Shown piece after piece: positions 1 to 64,000 of a stretch of 64,000 nt of DNA. The number at the start of each line of letters is the position of its first letter. Positions within the stretch are counted from its first letter, which is position 1. The translations under genes were made by a program, and so were the position numbers. A model generated the notes under the pieces. It did not search any database, was not told the DNA's origin, and was given only the letters and a program-made list of their open reading frames with translations. Source of the stretch: Heliocidaris erythrogramma. Lineage: Eukaryota; Echinodermata; Echinoidea; Camarodonta; Echinometridae. The stretch is from contig CM046863.1 in assembly GCA_025617745.1 (NCBI GenBank), positions 59,848,085 through 59,912,084 on the forward strand, given 5' to 3'.

Positions 1-289
1 TTATTTCACTAAAATCAAGATTAAATAAATCTCAGAATACCACCCCTCTTTTAGCTCTTGTAAGTTACTAAAAACATAAGCTAATGCTTATTTACATGAT
101 GCTTGTTTACATGAATAAACCCTTTATGCACGACACATACTGCGTTGCAATTGCAACCACTCCTATTCAATGGCTGAGGTCATGTACACTTATTATACAC
201 AAACATGTATCCTGTGCGTAAGCACAACTATTTTGACGGGCTTTAACAACATAAAAAAATTTGAAAAATGTACACAATGAAATCGTAGA

Positions 290-464
290 CCTGGGGATGT
301 TTCATAAAGCTGTTCGTAAGTTACGCACAAATTTTATGCACGACTGGTGATGAGTTCTTGTGCTAAATGATTGAGAATCTGGTTAGTGTAGCACCCAAGA
401 ACATGTTCCAGTCGTTCGTAAAGTCATTCGTAACTTTACGAACAGCTTTATGAAACACCCCAGG
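290..464. mobile_element. MITE with 35-bp terminal inverted repeats
   Basis: The left end reads CCTGGGGATGTTTCATAAAG and continues into GCTGTTCGTAAG. The right end is its near-perfect reverse complement, finishing TTTATGAAACACCCCAGG. The arms are about 35 bp and enclose about 105 bp with no coding potential. This is the architecture of a non-autonomous DNA transposon. I could not define a target-site duplication, so the superfamily is open. Confidence 0.8.
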
Positions 465-1295
465 CCACTTTAACGATAAACAATCATTCCACGTTTACGT
501 TTTGTCAAACTCATTAACTATTTGCCCCTTCTGGAGAACTTTCCAAACGAATCTTGATAACGATCAAAGGCCATGTTTACTTTCACATGGTATCTGCTCC
601 TGAATTCCCCTTTCGCTGTAGGTGGTGCTTCAGATATAATCTACACCCACCGTTTTTCACTTTTTGCCTGAATGTACAGGATTTTGTAGTCGAGTGGTTC
701 CGCCACGTGGGTCTCATTTTGTGCTATGTCGGATGAGTTCGATTCCCACGATGTTCCGGATATCAATTAAGAACTTTCATTGGTGGCGACAGCATGAAAC
801 GAGACTAAATCTGCATACTCGCGAAAAATCTTTAAAAATGGCATTCATGTCCACCGAGTACCCACCACTCTTGGTCGTCTCCATCCGACGGCAAATTTTG
901 GGTTAGGCCAGGGTTAGGATCCATCCATGGTATGTCTTGGAAGGGGCGAAGGCAGTGTCAGCTGACCTATATATGTATACAAAACAAAAAAGCTTGGGAT
1001 TATATGCAGGTCACATATGCCAAAGTTTCTTGATAACATGAAAGAAAAGCTTAGCAAACATAATGTCATGAATGTAAATCTTAATTTTGAAGATGACTGA
1101 TTAGTAATCAGGCCTAGTGATATATTATTACAAAAAACAAAGGAAAATTACTCTGGTTTTGGTGACCGCAAATGATAATCTCGTCAGTCACATCAAAAGC
1201 TTGGTGCATTGAACGCATCGCATTTGGTGTATGTGCGGGTGCGTAGCTCTGACTTGAACCTGCATTTCATGCGCAAGTAGGCCTATCAAAATATG
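465..1295. other. No recognisable feature
   Basis: Only short overlapping open frames (60-80 codons) are present, without a family signature, splice structure or codon pattern that would support a gene. I see no strong inverted or tandem repeat in this stretch. Confidence 0.5.
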
Positions 1296-1299
1296 TTTT

Positions 1300-1560
1300 G
1301 CGTCACCGGGCCGGGGCATTTGGCGTAGTGTTGCGTAGGAATGGCGCACAGTGGTGAAGTGTTGCGTAGGCTTGCATATAAACTGCGTTCTCTGGCTCTA
1401 CGCAGGCAGTACGCCAAAAAATTAAGCATGTTCAATTTTTTGCGTACCTATTTTGCGTTCCTGGGTATAGACTTTCGTAGGGACAGCGTACGGTAGCGAA
1501 GTGTTGCGTAGTCGCTACACAACACTACGTACATTAACTCCACACAGGTCCCGGTGTGAA
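1300..1560. mobile_element. Possible MITE or transposon end rich in GTGTTGCGTA
   Basis: The word GTGTTGCGTA occurs three times (near 1331, 1358 and 1501) and its reverse complement occurs near 1520. The outer ends, GTCACCGGGCC on the left and GGTCCCGGTGTGAAAG on the right, are imperfect inverted repeats. This could be a small non-autonomous element or a noncoding end of the Harbinger element further right. The call is weak because the termini are diverged. Confidence 0.35.
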
Positions 1561-1907
1561 AGCTAGTAGTAAACTAACAATACATGACACTATGACAGAT
1601 GACTAAACTTAAACTTTAAAGTGAAAATGAAACATCCAAATTGTTCTTTTCTCAGTCATGTTTCTAAATTCTAATCTTTGTGAATGTCTATTCTTCATAA
1701 TTCATATTCATTATATTATCATGATGTTTGAATTTCTTATACTATCACATTGTTTTTAATTATTAGACTCATTCTAATCTAATGATTGAATAAAGTTTAG
1801 TTGAACTTGAATTGAAGTCCAACGGAAGGCTGGTCCGGGGCTGGTCGGGCCGGGCTGGGGGGCAGCGCCGTGACGCGCCGCTGCAGCAAACTAAGCGAAG
1901 CCAAAAA

Positions 1908-2407
1908 NNNNNNNNNNNNNNNNNNNNNNNNNNNNNNNNNNNNNNNNNNNNNNNNNNNNNNNNNNNNNNNNNNNNNNNNNNNNNNNNNNNNNNNNNNNNN
2001 NNNNNNNNNNNNNNNNNNNNNNNNNNNNNNNNNNNNNNNNNNNNNNNNNNNNNNNNNNNNNNNNNNNNNNNNNNNNNNNNNNNNNNNNNNNNNNNNNNNN
2101 NNNNNNNNNNNNNNNNNNNNNNNNNNNNNNNNNNNNNNNNNNNNNNNNNNNNNNNNNNNNNNNNNNNNNNNNNNNNNNNNNNNNNNNNNNNNNNNNNNNN
2201 NNNNNNNNNNNNNNNNNNNNNNNNNNNNNNNNNNNNNNNNNNNNNNNNNNNNNNNNNNNNNNNNNNNNNNNNNNNNNNNNNNNNNNNNNNNNNNNNNNNN
2301 NNNNNNNNNNNNNNNNNNNNNNNNNNNNNNNNNNNNNNNNNNNNNNNNNNNNNNNNNNNNNNNNNNNNNNNNNNNNNNNNNNNNNNNNNNNNNNNNNNNN
2401 NNNNNNN
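1908..2407. other. Assembly gap (500 N)
   Basis: Exactly 500 undetermined bases. The round length suggests a placeholder rather than a measured distance. The sequence to its right enters directly into a Harbinger transposase reading frame, so the missing piece probably holds the transposase N-terminal half. Confidence 0.98.
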
Positions 2408-2908
2408 GGTACTTTTCCATCATCCTTTTGACTGTAGTTGATGCGGACTATAAATTAATATGGTGCAAACACAGGTGGGCCGGTTCGGTCTCAGACGCTG
2501 GAGTGTTCAATGGTACCCGTTTGCGCCCAGCCCTTGAAGAATGGCGACTCCATTGCCGGACCCTGATCCCCTTCCAGGCGACGAAAGTGCCACACCCTAT
2601 TTCCTGGTAGGCGATGACGCCTTTCCTCTCAGGACATGGATGATGAAGCCCTTCGGTGCCCGAGGCCTTGCGCATAAGGACAGGGTCTTTAACTACAGGT
2701 TGTCTCGGGCACGTAGGGTGGTGTAGAACGCCTTCGGGATCCTTGCCCATCGCTGGGCGATGTCTGCTAACATGCCTACAACTCAAGCCAAGGAACGCGA
2801 CAGAAGTAGTCAAAGGAACTTTGGCACTACACAACTTGTTGCGCACCCCCTACCCAGGACTTCAGGCGAATGAAGTCGATCGCGAAGACGGTGATGGAAA
2901 GTTGTAGC
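2408..2908 (+). pseudogene. PIF/Harbinger (HARBI1-like) transposase, 3' part, decayed
   Basis: Translation gives the DDE core of a PIF/Harbinger transposase. Frame 1 reads VVDADYKLIW with WAGSVSDAGVFNGT (first catalytic D). After a frame change, frame 3 reads PYFLVGDDAFPLRTWM (second D) and VFNYRLSRARRVV. A TAG at 2724-2726 sits exactly where the family has the third catalytic residue, E of RRVVENAFG. NAFGILAHRW follows it, then a second frame change leads to LQLKPRNATEVVKG, LALHNLLRTPYPGLQ and DREDGDG, the usual C-terminal end. The 5' half lies in the assembly gap. Two frameshifts and a stop at the catalytic glutamate mean it cannot make an active enzyme. Such transposases cut and paste the element, usually with a Myb-like partner. 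Confidence 0.85.
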
Positions 2909-3165
2909 CCGCAGTCGACCTTCTTCCCAGCGGTTGAAACAGTTGTGATGTTGCTTCCATCACTCTCATCCTCAGACACTTCCTCTTCCCTCTCCACTAC
3001 TTCCCTGGACTGAGCTGCCTCTGCCTCTGGGTGTCTTGGAGGAGGCTCCTCCTGCACAACATCCTCTTCTGTAGATGATGGGGCCTCTTGTTGTGCAGGC
3101 TCCTTTCGTGCCCCTCTCTTAGCCCCACGTGTTCTCTTCTGACCCCTGCCTCTTGCTCCAGGCAT
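2827..3165 (-). CDS. Acidic low-complexity ORF facing the Harbinger transposase
   Basis: A 112-codon open frame starts MPGARGRGQKRTRGAKRG, a basic N-terminus. It continues into a Glu/Pro-rich stretch (EEDVVQEEPPPRHPEAEA, then EREEEVSEDESDGS) and ends inside the transposase 3' end on the other strand. Many Harbinger elements carry a second gene for a Myb/SANT-like DNA-binding protein, and this could be the start of one. No SANT tryptophan pattern is visible, and the last 35 residues are antisense to the transposase. It may be a truncated second gene or a chance ORF in GC-rich DNA. Confidence 0.3.
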   Translation of the reverse strand: MPGARGRGQKRTRGAKRGARKEPAQQEAPSSTEEDVVQEEPPPRHPEAEAAQSREVVEREEEVSEDESDGSNITTVSTAGKKVDCGLQLSITVFAIDFIRLKSWVGGAQQVV

Positions 3166-3765
3166 TGTGATTCAAGAGTCAGTCCTGATTTAGAAAATGT
3201 CTTGAAGAAACGTCGGACCTCCTTTAGACACTGAAAATTCAGAGCGAAAGTGTGAGAACTCTGTTGCCCGCACGGTTTTTATACCAGCCCCAAATTGGCC
3301 TAACGTTGCACGCACGTGTTTCCATGCGCCGTGGGTTGGACACACGAAGCAGCACGTCACATGCACGTTTTCAGCTATTATTGGATACCCGCGTGACACG
3401 CACGTGGCCCGCAAAGAGCGCATGCGCACTTTCGTGACCATCACATGCGTGCCTCGTGAGTGCTGCCTGCGGTATTCGCGCGGTTTTTACCCCAACAAAC
3501 GTGCGACCCACCCACGCTATTCGCACTACCCTCTTGCGGAGACTGTGAGTGTTCATTACGTCCTGTCCACGGGCTGCCTGTCGTAGCGAGAACGCAGAAA
3601 ATAATGTGCATACACATTTTCGGCCTACGGCTTTAGCGTGCTGTCTGCGAACTCGAAATTCCGTTCGAACAACCTGCGTCCCCCTTGCGTTTTCCCAAAT
3701 TTCTGCCCGTAAACCACCCGTAAACCACCCGTACAAGCCCGTACGGGCAGTTGTGGCTAAGGCTT
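3166..3765. mobile_element. GC-rich noncoding right end of the Harbinger element
   Basis: Composition is much richer in CG and GCAC words than the AT-rich flanks and changes abruptly near 3770. Just before the change lies a short tandem, CCCGTAAACCACC repeated, then the palindrome GCCCGTACGGGC near 3740. I read this as the subterminal and terminal part of the Harbinger copy. A matching left terminus was not found, because the left side of the element is interrupted by the assembly gap. Confidence 0.45.
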
Positions 3766-4256
3766 AAGTCAGATTAAAAAAAAAACACTCTCATATTGAC
3801 GTTCAAGTCGACCTCAAATCGAGGTCTGTGATGTCTAAATAATTTCGCACTTAACGTATGCCATTGTGTTTACAATATTCAGGTAAAAGATATATATAAA
3901 TATTGATACTTTATAGTTCATTATTGTTTTCCTGGTTGATAATAGTTGAGCTTTAAAAAATGTTGTAAACCGGTAAACCTTCACACTGAGCCTGCTGAAT
4001 ATGTCGGACTTCCGAAAACTGTTGTATTTGAGCATTGTGTAACATAATTATGTGTATAAAAGGTGCAATGTTAACAATAAGATATCTAAAATGTACCATT
4101 AAAGTTAAATCACTTGAACAATTAAAAAGTACTACATGTATGTATAGCACAAGCCATAAGCAAACACAAGTTTGATTCAATCCATGGTTTTCTCGGTATT
4201 TGAAAAATAATAAAGAAACTTGAGATTTAGATTTCCTAATAATTCCAGTTTACGGT
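3766..4256. other. AT-rich stretch, no recognisable feature
   Basis: Contains an A run near 3776 and a short TA-rich tract near 3890. The open frames are short and lack homology that I recognise. I see nothing else here. Confidence 0.5.
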
Positions 4257-4512
4257 TGCTATTACCGTGTCGCAGTCGCTATTCATAACAAATCGCTATT
4301 CATTTCACACGCGTTATGAATAGCGGTCCTTATAAAATGTTATGAATAGTGGTCCTTATGAACGGAGGTCCTTATGTAGAGAGAGGTAATTTCTCTATGG
4401 TTTGCTCTCTGTTCATAGGAACCGCTACTCATACAAAACCGCTATTCATTTGGTCACGCGTTATGGATAGCGGTCCTAATGAATAAGTGGTCCTTATGAC
4501 TAGCATTCCTTA
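4257..4512. repeat. Palindromic word repeats CGCTATTCATAA / TTATGAATAGCG
   Basis: The word CGCTATTCATAA and its reverse complement alternate, and a block of roughly 100 bp is present twice (about 4277-4370 and 4410-4510). Each block is itself palindromic, going from AATCGCTATTCATTT to ACGCGTTATGAATAGCGG. The same word builds the 26-bp minisatellites at 13243-13672 and 18410-18687, so the three loci share a repeat family. There is no coding content. Confidence 0.7.
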
Positions 4513-5164
4513 TGACTAGCGAGGTTACCCCGTTAGAGCTCCCCATTATACCCTGAATACACATTTATTCATAGTTTTAGAGAGGAAAAAAGTCTTTAAA
4601 TACGAATTAATAAATAGCTATAAAATATTCCTGTCAATATATGACCAGATTTTTGATCCAATGTTTATAAAATCATAAAATACATTTTTTATTTTGTCAA
4701 AAAAGAGGGTAATATCGCTCATTAATGCTATATCTAACACAGGCCCCATAACTATACAATCTTATACATGTTTTTACACGTCTATCAAGGGCAATGATAA
4801 AATACAGAGCTAAAATGAAATCAAATCAATGCATAAAGTTACATTTAAGTACAAAGACGTTACACACGCATAGCGTAGAAAGTGAAACTAAAATCCAAGA
4901 AGATGATAACTTTATAACAAAAACAGGAACCCAAATATCCTTTTTGAAACCTACAGAAATTATGAGAATCTCAAAGGCAGTGCCTGGGTAATTAAACAGC
5001 TAGCTGGCTAAAAGAAGGCAACATACTCTATGTATACATGGTACGGATGGTTCTAGGACAAGGGACCCCTGGACAATTTGAATTTATTCAGACATTATGA
5101 GAATCGAAGGTAGATACAAATGACCCTGGACTTCCAGCTCCATACAGGACAACACTCCAGTTAG

Positions 5165-5262
5165 GAGATGGAATCTGCGCATGAGCAGACAAACGATCAC
5201 TTATCATTCTCAGTTTGTATTACGCTTTGATCGTTTTGTCTGCTCATGCGCATACATCTCCA
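5165..5262. repeat. Palindrome of the GCGCATGAGCAGACAAACGATC module
   Basis: GAGATGGAATCTGCGCATGA and the following GCAGACAAACGATC are answered on the other arm by GATCGTTTTGTCTGC and TCATGCGCATACATCTCC. The arms are about 38 bp with a short spacer. A third copy, again in plus orientation, resumes at 5554 after the TTAA-flanked insert. Confidence 0.75.
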
Positions 5263-5268
5263 CTTTAA

Positions 5269-5549
5269 GGGACACTCAACCGCAGATTGTGGACGTTTTT
5301 ATTCCGCGAGAGGGCACTGTGATCGTTACCTGATCAAGCCGTTGCCCCGCGGTGCTCTAACTCCGGACAGACTGGTCGACGCGCAACATGCACGCTTTTG
5401 CCTGAGCTCTAGCTCTCGTGCGAGATTCGTGCAGTCCAAAATATAATCCTAGCAGTCCTACGGACGCGTTCGACGCACAAACTATGTGTACGAGTGAATG
5501 GGCTTACGCAATCCTGACTTTCCCCGCGGCCGCCTGGTGGCGTATCCCT
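5269..5549. mobile_element. TTAA-flanked GC-rich MITE (piggyBac/Kolobok type)
   Basis: A GC-rich block of 281 bp sits in AT-rich repeat A. The left boundary is TTAA followed by GGGACACTC and the right boundary is GCGTATCCCT followed by TTAA. TTAA target duplications are typical of the piggyBac and Kolobok superfamilies. The terminal match is short (GGGACAC against AGGGATAC), so the superfamily is inferred only from the target site. No ORF of note. Confidence 0.55.
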
Positions 5550-5754
5550 TTAAGAGATGCAATCTGCGCATGAGCACACAAACGATCAAAGTGAGATACA
5601 AACTGAGAATGATAACAGATAAGTGATCATGAGAGATATATAGTGCCGTAACTGGACCTTGGCGTCAAGAAGGGCTAACAAAAATAGCAGGTTACAAGTG
5701 ACGACAAATTGTTTTTCTCCAGCCCTCCAAAAGTCGCTGGGGGGTGGGGTAGAG

Positions 5755-6118
5755 CCCACAAATGTAAAAATCAACGACAGATGTAAGAATAACCACAAAC
5801 GTAAAAACATTGAACCCTCAAATGTCATAACATGCCAACCACAAGACTGTAAAAATAATGTAAAACAAATCGTCCACAAATGTAAAAATCGGTTTAACCA
5901 CAAATGTAAAAAATTCTATTTTTACCACAAATGTCATAACATGTCGACCGCAAATGTAAAAAAAAAATTGCTTGCATAATGCACCCATGTTGAGATGTAT
6001 GTGCTTGTGTGCGTGTATGCGCGTGTTTGAGGTTTTCCAGACCATTAAAATCCCTAAAATATTGAAACACCCTTTACCACAAATGTCAAAACATGTCAAC
6101 CGCAAATGTAAAAAAAAA
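5755..6118 (+). repeat. Degenerate word array ACCACAAATGTAAAAA
   Basis: Words such as CCACAAATGTAAAAA, CCTCAAATGTCATAACATG and CCGCAAATGTAAAAAAA recur about ten times with variable spacing of roughly 16-40 bp. Two versions alternate, one ending in TAAAAA and one in CATAACATG. The array is broken by a stretch of ordinary sequence at 5975-6070. No ORF explains the pattern. Confidence 0.7.
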
Positions 6119-6139
6119 AATAAAAAAAATAAACTCATG

Positions 6140-6655
6140 GTTTACTCATGGTTTCCCTTTTTATGATCAGTTTATAGAGACGGGGGTCGAGGAGCTGACC
6201 ATAAAGTTTGAACAATGGCAAGAAAAATGCACGTAATCCATCGATCTCTACATAGAACAGTTATTAATACGATTCTAGTGAAGGCAATTAATGTTGTATC
6301 CCCCAAAGTAGCCAGTCTATATTATTACTGTTAACAAAATCAGACATCTATAGCGAAATCCAAAATATTGTTTTAAAACATACAATTTATTGCCCGCTAT
6401 TTAACACGCAGAATCCCACTGACTTTCGAAACCGGACAATGAACAATTTATCGGCCCGCAATTTTGTTGGCTTGGCAAAGCTGGGCAATAAAATGTAAAA
6501 ATTGCATTGCTCAGATATCTGATATGTTTAATAATACTTTTTTTATTCACGCGGTTTAATGGTTGAGAAATGCCTGAACCTTGCATGTTATCGTTTCAAT
6601 CACAAAGAGCGCACGCTGCATGTTGTTTTGATTAAAAATAAAGGGTTTATTGCCA
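6140..6655. other. No recognisable feature
   Basis: AT-rich, with no convincing ORF, inverted repeat or tandem structure seen by eye. Confidence 0.5.
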
Positions 6656-6656
6656 C

Positions 6657-6832
6657 TAGCAGCCAATGGTCCAATAGCCAATTGATCTAACCTCATTCGG
6701 TCTAATATCAGTTGGTCTAATAATCATTTCGTCCACTTACCACTTGGTCTAATTGTCATTTCGTCTAATTACCATATTTTGGTCTATAGTCAATTCGTCT
6801 AATAGGGGGAGGGGTTGAAGGGGCTACAGCCC
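6657..6832 (+). repeat. Degenerate word array TTCGTCTAATTACCATTTGG
   Basis: About ten imperfect units of 15-17 bp alternate between TTGGTCTAAT and TTCGTCTAAT, joined by linkers such as TACCA, TGTCA and AGTCAA. This is a short, highly degenerate minisatellite without coding potential. It resembles in design, not in sequence, the other word arrays in this window. Confidence 0.7.
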
Positions 6833-7660
6833 CTACACTCTTTGTGTAGACACGTTTCATCTAATTTGGTTTAATGATTATGTACAATATATATATATTC
6901 AGTTAGTATGATCCATAGTGTTTACGAGTAGAACTATAACTAGACTCTGTATTATGGTCTGATCACGTCTTGTCTTGAGAACCATGTGTGTGACATGAAG
7001 TCGGTGAGGATCTACAAAATATGTAAGTCCATTTAATAGCGTATCTTGCCCCTTGCCGCTCCCCCCTCCCGACAGATTTTCAACCATGACAAAATAATGA
7101 TTCTTTCAATCATTATGGAGCAGTTATTTCGAAGTAATAACATACAAACATATAAATCAATAGTTTACTCATGATAAAGAATTAAACCTGTCCAAACACT
7201 TCAAACAAAACTTCATGAGGCCAACATTTTTGCTCACTCGCTTCGTTCGATCCCAAATATCTACGACACATTGTGCTGTCGCTAATGACACTACAGTGAA
7301 AAGAAATACAAGGAATTCAAAAACACAAATTGCGAATTATGAATAGATCGGTTAAATCTAACCTTTATGTAATAATTTGATCTGTGTGAAAGCAGAAAAA
7401 TTAGAGAAGCAGATTAGTGAAAGTTTGAACAAAATCGGGCAAACTATAAGAAAGTTGTATTTTTTAAAGGTTGTAATAACAATACATATGGGAATTTCAA
7501 ATTGGCCGAATCGGTACACGGTCACTGTAATGAAGCGGCGGTCAACTTTCCTTTTTGCTCCAACATACAATGACTAAAATGTCAAGTTTTCAAAATGTAG
7601 GATCTTTCTTCTTTTTGGAGGACCTATAACATTGTGCGTTTTGCCCTTTAAAGGAACGTC
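6833..7660. repeat. Mostly unassigned; inverted relative of the tandem-duplication sequence at 7384-7515
   Basis: Between 7384 and 7515 the minus strand matches about 11800-11940 on the plus strand. Shared words are AAATTCCCATATGTAT, ACCAATCTGCTT-like and GATTTTTC, with many substitutions. This is an old dispersed repeat. The rest of the interval shows a short TA tract near 6888 and nothing else I recognise. Confidence 0.55.
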
Positions 7661-7667
7661 CGATCTT

Positions 7668-7751
7668 ACCCCCCCCCCCCCACCCTTCCGACTCAAATTA
7701 TGTCCTGGAAAATGATTTTGTCATGATCACCATTGGCTCTCATGTCCCCCC

Positions 7752-7782
<31 letters not shown>

Positions 7783-7790
7783 AAGCCAAT
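7668..7790. repeat. Poly-C tracts and CA dinucleotide repeat
   Basis: A C run near 7669-7681 and a second, longer C run near 7747-7768 that passes directly into a (CA)n tract. Long C runs of this kind recur throughout the window. Confidence 0.9.
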
Positions 7791-7984
7791 GTCCTGTTAC
7801 GTCACTGATTTGGTCCAAGTTTGTATCTGTGGTTCTAAAAAAGATTATAACAGCACAAAAGTCACGAGAAAAATGAAAACTGAATTTTGTTGATATTATC
7901 ACTGATGTAAGCTGTTAATACATTTTTAATGGAAAGGAGAGATAAGGACATGCAAACGTAAATGAAATTACTCTATATCTTTTA

Positions 7985-8370
7985 TAGTTTGACAAGGAAT
8001 CGGTTAATGCTTTTTATTAGAGAGTTTTAGAATGTTTCAACGTGAACGCCGTCCTAGATCCTCCCAGCTACAATGGACTGCTTTGTGTTAACTGCATACC
8101 GTGCTTTGTGCAAGAACAGCTCACACGTCCTGTGGATTCTACCTCGCCCACTAGTCAGATCGAGAACGCGTCCAACATATTGTCGTCTTCTCCAATACGT
8201 GAACTTCGCTTCACCTACTTTTGTATGCAGTTAACACAAAGCAGCCCATTGTAGCTGGGAGGATCTAGGACGGCGTTCACCTTGACACATTCGAAAACTC
8301 TCTATTAATTCGTTTTTAAAAACACGAATTAATAAAAAAAAAAACCATTAAACGATTCCTTGTCAAACTA
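7985..8370. mobile_element. Long-TIR MITE (family F), copy 1
   Basis: Nested inverted repeats define the element. The outer arms TAGTTTGACAAGGAATCG and CGATTCCTTGTCAAACTA are joined to inner arms of about 90 bp. These run from GAGAGTTTT through GTGAACGCCGTCCTAGATCC to TTAACTGCATAC and are mirrored on the right. The core holds TAGTCAGATCGAGAACGCGT and has no ORF of significance. A second copy at 27735-28375 has another element inserted in its core, so this copy supplies the empty site. Confidence 0.8.
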
Positions 8371-8382
8371 TCCCTCTTTCAG

Positions 8383-9370
8383 ACTAAAGAGTTTTCGTAT
8401 GGATATGGGACGTTTTTATGTGTCTGAATGCTCTTATACTGATACGTCGTATATCGAAACAATGCTAAAGGCATGATCGTTTCATACGATGATCCTATAT
8501 TCTTGCGACGTATAGTTGTGTATGAATGCTCTCATAACCTTACGTCGTAGAAGACGGGGCTTAAATAAACACAACGCGCAAAGTTCGTACTACGCAAGGG
8601 GGAGACTCGTACATATTCATGAGCTTCCCATGAAACCTGAAAGTGCGCGAGGTCTGAATGCTGCCATGCAATTTATATAATGGTAGGTTGTGTTGGAATG
8701 CTCTCACATCAATGCGCCGTATGAATATAGGATAACATGGTATGTCTAACATTTTTCATTAATCCATTATCTAACATAGGTCCTATAACTATACAAGTTT
8801 TAAATATATGTCCGATATGTCTATCAAGGGCAATATTGAAAAGTAGAGTTAAAATGGCATCAAATAAAGAAATATATATTAGTGTACAATGACGATAACA
8901 CACAAATATACCATAGAAATCTAAATTGAAATACAAGAATATTGGGAAGCTCTATAGCAAAAACAGGAAGCCTAATATCCTTGTTGAAAGGAATCTTACA
9001 GGCTGTGCTTGGGTGTTAACATCTAGCTGGCTATAGCTGCATAAAAACAGAAGGCAACAATATAAAACAAAATGCCACAGGCTGTTTACATGGTACGAAT
9101 GGTTCTAAATTGAAATCCAAGAATATTGGGAAGCTCTATAGCAAAAACAGGAAGCCTAATATCCTTGTTGAAAGGAATCTTACAGGCTGTGCTTGGGTGT
9201 TAACATCTAGCTGGCTATAGCTGCATAAAAACAGAAGGCAACAATATAAAACAAAATGCCACAGGCTGTTTACATGGTACGAATGGTTCTAGAAAAAATG
9301 CCCCCAGGACAATTTCCGCCTGGACTACCAGCCCCATGCAGTTACAAGATACAATCTGTGCATGAGCAGA
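8383..9370 (+). repeat. Repeat A, copy 2, with internal 187-bp tandem duplication
   Basis: The left part (8440-8760, with TTGCGACGTATAGTTGTG and ATGAGCTTCCCATGAAACC) and the right part (AGGTCCTATAACTATACA onward) match the copy at 28387-29960 closely. A block of about 187 bp, beginning TCTAAATTGAAATMCAAG and ending TGGTACGAATGGTTCTA, is present twice in a row (about 8919-9107 and 9106-9292) with almost no differences. This points to a recent slippage or unequal-exchange event. Confidence 0.8.
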
Positions 9371-9375
9371 CAATT

Positions 9376-10290
9376 TTTCTTTCTTACTGTTTCCATAGCA
9401 ACAGCCATTTTCAAACATGATAGACATTTTTTTTTATAACTCTTATTTGGTTTCTAATCAAGTGAATAACTGTTGATACATTATTCTAAAATGTTACAAT
9501 GTGTTTTTGTACTTTCTTAATCACGAATACATGACATTTTCTGAAATTCTATTGTTCTTGATCCGTTGCCATGGTAATAGCCCTTATGGTCACGCCCACC
9601 TCTTAATTTAGGGCAAATAAGCATATTTTGAGAGTTAATGGCCCATGTAACAGAACAAAACATTCATTTAAGATTATTTCTAAGGGGGTCGGGAAAATTC
9701 AGTTTTGGGCCCATAGACTATACTGATAATACATGGGATAATGGGCTTATGTACATGAACACTCCAGATGTACATTTAATACATCGTTCGATTTGGGATA
9801 ACATAAAATGAGTTAACCATCACTTTATCGGATAATTTCTTTTCTGTCTGTATACATGGTATACAATATACATGATTTGTTTAATGAAGAAAAAAAATTG
9901 ACAAATTTACGTTGGGTAAAAAATATTGGTAGTTTTCACAACCTATTATGTTGAGTAAATCACAGTTTTATGTTTCGTTACGCCATACATGTGTGTGTAA
10001 TATCCAACTTTCAATTGTATATTAATCAGGTTTATAACTTGAAACTCAAAATAAATCTGATATCACTTGAAAGTCTTAATCAGGCATTACACATTAGGTC
10101 AAAAAATTAAAAATTGTGATATTTGACATTGTTTCAAATTTTGAGGCACAAATGCGCGTGGCATCCGCCCGTACCTTATTCCTCACTATTTTGCAAGAGT
10201 ATGAGCATGGATGCCGAGCATTACCCAAAAATGCCGTCCAAAGTAAAAAACGATCTTCTTGGCTGGTCTACAATAAGCCCGCCTCACACG
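9376..10290 (+). repeat. Repeat B, copy 1 (3' part)
   Basis: Starts around TACTGTTTCCATAGCAACAG and ends in CTTCTTGGCTGGTCTACA. It is shared with 14527-15450, 38816-40180 (minus strand) and 46800-48120. Diagnostic words are CACGCCCACCTCTTAATTTA, GGCCCATAGACTATACTG and GGCATCCGCCCGTA. It contains two of the X-box-like palindromes (9389-9402 and 9565-9578). There is no protein signature. Confidence 0.8.
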
Positions 10291-10433
10291 AGGTGTCATT
10301 CGGATTGCGTGTTTACCTGAACTAATCGAAACTCCAAAGGAATTTAACCCGTAGGCCGGCTGCTAGCTATTATAAATATTGTTTGCACTGTTCATTTGTA
10401 GTACTACAGAATCGGAAAATTGCGTTGAAGAGA

Positions 10434-10503
10434 GACATACTGAAGCTTTTCGTCTTCTTGCGGTATACTCCGATGAGTGCAAGACGAAAAGCTTCAGTAT
10501 GTC
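10434..10503. other. Perfect 23-bp stem-loop, copy 1
   Basis: GACATACTGAAGCTTTTCG plus TCTT (10434-10456) is exactly complementary to 10481-10503, across a 24-nt loop. The size is compatible with a small-RNA hairpin or a MITE remnant. The second tandem copy at 15596-15665 keeps the fold with two mismatches. Confidence 0.75.
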
Positions 10504-10854
10504 ACTGTTCATTTCGCAATCATTTGAAAAACAATACCCTTCTTTAAGACGTGCAAAAAAAACATGCCACTGAAGCGGTCTTAACGTCAGGTAACGACGC
10601 CTCTTTTGAGCCAAGCTATAATGAGGCGCAGCAAAATAGAAATTACTTAAAAAGAACTCTTCGATTGATCATTGTTTTGTGTTGTTGTCTTTGTTTTTTT
10701 TAATTAATCTTGACATCAACAAAAGATTACTCTTGAAAACCGGTTGTAATTTAATACAGCGCCATCAGTCAGACCCTACTACGACTACTACTAACTCTGG
10801 TTGTTGTCGTTCGCCTGACTTGCGCCAGTTGACACTCAACCGGCTGCGCACTGG

Positions 10855-11335
10855 GGTTGGAAGCGCCATCAGTCAGACCCAACTTCGGAAAACCGAGCAA
10901 AGGCTTATACTCCGAACACAGCGTTTAGAGCAAGATGAATATAGAACCCTCATCGTTCATTGCGAGACAGTGTGTACAAAAGGCATGGGGAAAATCCTGC
11001 AATGTCAACCTGCTGTTGATAATATAAGTTTCAAAAATAATGCTGCGGATAATTATATTTATTTCAAATGTTTGTAATTTGAAAGTCATTTCATATGGCG
11101 AAACATTTACGGAATTTGAAGGTTATTGACATTCAGCATTATTTTAAAGAATATATATATATATATATATATATATATCATTGGCAGGTTGAATTTGCAA
11201 GATTTTCCCCACGCCTTTTGTACGTACTGCCTCTCACTGAACGATGAGGGTTCTATATTCATACACCGTTTTCGGAGTATATACCTGCGCTCGGTTTTCC
11301 GAAGTTGGGTTTGACTGGCGATGTTGAATCTCTTC
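10855..11335. repeat. Inverted repeat with arms of about 190 bp
   Basis: The left arm (10855-11040, containing CCCAACTTCGGAAAACCGAG, CCCTCATCGTTCA and AAAGGCATGGGGAAAATC) is mirrored by the right arm (11135-11335, GATTTTCCCCACGCCTTTTG and TGAACGATGAGGGTTC). The spacer includes a (TA)n tract at about 11147-11178. The 132-codon ORF over the left arm (10679-11077) has no recognisable domain and is probably fortuitous. The structure recurs at 16017-16480. Confidence 0.8.
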
Positions 11336-11349
11336 GATATTGTCAACAT

Positions 11350-13240
11350 ATCGGCCCGAGGACGTTCACATCAAACCATCGTTCCATAATAACATACATA
11401 TATATCTTAAGCCCGTCACACTAAGTATAAACGTCTTGCTGATTCTTGCTTGATGAAAACGTTTGTAAAAACGCGGTGGCATTTTTAAACTGACACATTT
11501 ACTATAATTATTTAGTTTTCCTTTGTTTATAAAATAATTATTTTGTATTTTTCATGTTTAATCTTAGAATGCACCAAGAAATAGTGCAATTAACGTCTTC
11601 TGTATTTGTGTTTCTATCAACAACCATTGTTCCTGTATATTTGCCTTTTGGGATTAGAAGATTTTTAACTAATTTCAAATTCCAAATCCCAACTTTCATT
11701 GGATTGTCAAAAGGTTCCATTATTTAATGATAGAGTAAAAAAAAATGTTTTAAAGATGAATAAATGAAAATGAAGTTGGTCGAGAAAAGATTGAATTTTC
11801 GATTGGGCCTATTTCAAATTCCCATATGTATAGTAATGACAACTTTCAAAAATTCATAACTTTCATATTGCTTGTCCGATTTCTTTCAAAATTACACCAA
11901 TCTGCTTTCTGATTTTTCCTCTTTTTTTAGAACAACTTGGTTAAGGTAGGATTTCCCTTTATGAAAATAATATAAACTTAATGAACTTTCAAGATTTGCA
12001 CGGTGGAAAAGTATTATAAATTGGTTAAAATGCGTATTGAGGAGACCATAATGTTAACAAGTACATGCTTTGCTCGTTTTTAAGAGCCTCGTCGTTTCAA
12101 ACAGCGTGCCCTGGGCTCGCAGTTCTTTCTTTAAACGAAATTTCCAGAACTCACGCACTACAATAAAACACAGGAGTGATTCTAAGGACCAACCTACATT
12201 TTTCCTTGAACTAGTCAAGATACAACTTGGAATGGTGCCATTACTATCACATATTTTTTTCATGATTTTGTTCCTTCATTTATAACACATAACCCTGTGG
12301 AGGGCTCCAAGCCCATCTATTCCCCTTCAGTCCCCAATTCATTGAGAGTAAATGCGCTGGTGTAAGCTATTTCAGGGTTATGTCAAATGAAATCATGAAC
12401 TTTTTCTATATCAATATTATATTAAAGTAATGTACATTTTATTCAAATGTTTGACTGAAGTTCACGGTTTTGAATATATCACTGGCATTGTATATATTCA
12501 CACTAAAGGCCATTGTTTCAATTTAGTTTTTAATTATTCAATGAGAAATAAATGTGAAAGTTCGAGTCACCCCAAGACAAAAGGTTAACTTGAATATCTT
12601 GCCTGGATTAAAGTAATGCAGGAAACTGATATAACAACAATCAGAACTGAAACATTTTGGGTTTTTTTTTTCTCTCTCTCTCTTGATTCATTTCTAGGGG
12701 TATACCGGATGAAGCAATCTGGTAAACATGTTCATCTGGGTTACTACACTGGGCCACAGGAAATAACTAAACTATAGATATAAAACATAACTCAGTTAAT
12801 CATATATATGAAATGAAAAATCACCCTGGGTAAAAAAAATCCCAGGCAAGATAGCATAAAGAAGCGATACAGTGAACTGAAAGTACAGATATATTTGACC
12901 GTATTCTGGGCAAATTTAAACATGACCCTGGATATAAAGTCAATTTTTTTTAACAATGGAAGTTAGAGGTCTACGTTTTCCTTTCCTTAAACATGCTTTT
13001 ACACTGGGCGTCGGGTTAAGCTCAATTAGAATGGCGTTAAGAGCTCCCTTTTTCAGGCCAAAATCAGCATTTTGATATGCATTTATTTTAAAATACGGGT
13101 TTTTTCTGGAGCCCCTCCACCCCCCCCCCCCCCCCCAGCAGAAGTACAGTTTCAAACATACTCAGAGCGGTGTGCAAATCCAGCAAATGCAGAGCCCGAA
13201 TTTGCCTGGAGAAAAATGGGGTCCCCTCGCTAGTCATCAG
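11350..13240. repeat. Tandem-unit sequence with dispersed relatives elsewhere
   Basis: No gene was recognised. Parts have diverged relatives: 11430-11560 (TGCTTGATGAAAACGT, TTTTCCTTTG) resembles 32990-33175, and 12215-12340 (GGAATGGTGCCATKACTATCA, TTTGTTCCTTCATT) resembles 52960-53085. So the tandem-duplicated unit contains an old dispersed repeat rather than unique DNA. A C run lies near 13122-13137. Confidence 0.55.
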
Positions 13241-13242
13241 GA

Positions 13243-13672
13243 CCGCTATTCATAATGGAGAAAAGGCTCATTATTCATAAGATTCATTATTCATAAGGAC
13301 TAATATTCATAATACGAGAAGAGCGTCGCATTCATACTACGGAAAGAGGGTCGCTATTCATAATAGGAGAAGAGGATCGCTATTTATAATACGGAGAGAG
13401 GTCGCTATTCATAGTAGGAGAAAAAAGGTTGATATTCACAATAGGAGAAGAGGGCGATATTCATACTAATAAATGAGGGTCGCTATTCATAATATTAGAA
13501 AGGGTCAATATTCATAATACGAAATGAGGGTCGCGATTCATAATACAGAAAAGAGGGTCGCTATTCATAATCGAAGAAGAGCGTCTTTAGTCATAATGCA
13601 AAATGAAGGTAACTATTCATAATACAGAAAGAGAGTCGCTATTCATAATTGAAGAAGATGGTCGCTTTTCAT
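13243..13672 (+). repeat. 26-bp minisatellite GCTATTCATAATACGAGA, long allele
   Basis: About 17 imperfect units of 25-27 bp follow the pattern GCTATTCATAATA, then RGAGAAGAGGGTC. The second tandem copy (18410-18687) has about 11 units. The missing block is the six units between the ACTAATAAATGAGGGTC unit and the last ATTGAAGAAGATGGTC unit. This is a length variant of a VNTR within one assembly. Confidence 0.85.
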
Positions 13673-13828
13673 TAAAAAAAAATTAAATAAGCAAACAAAA
13701 TGATAATATTGGATGGGGACACCTTACGGATGTGTCATAGCTAAGGGGGGGGGGGGGGTCGAATAAATAAAGAAAACAAGTGTGCCCCAATAATTTACGC
13801 GACCTATAACCCCGGCCACCACCAGACC

Positions 13829-14118
13829 ACCAGTAATTTGGCAGAACAAATTATAGCGCTTAAAAATAACAATATATAACGAAAATCGATTATATAAAAG
13901 AATTGATTCTTAAACTTCTATATTACACATTCATTTACTTACATCATTGGGCATGTATCAAAATTTACACAAAATCAATAGCATCGCTGCAGGAACGAAA
14001 ACTTCCCAACACAGGAAATTTAGCAGCACGCCTTGACAGTGCCCTTACTTGGGCAAACTATTTTTTTTTACTATTAAACCCTCGCTTATGACGTCAGACT
14101 CAAGGGTTCACACCCGAC
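13829..14118. other. Spacer between the two tandem copies
   Basis: 290 bp lacking obvious homology to the end of the right copy. It contains TTATGACGTCAGACTC, which has a CRE-like TGACGTCA octamer, just before the right copy starts. No gene seen. Confidence 0.5.
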
Positions 14119-14526
14119 AGGTCCTATAACTATACAAGTTTTAAATATATGTCTATCAAGGGCAATGATGAAAAGTAGAGTTAAAATGACATCAAATAAA
14201 GAAATATATATTAAAGTAAAATGACGATTACACACAAATATACCATAGAAATCTAAATTGAAATCCAAGAATATCTGAAAGTTCTATAGCAAAAACAGGA
14301 AGCCTAATATCCTTGTTGAAAGGAATCTTACAGGCTGTGCCTGGGTGTTAACATCTAGCTGGCTATAGCTGCATAAAAACAGAAGGCAACAATATAAAAC
14401 AAAATGCTACTGGATGTATACATGGTACGGATGGTTCTAGGACAAGTGCCCCTGGACAATTTCCCCCTGGACTACCAGCCCCATGCAGCTACAAGATACA
14501 ATCTGTGCATGAGGAGACAATTTTTT

Positions 14527-15450
14527 TTCTTACTGTTTCCATAGCAACAGCCATTTTCAAACATGATAGACATTTTTTTATAACTGTTATTTGGGTTCTA
14601 ATCAAGTGAATAATTGTTGATACCTTATTCTAAAATGTTACAATTTGTTTTTGTACTTTCTTAATCACGAATACATGACATCTTCTAAAATTCTATTGTT
14701 CTTGATCTGTTGCCATGATAATAACCCTTATGATCACGCCCACCTCTTAATTTAGGGCAAATAAGCATATTTTGAGAGTTAATGGTCCCATCTAACAGAA
14801 CAAAACATTCATTTAAGATGATTTCTAAGGGGGTGGGGACATTTCAGATTTGGGCCCATAGACTATACTGATAATACATGGGATAATGGGCTTATGTACA
14901 TGAACACTCTAGATGTACCTTTCATAGTGTTTTTCATTCGCATCCACTAAAAATTCATCATTCGATTTGGGATAACATAAAATGAGTTATCCATCACCTT
15001 ATCGGATAATTTCTTTTCTGTGTGTGACATGACAATATACATGATAATGTTTAATCAAGAAAAACGTTTAAATTGACAAATTTACGTTGGGTAAAAAACT
15101 TTTAAATATTGGTAGTTTTCACAACCTATTATGTTGAGTAAATCACAGTTTTGTGTTTCGTTACACCATACATGTGTGTGTAATATCCAACTTTCAATTG
15201 TATATTAATCAGGTTTATAACTGATATCACTTGAAAGTCTTAATCAGGTATTACACATTAGGTCCAAAAATAAAAAAATTGTGATATTTGACATTCTTTC
15301 AAATTTTGAGGCAAAAATGCGCGTGGCATTCGCCCGTACCTTATTCCTCAGTATTTTGCAAGAGTATGAGCATGGATGCCGAGCATTACCCAAAAATGCC
15401 GTAAAAAGTAAAAAAAGATCTTCTTGGCTGGTCTACAATAAGCCCGCCTC
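14527..15450 (+). repeat. Repeat B, copy 2 (3' part)
   Basis: Same sequence as 9376-10290, in the right tandem copy. It has X-box-like palindromes at 14535-14548 and 14709-14722, 174 bp apart. Confidence 0.8.
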
Positions 15451-15595
15451 ACACAAGGTGTCAGTCTGATTTCGTGTTTACCTGAATTAATCGAAACTCC
15501 AAAGGAATTTAACCCGTAGGCCGGCTAGCTATTAAAAATATTGTTTGCACTGTTCATTTGTAGTACTACAGAATTGGAAAATGATGTTGAAGAGA

Positions 15596-15665
15596 GACAT
15601 AATGAAGCTTTTCGTCTTCTTGCGGTATACTCCGATGAGTGCAAGACGAACAGCTTCAGTATGTC
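15596..15665. other. 23-bp stem-loop, copy 2 (two mismatches)
   Basis: Same hairpin as 10434-10503, with GACATAATGAAGC on the 5' side and GACGAACAGCTTC on the 3' side. The two substitutions are not compensated by changes on the opposite arm. Confidence 0.7.
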
Positions 15666-16016
15666 ACTGTTCATTTCGCAATCATTTTAAAAACAATACC
15701 CTTCTTTAAGACGTGCACAAAACCATGCCACTGAAGCGGTCTTAACGTCAGGTAACGACGCCTCTTTTGAGCCAAGCTATAATGAGGCGCAGCAAAATAG
15801 AAATTACTTAAAAAGAACTCTTCGATTGATCATTGTTTTGTGTTGTTTTCTTTGTTTTTTTCATTAATCTTGACATCAACAGAAGATTACTCTTGAAAAC
15901 CGGTTGTAATTTAATACAGCGCCATCAGTCAGACCCTACTACGACTACTACTAACTCTGGTTGTTGTCGTTCGCCTGACTTGCGCCAGTTGACACTCAAC
16001 CGGCTGCGCACTGGGG

Positions 16017-16480
16017 TTGGAAGCGCCATCAGTCAGACCCAACTTCGGAAAACAGAGCACAGGCTTATACTCCGAAAACGGTGTTTAGAGCAAGATGAAT
16101 ATAGAGCCCTCATCGTTCATTGCGAGACAGTGTGTACAAAAGGCATGGGGAAAATCCTGCAATGTCAACCTGCTGTTGATAATATAAGTTTGCAAAAAAT
16201 GCTGGGGATATATTTATTTCAAATGTTTGTAATTTGAAAGTCATTTCATATGGCGAAACATTTACGGAATTTGAAGGTTATTGACACTCAGCATTTTTTT
16301 AAAGAATATATAATTATATATATCATTGGCAGGTTGAATTTGCAAGATTTTCCCCACGCCTTTTGTACGTACTGCCTCTCACTGAACGATGAGGGTTCTA
16401 TATTCATACGCCGTTTTCGGAGTATATACCTGTGCTCGGTTTTCCGAAGTTGGGTTTGACTGGCGATGTTGAATCTCTTC
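16017..16480. repeat. Inverted repeat with arms of about 190 bp, copy 2
   Basis: Counterpart of 10855-11335, with a shorter AT spacer (ATATATAATTATATATATC). The arms keep the GGTTTTCCGAAGTTGGG and AAAGGCATGGGGAAAATC blocks. Confidence 0.8.
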
Positions 16481-18409
16481 GATATTGTCAACATATCGGC
16501 CCGAGGACGTTCACATCAAACCATCGTTCCATAATAACATACATATATATCTTAAGCCCGTCACACTAAGTATAAACGTCTTGCTGATTCTTGCTTGATG
16601 AAAACGTTTGTAAAAACGCGGTGGCATTTTTAAACTGACACATTTACTATAATTATTTAGTTTTCCTTTGTTTATAAAATAATTATTTTGTATTTTTCAT
16701 GTTTAATCTTAGAATGCACCAAGAAATAGTGCAATTAACGTCTTCTGTATTTGTGTTTCTATCAACAACCATTGTTCCTGTATATTTGTCTTTTGGGATT
16801 AGAAGATTTTTAACTAATTTCAAATTCCAAATCCCAACTTTCATTGGATTGTCAAAAGGTTCCATTATTTAATGATAGAGTAAAAAAAAAATGTTTTAAA
16901 GATGAATAAATGAAAATGAAGTTGGTCGAGAAAAGATTAAATTTTCGATTGGGCCTATTTCAAATTCCCATATGTATAGTAATGACAACTTTCAAAAATT
17001 CATAACTTTCATATTGCTTTTCCGATTTCTTTCAAACTTACACCAATCTGCTTTCTGATTTTTCCTCTTTTTTTTTAAACAACTTGACATTAAGGTAGGA
17101 TTTCCCTTAATGAAAATAATATAAACTCAATGAACTTTCAAGATTTGCACGGTGGAAAAGTATTATAAATTGGTTAAAATGCGTAAATGTATTGAGGAGA
17201 CCATAATGTTAACAACATGCTTTGCTCGTTTTTAAGAGCCTCGTCGTTTCAAACAGCGTGCCCTGGGCTCGCAGTTCTTTCTTTAAACGAAATTTCTAGA
17301 ACTCACGCACTACCATAAAACACAAGAGTGATTCTAAGAACCAACCTACATTTTTCCTTCGCAAATATTTTGTGGTATGAACTAGTCAAGATACAACTTG
17401 GAATGGTGCCATTACTATCACATATTTTTTTCATGATTTTGTTCCTTCATTTATAACACATAACCCTGTGGAGGGCTCCAAGCCCACCTATTCCCCTTCA
17501 GTCCCCAATTCATTGAGAGTAAATGCGCTTGTGTAAGCTATTTCAGGGTTATGTCAAATGAAATCATGAACTTTTTCTATATCAATATTATATTAAAGTA
17601 ATGTACATTTTATTCAAGTGTTTGACTGAAGTTCATGGTTTTGAATATATCACCGGCATTGTATATATTCACACTAAAGGCCATTGTTTCAATTTAGTTT
17701 TTAATAATTCAATGAGAAATAAATGTGAAAGTTCGAGTCACCCCAGGACAAAAGGTTAACTTGAATATCGTGCCTGGATTAAAGTAATGCAGGAAACTGA
17801 TATAACAACAATCAGAACTGAAACATTTTGGGGTTTTTTTCTCTCTCTCTCTCTTGATTCATTTCTAAGGGTATACCGGATGAAGCAATCTGGTAAACAT
17901 GTTCATCTGGGTTACTACACTGGGCCACAGGAAATAACTAAACTATAGATATAAAACATAACTCAGTTAATCATATATATGAAATGAGAAATCACCCTGG
18001 GTAAAAAAATCCCAGGCAAGATAGCATAAAGAAGCGATACAGTGAACTGAAAGTACAGATATATTTGACCGTATTCTGGGCAAATTTAAACATGACCCTG
18101 GATATAAAGTCAATTTTTTTAACAATGGAAGTTAGAGGTCTACGTTTTCCTTTCCTTAAACATGCTTTTACACTGGGCGTCGGGTTAAGCTCAATTAGAA
18201 TTGCGTTAAGAGCTCCCCTTTTCAGGCCAAAATCACCATTTTGATATGCATTTATTTTAAAATACGGGTTTTTTCTGGAGCCCCTTCCCCCCCCCCCCCC
18301 CCCGGCAGAAGTACAGTTTCAAACATACTCAGAGCGGTGTGCAAGTCCAGCAAATGCAGAGCCCGAATTTGCCTGGAGAAAAATGGGGTCCCCTCGCTAG
18401 TCATCAGGA

Positions 18410-18687
18410 CCGCTATTCATAATGGAGAAAAGGCTCATTATTCATAAGATTCATTATTCATAAGGACTAATATTCATAATACGAGAAGAGCGTCGCATTC
18501 ATACTACGGAAAGAGGGTCGCTATTCATAATAGGAGAAGAGGATCGCTATTTATAATACGGAAAGAGGGTCGCTATTCGTAGTAGGAGAAGAAGGTTGAT
18601 ATTCATAATATAGGAGAAGAGGGCGATATTCATACTGATAAATGAGGGTCGCTATTCATAATTGAAGAAGATGGTCGCTTTTCATTT
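18410..18687 (+). repeat. 26-bp minisatellite, short allele
   Basis: About 11 units of the GCTATTCATAAT family. It is colinear with the first and last units of the 13243-13672 array but lacks six interior units. It ends in the same TTCATTTAAAAAAA sequence. Confidence 0.85.
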
Positions 18688-18854
18688 AAAAAAATGGGAT
18701 GGAACAAATAAAGAAAACAAGTTTGCCCCAACAATGTACGCGACCTATAACCCCGGCCACCACCAGACCCCCCCCCCCCCCCCATCAGTGCGACAGCCCT
18801 GCACCATTCGACCGACTTTGCCTTGTATGGGGCGCCAAGTGTTCACCGACTTAT

Positions 18855-19175
18855 TCTGTACAAACTTGCCTCATTTTGTAACAAAATTCACTCAGAACTC
18901 GTTTTTGTTACAAAATTGTTGAACAGCTATTCATTTTGTAGCAAATTGAATTTAAAAGGTAATTTTGTAACAACAAAAATATTTGGTTACCACATTAATA
19001 TTACAGAATCATTTTATCCTTTCTCATTTGATGAAATTATTTTGTCCATTCACATTTTGTAACCATTGAATGAATATGACAAAATCATTTTGTTCATTTT
19101 TATTTTGTAACCAAAATAATTCTGTAACAAAATTATCATTTCAAAATTTGTTTTGTCCACTTTTGTAACGAAAGT
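18855..19175. repeat. Degenerate palindromic word array ATTTTGTAACAAAAT
   Basis: The self-complementary word ATTTTGTAACAAAAT and close variants (TTTTTGTTACAAAATT, ATTTTGTAGCAAATTG, ATTTTGTAACCAAAATAATT) recur at least nine times with irregular spacing. Because the word is its own reverse complement, the array reads the same on both strands. Confidence 0.7.
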
Positions 19176-19420
19176 CAGTAGTAGTACCAGTATTATAAGT
19201 AGTGGTAGTAGTAATAGTAGTACTATAAGTGGTGTTAGTAGTAGTAGTAGCAGCAGTAGTAGTAATAGAAGTAGTGGTAGTAGTAGTAGTAGTAGCAGTA
19301 GTAGTATTAGCAGTAGAAGTAGTAGTAGTGATAGTAGTAGCAATAATAATAATAATAATAATAATAATGACAATGATTGTGATAATGATGATAATGATAA
19401 TAAATGTGTTGGGCATCAGG
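19176..19420. repeat. Trinucleotide microsatellite (AGT)n then (AAT)n
   Basis: Roughly 170 bp of AGT units with scattered substitutions pass into (AAT)n and then a GATAATGATAA tract. The leucine-, serine- or threonine-rich open frames read across it on both strands are artefacts of the 3-bp period. Confidence 0.95.
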
Positions 19421-20085
19421 TACATCTAGAATATTAAATCAGGTTATACTTATTTTGATATCACACACTCCGGCTCTTCCTATTCTTATTAGATTTACAT
19501 GTATTGATCTTCTTATTGTAATTTTCATACTGTGCGTGTCAATTATCTTTTGATTTTTGTTTCCTATAACGTGGCCCATGTGTGTTGTGTAGTTTCATGT
19601 TTGAAATGTTTGAAAAATAAGAGTAGTTGCAGTCAAGTGCTAACTTGAGCACCATCAACAGGTAGTTTGAAAAAGAAAAGAAAGGGGGAATGTGAACAGT
19701 TACTTGGGAGAGAGAGAGAGAGAGAGTGAGAGGAAACAAAGGCAAAAACAAAAATGTTGTGAATTTGGGGATAAAGAGGTGGAGATAACTAGAAGGAGAG
19801 GTGCAGGAATAAAAAGATAGGGGAAACGCGAGAAGAAAAAAAATCCGTCTAATGAAGAAGTTTTTTAAGCCTACAAGTAAAAATTTACGTTTCTTGGTTG
19901 TTGTACTAGCTATCCAACAAGGACAAGTTACACTCATGTTCAAATATGTTAAATGTTTGAGTTAATTTCAAAACCGTGTCAAGTGAGTTCCAATGTTGGG
20001 GTCCAGTTAGTTTGCAGGCACAAACCCTGGTCAGTCGTAAAAAAGAGTCTGCGCTGCGAGACTACAATATGCCATGTAATAAGCT
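19421..20085. other. No gene seen; short (GA)n tract
   Basis: Contains a GA dinucleotide run near 19710-19729. The 134-codon minus-strand frame (19943-19539) is hydrophobic and of low complexity and matches no family I know. This is the left flank of the foldback element. Confidence 0.5.
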
Positions 20086-20101
20086 GCCCCAAACGGGGAA
20101 C

Positions 20102-20533
20102 CGACATTTGCTCCGGCGGCAATTGCTCCTGCGACAAATGCTCCTAAAAATACGACAATTGCTCCGCGACAATTGCTCCGCGATAATTGCTCCTGCGACA
20201 ATTGCTCCGTCGACATTTGCTCCTGCGATAATTGCTCCGGCGACATTTGCTCCTGCGACAATTGCTCCGACGACATTTGCTCCTGCGACAATTGCTCCGT
20301 CGACAATTGCTCCGTCGACATTTGCTCCGTCGACATTTGCTCCGATCGAGCGACAATTGCTCTGCGACAACTGCTCCGTCGATAGAAATGCATATATGCG
20401 ACAATTGCTCCGTCGACATTTGCTCCGATCGAGCGACAACGGCTCCGTCGACAGAAATGCTTATATGCGACAATTGCTCCTGCGACAATTGCTCCGTCAA
20501 CATTTGCTCCGATCGAGCGACAAATGCTCGTCC
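20102..20533 (+). repeat. Left arm: array of 15-bp units
   Basis: About 25 units plus breaks. The period of 15 bp equals five codons, so all frames stay open and give peptides repeating DNCSC, ATIAP or RQLLR. These are not genes. Interruptions such as GATAGAAATGCATATATGCG recur and match interruptions in the right arm. Confidence 0.9.
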
Positions 20534-21800
20534 ATATCACTTTCATGGTGGGTAGCAACTGCCCCTCCCCCCCCCCCCCCCACCACAGGATCTTCGACGC
20601 ACCTGCTTCATTTCTTTATCTATCTTTCTTTTTGACTTCTTCCTTGCCCTTTTCTTTCTTTCTTCCTTCATATTTTCTTCCACATGCACAGCCGAATGCA
20701 TACCGACACGGGCATTGTAGTACTAGTACCAACGGCAAGTTTTGAGGGGGAGGACACATCCACAAGTCCCCCCCCCCCCCTCCCATACGCCACTGGACTC
20801 CACGTACATAGGCCTTTGCATGTTTTTATTTTGATTGTTCTTTTACTTTATCATGGTTTATATATTTCCTTTCACTGCCATACGTTTGACGTTTGCTCTG
20901 ATTCTTGTTTCTGTGTGTGTGTTTTTTTTAATAGTTTTGTTCTTAATAAGCCGACACCAGCTCAGCGCGGCAGGAGCCGGGGAGCTGGTTCCAGGCATAA
21001 TTATGACCAGCTTAGAGAGAGAAAAAGAAAGCTGTACAGTTTAGTCAATATTTGTTTGTTTTTGTTTGCAAGGCGTTTGTCAGCTCCACGCTGAGGGAGA
21101 CCCGGGAGCGAACACTTAATACCCCGCTTGACCAGTTTAAAAAGTTGAACTTGGCAACCCAGAATGATTGTCGTACTTTTGTATTACTGGTATAAATTAT
21201 TCTATCTTTCACGTTTGTATTATTTTTGTTTATATATATATATATATATTTAAACCATGCAGTTCTGCATCGGGGAGTCAGGGAGCTAGAGGCATTATTA
21301 TGATATTTTCTGTTTGATAGAGTACTGCCATATTAATAAGTATAATACATGTATATGTCAATTTGTTTTGTTTGCGAGGCATTATGCAAGCTCCACGTGG
21401 CGGGAGGCCCGGGAGCGAACACTTAATTCCACCAATTCCCCATATTTTGGGCGTATATTCCCTTCCCCTCACTATTACAATATTAAATTGAACCGATGAA
21501 CTTTAGCAATTCGCAACAACCCACATACAGGACTGGCTTGTTTTCCCCACCAGCAAGTGTCATGACTAGTAAAAATGCCCAAGATAAAAAAAGAGAGAGA
21601 GAGAGAGAGGGGGGGGGGGGGGGGGGGGGGACAAAATAATAAAACATATAGATGAATAATTAATAGGTATAGGCAAAATCACAAGGGAAAGTGGTAGAAA
21701 AAATCTTTAAAAAGGTTTATTTCCAAATCCCGAAACACCAACAACAGCTATTGTTCTGAATTCGTTGTGTTCGCTTTTGATGAGGATTTTATATAAGGTT
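20534..21800. other. Loop of the foldback element, with an internal direct duplication
   Basis: Two blocks are related. One, about 20938-21116, contains TTTGTTTGCAAGGCGTTTG, CAGCTCCACG and CCCGGGAGCGAACACTTAAT. The other, about 21240-21445, contains TTTGTTTGCGAGGCATTATG, AGCTCCACG and CCCGGGAGCGAACACTTAAT. C runs near 20568 and 20769 and a long G run near 21609-21630 are also present. A 136-codon plus-strand frame (20684-21094) has no recognisable domain. The loop is probably cargo or remnant sequence. Confidence 0.6.
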
Positions 21801-22614
21801 GTCCTTGGAGCAATTGTCACATACATAAGCATTAACGACGACCGACGGAACAGATGTCGGCGGACAAGTTGTCGCATGAGCAATTGTTGCGGAGCAATGA
21901 TATTGTCACATATTCATTTTATTTGACGGAGCTAATGTCGCGAAGGAATTGTCGCTCGAATGAAACAAATGTCGGCGGATCGAGTGCTTTCCGCCGGAGC
22001 TAATGTCGCCGGACCAAAAGTCGATGGAGCAATTGTCGAGGAGCAAATATTTATTTCTATTTACTGAGTTTATTGTCGCGGAGCAATTGTCGCATATTCA
22101 TTTTTATCGGCGGAGCAATTGTCGCATATATTCATTATTATCGACGGAGCAGTTGTCGCGGAGTAGGTAATTGTCGCTCGATCGGAGCAAATGTCGACAA
22201 AACAATTGTTGCAGAAACAATTGTCGCAATTGTCTCATATATTCATTTTATCGAAGGAGCAATTGTCGCTCGATCGGAGCAAATGTCGACGGAGCAATTG
22301 TCGCAGGAGCAATTGTCGCATATATGCATTTTTATCGACGGAGCAGTTGTCGCGGAGCAATTGTCGCTCGATCGGAGCAAATGTCGACGGAGCAATTGTC
22401 GCAGGAGCAAATGTCGACGGAGCAATTGTCGCAGGAGCAAATGTCGACGGAGCAATTGTCGCAGGAGCAAATGTCGTCGGAGCAATTATCGCAGGAGCAA
22501 ATGTCGACGGAGCAATTGTCGCAGGAGCAATTATCGCGGAGCAATTGTCGCGGAGCAATTGTCGTATTTTTAGGAGCATTTGTCGCAGGAGCAATTGCCG
22601 CCGGAGCAAATGTC
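21801..22614 (-). repeat. Right arm: array of 15-bp units, reverse orientation
   Basis: GGAGCAATTGTCGCA-type units run from about 21801 to 22614. The part nearest the loop (21801-22070) is more diverged and irregular. The outer part (22250-22614) is regular and mirrors the left arm. The arm is about 814 bp against 432 bp on the left, so unit number has drifted. Confidence 0.9.
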
Positions 22615-22631
22615 ATACATTCGCCCCAAAC

Positions 22632-22869
22632 ACGATCAGTATGTAGCTGGATTAGGCTCCTCTCATAGACACAATGATAAAGTGTCAAAATAGGGTATGT
22701 GCTTGCAGACTAGGGTCCAGTATTATACGAATGTTTTTGGAACGTGGAGGGCGAAAGAGATTAGACTGTCTATACAATATAATACGTGTCTTACATACAT
22801 AAGGGTAAAGGTGACATTTAATGTTAAAATAATACACTTAATTGTTCATAAAACAGGTTAATATCTTTC
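22632..22869. other. Right flank of the foldback element, no feature seen
   Basis: About 240 bp without recognisable coding or repeat structure. Confidence 0.5.
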
Positions 22870-24180
22870 ATTAATCCATGTTCTAACACAGGTCCTATAA
22901 CTATACAAATGTTAAAATGGCATTAAGTCGATATATAAATATTCAAGTACAAAGACGTTACACAACCATACCATAGAAAGTGCAACTACAATCTCAGAAG
23001 ATTGGGTAGCTTTATAGCAAAAACAGGAACCCATACATCCTCTTTGAAACAAGCTCACAGAATGTGCCTGAGGATTAACAGCTATCTGGCTATAGCTGCA
23101 ACAATACTAAACTGCTATAGGCAACTCCAGTTAGGAGATACAATCTGCGCATGAGCAGACAAAAGGTCATTTGTACCAAAGTATAAAACAAACTGAGAAA
23201 CAAATAACAGCTAAGTGATCATCAGAGATCTGGGTTTTTTATTATCAACAATGCATTTCATGGTACACAGGTGGATTTTTTTTTCAAAAAAAGAAAGGGT
23301 TAAACCGGGGAACAGAGATATAAATGAAGCATCTCCATCATTTTAGGAGTTGCTAAGGTGGAACCGCTTCACGTTTAAAAGATCTGAATCATTAGGGTCT
23401 TTGGTACCACCTTAATTACAAACTGTTTTATTATCCATAGACATTATTTGTCTAGATAACTAATCGGGATTTTGTCGTAGATGTCATTTCCTGCTTTCTC
23501 GGAAGCGAGTCTTAATATCTGCCCATTATGATTCAAAGAGCAAATGTAAAACTGTACAAGTGTGGTAGATGCATGTTGGAAAGAGTTTTTATGAACATTG
23601 TTCATCCTTCCCAAACTAGAGCTTTAAAACGTTCATCAGTGATACGGACAAGGGCAAAATAACGCACATTTTTAACATATTGCTGAAAACAGGTTTATCA
23701 TAATTGTTATGTCATGCTTGTTCCATGACATTTGCTCCTGTGACAATTGTTCCCGTCTATCCTTGCCATGCCTAATCCTAAGCATAAAACTAACCCTAGC
23801 CCTTATCTTAACCCTAATCCTAATCTTAAAGATAAATATGAGTTCTGGTCATGATATGATTGCAGGGCCTTCAGTGAGAACAGTATATAATACTGATAAG
23901 GCTACCCTGGGTAAAAGAAGACAAACTAACATAATAAGAATGACAAAGCTCACAAATTATGTTTTACCTTCCCAGAACTCAAGCTTCCTTTTAATCTCCA
24001 CATTGTCCTTAACAACAAAAACAAATTATGACCTTGACCTTAACCTTGACCTTTCGAGACATGGACGGAGGACCAAGTGTCGCAGGAGCAAATACCGTGT
24101 CACCGCTGAGCTACAATCATGACTACGTACTAACCGGCTGAGCTGACATAGTGCGTTGCCCTCAAACCGTACCTGATATA
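22870..24180 (+). repeat. Repeat A, copy 3 in 5'-to-3' extent, interrupted
   Basis: Matches 29465-30740 over most of its length. Shared words are AGGTCCTATAACTATACA, TCAACAATGCATTTCATG, GGGTCTTTGGTACCAC and CATTATGATT, with GTTGAAAACAGGTTTAT on one side and GACTACRTACTAACCGGC on the other. It is interrupted at about 23722-24100 by a small element with foldback-type ends. Confidence 0.7.
23722..24100. mobile_element. Small foldback-related insert with telomere-like core
   Basis: The left end carries GACATTTGCTCCTGTGACAA and the right end carries its inverted counterpart TGTCGCAGGAGCAAATAC. These are the same 15-bp unit as in the 20095-22622 arms. Just inside the left end lies a tract of CCTAAT, CTAACCCTA and TTAACCCTAATCC words (about 23764-23830), like a degenerate interstitial CCCTAA repeat. 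It interrupts repeat A, since the matching copy at 30520-30720 has different sequence at this point. Exact boundaries and target duplication are unclear. Confidence 0.55.
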
Positions 24181-24385
24181 CATCATTGGGATTTTTAACT
24201 ACCAGGATGAAGGAGTTGCGACTATTTTAACCACATGTCTGCATAATGATGTACTGAACACAAATATGTATTACTAGGGATGTGGAATTCGGCATACATT
24301 TAATGCACTAGAAGTGTTGTTTTTTGCGAGCTGCATGCGTCTAATAGCATCAGAAGTGTAAAAAGGCTTACACTTTTAGCGTTTA

Positions 24386-24525
24386 AAGTAGCATTAGTAT
24401 TAGTGGTAGTAGTAGTACTAGTACTAGTAGTAGTTGAAGAAGACGTTGTAGTAGTAGTAGTAGTACTAGTGGTAGTAGTAGTAGTAGAAGACATTGTAGT
24501 AGTAGTAGTAGTAGTAGTAGTAGTA
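24386..24525. repeat. (GTA)n microsatellite, left flank
   Basis: About 140 bp of GTA/AGT units with GAAGAC interruptions. A matching (GTA)n tract resumes at 27147, on the other side of the 2.6-kb element, so the element seems to have inserted into one microsatellite. Confidence 0.9.
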
Positions 24526-24653
24526 CACTCTAAAAACTTAAGTGCTGTTTTCAGCACCAGGGCGGCTCAATTTAGCACTTTTTGAGTGCTATTGGAATGC
24601 CCACAGCGTGCTATTTCAGCACTTTCACAGGAGCGGCTCGAAATTTTTTTTCC

Positions 24654-25008
24654 CTGTACCTTTGGGGCTATCCAATCTGAAGAGACTACAAGTATCGGAC
24701 TTGTATTTTGTTACTCAGTTTCACCTTATTTTTAAATCAGCAAAAGAAAATTTCGTAATATATTCCTCTGCCGAGATTCGAACTTGCGGTCCTTTCATCG
24801 ATAGCGCACCAGATTATCCGACTGCGCCACACAGAACAGCTGCTCAATGGCCTTGCTCGTTTTATCATATCCCTACAGTTCGTTTTCATGAATATTCATG
24901 CCGACTAGTCTTGACAGAATAAACCGTATTACTGGTCATGCGCATGCGTACTCTCATCTCTAAGACCCAAGTCATGAATATTCATATTGGATAGCCCCAA
25001 AGGTACAG
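24654..25008. mobile_element. Nested MITE (TIR CTGTACCTTTGGGGCTATC)
   Basis: Perfect inverted termini of 23 bp (24654-24676 and 24986-25008), with 310 bp between. It lies inside the left arm of the CACT element. Its core contains a tRNA-like sequence on the minus strand (24769-24840). Confidence 0.8.
24769..24840 (-). ncRNA. tRNA-like sequence inside the MITE
   Basis: On the minus strand, TGGCGCAGTCGG fits a Pol III box A and AGTTCGAATCT fits a box B, at tRNA-like spacing. The ends TCTG and CAGA can pair. The T-stem has mismatches and the acceptor stem is incomplete, so this is a tRNA pseudogene or SINE-type head rather than a working tRNA. Confidence 0.5.
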
Positions 25009-25026
25009 AAAAATAAATTAGGGGCC

Positions 25027-25170
25027 TTCTCGTGAAATAAGCCACCGGTCATCGAGTGTGTACATACACACTGCCGTGTAAAGTCAATGGAGGATGTGAA
25101 CCCTCATAGGCAATTACACGCAATAAACTGCATGTACAAAGTCAATGCGTGGTGGCTTATTTCACGAGAA
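25027..25170. mobile_element. Nested 144-bp MITE (TIR TTCTCGTGAAATAAGCCACC)
   Basis: Perfect 20-bp inverted termini enclose 104 bp containing CATTGACTTTGTACATG-like symmetric words. It lies in the left arm of the CACT element, just right of the preceding MITE. No coding content. Confidence 0.85.
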
Positions 25171-25231
25171 TGCCAAATTAGCGGACCGGCTCCTTAAACT
25201 GCTAAACATTCATAAAAAAAAATCGTGATTT

Positions 25232-25305
25232 TGGCGAGCCTCGAACCAGGGTCCGCTGATCGAGAATTGCTGGCATTACCGCTAGACTAACTCACATCGT
25301 ACGAT
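25232..25305 (-). ncRNA. tRNA-like sequence, left arm of the CACT element
   Basis: The minus strand reads GTGAGTTAGTCTAGCGGTAA and later CCTGGTTCGAGGCTCGCC, with box A-like and box B-like motifs. Five acceptor-type pairs can form between GTGAG and CTCGC. A similar sequence occurs in plus orientation at 26962-27030 in the other arm, so it belongs to the element's inverted arms. Confidence 0.5.
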
Positions 25306-25754
25306 TTAGAACAGATCATAACAGTTATGTTCACACGTAGTACATAGCATCGATGCTATGTAAGTTTCAAAAATATTTCCAGTACGTTCAGACAGGCCGT
25401 GATCGACTTGCTTCTATCACCCACTCGTGACTATGCATCGCTCACCCGCTGCCAAAACAATAATTACTGCGCCACACAGAGTGACCGGAGTATAATTGGT
25501 ATGCATGGTCAAACGCGCGGAAGTTATATGTCTTCATAAATCAACATAATAACACAATAACAATTCATTTGTAATATCGATAATACAATCAAGTAGCAAA
25601 TACATGTGTTATAATACTTAATTTAAAAAAAACCTTGTACATGTCAAAATTGACTGAACTCCAATCTTATGCCAAAATAAAACACATGCATGCACACTAT
25701 ATTCTCTGGTAAGCACATGTAAATCAATATCTAAAGACCACATCATACTTTAGT

Positions 25755-26364
25755 TAAGGTCTGATTCTGAAAGAGCAGATTCTCAGCTTTAAAATGATAT
25801 ATAACCCATTGGATGCTCATAACTCAATGTACAAAGAGAAGAATGCACAGTCCCTCCTAATGTTACTTCTTAATAAGGGTTTAAAGTTTGCAGTCTATTG
25901 AAGCACTCTGACTTGCAAAGTGTTGTGCTAAGGTGACAAATGGAGGATTAGAACTCAATGAAAATTTCTATGAAGGGATTATCAGATTGTCCTAAAACTT
26001 GGCATACTACATAGACATATCCTGTTTATCATAGTGCACAAGTATCAATGCAAGAACTTACTCCGGGAGATTTATGGGAGATTACAATTAGACAAGTATT
26101 CAGGGTCGTGAAAAAGAAAAGTAATACAACAAAATCCAGAGAAGACACACATAAGTCTGATAAAAAGCTGGCAAAAATACCACTTCTAGATTGTTTGGTG
26201 CCTCCACATTTTAGATTACTTAGAAAAAAGTATAATCTTTCAGGAAATACCCAAAACTAAAATTTGACCATGTATGCCAACCAAAACACATTGATTCATC
26301 TCTAACTGAAAATCGCACAGTGCGACTTTTGGGTTTTTTGTGGGTTTTGTGGTGCCTGGTCACA
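25755..26364 (+). mobile_element. Family C element, left end missing
   Basis: Closely matches 56972-57601: GTCTGATTCTGAAAGAGCAG, GGGATTATCAGATTGTCCTA, CAAAATCCAGAGAAGACACA. The right terminus, TTTGTGGTGCCTGGTCACA, is present. The left terminus found in the other copy is absent here, so this copy is 5'-truncated or was cut by another insertion. No ORF of significance. Confidence 0.75.
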
Positions 26365-26397
26365 TATATAAAAAAGAAAAAGATAAAAAGAAGGAAC

Positions 26398-26640
26398 CCC
26401 CCCCCCCCCCCAACCCCCCCCCTTCTTTACCACACAGTATACACATTACCCTACTATACCCCTATATACATCACATGAATACATACATTACATTACAGTA
26501 CCAGATGAAACAGACAGAATGATAATAGAAACAAAAAAGTAGGGAATAGGGTACATCACATGAATACATACATTGCATTATATTATAGCACCACATGAAA
26601 CAGATAGAATTATAATAGCAGCGAGTGAAGATAGCAGCGA
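26398..26640. repeat. Poly-C tract and an 82-bp tandem pair
   Basis: C runs near 26398-26422 are followed by two copies of a block beginning TACATCACATGAATACATAC and ending AGATGAAACAGA, then GAAT/AATT and ATAATAG (about 26468-26535 and 26550-26620). All of this is within the CACT element. Confidence 0.7.
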
Positions 26641-26961
26641 TTGCGCTCACACGACAAATAGTCACAAGCGCGGTGGGTGGTCTACCGCAAAGCGTCGATG
26701 CTTGTCGCTGGATCCTGAGATTTACTCCTGCTAAACTCGCTGCAAGAATAGCTTGGAAACTCGCTTCTATCTCGTGACTATCTGCGTTCAGACAGCGTTT
26801 GGTCTCGACACTATCTGGTCTTCACCAAAATAGCATCGACACCTCGATAGCATCGATGCTATCGCTCTACGTGTGAACGTACCTATTGTTTACATAGTGA
26901 ATTTACAACAGCACATAGTTCATGTTATCTACTTGACTCCCATGACTAAACTGGATTGCAA

Positions 26962-27030
26962 GAAGCATTCGTTAGTCTATCGGTAACATCAGCGCCTCTC
27001 AATCAGCGGAACCTGGTTCGAGGCTCGCCA
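26962..27030 (+). ncRNA. tRNA-like sequence, right arm of the CACT element
   Basis: TTAGTCTATCGGTAACATC followed by CCTGGTTCGAGGCTCGCCA. It is the inverted counterpart of the sequence at 25232-25305. Box A and box B motifs survive, but pairing in the stems is partial. Confidence 0.5.
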
Positions 27031-27144
27031 CGGTCACATATTTTTTTTGCTGGTAAATTAGCACACTACAAGTGCTAAAACAGCATTTCAGGTGCAGTCA
27101 CTATACATGCCCCGAAAAAGTAGCACTTCAGTTTTTACAGTGTA

Positions 27145-27149
27145 TAGTG

Positions 27150-27180
<31 letters not shown>

Positions 27181-27230
27181 AAGTAGTAGTAGTAGTAGAG
27201 CTAGTAATAATAATAATAGTAGTAGTAAAT
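27145..27230. repeat. (GTA)n microsatellite, right flank
   Basis: Continuation of the GTA repeat on the right side of the CACT element, ending in AATAATAATAGTAGTAG. Confidence 0.9.
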
Positions 27231-27730
27231 TATGGCTCGGTGGTTTATAACGTCATTACAAAAGAGAGTTGGTGAAGAGACAACAAATTAAGGGCGCTCT
27301 GGAAATCTAAAGTACAAATCCATTGTATAATTTGAGTACGATAATGAATCAGTATTGCCGAGTGTTCAAAGTAAAATTGCCCTAACTGTCTAGGCTTCGA
27401 CATTTGCGGATACTTCAGTTCTTGAACATGAAAGGGTGGCGTGGGACTTGTGGGTGTTGGGCTTCGAACGACCAGATCAATGGTACACAAAAAGCGGCAA
27501 CGCATCACGCGCGCCCAATAGACTTTTAGTTGTTTAGTGTGTATTTTTTTGGAATTTTTTTGCGCATTACATTACGCCTAATACTATATACCCACTTCAT
27601 TACCATAAGCCCGAACCAGTCATAAACCATAATCATGTGGGAATGTGATTTCAAAAATATCGGTTGAGTGATGTGAATAAGTTAAATTTAAATGAATCTT
27701 ACATACTTTATATTTGTTTTATAAGTGCCA
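27231..27730. other. No recognisable feature
   Basis: About 500 bp without a supported ORF or repeat. Confidence 0.45.
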
Positions 27731-27734
27731 TGAT

Positions 27735-28375
27735 TTCTCAATGGACTGCTTTGTGTTGACTGCATACCGCACTTTGTGCAAGAACGGCTCACCCGTCCAC
27801 TGGCTTCTCGCTCGCCCACTAGTCAGATCGAGAACGCGTCCAACATAGTATTAGGGACTTTTAGAAGCAGTGGACTAGTACTTCGTCCCAGTCGACTAAT
27901 TCGCGCATGTCAACGTCGTCGACTGCCCATGTTGACTACAGTTCTGATCATTTTATATTTCACTCGACGTGTACGTACCGTCGGCGTCAACCGGAAGTAC
28001 ACACTCAACGGATGAGCATAATAGTTGAGCTGTTCTGATGACGTCATATACGTGAACCTCGTCGAAGATTTCGGAGCACCGCAAAAACGAAGTGAACACG
28101 TTCTCGATTTTGCAAGTCAGGGAGGAGGACATGGAGAGGGCGAGTGGTGCATGCGCAGTGGCGTAGAATGATGTCCTTGCGTACCAGTCGACTAAGTGGA
28201 CGTGCAATTCTAAAAGTCCCTATTGTCGTCTTCTCTAATACGTGAACTTCGCTTCACCTACTTTGTATGCAGTTAACACAAAGCAGTCCTTGTAGCTGGG
28301 AGGATCTAGGACGGCGTTCACGTTGACACATTCGAAAACTCTCTATTAATTCGTGTTTAAAGACACAAATTAATA
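27735..28375. mobile_element. Long-TIR MITE (family F), copy 2, left end missing, interrupted
   Basis: Shares the core TAGTCAGATCGAGAACGCGT and the whole right arm (GTTAACACAAAGCAG, then GGATCTAGGACGGCGTTCAC) with 7985-8370. The outer left arm is missing. A 367-bp element is inserted in the core (27854-28220), exactly where copy 1 reads CCAACATATTGTCGTC without interruption. Confidence 0.8.
27854..28220. mobile_element. MITE inserted in family F copy 2
   Basis: Inverted termini GGGACTTTTAGAA and TTCTAAAAGTCCC, with TATT on both outer sides as the probable target duplication. Subterminal CAGTCGACTAA occurs near both ends. The empty site in copy 1 (8171-8185) confirms the boundaries. No coding content supported. 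Confidence 0.85.
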
Positions 28376-28386
28376 AAAAAAAAACA

Positions 28387-29349
28387 TTGCATCGTTTCAT
28401 ACGATGATCCTATATTCTTGCGACGTATAGTTGTGTATGAATGCTTAAATAAACAGAATACGCAAAGCCCGCGCAAAGTTCGTACTACGCAAGGAGAGAC
28501 TCGTACATATTCATGAGCTTCCCATGAAACCTGACAGTGCGCGACGTCTGAATGCTGCCATACAATTTGTTTAATGTTAAGTTGTCAGTAGGTGACAGTG
28601 TTATAAAACCATGCAATAACGTCAGAAACTTGAGAGTCTTATTTGATACCCAGTTAAATATGGAATCACAAATTATTAGTGTAAGTAAATCAGCATATTT
28701 TATGATCTATAATCTGAGGCGCATTCGTAAATATTTTGATCAAGATTCCATGACAATTGCCCACGTATCCATTACAAGCAAAATAGATTACTGCAATAGT
28801 TTATTGTATGGATTACCAGATTCACAGTCAAGTTGCAGCGGATACAAAATGCATGTGCAAGAATGATTTGTAATCTCCCTAAATTTTCCCATGTTACATT
28901 ATTGTTAAGAGAATTACATTGGCTGCCCATACGAAAAAGAATTGAATTTAAGATGTTAATGGTAGTTTATAAAGCACTAAATGGTCAGGCCCCTAGTTAC
29001 ATAACTGAATTATTGAATTTAAAATCTCAAACCCATGGTCATAATCTTCGTAGTACACAAGACACGCTGACATTGCAGATTCCCCAAATTAGAACAAAAA
29101 TAACACTTGGTGACCGATCATTTTTCTGTGCAGCTCCTAGACTATGGAATAAATTACCCATAGATATTAGGACATCTCAAACATAACAAAGCTTTAAAAC
29201 AAACGTGAAAACCTATTTGTTTAAAAGTTGACTTAAAATCATTTATGGTCATGCATTAAATCATATATACCATTGTACATTAGAAAAGCATCTAGGAGCT
29301 CTTGCAGCGCAGTATAATATATAAATATAGTTTCTGCGCTCTATAAATG

Positions 29350-29398
<49 letters not shown>

Positions 29399-30740
29399 GT
29401 ATCGGAATGTTCTCATATCAATGCGTCGTATGAATATAGGATAACATGGTGCGTTTAACATCTTTCATTAATCCATTATCTAACATAGGTCCTATAACTA
29501 TACAAGTTTTAAATATATGTTCGACATGTATATCAAGGGCAATGATGAAGAGTAGAGTTAAAATGGCATCAAATCAATAATTATATATTAAAGTAGAATG
29601 ACGATTACACACAAATATACCATAGAAATCGAAATTGAAATCCAAGAATAGCGGGAAGCTCTACAGCAAAAACAGGAAGCCTAATATCCTTGTTGAAAGG
29701 AATCTTACAGGCTGTGCCTGGGTGTAACCATCTAGCTGGCTATAGCTGCATAAAACAGAAGGCAACAATATAAAACAGAATGCTACAGACTGTATACGTG
29801 GTACGGATGGTTCTAGGACAAGTGCCCCCTGGACAATTTCCCCCTGTACTACCAGCCCCATTCAGGACAACACTCCAGTTAGGAGATGCAATATGCGCAT
29901 AAGCAGACAAAATATCATTTGTATCACGTAAAACAAACCGAGAACAATAACAGATATTGATCATGAGTGTTATATAATTATGCAATTATGATAAATATAT
30001 CATCAACAATGCATTTCATGCTACACAGGTGGATTTTCCCCCAAAGAAGGTGGGAACAGAGACCTCATGAATCATCTTCATCATTTTAGGGGTGATTTAT
30101 ATATATATTGCTTAAGATGGAACCTATCTATGTTTAACAGATTTGAATAATTAGGGTCTTTGGTACCACAGTAGTTACAAACTGAACTATTCTCCATAGA
30201 CACTGGATAGCTAATCGGGCCTATGTCGTAGATTTCATTTCCTACTTTGCTAAAAGCCACTCTTAATATCTGCCCATTATGATTTATATAGCAAATTTAA
30301 GAATATAAACCTCAAGGGATATAATCAAAAACACTGTTTCTTCATTCATGAAGATTCAACAGAACCCGCTGGAACAAGTGGGGTATAGATGCATGTGGGA
30401 AATAGTATATATTTCATAAACATTGTGCATCGTTCCCTACAGTTGTGAAATATTTATTTTATCGATGATACAGACAAGGCAAAATAACACACATTTTTAT
30501 CATTGTTGAAAACAGGTTTATAATGTTGTAATATAATTTGCCTTCTCTTTTTTCACAATAATACTATACGTATCAGGACTACTTCGTTTCTCACACTCGA
30601 TTCTTCTTCTTCCGTGTGGTTTGCCAACTTCTGTCATGATCAGTCATACGGGAATGCTGGTTGAGAGCCAGTTTACAGTGTCATCAACAACTTATATTTT
30701 AAGCCTAACTGATGACTACATACTAACCGGCCAATCTGAC
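28387..30740 (+). repeat. Repeat A, longest copy, interrupted by a LINE
   Basis: The left part (28387-28571) and right part (29399 onward) are colinear with 8460-8680 and 8693-9370. The more distal part, 29880-30740, is colinear with 23130-23720 plus 24100-24180. A LINE 3' fragment sits between the two parts. With all copies joined, the consensus repeat is at least 2 kb, and none of it codes for anything that I recognise. Confidence 0.75.
28572..29398 (+). mobile_element. 5'-truncated CR1/L2-group LINE, 3' end of ORF2
   Basis: The translated end of a non-LTR reverse transcriptase ORF. One frame, to about 28835, has VRNLRVLFDTQLNMESQI and TSKIDYCNSLLYGLP. After a frame change comes QRIQNACARMICNLPKFS, LHWLPIRKRIEFK, YKALNGQAPSYI and APRLWNKLPIDIR, the typical C-terminal region after the polymerase core. 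A short 3' UTR ends in (TTA)n at about 29340-29398, as expected for this group. The polymerase catalytic motif is absent because of 5' truncation. At least one frameshift is present. Confidence 0.85.
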
Positions 30741-30759
30741 ATGGTGTGTTGGAGGGAAA

Positions 30760-32985
30760 ATATAATGAAAAGGTGAGTCGCTGAAGAGACTTGTGTACTT
30801 GCACGCTTAGCTCAAGTTAGAAGAGTCAAGAATATTTTTGTGTAGAAAATGTCAAAAACAAATGAGGAAAAAAAAGTAATGGGGCTCCATCTGATGGTGG
30901 TGAGAGGATGGATTGCCCCGGGTAGCATTATTATTAGGATACTCTAAGATATTTTCCCCCATGTCTGGATCCTAAATTCAAAAGAAAAATGGGAGAATTA
31001 AAAGAAGTTGATCTTTCAGTCTGGGGAATGCAGATGAAAGAGTTATGGATGTGCTTGTGCGCGCGCATTTGTGGGCGTGTGTGTGTGTGTTGAGGGATCA
31101 TACCAACTCTCCTCCAATACAAACTCTGTGTCGTAAAGACTGAATATACAAACTTTACTCTAAACTAATAAACCTTTTAAAATTATGCCGCTATCTACAC
31201 GACGAAAGGGGAGGTGCTTCTGCTTTCGTGCCTTGTGGTTTTATAATATTGACGTGTGCAAAAGTAGCTCTATTTAGATATGGGGAATGCAGCGGTGATA
31301 CTCATTGGTTCCTTGGGGAGCCTTCATTTGCATATTTCATTTCGTAACCTATTACATGTAGAACATGATAACCCTTGATGCATAGTTTTGCACATGTCAC
31401 CTAACAATAAATTTGTCCATCCAACCGGACGAGAAAAATCGTGTGATGCTCACTTAAAAGAATAAAACATTATTAGTTGTTGTCAAATATGATCGAGATC
31501 ACCAGTCTGCATGTACACCACTGCAAATTGCCTGTAACTATTTCAAGAGAAAAGTCAAAACAGGTCTAACAATTTCCTTTTGTTAAATTCATCTCTGCTA
31601 AGCTCGTATATGATTCCACTCCGAACTATTCCACCGCGTAAAACATGAGTCAGAAAAAAAGAACTTTAGCAACGGATAACACATTGGATTATTGAGTTAT
31701 AGGATAAGGTGTGCGTTTAAATCATCTCTAGCAAATCTTTAAAATCAACTTTGGAAAACCCTCACAATCTTCTCTCTCAAAGCTAAAGACCATCCACAAC
31801 CACACCACCAGTTTCTATACCTCGTGGAAACATTCAGGAGGACAGGGTCCACATTATTCCTAATCATCGGATTACAACCATTTAAATGTGAGTATCAGAG
31901 AGAGAGAGAGAGAGTGGAAGAGAAATAAAGATTAGACTGAAATGAAATGAGAAAAAAACCGGAACAAAAAAAGCTGTACAATCGCTCTGTATGCGCTCAT
32001 ATTCACTCATTCGTCTGCACGCATTGTTGCGTTCTTCTTTTTAAAAACAAACCGGTTCGATTTCCTTTCCCAGCACAGGAACAAAGATATCTAAATGTGT
32101 TTTTTATGACGGTACCTATCAAATCAATAAATTTTGCATCATAACCTAAAAGGATCCGACAGCCCTGAATCAAATTATCACTGCGACACTGCCAAATGGG
32201 TAATGCGTAAACAAATACCATTAAGAACTGCTACGAATGCCGTACGAATGATTTTTAGACCTTTTCGTAAGATCTTCTCAAGAAGGCTGCAGGAAACGTT
32301 CGTAGACCGTTAGTAGACCGTAAGTTCGCAGCCTGGTCGATGGTCTTGTCCAAGATTTTTAATAAATTTTGAACGCTAAAATCACAGATTGAAAAACACT
32401 TCTCTGGCGGGTGTAGGGAAATATTTCATAGAACCGTTCCATGCATTGCTTCATATAAAAAGCTGGGATAATTATTCATAAAACAAATGAATGCAGTTAA
32501 CAACTAACCAAAAACCCTTTTACTCCGTACATTAATTATTTGACAACTTTAGGTATAGAAAGTTTTTACGGATATATGGCAAAGCAATCATTGTAAAATG
32601 AAATTTGCAGTTTGTTTAAATAAACATTAATGGTATATAAAGAGAGACAGTTGTAATATCTTCTAAATAAGATTCTAAATAATATGATCGTAGCTACTGA
32701 ATTCCAAATAAAGTAAATAGTAAGAGTTAAAACCCTTGATTTTCAAATTTTATCCCATCCCCCCTATTTTGATTGTGTCCTACGGTCCTACGTTATTGTG
32801 CTAGGTAAAAACGACCTTTATCTCCACATGCGCAAATTATAATTCCGAACTGCCTTACAGGCTTAAAGTAATGTGGTGCAGCAAAATATTAAGTAAAAAA
32901 AAACCTATTCGATTTTTAATTTTTTTTTAATTACTCTTCTCATGAATGTCAAATATTTCTAAGTATAAACTTCTACTGTACTGCT
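30760..32985. other. No recognisable gene; short dinucleotide repeats
   Basis: (GT)n near 31072-31091 and (GA)n near 31899-31914. The rest is unassigned, with only short frames. This is the longest stretch of the window where I saw no repeat copy, so it may be single-copy DNA. Confidence 0.5.
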
Positions 32986-32989
32986 TCTT

Positions 32990-33175
32990 GCTTACGATAA
33001 TCGTGAGAACGCCTTAATTAGTTCATAGAGGGCTCTTGCAGCGTTCGTGAGAACGCCTTACTTGATGAAAACGTATGTAAATACGAGGTCGTATTTTGAA
33101 CTGAGCTATTTGATATATATTAACTTTTCCTTTGTAATTAAATCAATTATATTGCATATTTCATTGTTAATCTCA
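32990..33175 (+). repeat. Diverged relative of the tandem-unit sequence
   Basis: TGCTTACGATAATCG, GTGAGAACGCCTTA (present twice, 33003 and 33048), TTGATGAAAACGTATGTAAA and TTTTCCTTTG recall 11430-11560 and 16590-16720, with many substitutions. It abuts the LINE 3' end. Confidence 0.5.
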
Positions 33176-33179
33176 TTGA

Positions 33180-36100
33180 CATAAACACTGGCATAAGACA
33201 TAAGTAACAATACAAGAACGAAAAAAGTAACAAACAAATAACATAGGATTACACAAAATAGCAGGCAAGTTTGGTATTTAAGTGGATTGATAGTTCAGAA
33301 GGTAATTTTTGTATTTTCTTTTAAAAGATTGCAGCGAAGGACATTGTTTTAATACTGATGGCATATTGTTCCACACAGTCGGTCCATTATAACTTACAAC
33401 TGTTCTAGAGAAACTGTAACGGTAGAAGGGGATGTATAATTTATTGGCGTTTCTTGTTGAATATTTGCTTATATTACTATTATAAATAAAATAATTATTG
33501 AATATATTAGGCAAAATATTTCTATGATAAGAAAACATAAATGATGCAATTTGAAAAGTGTATAAATCATAAATCTTCAGAATTTTCAACTTTAAGAATA
33601 ATCTGTATGAGCCAAGTATGACGAATTAGTAATAACTCGTAGTGCCCGCTTTTGTAATCGAAAAAGTTGTCGCATTAAGTAAATTGCACAGTTACCCCAT
33701 ATAATATTGCAATAACTGGTGTGGTAATATCATAGTATTATATAATTTGACAAGAATGCGCAAAGGTAAATCACTTTTCAGTCTGTTCAGGATTCCAATA
33801 AACTTAGAAATATTATTTGTGATGTGATTTACATGTTCTTTCCAACTCAGATTTTCATCGATAATTACACCTAAAAATTTCGTAAACGGCACCTTTTTAA
33901 TTTCAGTATCATTAATATACAATTTTATTGTGTTGTCTTCGACTTTCTTATTTTTGGTTTTAAAAATCATTAAAGAAGTTTTATTGACGTTTATTTGAAG
34001 CCTATTATATAGCTAGAAGCCATTGCTTTATTTCATTCATTTCATTATTTAAAGTATCATTTAATTGGATAGGATCCTTCCCAGATAAAAATAGACTTGT
34101 ATCATCGGCGAATAATGTGGCAGATAAAACGTCACTGACATATACTGAATGTCGTTGATATACAATAAAAAAAGCAGAGGCCCTAAATTGGATCCTCAGA
34201 CTGTGAATAAATTTTATTAATACAAACATACTGTTTTCGGTTGCTTAAATAACTAATTATCCATTTTAATACTTTTCCTCTAATTCCATACGAAGATAAC
34301 TTGTCTACTAAGATATCATGATTAATACAATCGAACGCATTTGATAAATCTAAAAATATCCCTACTGTTCTGTTTTTATCTTCAAATGCTTTAGCAATTT
34401 TTTCTGTAAAATCAATCAAAGCATGAACAGTATACAAATGATGCACAGGTCTGAGTGCGTCGGTAGGAATTGTGTGCATAAGGTAACTATGGAATGTTTA
34501 ACCCACGAGGCGCAGCCGAGTGGGTTTAGACCAGTTTCCATAGTTACCGCATGCACACTATTCCTACCGACACACGAAAAAACATGTGCATCATCTGTTT
34601 TATAGAACAGTAGACAAATTCTTGCCAAAAATTCATTTTTTTTAAATCATTACCAGTGCATGGCAAATTTACCGGATGCATGAAAAATTTACCGGATGCA
34701 TAATAAAGAAAAAACCCTTATACAAGGGCATGCTACAGGCTTGAACTGGTAAATCACTTTTATGCATCATAAATAGATTTTACGAATTTAATAAGTTCAA
34801 TAGAGAACTGAAAATGTGGCTATTTTAGGTTAAATTTCAGAATTTCATTTTTCTACAAGTGTTAAGAGTCTTGACCCGAAGCTAACTAATGTCAATTATT
34901 TTTTTTAAATTTAGATCCGAGTTAAATAAGAATCCACGACAGTCAACAACTAGCCTAAGTTAGATCTAATCTAGTATCTAGCCTATTTACATGACATGAA
35001 TTAATTTTATCAATCAATTTGAAGAATTCATACAATGCTTCTGAGAACTTCAAGTGAAAGTCTTGCCGTCATATTCACTTTTCAGTCAGGCCAGTCAGTG
35101 TCGCTGCACAGTGAATGTAACCGATGCAAATGGATGCAGCGGCCAGCGTACAGCCTGTGACTGTAACGCAGTAGTGGCACTGCACTGCACTACACTGTGT
35201 GATGTGAGCGAGATGTGTTCATTTTAAGTTTTAACATTGAAGTTTTTCATTCTATCGCTGTATCTGGGTTTTTTTTTGTTTTTTTTGATCGGGTATAAAT
35301 TTAATCGGATCATATTGGGCTTACCATAAAAATCCGAAGTCAATAAAAATTAACATCTAATCTTGTCTCATTTTCTTGCAATTCTCCGTCTGTAAACAGT
35401 CAAATATCGTAGCTCTCTCGCACTCGCATTTTAGAAGGATATCGTTTTGATCTCGCTATCGATAGCGCATATCGCGGCTTAATTCATGCATCCAGTACAA
35501 ATTGATCAATGCCTCTCAACCAATCAGATTGCAGGGATTTCTGGACCCGTTCTATAATACTGTATACCTGTCTAAAACCAAATTGCTTACTGTATAATAT
35601 GTTATATTTAGATATAAAAGAAATTAGTTTATCATATACAATTTTTTCAAATATTTTACTGAATACTGATAATATGGATATTGGCCTATAATTCGTCACT
35701 AATGCTTTATTACCACCTTTAAAAACAGGAATTACTTGTGCATTTTTTAATGAGTTTGGAAAAACACCCCTTTCAAGGGACAGATTAATAATATTGCACA
35801 AAGGAGTTACTATTGCATTGATGGAATATTTAACCGCTTTAACACTAATGTCATCGTAACCTGCACTTTTATCTACATCCAATTTAGAAACTATATCACA
35901 AACCAATGCCTTTGATACTGGTGTAAAATACATTGACTGGCAAACGTTGTTCCACAAGTATTTCTTGAAATCTTCTTTTCCTGAGTGGTTACTACTAGCT
36001 TCATGAATTTGAGACCCAATGGTACTAAAATACGTATTAAAAATATTGACAATTTCATGTTTATTTTCAATTACCTCTCCATTATTTTCAATTTTATAAT

Positions 36101-37060
36101 CATCTGTTCTATTGTTATTTTTTGTTAAAATATTATTAATTATTTTCCATGTTGCTTTAGCATTGTATTTTACATTATCAAATTTATGGTCATAGAATTC
36201 ACGCTTCTTCTGACGGATAAAATTATGAACAACATTTCTATGTCTTTTATAAACATTTTCTCTATAAGAAGTAGGATTCTTTAAAAACTTCTTATACAGA
36301 ATATATTTACGTTTACACATCTTTTTTACTTCATATGAAAGCCAAGGCTTATCTATAACACTCCCTTTTTTTCTCACATTAATAGTTGGAAAACTCTTAT
36401 CGTATAATTGGGTATATACTTCCCAAAATTTGTCGTATCTTTCATGAACACTATCTATGTAATTCAAGAATTCCCAGTCAATAAACTGTAAATTTATACA
36501 AAAATCTTTAATGCTTTCATCATCAAATTTTCTTCTGGTGTAATGTACATTTGAGCCGTTAGGAAATAAATTTGATTTAATTACTATGAAGGGAGTAAAA
36601 TGGTCACTAACATCTGTTGTAACTACACCAGATTTTAAGACTTTTTCGGAATGATTATAAAATATATTATCCAATATGGTTGCGGAATGACTGGTTATCC
36701 TTGTGGGTTTATGTATTTGGGGAGTATAATAAAAGGTAACAAAGGTATTGAAAAAGTCATATGTGTGAGAGGTAGAATCTATGTGCATCAAATCAACATT
36801 AAAATCACCCATGACAATACACTCTTTTTTTTTTGTTAGAAATCTTGCTTAAAGGTAATTGTAAAATATCATTAAAATCTTTCAATGATTGACTCGGAGG
36901 TCTGTAAATGACACCAATAACATAAATTTTTGATCCACAGTACACTTCAATAAATAAACTCTCAATGTAATTATTAAAAATATCTAGATGAAGTCTCCTT
37001 ACAAAGTTCAAACATTTACTTACATACATGCCAACTCCTCCCCTTATTCTAAGATGATAC
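33180..37060 (-). mobile_element. LINE (CR1/jockey group), 5'-truncated and interrupted
   Basis: On the minus strand the order is: the end of an APE-type endonuclease (GVIYRPPSQS, then MGDFNVDL and TILDNIFYNH) and a linker (PWLSYEVKKMCKRKYILY). Reverse transcriptase follows with TNYRPISILSVFSKIFEK, FGFR, FLDLSNAFDCINHDIL, LFADDTSLFLSG and KFLGVIIDENLSWKEHV, and then the C-terminal NGPTVWNNMPSVLK. At least four frame changes separate these blocks (near 36830, 34200, 34000 and 33650), so it is dead. The 5' end starts within the endonuclease at GGVGMYVSK, so the first part of ORF2 and all of ORF1 are missing. A 1.1-kb element is inserted between FGFR and the TVHALIDF block. Confidence 0.9.
34436..35561. 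mobile_element. 1.1-kb insert in the LINE, with a compound hairpin at one end
   Basis: The insert splits the reverse transcriptase frame. GTATAC occurs at both junctions (34430-34435 and 35562-35567), and the 8-bp flanks CAGTATAC and CTGTATAC differ at one base, so they may be a target duplication. The left 155 bp fold back on themselves: arms 34440-34495 and 34535-34592 around an inner AACCCAC/GTGGGTT stem. TATAGAAC words occur near both ends in opposite orientation. There is no coding content. The superfamily is unknown. Confidence 0.65.
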
Positions 37061-37070
37061 TAATATCGTG

Positions 37071-37132
37071 TGTTTGGAGCCAGAAGGGCATTAAGTCCCA
37101 TCATTTGTAAAGAGTTAAAGCCCAGTGGCTCC
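37071..37132. repeat. Short inverted repeat GTTTGGAGCC / GGCTCCAAAC
   Basis: TGTTTGGAGCCAGAAGGGC and GCCCAGTGGCTCCAAACA form an imperfect 60-bp hairpin just beyond the LINE 5' end. It may be a small MITE remnant. Confidence 0.5.
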
Positions 37133-37210
37133 AAACAGACGTTATATAAGACCCTTATAAAAATATGGTAGAAATAAAGACGAATTATGATTAGTCAAAT
37201 TGATTGGACC

Positions 37211-37511
37211 CAGTGGCGGATTTAGGGGTGGGGTCACATCCGGCCCGTGCCCCCCCCCCCACTTTTCAAAGATATATATGCACTGTGCCCCCTTTTTTCG
37301 ATTGTGCCCCCCTTTTTAGAACAAAACCCTTTTTTTTGTTTTTTGTTTGCTTGTCAGGGAATTATGGAGGGAATATGGACCACCCCCCCCCCTCCGAGCG
37401 AATTTTCGATGTCTGACGAAAAAAATTGTTTGTCTCCACCCTCCAAAAATTGATAAACCTGCATTTGTGTCCCCCCCCCCCCCCTTATACAAAATGCTGG
37501 ATCCGCCACTG
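37211..37511. mobile_element. hAT-like MITE with 8-bp target duplication
   Basis: The left end is CAGTGGCGGATTTAGGGG and the right end is TGGATCCGCCACTG. The flanks ATTGGACC (37203-37210 and 37512-37519) are identical 8-bp direct repeats. CAGTG-type ends with 8-bp duplications fit the hAT superfamily. The 301-bp body is rich in C runs and has no transposase. A second, degraded copy lies at 52406-52612. Confidence 0.85.
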
Positions 37512-37584
37512 ATTGGACCTGCTATATTGCTTTTAGTGTTGTTTGGAGTCCATTCTTTTTTTTCATTAGAGAGACTGATTTAGT

Positions 37585-37847
37585 GGGGGAAAGGGGGGGG
37601 GGGGGGGGGTCTTTTTTTTTGGGGGGGGGGGTGATTCTCCCAAAGGATATATTTTATATATGGGTGTGCGCCGAGGTGTACCAACAGAGGTATACTTGTG
37701 TGACTAATTGGACAGTCAAACACAATAGATGCCTTTATTCCGTCGGGCTTGTGTGGCTATTTTTGCTGCTTGTGTGGCTATATGAACAATAGAGAGAACA
37801 AAGGGAAAGACACACAAGTATACCTGTGTGTGTGTGTGTGTGTACAC

Positions 37848-37885
<38 letters not shown>
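37585..37885. repeat. Poly-G, (TG)n, (TA)n and (GA)n tracts
   Basis: Two G runs near 37588-37632 are separated by a T run. Then come (GT)n at about 37826-37842, a short TA tract and (GA)n at about 37858-37885 leading directly into a palindrome. Confidence 0.9.
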
Positions 37886-37890
<5 letters not shown>

Positions 37891-38044
37891 TGAATGAATT
37901 CCAGAGAAGACATTGGTAATGCATTGAATTCCAACTTTTTTAATTAATTTTTTTTTTTTTTTTTATTTTTTATTATAATAATAAAAAAGTTGGAATTCAA
38001 TGCATTACTAATGTCCTCACTGGAATTCATTCATTGTATCTCTC
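37881..38044. repeat. Palindrome with 61-bp arms and a T/A-rich loop
   Basis: The left arm (37881-37941, with GCAATGAATGAATTCCAG and TGCATTGAATTCCAAC) is matched by the right arm (37984-38044) with only a few mismatches. The 42-bp loop is poly-T with TTATTATAATAAT. An (AT)n tract follows at about 38078-38104. A strong cruciform or hairpin is expected. Confidence 0.85.
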
Positions 38045-38079
38045 TTCATGCTCTTCCAACACGCGGTTATGAAATGTCA

Positions 38080-38111
<32 letters not shown>

Positions 38112-38162
38112 CAAAAGTCAATGGTTAATGAAACAACTGTTAAGAGATGAAAGAATTCATAT

Positions 38163-38186
38163 TTTCGCCCATAGGGCTTCATCAGG
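38163..38186 (-). ncRNA. Hammerhead-ribozyme-like core motif
   Basis: The minus strand reads CCTGATGAAGCCCTATGG followed by GCGAAA: the conserved CUGAUGA box, a GCCC/GGGC stem II, and the GAAA box. I could not find a convincing partner for stem III or a cleavage-site triplet upstream, so a complete ribozyme is not shown. Related motifs are known from Penelope-like and other non-LTR-type elements. Confidence 0.4.
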
Positions 38187-38189
38187 AAT

Positions 38190-38810
38190 GTATTAAAGAA
38201 AATGCACACAAAACATATATTCATTATTATGAAAACGAAGACAAAATTGTAGATGAATATAATGATTTCTCATTTCCCCCATGAAAGCTGCACGGGGCGG
38301 GGTGATTGTACGATTGTAACCCCCCCCCCCTTCAAAACCAGGGGTGCAATGTATACTTGTCTTTCAATTTTTTATTTTCTTTTTCTTTTTTTCTTTTTAT
38401 TTTTTTGCACGCTGTTTACAAGGTGTTGCAGGCAGCCCATTCATGTTATAAGAATCTTTTCTTGTTGAGGAGTCTAGTTTATATTGCTTTTCAATGACCT
38501 TAAACTGTCCTTCATAGGAGGGAAATCAGCGCCATAATAAGCAGGCCACATTACGCTGACCAAAATAAGTACCACAGAATCAGGGGCGTAGCCTCATTGA
38601 TGGCTGGGGGTCACATCCCCCCGAATGGAATATTGAAAAAAATAGAATAGAAAAAAGGATGGAAAGGATAACAAAGGGATAATTCATACTGAATGTTTCA
38701 AGTTAGACCGAGCCCCCCCCCCCCCCTTTTCCTCCGTTATTTATAGAGCAATTGGATTTCTAAAGATCTTTTAGAGCCAAGTGAGATTCATCAATCTTTT
38801 ACACTGAATT
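38190..38810. other. Unassigned, with C runs and a possible hAT-type end
   Basis: C runs lie near 38320-38330 and 38707-38722. CAGGGGCGTAGCCTCATTG near 38580 looks like the terminal word of a common class of small hAT-like elements, but I see no matching right end. Confidence 0.4.
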
Positions 38811-38815
38811 TTGAC

Positions 38816-40180
38816 TTAATTCTTGATTATGTGAAACTGTAATTTAATAGTAAACCAGCCAAACATCAAAAAAGGCTCTAGAAAAAGATTCGACGGCATT
38901 TTGGGGTAATGCTCGGCATCCATTCTTAAAGTCTTGCAAAAATACTGACGAATAACGTACGGGCGGATGCCACGTGCATTTTTGCCTAAAAAATACCATT
39001 TTTGGCTCAAAATTTGAAAGAATGTCAAAAATCACAATTTTTATTTTTTTGACCTACTATATAATACCTGATTAAGACTTTTCAAGGGATATCAGATTTA
39101 TTTTGAGTTTCAAGTTATAAACCTGATTAATATACAATTGAAAGTTGGATATTACACACACATGTATGGCGTAATGAAACATAAAATTGTGATTTACTCA
39201 AAATAATAGGTTTTGAAAACCACCAATATTTCAAAGTTTTTTACCCAACATAAATTTGTAATTTTTAACACTTTTTCTTTATTAAACATATCATGTATAT
39301 TGTCATGTCACACACAGGAAAGAAATTATCCGATAAGCCGATAGATAACTCATTTTATGTTATCCCAAACGGAACGATGTTTACTGGATGCGCATTTTGA
39401 CTGAAAAACACTATTTGAAGGTACAAATAGAGTGTACATGTACAAAGGCAATTATCGCATGTATTATCAGTATGGTCTATGGGCCAAAAACTGAAATGTC
39501 CCCACCTCCTTGGAAATAATCTTAAATGATTTTTTTTTTCTGTTAGATGGGACCATTAACTCTCAAAATGTGCTTCTTTGCCCTAAATTAAAAGGTGGGC
39601 GTGACCACAAGGGCTATTACCATGGCAACGGATCAAAAACAATAGAATTTCAAGAAATTGTCATGTATTCGTGATTAAGAAAGTACAAAAGCACATTGTA
39701 ACATTTTAAAATAATGTATTAAAAGTTTCTCACTTGATTAAAACCCAAATAAGAGTTATAAAAAGTGTTCATCGTGTTTGAAAATGGCTGTTTCCATGGA
39801 AACAGTAAGAACAAAACTGATATTTGAGCAAAATCCCTTGATGCTACCTAAAAAAGAGGTAAGTATTGATATTGATCATTATTATTTTCTCTTTTACAGG
39901 ACACTCACTTATAACTTGTTTTAGTAAAGGGGTGATGGATGTGACTACTACATGTGTAGGCCGTTACCATGGTAACAAATATATTATTGTGTTGTATTTC
40001 TAACAAAATACTGTGGTTGTTTTCAACATGAAATAACGGTAAACATCTTTTGCCGTCTGTTTTATTATATTAAAAATTTTAGTTAATTAGAGTAGATCTA
40101 AATTTGATTTATAAAAACTGTTGCCATGGAAACAGAATGTTAATGAAGATAAAATCTTTCAAAGAAAAAAATGTGACCTA
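38816..40180 (-). repeat. Repeat B, long copy, minus orientation
   Basis: Inverted relative to 46800-48120 and colinear over about 1.35 kb. X-box-like palindromes lie at 39616-39629, 39790-39803 (GTTTCCATGGAAAC), 39963-39976 (GTTACCATGGTAAC) and 40130-40143 (GTTGCCATGGAAAC), spaced 174, 173 and 167 bp. No ORF or transposase. Ends are not defined by terminal repeats, so the class of element is unknown. Confidence 0.8.
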
Positions 40181-40288
40181 CCAAATACAAAATAAATGTT
40201 AAACAAACTGAATTTGAACAATATCGAATGAATCATTATATTATATTTCACCGTAGCTATCACCGTAGAATCAGCTTGTTTGTCTTAA

Positions 40289-40874
40289 AGGCCAAGTCCA
40301 CCCAGATAATGAGTTGAGTTGAATCAGTAGAGTTAAATTAAATAAACGGAACAGTAAACCAATATCAAAATCGGATAAAAATAAGAAATTTACGGCATTT
40401 TGAAGTTTTGCATTGTTTCGTAAAACAGTGATATGAATAACATGGGCTGTATGCAAATTAGTGATCCGATGATGTCATGAGCTCACTTTTCCTTTTGTAT
40501 TTTATTATATGAAATTTCAAATATTTCATTTTTTTCATAGATGTTTATAAAGATGCTCTTCATTGTATCACAATAAGTTATACTAATGATGATCGTACAC
40601 ATTCTACGAGGAGTCAAACTTTGTTTTACATTCAGAAAACTGAAATATTTGAAATTTCATATAATAAAATACAAAAGGAAAAGTGAGCTTATGGCATTAT
40701 CGGCTCAATAATTTGCATACAGCCCATGTTATACATATCATTGTTTCATGAAACAATGCAAAACATTAAAATGCCATAAATGTCTTGTTTTTTCCGATTT
40801 TGATGAATTTTAACCTTTTTTTGTTTAATTTAATTTGATTGATTTAACTCAATTTTGGGGGGTGAACTTGGCCT
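40289..40874. mobile_element. TTAA-flanked long-TIR element (piggyBac/Kolobok type)
   Basis: TTAA (40285-40288) then AGGCCAAGTCCACCC; GGGTGAACTTGGCCT then TTAA (40875-40878). The inverted arms extend inward for roughly 250 bp with gaps, for example GCTCACTTTTCCTTTTGTAT mirrored by TACAAAAGGAAAAGTGAGC. The four-base TTAA target duplication fits piggyBac or Kolobok. The 586-bp element is non-coding and therefore non-autonomous. Confidence 0.85.
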
Positions 40875-40879
40875 TTAAA

Positions 40880-41990
40880 GTTGGTTGCGGATGTGTTCCT
40901 CATGGATGTTGTCATTGTTAATAATGAGTGATACATCACGAAACTATTGGAATTTGAAAATTACACACATTCCTAATTGAACAACATGCAAGCAAATGTC
41001 CATTCTTAATATATATATTCTGAGCTTTCAATTCAAATCTTTCTAAATATTAGAAAGAAGTGTTTTGACTAAACAGTGTCAAAATTGTTGCTCGCTCACA
41101 AACTTTAAAAACTGTCAAGCTGATTTTGAGCTATACAGAATATTAGCACCCACCCCATCAAAATTACGTCTGCATGGCTTTCATCATTTGGTCGACCACT
41201 CGGAAGTCGGTCTCGCCAAGGTATATTGATAATGTATCAAAATCATATTGAATATGTAAGAAAACTTGCCTACGTACGTTGTAGGATGCATGGGCCGGTC
41301 ACATAGCAGTTCCCTATAACCGAATTGCAGTCCCAAATCAGCCCCTGGCAGTGTCCAACTATTTTATTGTAGTGAAAATCGGTGAAGTCTGATCGGGCCT
41401 TTACTGTCAGAGACACAGAACTTATGGTTTAAAACCTTATGACTTATGATTAAAACCCCTCTCTTTTAACATGTTATGTATGCTGGTTGATGCTAATGTG
41501 AAGGTTATTATCAGAGCAACAAAATACTATCGAAGTACACTAATACATCAAGTTCATAAAATAAAAGAATAAATAAATTAAAGTCTACAAATGAAATGAT
41601 TATACTCATGCAAAATTATTCAAGGATTAATCATCAGTTTTCAACATTATACTTGTAATTATTTATATAATGCTGAATCAGATTTACCTCAAAATTGTAA
41701 GTTACAATTTGCGATATTGCGTACTGAATCAATGGTTGACAAATTCTTTGATATACCGGATTTTCTTTTAATTTGTCGTGCAAAAGCCCAGCCCACCCCC
41801 CCCCCCCCCCCCACCCGCCCGGGATCGACAATCATGTTTGGGAATCTCAATACCACTTAGCTATCTCTTCCCTTTACATGAGAAATCCCTGATAATTGTT
41901 CCATGTTCTAACAAATGTTGTACATCTGACAGTCAGATACATGCAAAAGTGGTACGTTCTTGGGGTGAACAGTTTCTCATTTTAAAAATA
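40880..41990. other. No recognisable gene; C run
   Basis: A C run lies near 41796-41812. Otherwise AT-rich sequence with short frames only. Confidence 0.45.
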
Positions 41991-41999
41991 TCCCCAAAG

Positions 42000-42700
42000 T
42001 ACCCCTTTTAGTTAGGAAAAATTAACCCTTTTTATACTTCAGAAAAGTGTCACCTTTTCTTTCTAACTGATGCCAGTTCCACATTTTTATAAAAGTCTCC
42101 CTTACCCCCTATGATAAAAGCCACCCTTAACTGGTATACCCTATATCCCTCCACCCCAATAGTTTCTTTATAATGTGTGTTTATTCAGTAGAATTGTTGA
42201 GAGTTCTGTTACATTACATCACAGCACAGCAGAATAACTAATATAGTAGCTATATAAATTTATCTAATTATTAATAAATGTTCCCTTTTCACCTCTAAAA
42301 ATGTCCCTTTTATAAATATACGTTCCTTTTTGATAAAACCCCTATTCAAATCTGATACGTGCCCCTTTTCCTTCGATAAGTGCTTCTTTTCCTTTGCATC
42401 AACATTTTTGTTTTCATTCTCATAAGCTGAAAAGTATCCCTTCATCTATTATTCCATTATTGATTCTGAGAGTTACCTGTTTTACTTAGACAAGTACCTA
42501 TTCTTTTTTTCAATAAAGTGATCCTTTCCCTCTAATAGGTGCTCCTTTTCATCTCTGTTGAGTGCCATATTTATCCTCAATATTATTGCCCCTTTCATTG
42601 TGATACATGGCGTTTTCCTTCCATTAAGTGCCCTTTTGACCCTTAAACAGAGTCATTTATTTTATAAAATATCTTATCCTTCTAATAAGTGCACAAGTTA
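42000..42700 (+). repeat. Degenerate word array TAAGTGCCCCTTTTC
   Basis: More than twelve loose repeats of a 25-35 bp unit follow the pattern (A/T)AA(T/G)TG(C/T)YCCTTTTC. Examples are AATGTTCCCTTTTCACC, ACGTGCCCCTTTTCC, ATAAGTGCTTCTTTTCC, AGGTGCTCCTTTTCATC and TAAGTGCCCTTTTGACC. It is non-coding and resembles the other word arrays in design. Confidence 0.65.
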
Positions 42701-42837
42701 TCCGGGGGTAGTTTTCCAGGGTGTAGTTGTTCTAGAATCGGTCATATTATGTCGTCAGAACTTAAACCCTCCGTTAAAAAAAAACCAAACATAAAAACAA
42801 AATAAACATTCCCTTGTAAATAAAATCAACTTAATGA

Positions 42838-43200
42838 ATACGATTGTGCCGGCCCCGCTTCGGAGAAAGAAGATCCCGTTTATGCTACCAATTATTTTTT
42901 TTTTTAAAGTTTAAATAAAATTTGCATTGCCTTAAATACGATTGTGCCCCCCCCCCCCACTTTGTAGAAAGAGGATCGCGTTTATGCTATACATTATTAT
43001 CAAAAGACAAGTGTCAACAAAGTTTGATCGGTCGCTACGCTCGCTCGCCTAATCAAAATTACCATTCCCTTAAATACGACTGTGCCCGCCCCGCCCCTTG
43101 TCAAGAAGATTCTTTTTATGCTGCCAATTTCTTTCAATGAGAAGTATTACTATTTTTTCTGCTCGCTCTCTACACTCGCTCGCCCAGTCAAAACATAACA
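42838..43200 (+). repeat. Three tandem units of 100-140 bp
   Basis: AATACGATTGTGCC recurs at 42838, 42937 and (as AATACGACTGTGCC) 43075. Each is followed by a C-rich block, a GAAAGA(A/G)GAT or AAGAAGAT word and TTTATGCT. The second and third units end in CGCTCGCTCGCC or TCGCTCGCCC. Confidence 0.75.
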
Positions 43201-43360
43201 TTCCCTTATTACATATGATACTTATTCAAATCGAACATTAAAAAAGGGACTCGCTCGTGAATATGAAATTAACACTCATTTGATGTGGAACAAGTGATTG
43301 TAGGTGGTGCTTTAATTAGAAATTGGCAAGGAAATATTCGAATTAGATTTATCGAATAGA

Positions 43361-43640
43361 GGTGATGTGGTCTAGTGGATACGTCACCGGACTGTGGATA
43401 TCATGGTGGATCTCAAGATTCGCGGTTCGAGTCCCGCCACGACACGAATGTCCTTTGGCAAGACATTCATCTACATTCGCCACTCTCCACCCAGGTGCAG
43501 TAAATGGGTACATGGTAGGAATTTATTCCTTGACTGCTTTCAGCGCCTTATAGGGAAAGCTGGGCTAAATCCAGGGTAATAATACTACTTCGGCGCTTAG
43601 AAACATATGTATTCAGCGCAATATAAATGTTATGTATTAT
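43361..43640 (+). mobile_element. tRNA-derived SINE
   Basis: The 5' part has box A (GTGGTCTAGTGGATAC) and box B (GGTTCGAGTCCCGCC) in tRNA-like spacing. The middle contains AAATGGGTACATGGTAGG. The 3' part reads CAGCGCAATATAAATG and ends in a short ATTATT tail. This layout (tRNA head, unrelated body, short A/T-rich repeat tail) is that of a SINE of about 280 bp transcribed by Pol III and moved by a LINE. It shares body words with the fragment at 61927-62158. Confidence 0.85.
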
Positions 43641-43901
43641 TATTCATCATTAAATGAAAATAGACTCACGGTTAATATAGGCTGAGAACAAATTATTCTA
43701 TTACTTGATTCTGCACCTGCCCCTCACCCCCCAGGTTCGTTGGTAAATTAGTGGTCTCTACACCTCCCCCCCCCCCCCCCCCACCTCCAACTCAGAAAGG
43801 CCTAGCTACGCCCACGGGTCTATCCAGTCTTTCATGATGACATTGTACTTTGAACCCCACTAGGATGACTTTTTTTCCTCTTCATAAGAATCTGATGTCA
43901 C

Positions 43902-44079
43902 CAGCAGATCTAGGATTTTTCAAAGTGGGAGGTGGGGGGGGGGGGGGGGGGGGTCTCGATGTGAAAGAGATAAGCTAAAAAACGAAAGGCCTCTGCCACC
44001 AAAATAGGGGGCAGAAGTCCTAGATGTCAGTCAGGGATAATTTTAAAAAGCTCCCCCCCCCCCCCCGGATCCACCACTG
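43902..44079. mobile_element. hAT-like MITE, 178 bp
   Basis: The left end is CAGCAGATCTAGGATTTTT and the right end is CCGGATCCACCACTG. The flanks GATGTCAC (43894-43901) and GGTGTCAC (44080-44087) are 8-bp direct repeats with one difference. It holds a long G run and a C run near its two ends. It is related in its ends to the 37211-37511 element. Confidence 0.7.
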
Positions 44080-44099
44080 GGTGTCACAGCCCGCTATGC

Positions 44100-44640
44100 T
44101 CGATTGGAAATTAAAGGAATATACAGACCCTCACACTCAACTGCACACTGTGATATAAAGAGAGAAACAAATAGGATTATTTGAATCTTTCCCGAGATGG
44201 CTTCAAAATGTAGGGCCTTTTCTGTTAATGCCCCCTTGTGCATGCCCCCTTTCACCCGAAGTTCTTTTTCTGCTGGTGTCTACTTTACCCCCTCCCCCCC
44301 CCCCCCCCTTTGCTGCCCTGGTCTGTGACCAATATTGATTAGTTGCCAACTCGTGATTTTAAGTCGCTACACTCTACATCAACATTAATTACCGTGTTTA
44401 GTTGAAAGCTAACCTTAATGAATATCATTGATATAATTATATACATGCATGTACATGATCTTTGTGTGACTTTCAAAAATAAATTTCAAAAGTACTTTTT
44501 ACGGTTCTTATTTTAGATGACAATCCACAGGAGTTACAGGAACTATGTATGGGATATTTATTAAATACGGGTCATTTTTTGTGTGTTTTTAGTAAGCCTA
44601 TAGTCTCATTAGTACATGGATGTTATCCACATTCCACATT
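44100..44640. other. No recognisable feature; C run
   Basis: C run near 44295-44309 and otherwise unassigned. Confidence 0.45.
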
Positions 44641-44648
44641 AGGCTTAA

Positions 44649-45311
44649 TGTGACCCTCCACCACAAAACGACCAATAAGTCGGAAATTTGGGTTTTAAAA
44701 ATTTCAACATAGTCTGAAAGCCTAGATTCTAAGCTTTAAAATGATATATAACTTGTCTTGTATGGACTAAGCAAACCCTTGTAACTTACAATGAGAATAT
44801 TGACGTGTCAGACAGGCTAATGACCAAAACAATAGAGAAAACGAGCTCTAAAGAAGAGCAACATTTTAAGAGCACCTAATCTGTGTCCTATTGTTTGTGG
44901 CACAAAAGGTTGAGTCAAAACTCCCTAGCATACACTGAAGTACTAATTGGATTGGGTTGAAACTTTCTATACCTTCAGAACAGATATATTTCTTTGTTTC
45001 TTTACATTTTGAATATCAGGCAGTGGATAGTTTTTAAGCTATACAAGAAAAGCGATGTGAAGTACAATCCCAGCAAGTTGACACACAGAGTTTGAATGTC
45101 AAGGAAAACATGGTCATTTTGAATGAGAGTAAAAACATATTTCAACAAGGTATTTTAACCTGAAATTTTGTCAGATGGTAGATTAATATATGAACTTTCA
45201 GAAAATATAAAAAACTTAAAATCAAAATTTCCACCCCAAACCACCTTTTACAGCTGTTTACTCTTAAACTCCCATTGCGACTTATTGGTCGTTTTGTGGT
45301 GGAGGGTCACA
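44649..45311. mobile_element. Family D TIR element (TGTGACCCTCCACCACAAAA)
   Basis: The left TIR is TGTGACCCTCCACCACAAAA continuing to CGACCAATAAGTCG, about 34 bp. The right end at 45278-45311 is its exact inverse. The 663-bp body has no transposase. Its termini and a subterminal block (TCTAAGCTTTAAAATGATAT) resemble family C (25755-26364 and 56972-57601), so the two are related families. Confidence 0.85.
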
Positions 45312-45508
45312 TATTACATAATATACTCAATTGGTTAGTTTTGAAATATTCATAGCCGTTTATTATTGTTTTTACTTGTTGAGTTTATGCTATACCTTAT
45401 TGTTTATTCCTGTTGCATCGGGAACATGATGCAAAACAGTTTTATACTGATCATGCTTTTATCCTGTATGAATAGGTTCAAATAAATAAACAAATGGATT
45501 CATAAATA

Positions 45509-46496
45509 CATTACGTATCAAAGATAAAGTATACACAACTCTGATAGCTTCTAATTAAAATGTTGTAATCGATGTGACTTTGAAATTTATTTCATGGTGA
45601 AGAATAGCTTATTGTCTGTCTAGTGGTACCTCATTTATGACATTTTAGCCATGGATGACTGAGCACCAGGGTTTTTAAAAAAGAGTCAACAAATCAAAAT
45701 CTGCTTGTTCCAAGTGTGGGCTGACGCTGATGCAACGAATGTGAGTCAAGCCATATGAATGTGCTACTTTAGTCTAAAATAATTTTTAAAAGTTAAATTC
45801 TCCTTTGTGCTTCAATGTTTCATAGTTTAAAGTGATCTAAGCTTCATATGACCTTGTTTAAATCCACATGACAATATTTAATTTATTTCAATAACCTTCT
45901 TGTCCCGTGATAACTAAAAACTGTATGCTCATTCGTCAATATCACCAATTCACCTGCATACGGTTCACACGGTCTTCTTTGCGAACAACACATGGACTGA
46001 AAGGTTTACTGACCTTATAAGAATAAAAGAAGAAAAGGGAGGATACACGTTGAGAATTAACAATGTCCATTTTTAATGACATGGTAAAAAGGCTTTCCTT
46101 AAAAAAGGGATTCAGATGAAGCCAACATTGTGTTATCAAATGGCAAAAAAAAATCTTAAATTTAGCTTGTAATGAGCCCTTTCTTGAGTTTGAGTTGACT
46201 TTAACACCTTTTCTATTCAAATGCATAAAATCAATTGAAAATAACTCAGCAATTGTTTCCAACTATATGCATAGTTGGTTTGACCCACACTCGCTACTTC
46301 AGCCCAATCTTGGTACAAAAGGAGTCTGACAATACTGTTTGAAAAGCCTGCTGCTGAGTCATCCGTGGCAGCAAAGTTATGAATAAGGTATCATTGCACA
46401 GAATATAAGTTGTTCTTTACTATGAAAGCTCATAGTGGTTATAACTTTTTAATTAGAAGCTACTTAAGTTGGGTATACTTTTTCTGATACGCACTG
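45509..46496. mobile_element. Tc1/mariner-type element with long imperfect TIRs
   Basis: The left end is CATTACGTATCAAAGATAAA, then GTATAC. The right end, read inwards, is CAGTGCGTATCAGAAAAAGT, then ATACCC. TA lies on both flanks (45507-45508 and 46497-46498). The arms continue inward for over 200 bp: AGCTTCTAATTAAAA, then GGATGACTGAGCACCAGG mirrored by a GGATGACTCAGCAGCAGG block. A TA target and a CAGTG-type start fit Tc1/mariner. No transposase is readable. A 106-codon minus frame inside (46262-45942) has no known domain. Confidence 0.75.
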
Positions 46497-46799
46497 TATA
46501 TAAATAAAATTTTCAATGAATCAAGTAGCAGGTCTTGTCATCATGTTCAATGTGAACATTTTGGTATCACCCATTTTATAGGGGACACAAATCTTCTAGA
46601 TACATATTGAAATCAAGTAAACATACATTCTGGTAGAAAGACAACACCACTTGTATTGGCTACCAAATTTTGGTAACAGCTATTATGATAGTGGTCATAT
46701 TCACAGCCAACGAGCAGATTCTAATTAATCGCTGACGGTGTTTGTTAATCTAATTGCTATATATTTTATTGGTTAGTTACATTTCCTTATTTAGTTGAA

Positions 46800-48120
46800 A
46801 GATGTCATCTTCATTAATTCTGTTTCGATGGCAACATATTTTTTTTTAGAAATCAAATTTAGCTCTATTCCAAACTAAAGTTTTGAATATAATCAAACAG
46901 GTGGTAAAAATTATTAGATGTTTACCATTATTTCATGTTGTAAACAAATATAGTTCTGTATTTCATTAGAAATGCATTAAATTTATTTGTTACCATGGTA
47001 AAGACCTACACATTTAGTGGTCTCCTCCATCATCCAAAACAAATTTTGATAAGTGAGTGTCCTGTAAAAGAGAAGATAATCACGTACAATACAAATGTAT
47101 TAATATTTACTTTTTTCGGTAGCATTGTGGGTTTTTTGCTCAAATATGGGTTTTTTCTTACTATTTCCATAGCAACAGCCATTTTCAAACATGATGGAAC
47201 CTTTTATGACTCTTATTTGGGTTTTAATCAAGTGAGAAACTTTTGATACATTATTTTAAAATGTTACAATGTGTTTTTGTCCTTTCTTAATCACGAATAC
47301 ATGACATTTTCTTAAATTCTACTGTTCTTGATCCGTTGCCATGGTATTAGCCCTTGTGGCCACGCCCACCTCTTAATTTAGGACAAAGAAGCATATTCTG
47401 ATAGTTAATGGCCCCATCTAACAGAAGAAAAATAATAATTTAAGATTATTTCTAAGGGGGTGGAGACATTTCAGTTTTTGGCCCATAGACTATACTGATA
47501 AACATGGGATAAGTGCCTTATGTACATATACACTTTAGATGTACCTTCAACATTCATAGTGTTTTTCAGTCAAAATGCGCATCCAGTAAAAAAACATCGT
47601 TCCATTTGGGATAACATAAAATGAGTTATCTATCATCTTATCGGATAATTTATTTTCTGTGTGTGACATGACATTATACATGATATGTTTAATCAAGAAA
47701 AAGTGTTTAAAATGACAAATTTACGTTGGGTACAAAACTTTGAAATATTGGTAGTTTTCACAACCTATTATTTTGGGTAAATCACAGTTTTATGTTTAAT
47801 TACGCCATACATGTGTGTGTAATATCCTACATTCAATTGTGTATTAATCAGGTTTATAACTTGAAACTCAAAATAAATCTGATATCACTTGAAAAGTCTT
47901 AATCAGGTATTACATATTAGGTCAAAAAATAAAAAAATCGTGATTTTTGACATTCTTTCAAATTTTGAGCCAAAAATGGCATTTTTAGGCAAAAATGCGC
48001 GTGACATCCGCCCGTAAGTTATTCGTCAGTATTTTTGCAAGAGTTTAAGCATGAACGCCGAGCATTGCCCAAAAATGCCGTCCAAAGTAAAAAAAAATCT
48101 TCTTGGCTGGTCTACTATAA
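46800..48120 (+). repeat. Repeat B, long copy, plus orientation
   Basis: Inverse of 38816-40180. X-box-like palindromes lie at 46822-46835, 46989-47002, 47163-47176 and 47335-47348, with spacings of 167, 174 and 172 bp, in the same order as the minus-strand copy read in reverse. The right part (47150-48118) is the portion also present in the tandem duplication. Confidence 0.8.
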
Positions 48121-48122
48121 GG

Positions 48123-48396
48123 CCCGTAACTAGGGGAAGTACATTTTTATTTTTCTCTCGATCGCTTTGCTCGCTCGCAGTATTTGGAATCATACACAGT
48201 GGTAGCATATGTTCGGGCTTCACATTTGACCCACCCCCTTTCACATAATTCTGACTACGCTCGTGCCATACCCTTCGTGAGGCACGCCCCTGCATCCCCC
48301 CCCCCCCCCCCCGCCATCCTACTCGGTCGTTTCGCTACCTCGGAAAGGTCCACTTTTTCCAATGTTAAATCCCCCCGCAACAATCCTAGTTACGGG
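48123..48396. mobile_element. MITE with CCCGTAACTAGG ends
   Basis: Inverted termini CCCGTAACTAGG and CCTAGTTACGGG enclose 250 bp with a C run (about 48295-48311) and a CTCGCTCGCAG word. It lies directly at the end of repeat B. The target duplication was not resolved. Confidence 0.7.
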
Positions 48397-48634
48397 TCTG
48401 AATTCAGTTAGAATTTCTTCTAATACCGGATAGGCTGGGCATGCCTTCGGGCGGACGTATGTCTGCTACGTGGTCGTCTGCTAGCGCACGATCTCATTGG
48501 ATGTCGTCGATCTCATGTGATCAGTACACACCCTTATTAGGTCACCAATTAAAAACAAAACAAACAAAAACAAAAACAAAACGGAATTCACGTGTAATAT
48601 GGCAGATTATTACTTTTTTTTTGGGGGGGGGGGG

Positions 48635-49200
48635 ATTTATGGAGGGTTTATTAGGCTCATATACCATTTCAGAACTTTAAATTTCATGTAAATTATATTT
48701 TTCATAATTTCAAATAAATACGAGGGGGATATAAAATCATTTCAAAATCCCTCTTTTCATGTGTTAAACTATGGGAGCTGGAAAGCCAAAAGCATGCATA
48801 TTCTCAGCGATTTATGCGGAGTTTACTGGACTCATCAAGCCTTAATTATACCTTTCCAGAGCGTTAAATTTCTTGTAAATCACATTTTTTACATTTTCAA
48901 ATAAAGGCAAAGGGAATTACATATAATCAGCCTAAAATTCCTTGTTTTCGCGTGTAAACCTATGACAGGCGACACTTTTCTTGGTCAAAAGCATGCATAT
49001 TTCCGGGGATTTTATGCGGGGTCTATTCGAACTAGCTGAGTCTCAATTATACATTTTAAGAGCTTAACATTTTATTTATGGCACTTTTTTCAAAATTTTA
49101 ATTTAATTCTGGGGGAATTATAATCATTTAAAAATCCCTCTTTTTGCGTGTTAACCTATGGGAGATAGAAGGCCAAAAGCATGCATATTCCCGGGGATTG
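48635..49200 (+). repeat. Three tandem units of about 195 bp
   Basis: AAAAGCATGCATATTC/TCC plus GGGGATTTATGCG recurs at about 48788, 48988 and 49176. Between these, TTAATTATAC, AGAGCGTTAAATTTCTTG and CCCTCTTTTCATGTGTTAA have counterparts in each unit. Divergence between units is considerable. A short G run lies near 48622. This is a satellite-like trimer. Confidence 0.75.
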
Positions 49201-49211
49201 GCTTGTTACGT

Positions 49212-49285
49212 TCACAATAGGGTTCACGTCACGTTCACGTCATGTCACGTCACGTTTACGTCATGTAATCACGTAACGTGCTATT
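49212..49285. repeat. CACGT(C/T)A-rich short tandem
   Basis: Repeated TTCACGTCACG and GTCATGTCACG words, about six copies in 70 bp. CACGTCA resembles half CRE/E-box words, but the array is most simply a short tandem repeat. Confidence 0.6.
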
Positions 49286-49477
49286 TTGTAGAAAAGGGGC
49301 ATCTAATCTATGAATTGTTTGGTTACATAAACGCAACAATTCGTAGAAATACTATCAGTAAACCTCGATTAGTCACTTTTTATTAAGAAAATTACTCTAG
49401 GATGATCCTCGAGTAGAGACTAAGTAATAATATCAGCAAATTGTGGCCGCAAATGGTTAAGCTGAAAAACAAACTTT

Positions 49478-50448
49478 TTAGGTGATCTGTCATAGTGACA
49501 GATTGTATTCGTCAGAATTTTCTTTCTTTATTTCTTTATTATTATTATTTATTTTTATTTTCTCCCACTTTCTTGTTTCCACGAAATCTCAAAAACGTTT
49601 CAGTCAATTTTCATGACATTTCCGTCAGACATCTGGGCATATAAGGTGAAGCTCGGATATCATATTCAAGGTCATCTGGTCATCGTGACGTCATCCAGGC
49701 GCCATTTTGTGAAATCACATTATCAATCATATCTTCATAACGAGTCATCGAAAATGAACCATATTTGACACACATGAACGATCATGATGATGATTATCAT
49801 CAACATTATTATCATCATCACTGTCATGATGATGATGATGATTATTATCATCAATATCATTATCATTATCACTGTCATGATATTCATGATGATGAACAAC
49901 ATCATTATCATCATCACTGCCATGATATAATGATCATCATCATGATTATCATCAATATCAATATCATCATCACTGTCATGATGATATAATGATCATTATC
50001 ATGATTATCATCAAAATCATTATCATCATTGCTGTCATGATGATAATGATCATCATCATGATTATCATCAACATCATTATCATCATCACTGTCATGATGA
50101 TATAATGATCATCATGATTATCATCAACATCACTATCATTACTGTCATGATATTCATAATGATGATGATGATCATCATCATTATCATCATCACTGTCATG
50201 ATATCCACGAATCATTCAAAATTCATTTTCACACACTTTATGCCCTATTGAAACAAAGGGGGCGCTATTTCACTAAAGTAGGTAGTAGAGCCTACGAATT
50301 GAAAATGCTTGGAAAAGACTGAAATCATAAAAATCGTGACGAGATTCATTATAATTGATGTCATCGTGATATCAACGTCATCTTTCACAATATCATTTTG
50401 TCATTCGTCTTCGTCAAAAATATTAGGATCAAAAGACAGATCACCTAA
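49478..50448. mobile_element. TIR element enclosing an ATC microsatellite
   Basis: TTAGGTGATCTGTC at 49478-49491 and GACAGATCACCTAA at 50435-50448 are perfect 14-bp inverted termini. The core is dominated by the (ATC)n-type array. Sequence on both sides of the array (ATCGTGACGTCATCC on the left, GATGTCATCGTGATATC on the right) is rich in GTCATC words. No ORF beyond the microsatellite frames. Confidence 0.65.
49778..50215. repeat. ATC/GAT microsatellite with higher-order period near 55 bp
   Basis: ATC and ATT triplets interspersed with CACTGTCATGATG, which recurs about every 50-62 bp (eight times). The open frames read across it (His/Asp/Ile/Met-rich) are artefacts. Confidence 0.9.
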
Positions 50449-50509
50449 TATTTAATATTTATATTTCTTTTCTCTCTTCAATGTTCCCCCATCTGTCCTG
50501 AATTCTTTC

Positions 50510-50640
50510 TTGGGATCGGGGGGGGGGGGGTCGAGGGTCAGTCCTGATTCTCTCTTCGGATCATGTGGTGGTTGGGGGGGGGGGGGGGGGGGTGGGGGAG
50601 GGTCTGTGGGGCCTTTGCTGAGAGTGTGACGAAGGTTGGA
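50510..50640. repeat. Poly-G tracts
   Basis: G runs near 50519-50530 and 50574-50600, partly broken by T. G-quadruplex formation is plausible. Confidence 0.9.
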
Positions 50641-50771
50641 GGGGGATGAAAGAAGGGAACAACAAAATGTAAGTATTTTGAATTTATTTTATTTATGTGT
50701 TTTTTTTGTAAAGAAAAAAAAAACATATATGCATGTATTACAGCTCTTTGGTTATTCATTCGAGCTTAAAA

Positions 50772-50876
50772 TTATGACAAATGATGATGAATTCTTGGTT
50801 GGTGTTCGGGATCTTCGTCGATCTCCTGCTTGATATTGAGTCCACGGCCATGACGGGGAACCCTCGTGTATGCCAT
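50772..50876 (-). CDS. Short exon-like ORF, left arm (34 aa)
   Basis: Inverted copy of the ORF at 51450-51575. It starts MAYTRVPRHGRGLNIKQEID, then EDPEHQPRIHHHLS. Compared with the other arm there are three amino-acid changes and one silent change within the shared codons, and then a frameshift ends the ORF early. Confidence 0.35.
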   Translation of the reverse strand: MAYTRVPRHGRGLNIKQEIDEDPEHQPRIHHHLS

Positions 50877-51449
50877 CTTACCCGGAATTCAGGCGGGGGA
50901 TTACTGTGATGTTTTCTCGTAAATGCTGAAAAAATATTTTTTTTTGTTGTATGTAGTTGAAGAGCTGACGACTTATTTATTTACCTAAACTGGGCCAGCC
51001 CTCATCTGTAATCCTTTACATTAGGGGGTTTATTACACTAGTGATCACATGAAAGTGGAGATGGTTATTAATTTATTGAGGTGGTTTTGGTGAAGTTGTG
51101 GAGGTAGGCTTAATTTAGTACTGGGTTTGATGGAAGAGGATATAGCTATATGCCCAGTAATCCTCCAATTGGCAAGAATCCTACCTCGGATATAAAAAAA
51201 CAGGTTTGAGATATAGAATTTCTATAAAAATAGAGCGGAGGTACTATAAAGCTATGCACCTACTACACTAGGCCTAGTGTACCGGCTAGTAATGCCGTCA
51301 ATTGCTGTTGTGGTCAAATGGGTAAGGCTTAACACTAACAGAGGCCCGTAAATAAGTCGTCAGCTCTTCAACTACATAAACAAAAATTTATATTTTTCAG
51401 CATTTACGAGCAAACATCACAGTTATCCCCCGCCTGAATTCCGGGGAAG

Positions 51450-51575
51450 ATGGCAAACACGAGGGTTCCCCGTCATGGCCGTGGACTCAGTATCAAGCAG
51501 GAGATAGACGAAGATCCCGAAAACCAACCAAGAATTCATCATCATTTTGTCATCATTTTAAGCTCGAATGAATAA
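51450..51575 (+). CDS. Short exon-like ORF, right arm (41 aa)
   Basis: The sequence GAAGATGG gives a strong start context. The peptide runs MANTRVPRHGRGLSIKQEID, then EDPENQPR and IHHHFVIILSSNE. IKQE fits the sumoylation consensus (hydrophobic-K-x-E), which is common near the N-terminus of nuclear proteins. The inverted copy keeps the frame over the first 32 residues. The stretch is much more GC-rich than its flanks. I think it is a captured first-exon fragment, but it could be fortuitous. No splice partner was identified. Confidence 0.35.
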   Translation: MANTRVPRHGRGLSIKQEIDEDPENQPRIHHHFVIILSSNE

Positions 51576-51861
51576 CCAAAGAGCTGAAATACATGCATAT
51601 ATGTTTTTATTTACAAAAAAAACACCGTATAAATAAAAGTCATTCATATTTCTTTTTTAAATGCCTTAATTTACTTGAAAGCATCTACCTCGGGTATTTG
51701 GGTATTTGAAGTATTGTTTCATAAGAATAATTACACTTTCCCTGTTTTATTATTATTATCATCTAATTATGTATTGTCTGATTTTATGAGACTATCAATT
51801 TTTTCAGGGTCTGATTACATGAGACTATTAAACTATACTTTAAAAAAGAAAGATATTCGCC

Positions 51862-51990
51862 AAATGGTACCAAATCCGCCAGCCATTTCGCCGAGCAGAG
51901 TACCAAATCCACCAGGCGGATTGTGTACCGTCACATAATCCGCCCGGCGTATTTGGTAACGTTACACGATATGCCGCGTAACACGATCTG
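51862..51990. repeat. Short word array TACCAAATCCGCCAGGCGGA
   Basis: ATGGTACCAAATCCGCCAGC, GTACCAAATCCACCAGG, CGGATTGTGTACCG and ACATAATCCGCCCGGCG combine a TACC word and a CCGCC/GGCGG word in both orientations over 130 bp. GC-rich and palindromic in parts, with no coding support. Confidence 0.55.
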
Positions 51991-52405
51991 CCACCACACC
52001 GGACGTCGTAATTTCAGATCAATCGCAAAGGAAATTATTTAGAAGGGGAAAAAATCAACAAATAGACAAAGCGAACTCAAAGCAAGACAACACCTCTTCA
52101 TATTTTATAGGATACAGGCACTTTCGACCAAATGTGGAAATTAAATTATGCTTTATTAGTCCGCAGATCAACTGTAAAATATTATCTTTTGGCTAGGCTG
52201 TATTGTAGAAGACCTCTCGCTAATTTAGTAATGCTATGTATGGATGACATCCATGTTGCTTTGAATGCTTGGGGAATATTGCATTGCATTGCATTAGGTA
52301 AACGTGCGATTCAAATATTTAATGAATATGGCCCGTATTCTCGAAAGCCGCTCACCTTTAAGCCTGGAATTAAACGCCGCCTTAGTGGGTAGGTGTATTC
52401 CACCC

Positions 52406-52612
52406 AGTGGCAGATTAAGGGGGGAGGAGGTGGGCGCATCGGGCCCGTGCCCCCTTCCTTGAAGAAAAGTGTGCATTATTCCCCCTTTTTTCGATTGTGT
52501 CCCCCCCTTTTAGAACGAAAACCTTTTTTTTTTGCTTGTGAGATAATTATGGAGGGGAACTGGACCCCCCCCCCCCATTATCGAATTTTGGAGGTCTGGC
52601 CATTTTTAAAAA
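52406..52612 (+). mobile_element. hAT-like MITE, degraded copy
   Basis: CCCAGTGGCAGATTAAGGGG, then GGGCCCGTGCCCCCTT, TTTTTTCGATTGTGTCCCC and ATAATTATGGAGGG follow the 37211-37511 element in order. The right terminus is not recognisable here, so the copy is truncated or diverged. Confidence 0.75.
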
Positions 52613-52959
52613 AATTTACTATCAACTACTGACAGATCATCGAAATGGCTGCGCCTAACACCCGTCTCTTATGGCCGCACGTCACTAACTACAACTGCCT
52701 TTTTCAGTGATTCCCATCCGACCTTTAAAAATGATGGTGTAATTGCTGGATTGCTGACAATTTTTAATTATTTAGTCATACACATCTGAACAATTTATAT
52801 GCATAAAGTGTGATAATAAAATTGGTTCTGATCGGTCCCATCAGAGACGGTAGGACATTAGGGGGAAGAATAAGAAACCTCATAAACACTGTCGCTTAGT
52901 TTGATCAGGTTTAAAAGGAGGTATAAAACAGCAGCCGCTGACATGAGGAAAAATATACA

Positions 52960-53085
52960 CAACTTCGAATGGTGCCATGACTATCATTAATTTGCATGAC
53001 TTTGTTCCTTCATTATTAACACAAAACCGTATTAAAGGCTGCAAGCTAGCCCGCCCAATTCCTCTTAAATGACACAAAATCAAAT
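52960..53085 (+). repeat. Diverged relative of 12215-12340
   Basis: CAACTTCGAATGGTGCCATG, ACTTTGTTCCTTCATT and GGCTGCAAGCTAGCCCG align with the tandem-unit sequence, with many changes. Confidence 0.5.
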
Positions 53086-53209
53086 TTGTTTTTGATATAT
53101 TATGGAGTATTTTGAAAGGGTTCGGAGCCTCAAATTTCGGACAAGTGCTTTTCCGAGCCCATTCTTCAAACAAAAGTCCATTCCATATATGCAATCATTA
53201 TAAAGTCAC

Positions 53210-53640
53210 TGATTTGTTGTATATGAGTGAAATGCTTCGTATTACGAACAGTAAATAAACAAAATATATGTCGCAGGTGCCCTTCATGAAAAACAGGGCC
53301 CAAGGGATATTTCGGGCCTTTGTCAAAAATATGATTATTTTCAAATTTTGTATTTAATTTGTTTAATGATGGGCTACAACTTTCAAATCAAGGTCATACT
53401 AAAAGTTCAGTCTTGAGGAGCCATTGGCTCTTACAGTGAGGAAAATATTAATTAGATTTAATTCCTTTACTGCACTGCTTTAAAGCCAAAGTGCAATATA
53501 AATATATATACATCCAAGTATAGGTAAAACCATCCAGTGGTAAAGTGCTCGATTGGAAACAAGAGCTTAGATAACTATATATTGGACTATGCACTATATA
53601 CATATAATTTTACAGTTCTGTTTCGTAAGAGCCCAGTGTG
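53210..53640. other. No recognisable feature
   Basis: AT-rich, with short frames only. Confidence 0.45.
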
Positions 53641-53680
53641 TTAGGCCCTCACTCTTCGGAAACTCAATGTAGAATGAGTC

Positions 53681-53727
53681 AGCCTCGGATATTCAACCAA
53701 CATTGTTGGTTGAATAACCGAGGCTGA
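53681..53727. repeat. 47-bp near-perfect palindrome
   Basis: CAGCCTCGGATATTCAACC and GGTTGAATAACCGAGGCTG form a stem of about 22 bp with a 3-nt centre and one mismatch. An (AT)n tract follows at 53731-53744. It is probably a miniature element or cruciform-forming site. Confidence 0.8.
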
Positions 53728-53916
53728 TCTATATATATATATATAGAAAGAAAGCCAATATATATAATTGTGTAAGGAAATAACATATACAACAGCTTTG
53801 GCAAATCTCGTGGGAATAAATACAATGTGAAAGAAATGCGAGAATAACGTTGCGTAGCTCAATCAAAGTTCCCCAGAGCTGTCCTCCCTTTTTGAATTTT
53901 TTTTTTGCAAAGGCTG

Positions 53917-53922
53917 AAAAAA
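53917..53922 (-). terminator. Pol III T-run terminator of the tRNA
   Basis: Six consecutive T on the minus strand directly after the tRNA 3' end. Confidence 0.65.
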
Positions 53923-53923
53923 T

Positions 53924-53994
53924 GTCTCCGCCGGGAATCGAACCCGGGTCGTTGGCTTAGAACGCCAATGCCTTAACCACTAGACCACGGAGAC
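53924..53994 (-). tRNA. tRNA-Arg (anticodon TCT), probable
   Basis: The 71-nt minus-strand sequence folds as a complete cloverleaf. The acceptor GTCTCCG pairs with CGGAGAC (7/7). The D-stem is GTCT with AGGC. The anticodon stem TTGGC/GCCAA has loop GTTCTAA, giving anticodon TCT (AGA/AGG, Arg). The T-stem CCGGG/CCCGG has loop TTCGATT. Box A (TGGTCTAGTGG) and box B (GGTTCGATTCC) are intact, and six T residues follow 1-2 nt downstream (53917-53922 on the plus strand), as for Pol III termination. The body resembles tRNA-Glu more than the usual animal tRNA-Arg(TCT), and position 32 is an unusual G. So it may be an anticodon-shifted gene or a SINE-related copy. CCA is not encoded, as expected in eukaryotes. 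Confidence 0.7.
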
Positions 53995-54120
53995 GGGTTA
54001 GTGGTTTCGGCGACACCAGATTCAATTGACCGACAGATTTGACAAATCTTCAACCTTATTAATTAATTCCTTTGTCGGGGGCAGGTGAGTTTTGAAAATT
54101 TTTGCAAAGGCTGAAAAAAT

Positions 54121-54159
54121 GTCTCCGCCGGGAATCGAACCCGGGTCGTTGGCTTAGAA
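54121..54159 (-). pseudogene. 3' half of the same tRNA, truncated
   Basis: Identical to the 3' 39 nt of the tRNA at 53924-53994, including the following T run and TTTGCAAAGGCTG flank. It is cut in the anticodon loop where an (AT)n tract begins. The duplication is about 65 bp, with 197 bp between copies. Confidence 0.85.
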
Positions 54160-54179
54160 TATATATATATATATATATA

Positions 54180-54602
54180 GAAAGAAAACTGCTGAAAGCG
54201 TTTGTAATGCATTGTGACCAATTTTATTTTTTTACACTCAAATTTTCGGCGCTCCCTGACGTCTTCTTCAGGAGAACAATAAATGATAAGGTATCATACA
54301 AATAATTGAAATAGTTGTAGTAATGACGGGCGCACATTACTCTTTTCTGATCTACATAATTATATCCATCATTTTTTTGTAAAGCGCGCGCGTCCTCAGT
54401 CAGATCTCCCAGAGAGACGATTTCTAAGCAACCTATATCTGACTGCGGATGCGCGCGCTAGAACTATAACTATTTCAATTATTTGTATGATACCTTATCA
54501 TTTATTGTTCTCCTGAAGAAGACGCCAGGGAGCGCCGAAAATTTGAGTGTAAAAATAAAATTGGCCACAATGCATTACAAACGCTTTTAGCAGTTTTCTT
54601 TC
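54180..54602. mobile_element. Palindromic element in a TA microsatellite, arms of about 140 bp
   Basis: The left arm (54180-54320) and right arm (54463-54602) are close reverse complements. They begin GAAAGAAAACTGCTGAAAGC and contain TTTTCGGCGCTCCCTGACG and GGTATCATACAAATAATTG. (AT)n tracts lie on both outer sides (to 54179, and 54640-54674). The loop is rich in GCGCGC words. Each arm, read outward, contains CTGAAGAAGACG, then CGCCGAAAA, similar to a degenerate CUGANGA/GAAA arrangement. Confidence 0.8.
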
Positions 54603-54671
54603 AATTTGTTTGAGCGGATACGTGAAACCTTAACATGTTTATATATATGTATATAGATATATATATATATA

Positions 54672-55000
54672 TACAAATTATGTATAACAATGCGCCCTCC
54701 CGGCTATTACCATAATGGCTTTATGGCAACACAAGGACTTGGGACCCTTGTTGTGCGGTTACACATTGTGGGGAAGAATTGCATAGTGGAGTCACCAGAG
54801 TGCTCAAACTGCGAGCAGCGAGCATTGCATATAACGCAAATAGTGAACGTCTCACATAGAGACTCTCCACGCAATCTAAGACAGTGCTCAAACTGCATGT
54901 GCAGCGAGCGTTTATACAAATTATGTATAACAATGCGCCCTCCCGGCTATTACCATAATGGCTTTATGGCAACACAAGGACTTGGGACCCTTGTTGTGCG
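54672..55000 (+). repeat. Two identical 86-bp direct repeats, period 243 bp
   Basis: 54672-54757 and 54915-55000 are identical (from TACAAATTATGTATAACAAT to CCCTTGTTGTGCG). Within the 157-bp spacer, AGTGCTCAAACTGC plus an AGCGAGC word also occurs twice. Most simply this is a recent tandem duplication of about 1.35 units. The 108-codon frame across it shows no domain. Confidence 0.9.
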
Positions 55001-55029
55001 TGAGGAAATAACATAACTTATGAGTAAAT

Positions 55030-56215
55030 TATAGGATTTCTCGTTCAAATTCGTAAGCTGGCCACACGAATTCATTTTATGTGCATTCAAATTCACCGAT
55101 TCTGCCACCGTAGCTGTGTTTTATCATTCAAATTAGTTTTTTAGCATTCGATTTCATAAAACTGTCATTCAAAAACATTTTGTTTGCATTCGAATTAAAA
55201 CGTGTTTCGTCTTTGGAGAATTTTCATTCAAATTAAAGCGACACGATTCGCGATTACGTAATAACGCCTTCCGTGAATTCAAATTCATTTCTTTGCATAC
55301 AACTTCAAACGCTTTGCAGACAAATTAAAGACGTTAATCATGTTAATCTCACCTAATCTTCATATAAATCCGCTAGCTTCGTTCCGTGCTATATTCATTT
55401 TAAATTATATGGAATAGTGAGCAACAAACATTTCACTTTTCAAGTTCAAGTTTCAAGTTTATTTTATTTATTTCAACTCAACTCGACTTAACATCATAAC
55501 AGTTTAACAATTAATTACATAGTAAACGACAAAAATGAATATTCCATACAATACAATACCCAAATATATACACATATATATATATATATTTATGATGAAC
55601 GAAAACATATATAACAAATGTGTATTTTATATAGTTTATCCTTTTGTAAAAGTAGAGCTGAGGAAATGGAGGGATCCCACTAAAAAACTTGCTCCCACTA
55701 GGGTTGTATACTAAATCAACACTATTTAGCAACTGAACGATCATATATAATTTTTCATACCTAGTCACATCACCGGCATCCGGGTACTTCTGGTCCGATA
55801 GGTCCAACAAAACGTCACAGAGCGGGACTTATCTGTTCAAAATGGCGACGCACAAGATCGATATAGGACCTTCTAGCAGACGACAAAATGATATTTCTAA
55901 CTACTTGTTGACGGCGTTAGGGGGGCCCAAATGTGTTGAAATTCGACATATATAATCAACATCAACAATCAACAATTAAATTGAATGATAAAAGTGCAAA
56001 TTCCATTGACCAAAGAAGTAATTCAAATGAACATTTTGAATGTCATTCTCAAGCCTACATCGGTATTTCGCGAATTTGAATGACCCATGTATCAAAACGA
56101 ATGAAAAGCTTACGAAGTTGGCCGAGAAAACCTATATTATCTAGCTGCATTTGAATTCATTAATCGTTCTCACCAATTTGAAATGAAGCTTTCATATTTG
56201 AATACACAATACCTT
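55030..56215. repeat. Inverted word arrays of GCATTCAAATT around a 0.6-kb loop
   Basis: From 55040 to 55330 the words TTCAAATTCG, GCATTCAAATTCAC, TCATTCAAATTAG, GCATTCGAATTAAAA and TTCATTCAAATTAAAG recur. From 55985 to 56215 the opposite orientation dominates (TTTTGAATGTCATTC, AATTTGAATGACCC, CATTTGAATTCATT, ATATTTGAATAC). The loop (55430-55960) starts with TTCAAGTTTCAAGTTTATTT, which looks like a LINE 3' end in minus orientation, and contains a 99-codon frame without a known domain. The layout parallels the 20095-22622 foldback element. Confidence 0.55.
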
Positions 56216-56229
56216 GTGTCGTGTGAGTG

Positions 56230-56970
56230 TTCAGTCCCATGAATGGATAAATAGATGAATTGATTGTAATATTTTTGCAGGTACATATCAACTACACCTC
56301 CAGGAAGACCCACGTGATCAAGAGACGACTCCATTGCAAAGTAGCTCAGGTAGGATGGTTAATAGGTCATAATACAGATTATATCCCGTGGTGTATCTTG
56401 ACATTGGAGCCGGTGGGGGGGGGGGGGGTTCAATGTGGAAACATGTATTTTTTTGAAAGATAATGTCATGACTAAAGCGATAAACGTTGTTTTCAAATTT
56501 CAAAATGGGTCTGAAGTTATTTTTCATACATTTTGATATCCTGATTTTTGGTCAAATTTATCATTTTGAATTCTTATTTTTTAAAATACTCTTATAAAGC
56601 ATGATTCATGCTTTTTGACTTGAAATGACATGGAAATCATTTTCATGAAGAAAAGATGCCGAAAACGACATGACAGCAGATGTAAGTTTTAAAACATATT
56701 TTATTTTGTCCGCCCTCTACTATGAGTATGAACTTTAACTTCTGCTGTTATGATTGCTTTCGCTGTACACTTTTAACTTAAATCAGAATGTTATTTCGAT
56801 TGATCAATAGCATACTTCATAAACTCTTTTAATACTTTAAAGAAAATACAAATGGAGCGGCAGGCAAACATCAAAACTGATATGTAAAATGTATCAATAC
56901 AAAGACATTTGCAACATAATCATCACTGATTAATTCATATAATTTTCTGCTTAATAGTTGCTTGTATTTT
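56230..56970. other. No recognisable gene; G run
   Basis: G run near 56404-56417. Otherwise AT-rich and unassigned. Confidence 0.45.
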
Positions 56971-56971
56971 A

Positions 56972-57601
56972 CTATAACCAGGCACCACAAAACCACCAAA
57001 GAGTCGCCAGATATGAATTTTTATTTAAGGTCTGATTCTGAAAGAGCAGATTCTCAGCATTAGCATTGGATGTTCCTAACTCACTGTACAAAGAGAAAAT
57101 GCACAGTCCCTCATAATGTTACTTCTGAGAAATAAGGGTTTAAAGTTTGCAGAGAAGCACTCTGACTTGCAAGGTGTTGTGCTAAGGTGACAATAGGAGG
57201 ATTGGAACTCAATGAAATTTCTATGAAGGGATTATCAGATTGTCCTAAAACCTGGCATACTAATTATTCATATCGTGTTCATCATAGTGCACAAGTATCA
57301 ATGCAAGAACTTAATCAGTTTAAAATATATGGAAGATCAAAATGAGACAAGTATTCAGGTTCGTAAAAAAGAAAAGTAATACAACAAAATCCAGAGAAGA
57401 CACACATAAGTCTAATACAAAACTGTCAAAATACCACTTTTAGATTGGTGCCTCCAAATTTTTAGATTACTTAGAAAAAAGTATACTATTCCAAGAAATA
57501 TCCAAAACTAAAATTTGACTATGCCAACCAAAAACACATTGAGCTCTAACTGAAAATCACACAGTGCGACTTTTTGGTGGCTTTGTGGTGCCTGATCACA
57601 T
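56972..57601 (+). mobile_element. Family C element, complete
   Basis: Left terminus ACCAGGCACCACAAAACCAC (then CAAAGAGTCGC) and right terminus GCGACTTTTTGGTGGCTTTG (then TGGTGCCTGATCACA) are inverted repeats of about 33 bp. The body matches 25755-26364 closely. No transposase. The termini resemble family D (44649-45311). Confidence 0.85.
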
Positions 57602-57604
57602 ATA

Positions 57605-58020
57605 TTTTCCCACTTTTTTTTTTTTGGGGGGGGGGGGGATATTCTTTCTCTACATGTATAGTTTTAAAACATAAATATTCATCGCAATGTTATTTGTCAT
57701 TTCATCCTGTCGTTATGTTTATAATAACTTCAGCTTCTGCATTTTTGGATCTTATATAATCCACGTTTTGATGTACAGTTTCTTTCGAAATTTTATAAAA
57801 CTGTAGTCGGAATGAGCCATTTCCCCAAAAGTGAATGTATTCAAATGTTCTCTTGTCAAGCACATTGATAATTAATGTATATATTATATACTGACAAAAC
57901 GATTAGAATTGTCCTTCCCATCTTGCTAAGCCATCTCTCTCACTCTCTCTCTCTGTTATATATATTTTTCTTTCCCTAAACCTTTTTTTTTTTTTTTCAA
58001 AACGAAATGAATATATCGTC
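57605..58020. repeat. Poly-T/poly-G, (TC)n and unassigned sequence
   Basis: T then G runs near 57617-57637, and a CT dinucleotide tract near 57930-57953 followed by a T run near 57985-57998. No gene seen. Confidence 0.6.
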
Positions 58021-58029
58021 CAGCAAGGC

Positions 58030-60240
58030 GATATAGTAGGGTATCTAAGAGGGGTATCCGTGCACCCCCCCCCTCCCCCAGGACTAAACGAAACCAACTT
58101 TTTTAACTTCTTTATAATATGCTTAAAAACATTCAAGATGTTAACAAGAAAAAAAGTGGCCCCGATTAGGGAAAATCAAGGGGGCGTCAAGGTGGTCAAA
58201 AATGCCCTTTTCAAATTTTGTTGAAAGGTCCTTTTTCAAAATGTGTAGAACAGTACTGGCAAGAACGCTACCAATTTTCATACCAATCTGATGACCATAC
58301 AGAAAGTTACAGGTCAAAATGTGACGGTAGTACAAAAGGACCTCTCAACAAAATTTGAAAAGCGCATTTTTTGACCATCTTGACGCCCCCTTGATTTTCC
58401 CTAAGAGGGGCCACTTTTTTTTCTTGTTAACATCTTAATGTTTTAAGCATACTATGAAGAAGTTAAAACAGTCGGTTTCGTTTTAGTCATGGGGGTGCAT
58501 GGATACCCCTCTTAGATAACGTAATACGTCCTTCTTGGTAATTCTTAACGCAAAAAGGGGGGGGGGGGGTGAGTTTACCAGTTATAACAATGGTTGTCAT
58601 GACAACAGGTATTATAACATGTGTCAAAATGAGTGACATATCGGTACACACATCAACATCAAGCTTTATTATAATCAGATTATCACAAAACAGGGTTGCA
58701 GGTTAAAATGAAGCTGTCCGTATTCTTAATGCATAAAGACTGCGAAATCTTGAAAAATACGCGAAAACAATAGGTTTGTAATACGCATAACATATTACTA
58801 TGCCAATATGCAATTAAGTTCCTTTTATCAATATATGTTGTGTATGTTTCAAAGTGATAGGAAATGTCATTAAACACCATGAATATTGCATCAAGCTCAT
58901 ACTGAAGTGATTGTTTTCATGTCTAAGCAATTTTCTTAGAAAAAAATATGAAATTCTTCTATTCTAGTTAGATTTTCATTCATGTTAACTGTTGCCATGG
59001 CAACATACTTTTTGATATGGATGTATTTTTTATATCAAAATGTGTAGAATAGGACTGGCAAGAACGCTACCAATTTTCATACCAATCTGATGACCATACA
59101 GAAAGTTACAGGTCAAAATGTGACGCTAGTACAAAAGGACCTCTCAACAAAATTTGAAAAGGGCGTTTTTTTACCATCTTGACGCCCCCTTGATTTTCCC
59201 TAAGAGGGGCCACCTTTTTTTGTTGTTAACATCTAGATGTTTTAAGCATACTATGAAGAAGTTAAAACAGTCGGTTTCGTTTAGTCATGGGGTGGTCAAG
59301 GTGGTCAAAAATGCCCTTTTCAAATTTTGTTGAAAGGTCCTTTTTCAAAATGTGTAGAACAGTACTGGCAAGAACGCTACCAATTTTCATACCAATCTGA
59401 TGACCATACAGAAAGTTACAGGTCAAAATGTGACGGTAGTACAAAAGGACCTCTCAACAAAATTTGAAAAGGGCATTTTTTGACCATCTTGACGCCCCCT
59501 TGATTTTCCCTAAGAGGGGCCACCTTTTTTTGTTGTTAACATCTAGATGTTTTAAGCATACTATGAAGAAGTTAAAACAGTCGGTTTCGTTTAGTCATGG
59601 GGGTGCATGGATACCCCTCTTAGATACCGTAATACGTCCTTCTTGGTAATTCTAAAAGCAAAAAAAAAAGGGGGGGTGAGTTTACCAGTTATAACAATGG
59701 TTGTCTTGACAACAGATATTATAACATGTGTCAAAGTGAGTGACATATCGGTACACACATCAACATCAATCTTTATTATAATCAGATTATCACAAAACAG
59801 GGTTGCAGGTTAAAATGAAGCTGTCCGTATTCTTAATGCATAAAGACTGAGAAATCTTGAAAAATACGCGAAAACAATAGGTTTGTAATACGCATAACAT
59901 ATTACTATGCCAATATGCAGTTGAGTTCCTCTTATCAATATATGTTGTATATGTTTCAAAGTGATAGGAAAATGCATTAAACACCATGAATATTGCATCA
60001 AACTGAAGTGATTGTTTTCATGTCTAAGCAATTTTCTTTTAAAAAAATATGAAATTCTTCTATTCTAGTTAGATTTTCATTCATGATAACTGTTACCATG
60101 GCAACATACATTTTGATATGGATATATTTTTATATCAAAATGTGTAGAACAGTACTGACAAGAACGCTACCAAATTTCATACCAATCTGATGACCATACA
60201 GAACGTTACAGGTCAAAATGTGACGGTAGTACAAAAGGAC
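58030..60240. repeat. Palindrome-containing 1.1-kb tandem duplication
   Basis: A palindrome (arms about 58030-58235 and 58335-58525, sharing GGGAAAATCAAGGGGGCGTC and GGTATCTAAGAGGGGTATCC) encloses a 100-bp centre beginning AATGTGTAGAACAGTACTGG. The centre recurs at 59038, 59347 and 60137. The following 400 bp (TTATAACAATGGTTGTC onward) recurs at 59690. Offsets of 1099-1110 bp show a tandem duplication, with a partial extra copy at the junction near 59290. GTTGCCATGGCAAC near 58990 and GTTACCATGGCAAC near 60090 are X-box-like palindromes. Confidence 0.8.
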
Positions 60241-60344
60241 CCTATATCTGCAGTAGATAGTAGTAGTTTCTGTGATTTTTTTCTTGTGCGAATGAAGAGA
60301 GGACTTTCATTTTAACACAGTATAATATTTGTATGACATATTAG

Positions 60345-60400
60345 TATAGTTTGAAGTTTGAAGTTTGAAGTTTTATTTGTTCCACTTTCACATAAAAAAC
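60345..60400 (-). repeat. Possible LINE 3' tail fragment
   Basis: GTTTGAAGTTTGAAGTTTG followed by TTTTATTTGTTCCACTTTC looks like the tail of a non-LTR element in minus orientation, similar in style to 55440-55480. The call is weak, because no coding part is attached. Confidence 0.3.
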
Positions 60401-60456
60401 AATTCAGTTATTACTAGCATATATGCGTACGAGTAACAGACTCAAATCAAGTACAA

Positions 60457-61518
60457 TGGGTGATTTCACGCTCGGTGTTGGTGTTTGGTGTTGGTGTTTA
60501 GAGCGAAAATTCTCCTAAAATCGAGCTCAAACACCGCTGTTCAGATTAAAGAGCCGATACCGATATCCTAACGAAGCGCATCGATAGCTTAACACTGGCA
60601 ATGGCGTCAGCACAATTTTTAACGAAGGAAAAAAATGTTTAAAACTATTTAATTATTAGTCTAGAATATCGTTAAATTACACGAGTAGTCGGGCAATTCT
60701 AAAATAAATAATTATTTGATGTAGAGTGCGGTAAGAAACTTCACAGAAATGGATAGTCTTGACAGGAACAGTAAGTTTAGATATGATTTCTCTCGAGTAT
60801 CTCACTTGCAGCAGAAAATGATGCGGTAGCTAATGCAGCTAGACGACGGATCGCGCGGCGTAGCGCGTACATGGCAAACAGCCAAATTTCAGGCCTTGGC
60901 TCAGATTAGCCGTGAAGTTTCATGACTTTTGTATTGTAAATGTTGATTTAGAGCTCATCCTAGTAAATGATGTGGATTCTCTGGGTCTTTAAGTACGGAA
61001 TATCTTACGTCAGTTTTATTAAATCTATCTTAAAAAGATAATTAGGTCGGAATTTATATTCACTCTTTCAGATTCATTAAAAAGCAAAAGTAGTTCCTTT
61101 CCGTGTGCTCGAGATCGAACGTTAGACCAAATGCTGGCCTAGATCTAATATCAGGCCTATATGAACATAATACCTCTTAACGCCTATGAAATTACACTGC
61201 GAATGGCGCCTACTGTCTTTTATTTCTCATGACTAATCAGCGAAATTTCCCATAGCTAGAAACACCAACACCAACACCGACCGTGAAATCAGTATTTCTT
61301 AATCCCTTGGGGTATAGTGTTAGTGAATGGGAATTTGAACATGAAATTAAACACCGACGACCGAGCTCGGTTCAGCAGACGATAATTAACAAAAAACAAA
61401 CACCGGCAACCGGAACTACGTCAAAAATCAGAGGTCAACACCTAACACCGACTGATCACGATTTCGCGGCAAGATAGACACTTACACCAAACACCAACAT
61501 CGAGGGTGAAATCACCCA
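60457..61518. mobile_element. TIR element with ACACCAACACC words
   Basis: The left end TGGGTGATTTCACGCTCGG, then TGTTGGTGTTTGGTG, is mirrored by the right end (CACCAAACACCAACATCGAG, then GGTGAAATCACCCA). The TIRs are about 34 bp with three mismatches. An internal copy of the end word lies at 61261-61290 (AACACCAACACCGACCGTGA). The 1062-bp body has no recognisable ORF and includes several ACACCGRC words. Confidence 0.75.
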
Positions 61519-61539
61519 ATCTGCAGTAAATTGGTGAAA

Positions 61540-61920
61540 CGTTTAGAGAGATATAGGAACGACTGTGAAAAAAGAGATATTTGTAAAGTGAGAGGAGCCT
61601 AAATAAAAAGCATATATAGCTTGTGAAATATTAGGCTCCCGTTTACAGTAATTATCATTATAACTAATTGTGATTAATATGTAATAATAAGCGAAACGGA
61701 ATAGAAATTTTTAAGATTTACTAAACAAACAAGGAGAGCAAATCTCATAATGTTGAGCAATTAAAAGGAAACGACGAAAAGAGACTAACGAAATGAAGAA
61801 GAAGAAGAAGAAGAAGGAAGAAGCGAAAGAAAAATTGTAAAGGCAGGACAGTGTAAAAAGAACAAAGTCTATGTGACCACCTGTGCGATCCAGCATGACG
61901 TGAATATTCATCCATACTTA
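61540..61920. repeat. Unassigned, with (GAA)n tract
   Basis: GAA repeat at about 61796-61816. No gene seen. Confidence 0.6.
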
Positions 61921-61926
61921 CTTAAA

Positions 61927-62158
61927 AGGTAACATGGGTACCCGGTAGGATGCGAAAGTTAATGTCGTTTGCTTAGCAATGAGAGCGTCACTGTATTGCC
62001 CATTGCTGGAATACTCCCCAGGGAGCGGAGAATGTGCATACATTGTGTGTGGCCATGCCAGAATCCGATGACCGGGGTGATATTTTTTCTGTAAAGCGCT
62101 TAGAGACATCACCGATGTATTAGGCGCTATATAAGAACGGAATATTATTATTATTATT
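61927..62158 (+). mobile_element. SINE 3' fragment
   Basis: ATGGGTACCCGGTAGGATGC matches the body word of the SINE at 43361-43640. The fragment ends AAAGCGCTTAGAGACATC, TTAGGCGCTATATAAGAACG and (TAT)n, a typical SINE/LINE tail. The tRNA head is not recognisable. It abuts the 3' end of a LINE in the opposite orientation. Confidence 0.65.
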
Positions 62159-62159
62159 T

Positions 62160-63240
62160 GGGTCCAGTAAAGATGATTGTTTTGTTTGCAAAAACGGTGG
62201 GAGCTCGGGGGACGGAGTTGGAAATGGTTTGTCTGTCTAGTTGGGTAGGAATGTACAGCATAAATGTTGGGTTGAAAAATAGGGGAGCAATCATCCGGTA
62301 AATTACTTTTCGAAAGTTTGTATATATAAATATTCCAAGATTCCAAGAAAGTACTACAAGTCAGATATATCAAGGATATTACAGTTATAGAAAAGTTCAT
62401 ATGTTTGTGCACGAAATCCAATATTCTGTACAATTCTTACAACCCATTTTTAGCCAAGAGGGTTATGGAGCTATTTCACCATACAAGGACAATAGTTAAG
62501 ATATCAGGCAAGATTAAGACAGAATAGAACTTGTTCATTACACCTGAGTTACATGACAACAGTTTACATAAACAATAAATTTGAACTTTCCACGTAAGTT
62601 TCCTGTTTATATAAATACCCAAAAATCTGATAGACTCAACTAGGAAAATAATTGATTGTTTATTTGTATATGACCTGATAAGGATGATATAAAATTACAA
62701 ATAGCAAGAAATTTGTTTCATTTATGATGAGCGACAATTTGTTTGTCTTTAATCCAGTCAAAAGCGCAATTTAATTCAGTGGTTACAATGGTCAGAAGTG
62801 TAACAGGGTTATGGTGAGAGCAAAAAATATTGGAGTCATCGGCAAAGAGACGAGACTGCAGATGAGTTTCGGAGATCGTTAGTGTACATAATATAAACAG
62901 GAGCAGGCCTAACAGAGAGCCTTGAGGGATACCACAAGTAATTGACTGAAGGGTCGATTCAAACCATTCTTGTTTCCTATCACTAAGGTAGTTCCTGAAC
63001 CACTCCAGGGCCTTCCCCTATATACCATAGTGAGATAACTTATACAACAATATAAGATTTATAGTATCGACGGCCTTGGAGAATATTAGAATCCCGTGCG
63101 TGAATAGTTAAGACCCGGAGAGGACATGTTTATTATCTAAAAACGTATATAAAGTGTCCAGCATCAACATTTTTCTAGATTTTGAGAAGCTTGTTAGGAG
63201 TGATAAAGGGCTGTAATTACCTTGAATTGGCATTCTCAAT
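62160..63240 (-). mobile_element. LINE reverse transcriptase fragment
   Basis: Minus-strand translation gives, across frames, KAVDTINLILLYKLSHYG, ALEWFRNYLSDRKQEWF, SITCGIPQGSLLG, RLFADDSNIFCSHHN and FDWIKDKQIV. A C-terminal block follows with VHSYPTRQTNHFQLR. The YADD-type box reads FADDS. Stops and frame changes are present (for example a stop after HYG), so it is inactive. The 5' part, including the endonuclease, is missing. It belongs to the CR1/jockey group in style. Confidence 0.8.
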
Positions 63241-63244
63241 GTAC

Positions 63245-64000
63245 TCTCAACCACTGAAAAAAGTAATTAATTATCAAGGCTTAGCTATAATGATTTATGC
63301 AGACGATATGCAGATAGATGTATTGCTTTGTTAAGCATTCATGTATTGAATCCTCACTATCGTCTGTGCAAAGATGACTTCATGACGTTAAAACTTGGTC
63401 TCACAACAACTTCTTACTCTTGAATGGAAAGAAAGCACAGATTATTCATGTATCCTCCGGGTTTCGTCAAACTGAATGTCCTCCGATATTACTTGAAAGC
63501 CTTGTTTTACAACGATTAGAAACTGTTGGAAATCTAGGTGTTGTATGTGACAAACGTTTATTACTGACTGATTAAGTACGATTTGCCATGCAGCCGCCTT
63601 CTCCTTATATAAAATAGGACAAAGTAGGCGTTACTTAGAGGAGAAACTAACAGAAAGACTAGTTCATAGCCTCGTAATGTGTCATATCGATATTTGTAAT
63701 ACTCCTCTCAACAATGTACCTGAAACTCAGCTAAACCAAATTCAAAGAATTCAAAATGCTGCTGCACGGCTTGTTACGCGGTCCCGTTCAAGTAAATCTA
63801 CCTCAGTCTCTTATTTGAAGAAACTAGACTGGTTACCTGTTCGTGCTAGAATCGTGTATAAGATCATTGTCTTAACCCCGGGGGGTTATGTCTCATTGAG
63901 GTCTACACGGCATCCGCGTCCATGACTTTCTGAAAGCACCCTAAACGAGGATTTCGGTCGAGAGGTTTCTGATACCTTATTCAGGGAAACCTGCCAAAAT
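63245..64000 (+). mobile_element. LINE reverse transcriptase 3' part, runs off the window
   Basis: Plus-strand pieces are GLAIMIYADDMQIDVLL (the polymerase YADD box), then NNFLLLNGKKAQIIH, VGNLGVVCDKRL, QIQRIQNAAARLVTRSR and KKLDWLPVRARIVYKII. Frame changes and stops separate them. The style fits the L2/CR1 group, like 28572-29398. The window ends before its 3' terminus. Confidence 0.8.

What the first reader, a model, noticed from the sequence alone, without database searches (positions are those of the whole stretch)
20086..22631. Foldback transposon with 15-bp-unit arms and a 9-bp target duplication
Two arrays of CGACAATTGCTCCGT-type units in opposite orientation share the same order of unit variants and enclose a 1.27-kb loop. 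GCCCCAAAC is repeated exactly on both outer sides. This matches my memory of sea urchin TU elements, which is the main reason to call the organism an echinoid. The exact 15-bp (five-codon) period keeps every frame open and mimics repetitive proteins. The arms differ in length (about 432 and 814 bp), so units expand and contract independently.
Basis: partly seen in the sequence, partly recalled or inferred. Interest (0 to 1): 0.85.

Follow-up and report, generated by a model that had tools for sequence, protein, structure and literature searches.

The report
Sea urchin foldback jumping gene
This is a real, recently mobile DNA transposon of a sea urchin, with long mirror-image arms built from a 15-letter repeat and two different outermost tips; it belongs to a known kind, and the enzyme that moves it was not found.

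Summary
In detail: two inverted 15-bp arrays (325 nt, 97%), an exact 9-bp GCCCCAAAC on both outer sides, and unit order far beyond chance. A bindin gene points to an echinoid. The element is one of roughly 250 copies (260 and 247 ends) of a young family: 0.6-1.3% loop substitutions against the five longest relatives. Paralogous empty sites with one target copy exist for sister elements, not tested for the window locus. New: the true ends are two different 8-bp caps, GGGGAACC and GAATGTAT; 80 of 81 head-out pairs on contigs 1-9 carry one of each. Target duplications are mostly 8 bp, sometimes 9, once 11. The window copy is an internal-deletion derivative of a ~5-kb core; no transposase was found. 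The design matches published Mutator-like foldbacks (Tm1, Muta5), but TSD sequence preference looks hAT- or P-like, and no MULE, hAT or P match on contigs 1-9 lies within 15 kb of a listed end. TU identity is plausible but untested by sequence. A new family of a known kind, with one testable oddity: strictly mixed ends.

The parts
20086..20094 (.). left target site duplication GCCCCAAAC (9 bp)
   Evidence: sequence; TSD pattern of the family
20095..20102 (+). G cap GGGGAACC, the left end of the element
   Evidence: exact in 26 of the 28 complete copies (exceptions L017, L035; caps listed); 247 genome ends at <=3 mismatches
20103..20529 (+). left arm (G arm): 15-bp units CGACAATTGCTCCGT and variants, some 14, 20, 21 bp or longer
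20530..21800 (.). loop; part of a ~5-kb core shared by sister copies; its 152-aa frame 20636-21094 has no Pfam match
21801..22614 (-). right arm (A arm): same units inverted, outer part regular, inner part degenerate
22615..22622 (-). A cap (GAATGTAT on the minus strand), the right end of the element
   Evidence: exact in 27 of the 28 complete copies (exception L016); 260 genome ends at <=3 mismatches
22623..22631 (.). right target site duplication GCCCCAAAC

Best explanation
Window 20095-22622 is a non-autonomous foldback DNA transposon of an echinoid, moved by cut and paste in trans by a DDE-type transposase that binds the 15-bp units in the arms and cuts at the two 8-bp caps; integration staggers by 8, 9 or occasionally 11 bp. 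Shown: dispersed family, fixed ends, target duplications, paralogous empty sites, shared core with internal deletions, recent spread. Inferred: cut and paste, unit = binding site, trans-mobilisation. My best guess for the enzyme is a Mutator-like (MULE) transposase, about 50%, ahead of a P-type (25%) or hAT-type (15%) enzyme. The confidence given is for the transposon reading, not for the enzyme.
For: Ends: 260 A and 247 G at <=3 mismatches, 0 for the reversed control. On contigs 1-9, 80 of 81 head-out pairs of exact ends have one cap of each kind, median length 3649 bp. Of 28 complete copies 21 have an exact TSD, 5 one mismatch, 2 none; random flanks give an exact 8-11 bp match in 1 of 3000. 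Empty paralogous sites with one target copy: L015 (8 bp), L026 (8 bp, paralogue with substitutions), L040 (9 bp), weaker L032, L046/L036 (11 bp). Loop substitutions 0.6-1.3% between the window copy and the five longest alignments. Varying TSD length and an 8-bp terminal motif with 15-bp subterminal repeats match Muta5 (PMC5225508 passages); asymmetric outer motifs match Tm1 (PMC3169594 passages).
Against: No transposase seen in a copy, though only two core ORFs and two insert ORFs were scanned with Pfam. The 14 MULE matches on contigs 1-9 lie no nearer than 60 kb to a listed end. The 16 exact distinct 8-bp TSDs prefer T at 2 and A at 7 (22 of 32 positions, p 1e-5, motif chosen after seeing the data), as in hAT Hermes (PMC2803484 passages), whereas the abstract of the Muta1 paper and the Tm1 passages report no preference; the five 9-bp TSDs do not follow the motif (T at 2 in 1 of 5). 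A P-type transposase with eight 869-aa open frames of equal score is present. The loop indels are more numerous than substitutions suggest (median identity with gaps 97.7% in 13 copies).
Confidence: 0.85

Rival explanations
1. Mobilised by a P-superfamily element of the same genome, as in the Drosophila foldback Galileo.
For: 29 PF21787 matches, nine of equal top score, eight of these with 869-aa open frames, which suggests a young P family. The oriented 8-bp TSDs read RTnnnnAY, which fits the P target consensus as I recall it. Galileo is a P-type element with long arms that can hold tandem repeats (PMC3573991 passages).
Against: None of 19 P matches on contigs 1-9 within 15 kb of a listed end. 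9- and 11-bp TSDs are unusual for P (recalled); Galileo has 7. The ends of the P copies could not be read.
Confidence: 0.22
2. Mobilised by a hAT transposase.
For: Dominant 8-bp TSD with T at 2 and A at 7, the Hermes rule nTnnnnAn (PMC2803484 passages); 76 hAT matches in the genome.
Against: 9-bp and 11-bp TSDs; 0 of 45 hAT matches on contigs 1-9 within 15 kb of a listed end; caps do not resemble hAT ends (recalled).
Confidence: 0.13
3. Not a transposon but a minisatellite that formed an inverted duplication, the 9-bp repeat being chance.
For: Arms are tandem arrays and could arise by slippage; L025 is a 2.6-kb-arm palindrome including flanks.
Against: Fixed caps at about 250 dispersed places, TSDs and empty sites.
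Confidence: 0.01

Closest known systems
TU elements of Strongylocentrotus purpuratus (Liebermann et al. 1983; title seen in the reference list of PMC4079207; content recalled)
   Same: echinoid host, long inverted arms with 15-bp tandem units, shared core with deletions plus copies with other middles or insertions, 8-bp TSD in most copies (TU details recalled)
   Different: unit sequence and ends could not be compared; window copy has a 9-bp TSD; I do not recall caps of different sequence for TU
Tm1 of Meloidogyne, Phantom-type MULE (PMC3169594, passages)
   Same: asymmetric 7-bp motifs outside the inverted repeat, generally one of each kind per element; 13-15 bp tandem units, unequal arms; TSD 8-10 bp
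   Different: other sequences; Tm1 has a transposase class and mostly 9-bp TSDs without consensus; here mostly 8 bp with a preference
Muta1 and Muta5 of Aedes aegypti, MULEs (PMC5225508, abstract and passages)
   Same: 8- or 9-bp TSDs; Muta5 has nine 15-bp subterminal repeats and an 8-bp terminal motif; hundreds of non-autonomous derivatives
   Different: transposase known and, for Muta1, active in yeast; the terminal motif is not described as different at the two ends in the passages read
Galileo of Drosophila, P superfamily (PMC3573991, passages)
   Same: long arms with internal tandem repeats whose number differs between the two arms
   Different: 7-bp TSD, known P transposase; matching ends (recalled)

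Membership tests
Foldback-type DNA transposon (structural class) | long inverted arms made of tandem short repeats around a loop | tested here: met
Foldback-type DNA transposon (structural class) | target duplication and empty sites | tested here: met
   for sister copies; the window locus itself had no empty site to compare
TU elements | echinoid host | tested here: met
   bindin PF02084, two matches, best E 2e-68; specificity of bindin recalled; species not determined
TU elements | 15-bp units in an outer arm domain and 8-bp TSD (recalled) | tested here: met
   15-bp period; 8 bp in most sister copies, 9 bp in the window copy
TU elements | unit and end sequence identical or related to TU1 | not testable with these tools
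   both TU papers not held
MULE (Tm1/Muta type) | TSD of variable length, 8-11 bp | tested here: met
   8, 9 and 11 bp
MULE (Tm1/Muta type) | MULE transposase inside a family member | tested here: inconclusive
   none among the four loop or insert ORFs scanned; 0 of 14 MULE matches on C1-C9 near a listed end; the other 17 of 31 lie on contigs without a complete end list; 8 of 31 loci were scanned for units
hAT superfamily | constant 8-bp TSD (recalled) | tested here: not met
   exact 9-bp and 11-bp TSDs with empty sites
P superfamily / Galileo | P transposase inside a family member | tested here: inconclusive
   0 of 19 P matches on C1-C9 within 15 kb of a listed end; P ends not read

The most novel reading that the evidence does not exclude
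The family obeys a mixed-ends rule: only one G cap with one A cap can be paired and moved, so the two ends are functionally distinct signals although everything inside them is an inverted repeat, comparable in logic to the 12/23 rule of RAG recombination.
Probability: 0.15. Interest if true: 0.6.

Novelty: new member of a known kind. Interest (0 to 1): 0.42.

Why it matters
Sea urchin foldback elements have been known since 1983, and my searches listed no paper that, by title and abstract start, names the enzyme that moves them; the library lacks most subscription papers. A chromosome-scale echinoid genome with roughly 250 young, cleanly bounded copies, defined ends and empty sites makes that question testable. 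The mixed caps show that the element is polar although its arms fold back, which bears on how foldback arms arise and are kept.

Tried and rejected
Minisatellite or chance: rejected by the family, TSDs and empty sites. Transposase in the loop: one search listed up to six frames of at least 70 aa for the core and for each private insert; of the loop and insert frames, two core frames (one of them read from the window) and two insert frames were scanned, with no transposase match; the L040 insert gave only weak ALKBH8_N (0.008) and Viral_P18 (0.07) matches. The inserts in L037 and L040 look like 3' ends of LINEs by eye only. MULE locus L047 lies beside a ~0.9-kb relic with unit-like 15-mers in inverse orientation, but the relic does not enclose the ORF; I treat it as coincidence, since the window too has such a relic at 23.7-24.1 kb. 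The 11.4-kb L046/L036 interval first looked like one long element; it is a 3.6-kb element plus a 7.8-kb tandem duplication, and it stands as the longest of the 81 pairs. Those pairs are not all separate insertions: L041 and L042 share flanks. Unpaired: 26 of 188 exact ends on C1-C9, some because the partner cap has mismatches (L017). Rows dropped: L025 (palindrome); L013, L022, L028, L036, L038, L039 for lack of a clean pair in the stretch; from the motif count the five one-mismatch copies L010, L030, L031, L042, L044 (L042 also a duplicate of L041) and L033, L043 (no TSD); L016 was counted there as 9 bp because its A cap has lost a base, while one search lists it as 8. One search, with looser end placement, gave other tallies for 29 copies (14 exact 8, 5 exact 9, 3 exact 7, 4 and 1 with one mismatch, 2 poor).

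Full report
The thing itself. Window 20095-22622 (2528 bp) is bounded by an exact 9-bp repeat GCCCCAAAC. From the left it has the 8-bp cap GGGGAACC, an array of 15-bp units (20103-20529), a loop (to about 21800), the array again in inverse orientation (21801-22614), and the cap ATACATTC, i.e. GAATGTAT read inwards from the right end. The arms agree at 314 of 325 positions without gaps, and unit order matters: score 303 against at most 238 in 2000 shuffles.

The host. The window lies in a 1.064-Gb assembly of 26 contigs. A bindin gene (two matches, best E 2e-68) points to an echinoid; that bindin is an echinoderm protein is recalled, and the 14 control genomes (0 matches) seem to be prokaryotes, so they do not test it. 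The species was not determined.

The family. A 20-mer of the array occurs 1058 + 1012 times in the genome, its reversed control never. The A end (cap plus 27 bp, up to 3 mismatches) occurs 134 + 126 times and the G end 124 + 123 times, controls 0. Each listing shows 100 places; on contigs 1-9 they give 96 A and 92 G ends, all exact. 81 head-out pairs lie within 12 kb: 41 A-G, 39 G-A, 1 A-A, 0 G-G. The A-A pair is L025, a 99.6% palindrome that includes its flanks, so it is an inverted duplication or an assembly artefact rather than an insertion with two A ends. 26 of the 188 ends have no exact partner within 12 kb. The longest pair is an element plus a tandem duplication, and at least one insertion is counted twice through duplicated flanks (L041, L042).

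Insertion. For 28 complete copies read with fixed caps, 17 have an exact 8-bp TSD, 4 an exact 9-bp TSD, 5 one mismatch and 2 none; one of the 8s (L016) reads as 9 if a base lost from its cap is allowed for. Random flanks match exactly over 8-11 bp in 1 of 3000 draws. Four copies inserted into local repeats that still contain the uninterrupted target with one TSD copy: L015, L026 (paralogue with substitutions in the target), L040 (9 bp exact) and, more weakly, L032. A fifth, L046/L036, has an 11-bp TSD: its left flank maps to a repeat unit ending at 681 and its right flank to the same stretch from 671, an overlap of 11 bp. These results place the element ends at the caps, not at the arrays. No empty site was found for the window copy.

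Anatomy of the family. The longest shared structure is L012 without a private insert, about 4.95 kb; the other 27 copies compared are mostly internal deletions of it, several with inserts found in one or two copies, one (L029) with a 2.2-kb unrelated middle. The window copy keeps the arms and the parts matching L012 2751-3760 and 4835-5888. Loop substitutions are 0.6-1.3% between the window copy and the five longest alignments; with gaps the median identity is 97.7% in 13 copies, so the spread is recent. Of 56 arms, 47 are closest to a same-side arm and 9 to an opposite-side arm of another copy, so the sides have partly separate histories, although mean scores hardly differ; that no arm is closest to its own partner says little, as about one is expected. 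A variant G end, GGGGAACCAACATTTGCTCCA, appears at 7 of the places listed (list cut), and the diverged copy L022 keeps an exact A cap, so the caps outlast some changes in the array; with so young a family the sameness of the caps is otherwise no proof of selection.

How it works. Shown: dispersal, fixed ends, target duplication, empty sites. Inferred from the known biology of foldback and MULE elements: transposase binds the units, cuts at the caps, and inserts with a stagger of 8-11 bp; copies are moved in trans. Which transposase is open. For MULE: TSD length varies, and Tm1 and Muta5 share the terminal motif plus 14-15-bp repeats (passages); Tm1 also has different motifs at its two ends. 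For hAT or P: 16 exact distinct 8-bp TSDs, oriented, read RTnnnnAY (T at 2 in 12 of 16, A at 7 in 10 of 16; pooled p 1e-5, motif picked after inspection); the five 9-bp ones do not follow it. In the genome 31 MULE, 76 hAT and 29 P matches were found, counts that the tool calls lower bounds; of those on contigs 1-9, 0 of 14, 0 of 45 and 0 of 19 lie within 15 kb of a listed end. The P family shows the largest set of long open frames of equal score (eight of 869 aa); MULE has three of 861 aa with equal score.

Verdict on novelty. A new family of a known kind. The mixing of caps has a precedent in Tm1, where one motif is generally at each end; here it is nearly absolute. It may be simple descent from one polar master or a pairing rule; the data do not decide.

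Noticed in passing
window 23722-24100: A short (~380 bp) degenerate relative: two 15-bp-spaced units in plus orientation at 23726 and 23741 and two in minus at 24081 and 24096, about 1.1 kb from the main element.
   Followed up: partly
window about 8700-18700: A ~5.15-kb tandem duplication (94-99% alike in many stretches) that includes a 26-bp minisatellite in each copy; parts of it recur inverted near 39 kb and direct near 47 kb.
   Followed up: no
window 35484-36848, minus strand: 454-aa open frame with endonuclease and reverse transcriptase matches, probably a LINE fragment.
   Followed up: no
window 50779-51547, 40377-40792, 54224-54560, 8014-8308: Four further close inverted-repeat pairs (90-95% complementary), MITE-like.
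   Followed up: no
L038 1045-7069 (with L045): A family member interrupts a Tc1-like transposase ORF (Pfam match upstream; downstream part by eye), a datable nested insertion.
   Followed up: partly
L046/L036 (C2:30.56 Mb): 7.8-kb tandem duplication with one breakpoint in the element's loop, leaving two A ends for one G end.
   Followed up: partly
L025 (C5:10.68 Mb): 2.6-kb-arm palindrome, 99.6% alike, that contains an element and its flank.
   Followed up: partly
G000 C1:78463571, C3:8273743, C3:47690009, C7:17676387, C8:46532096, C9:45771606, C16:40936546, C17:9191324: Eight P-superfamily transposase genes with 869-aa open frames of identical score: probably a recently active P element in an echinoid.
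   Followed up: no
L033 and L043: Complete elements with both caps but no convincing target duplication, as expected after recombination between copies.
   Followed up: no
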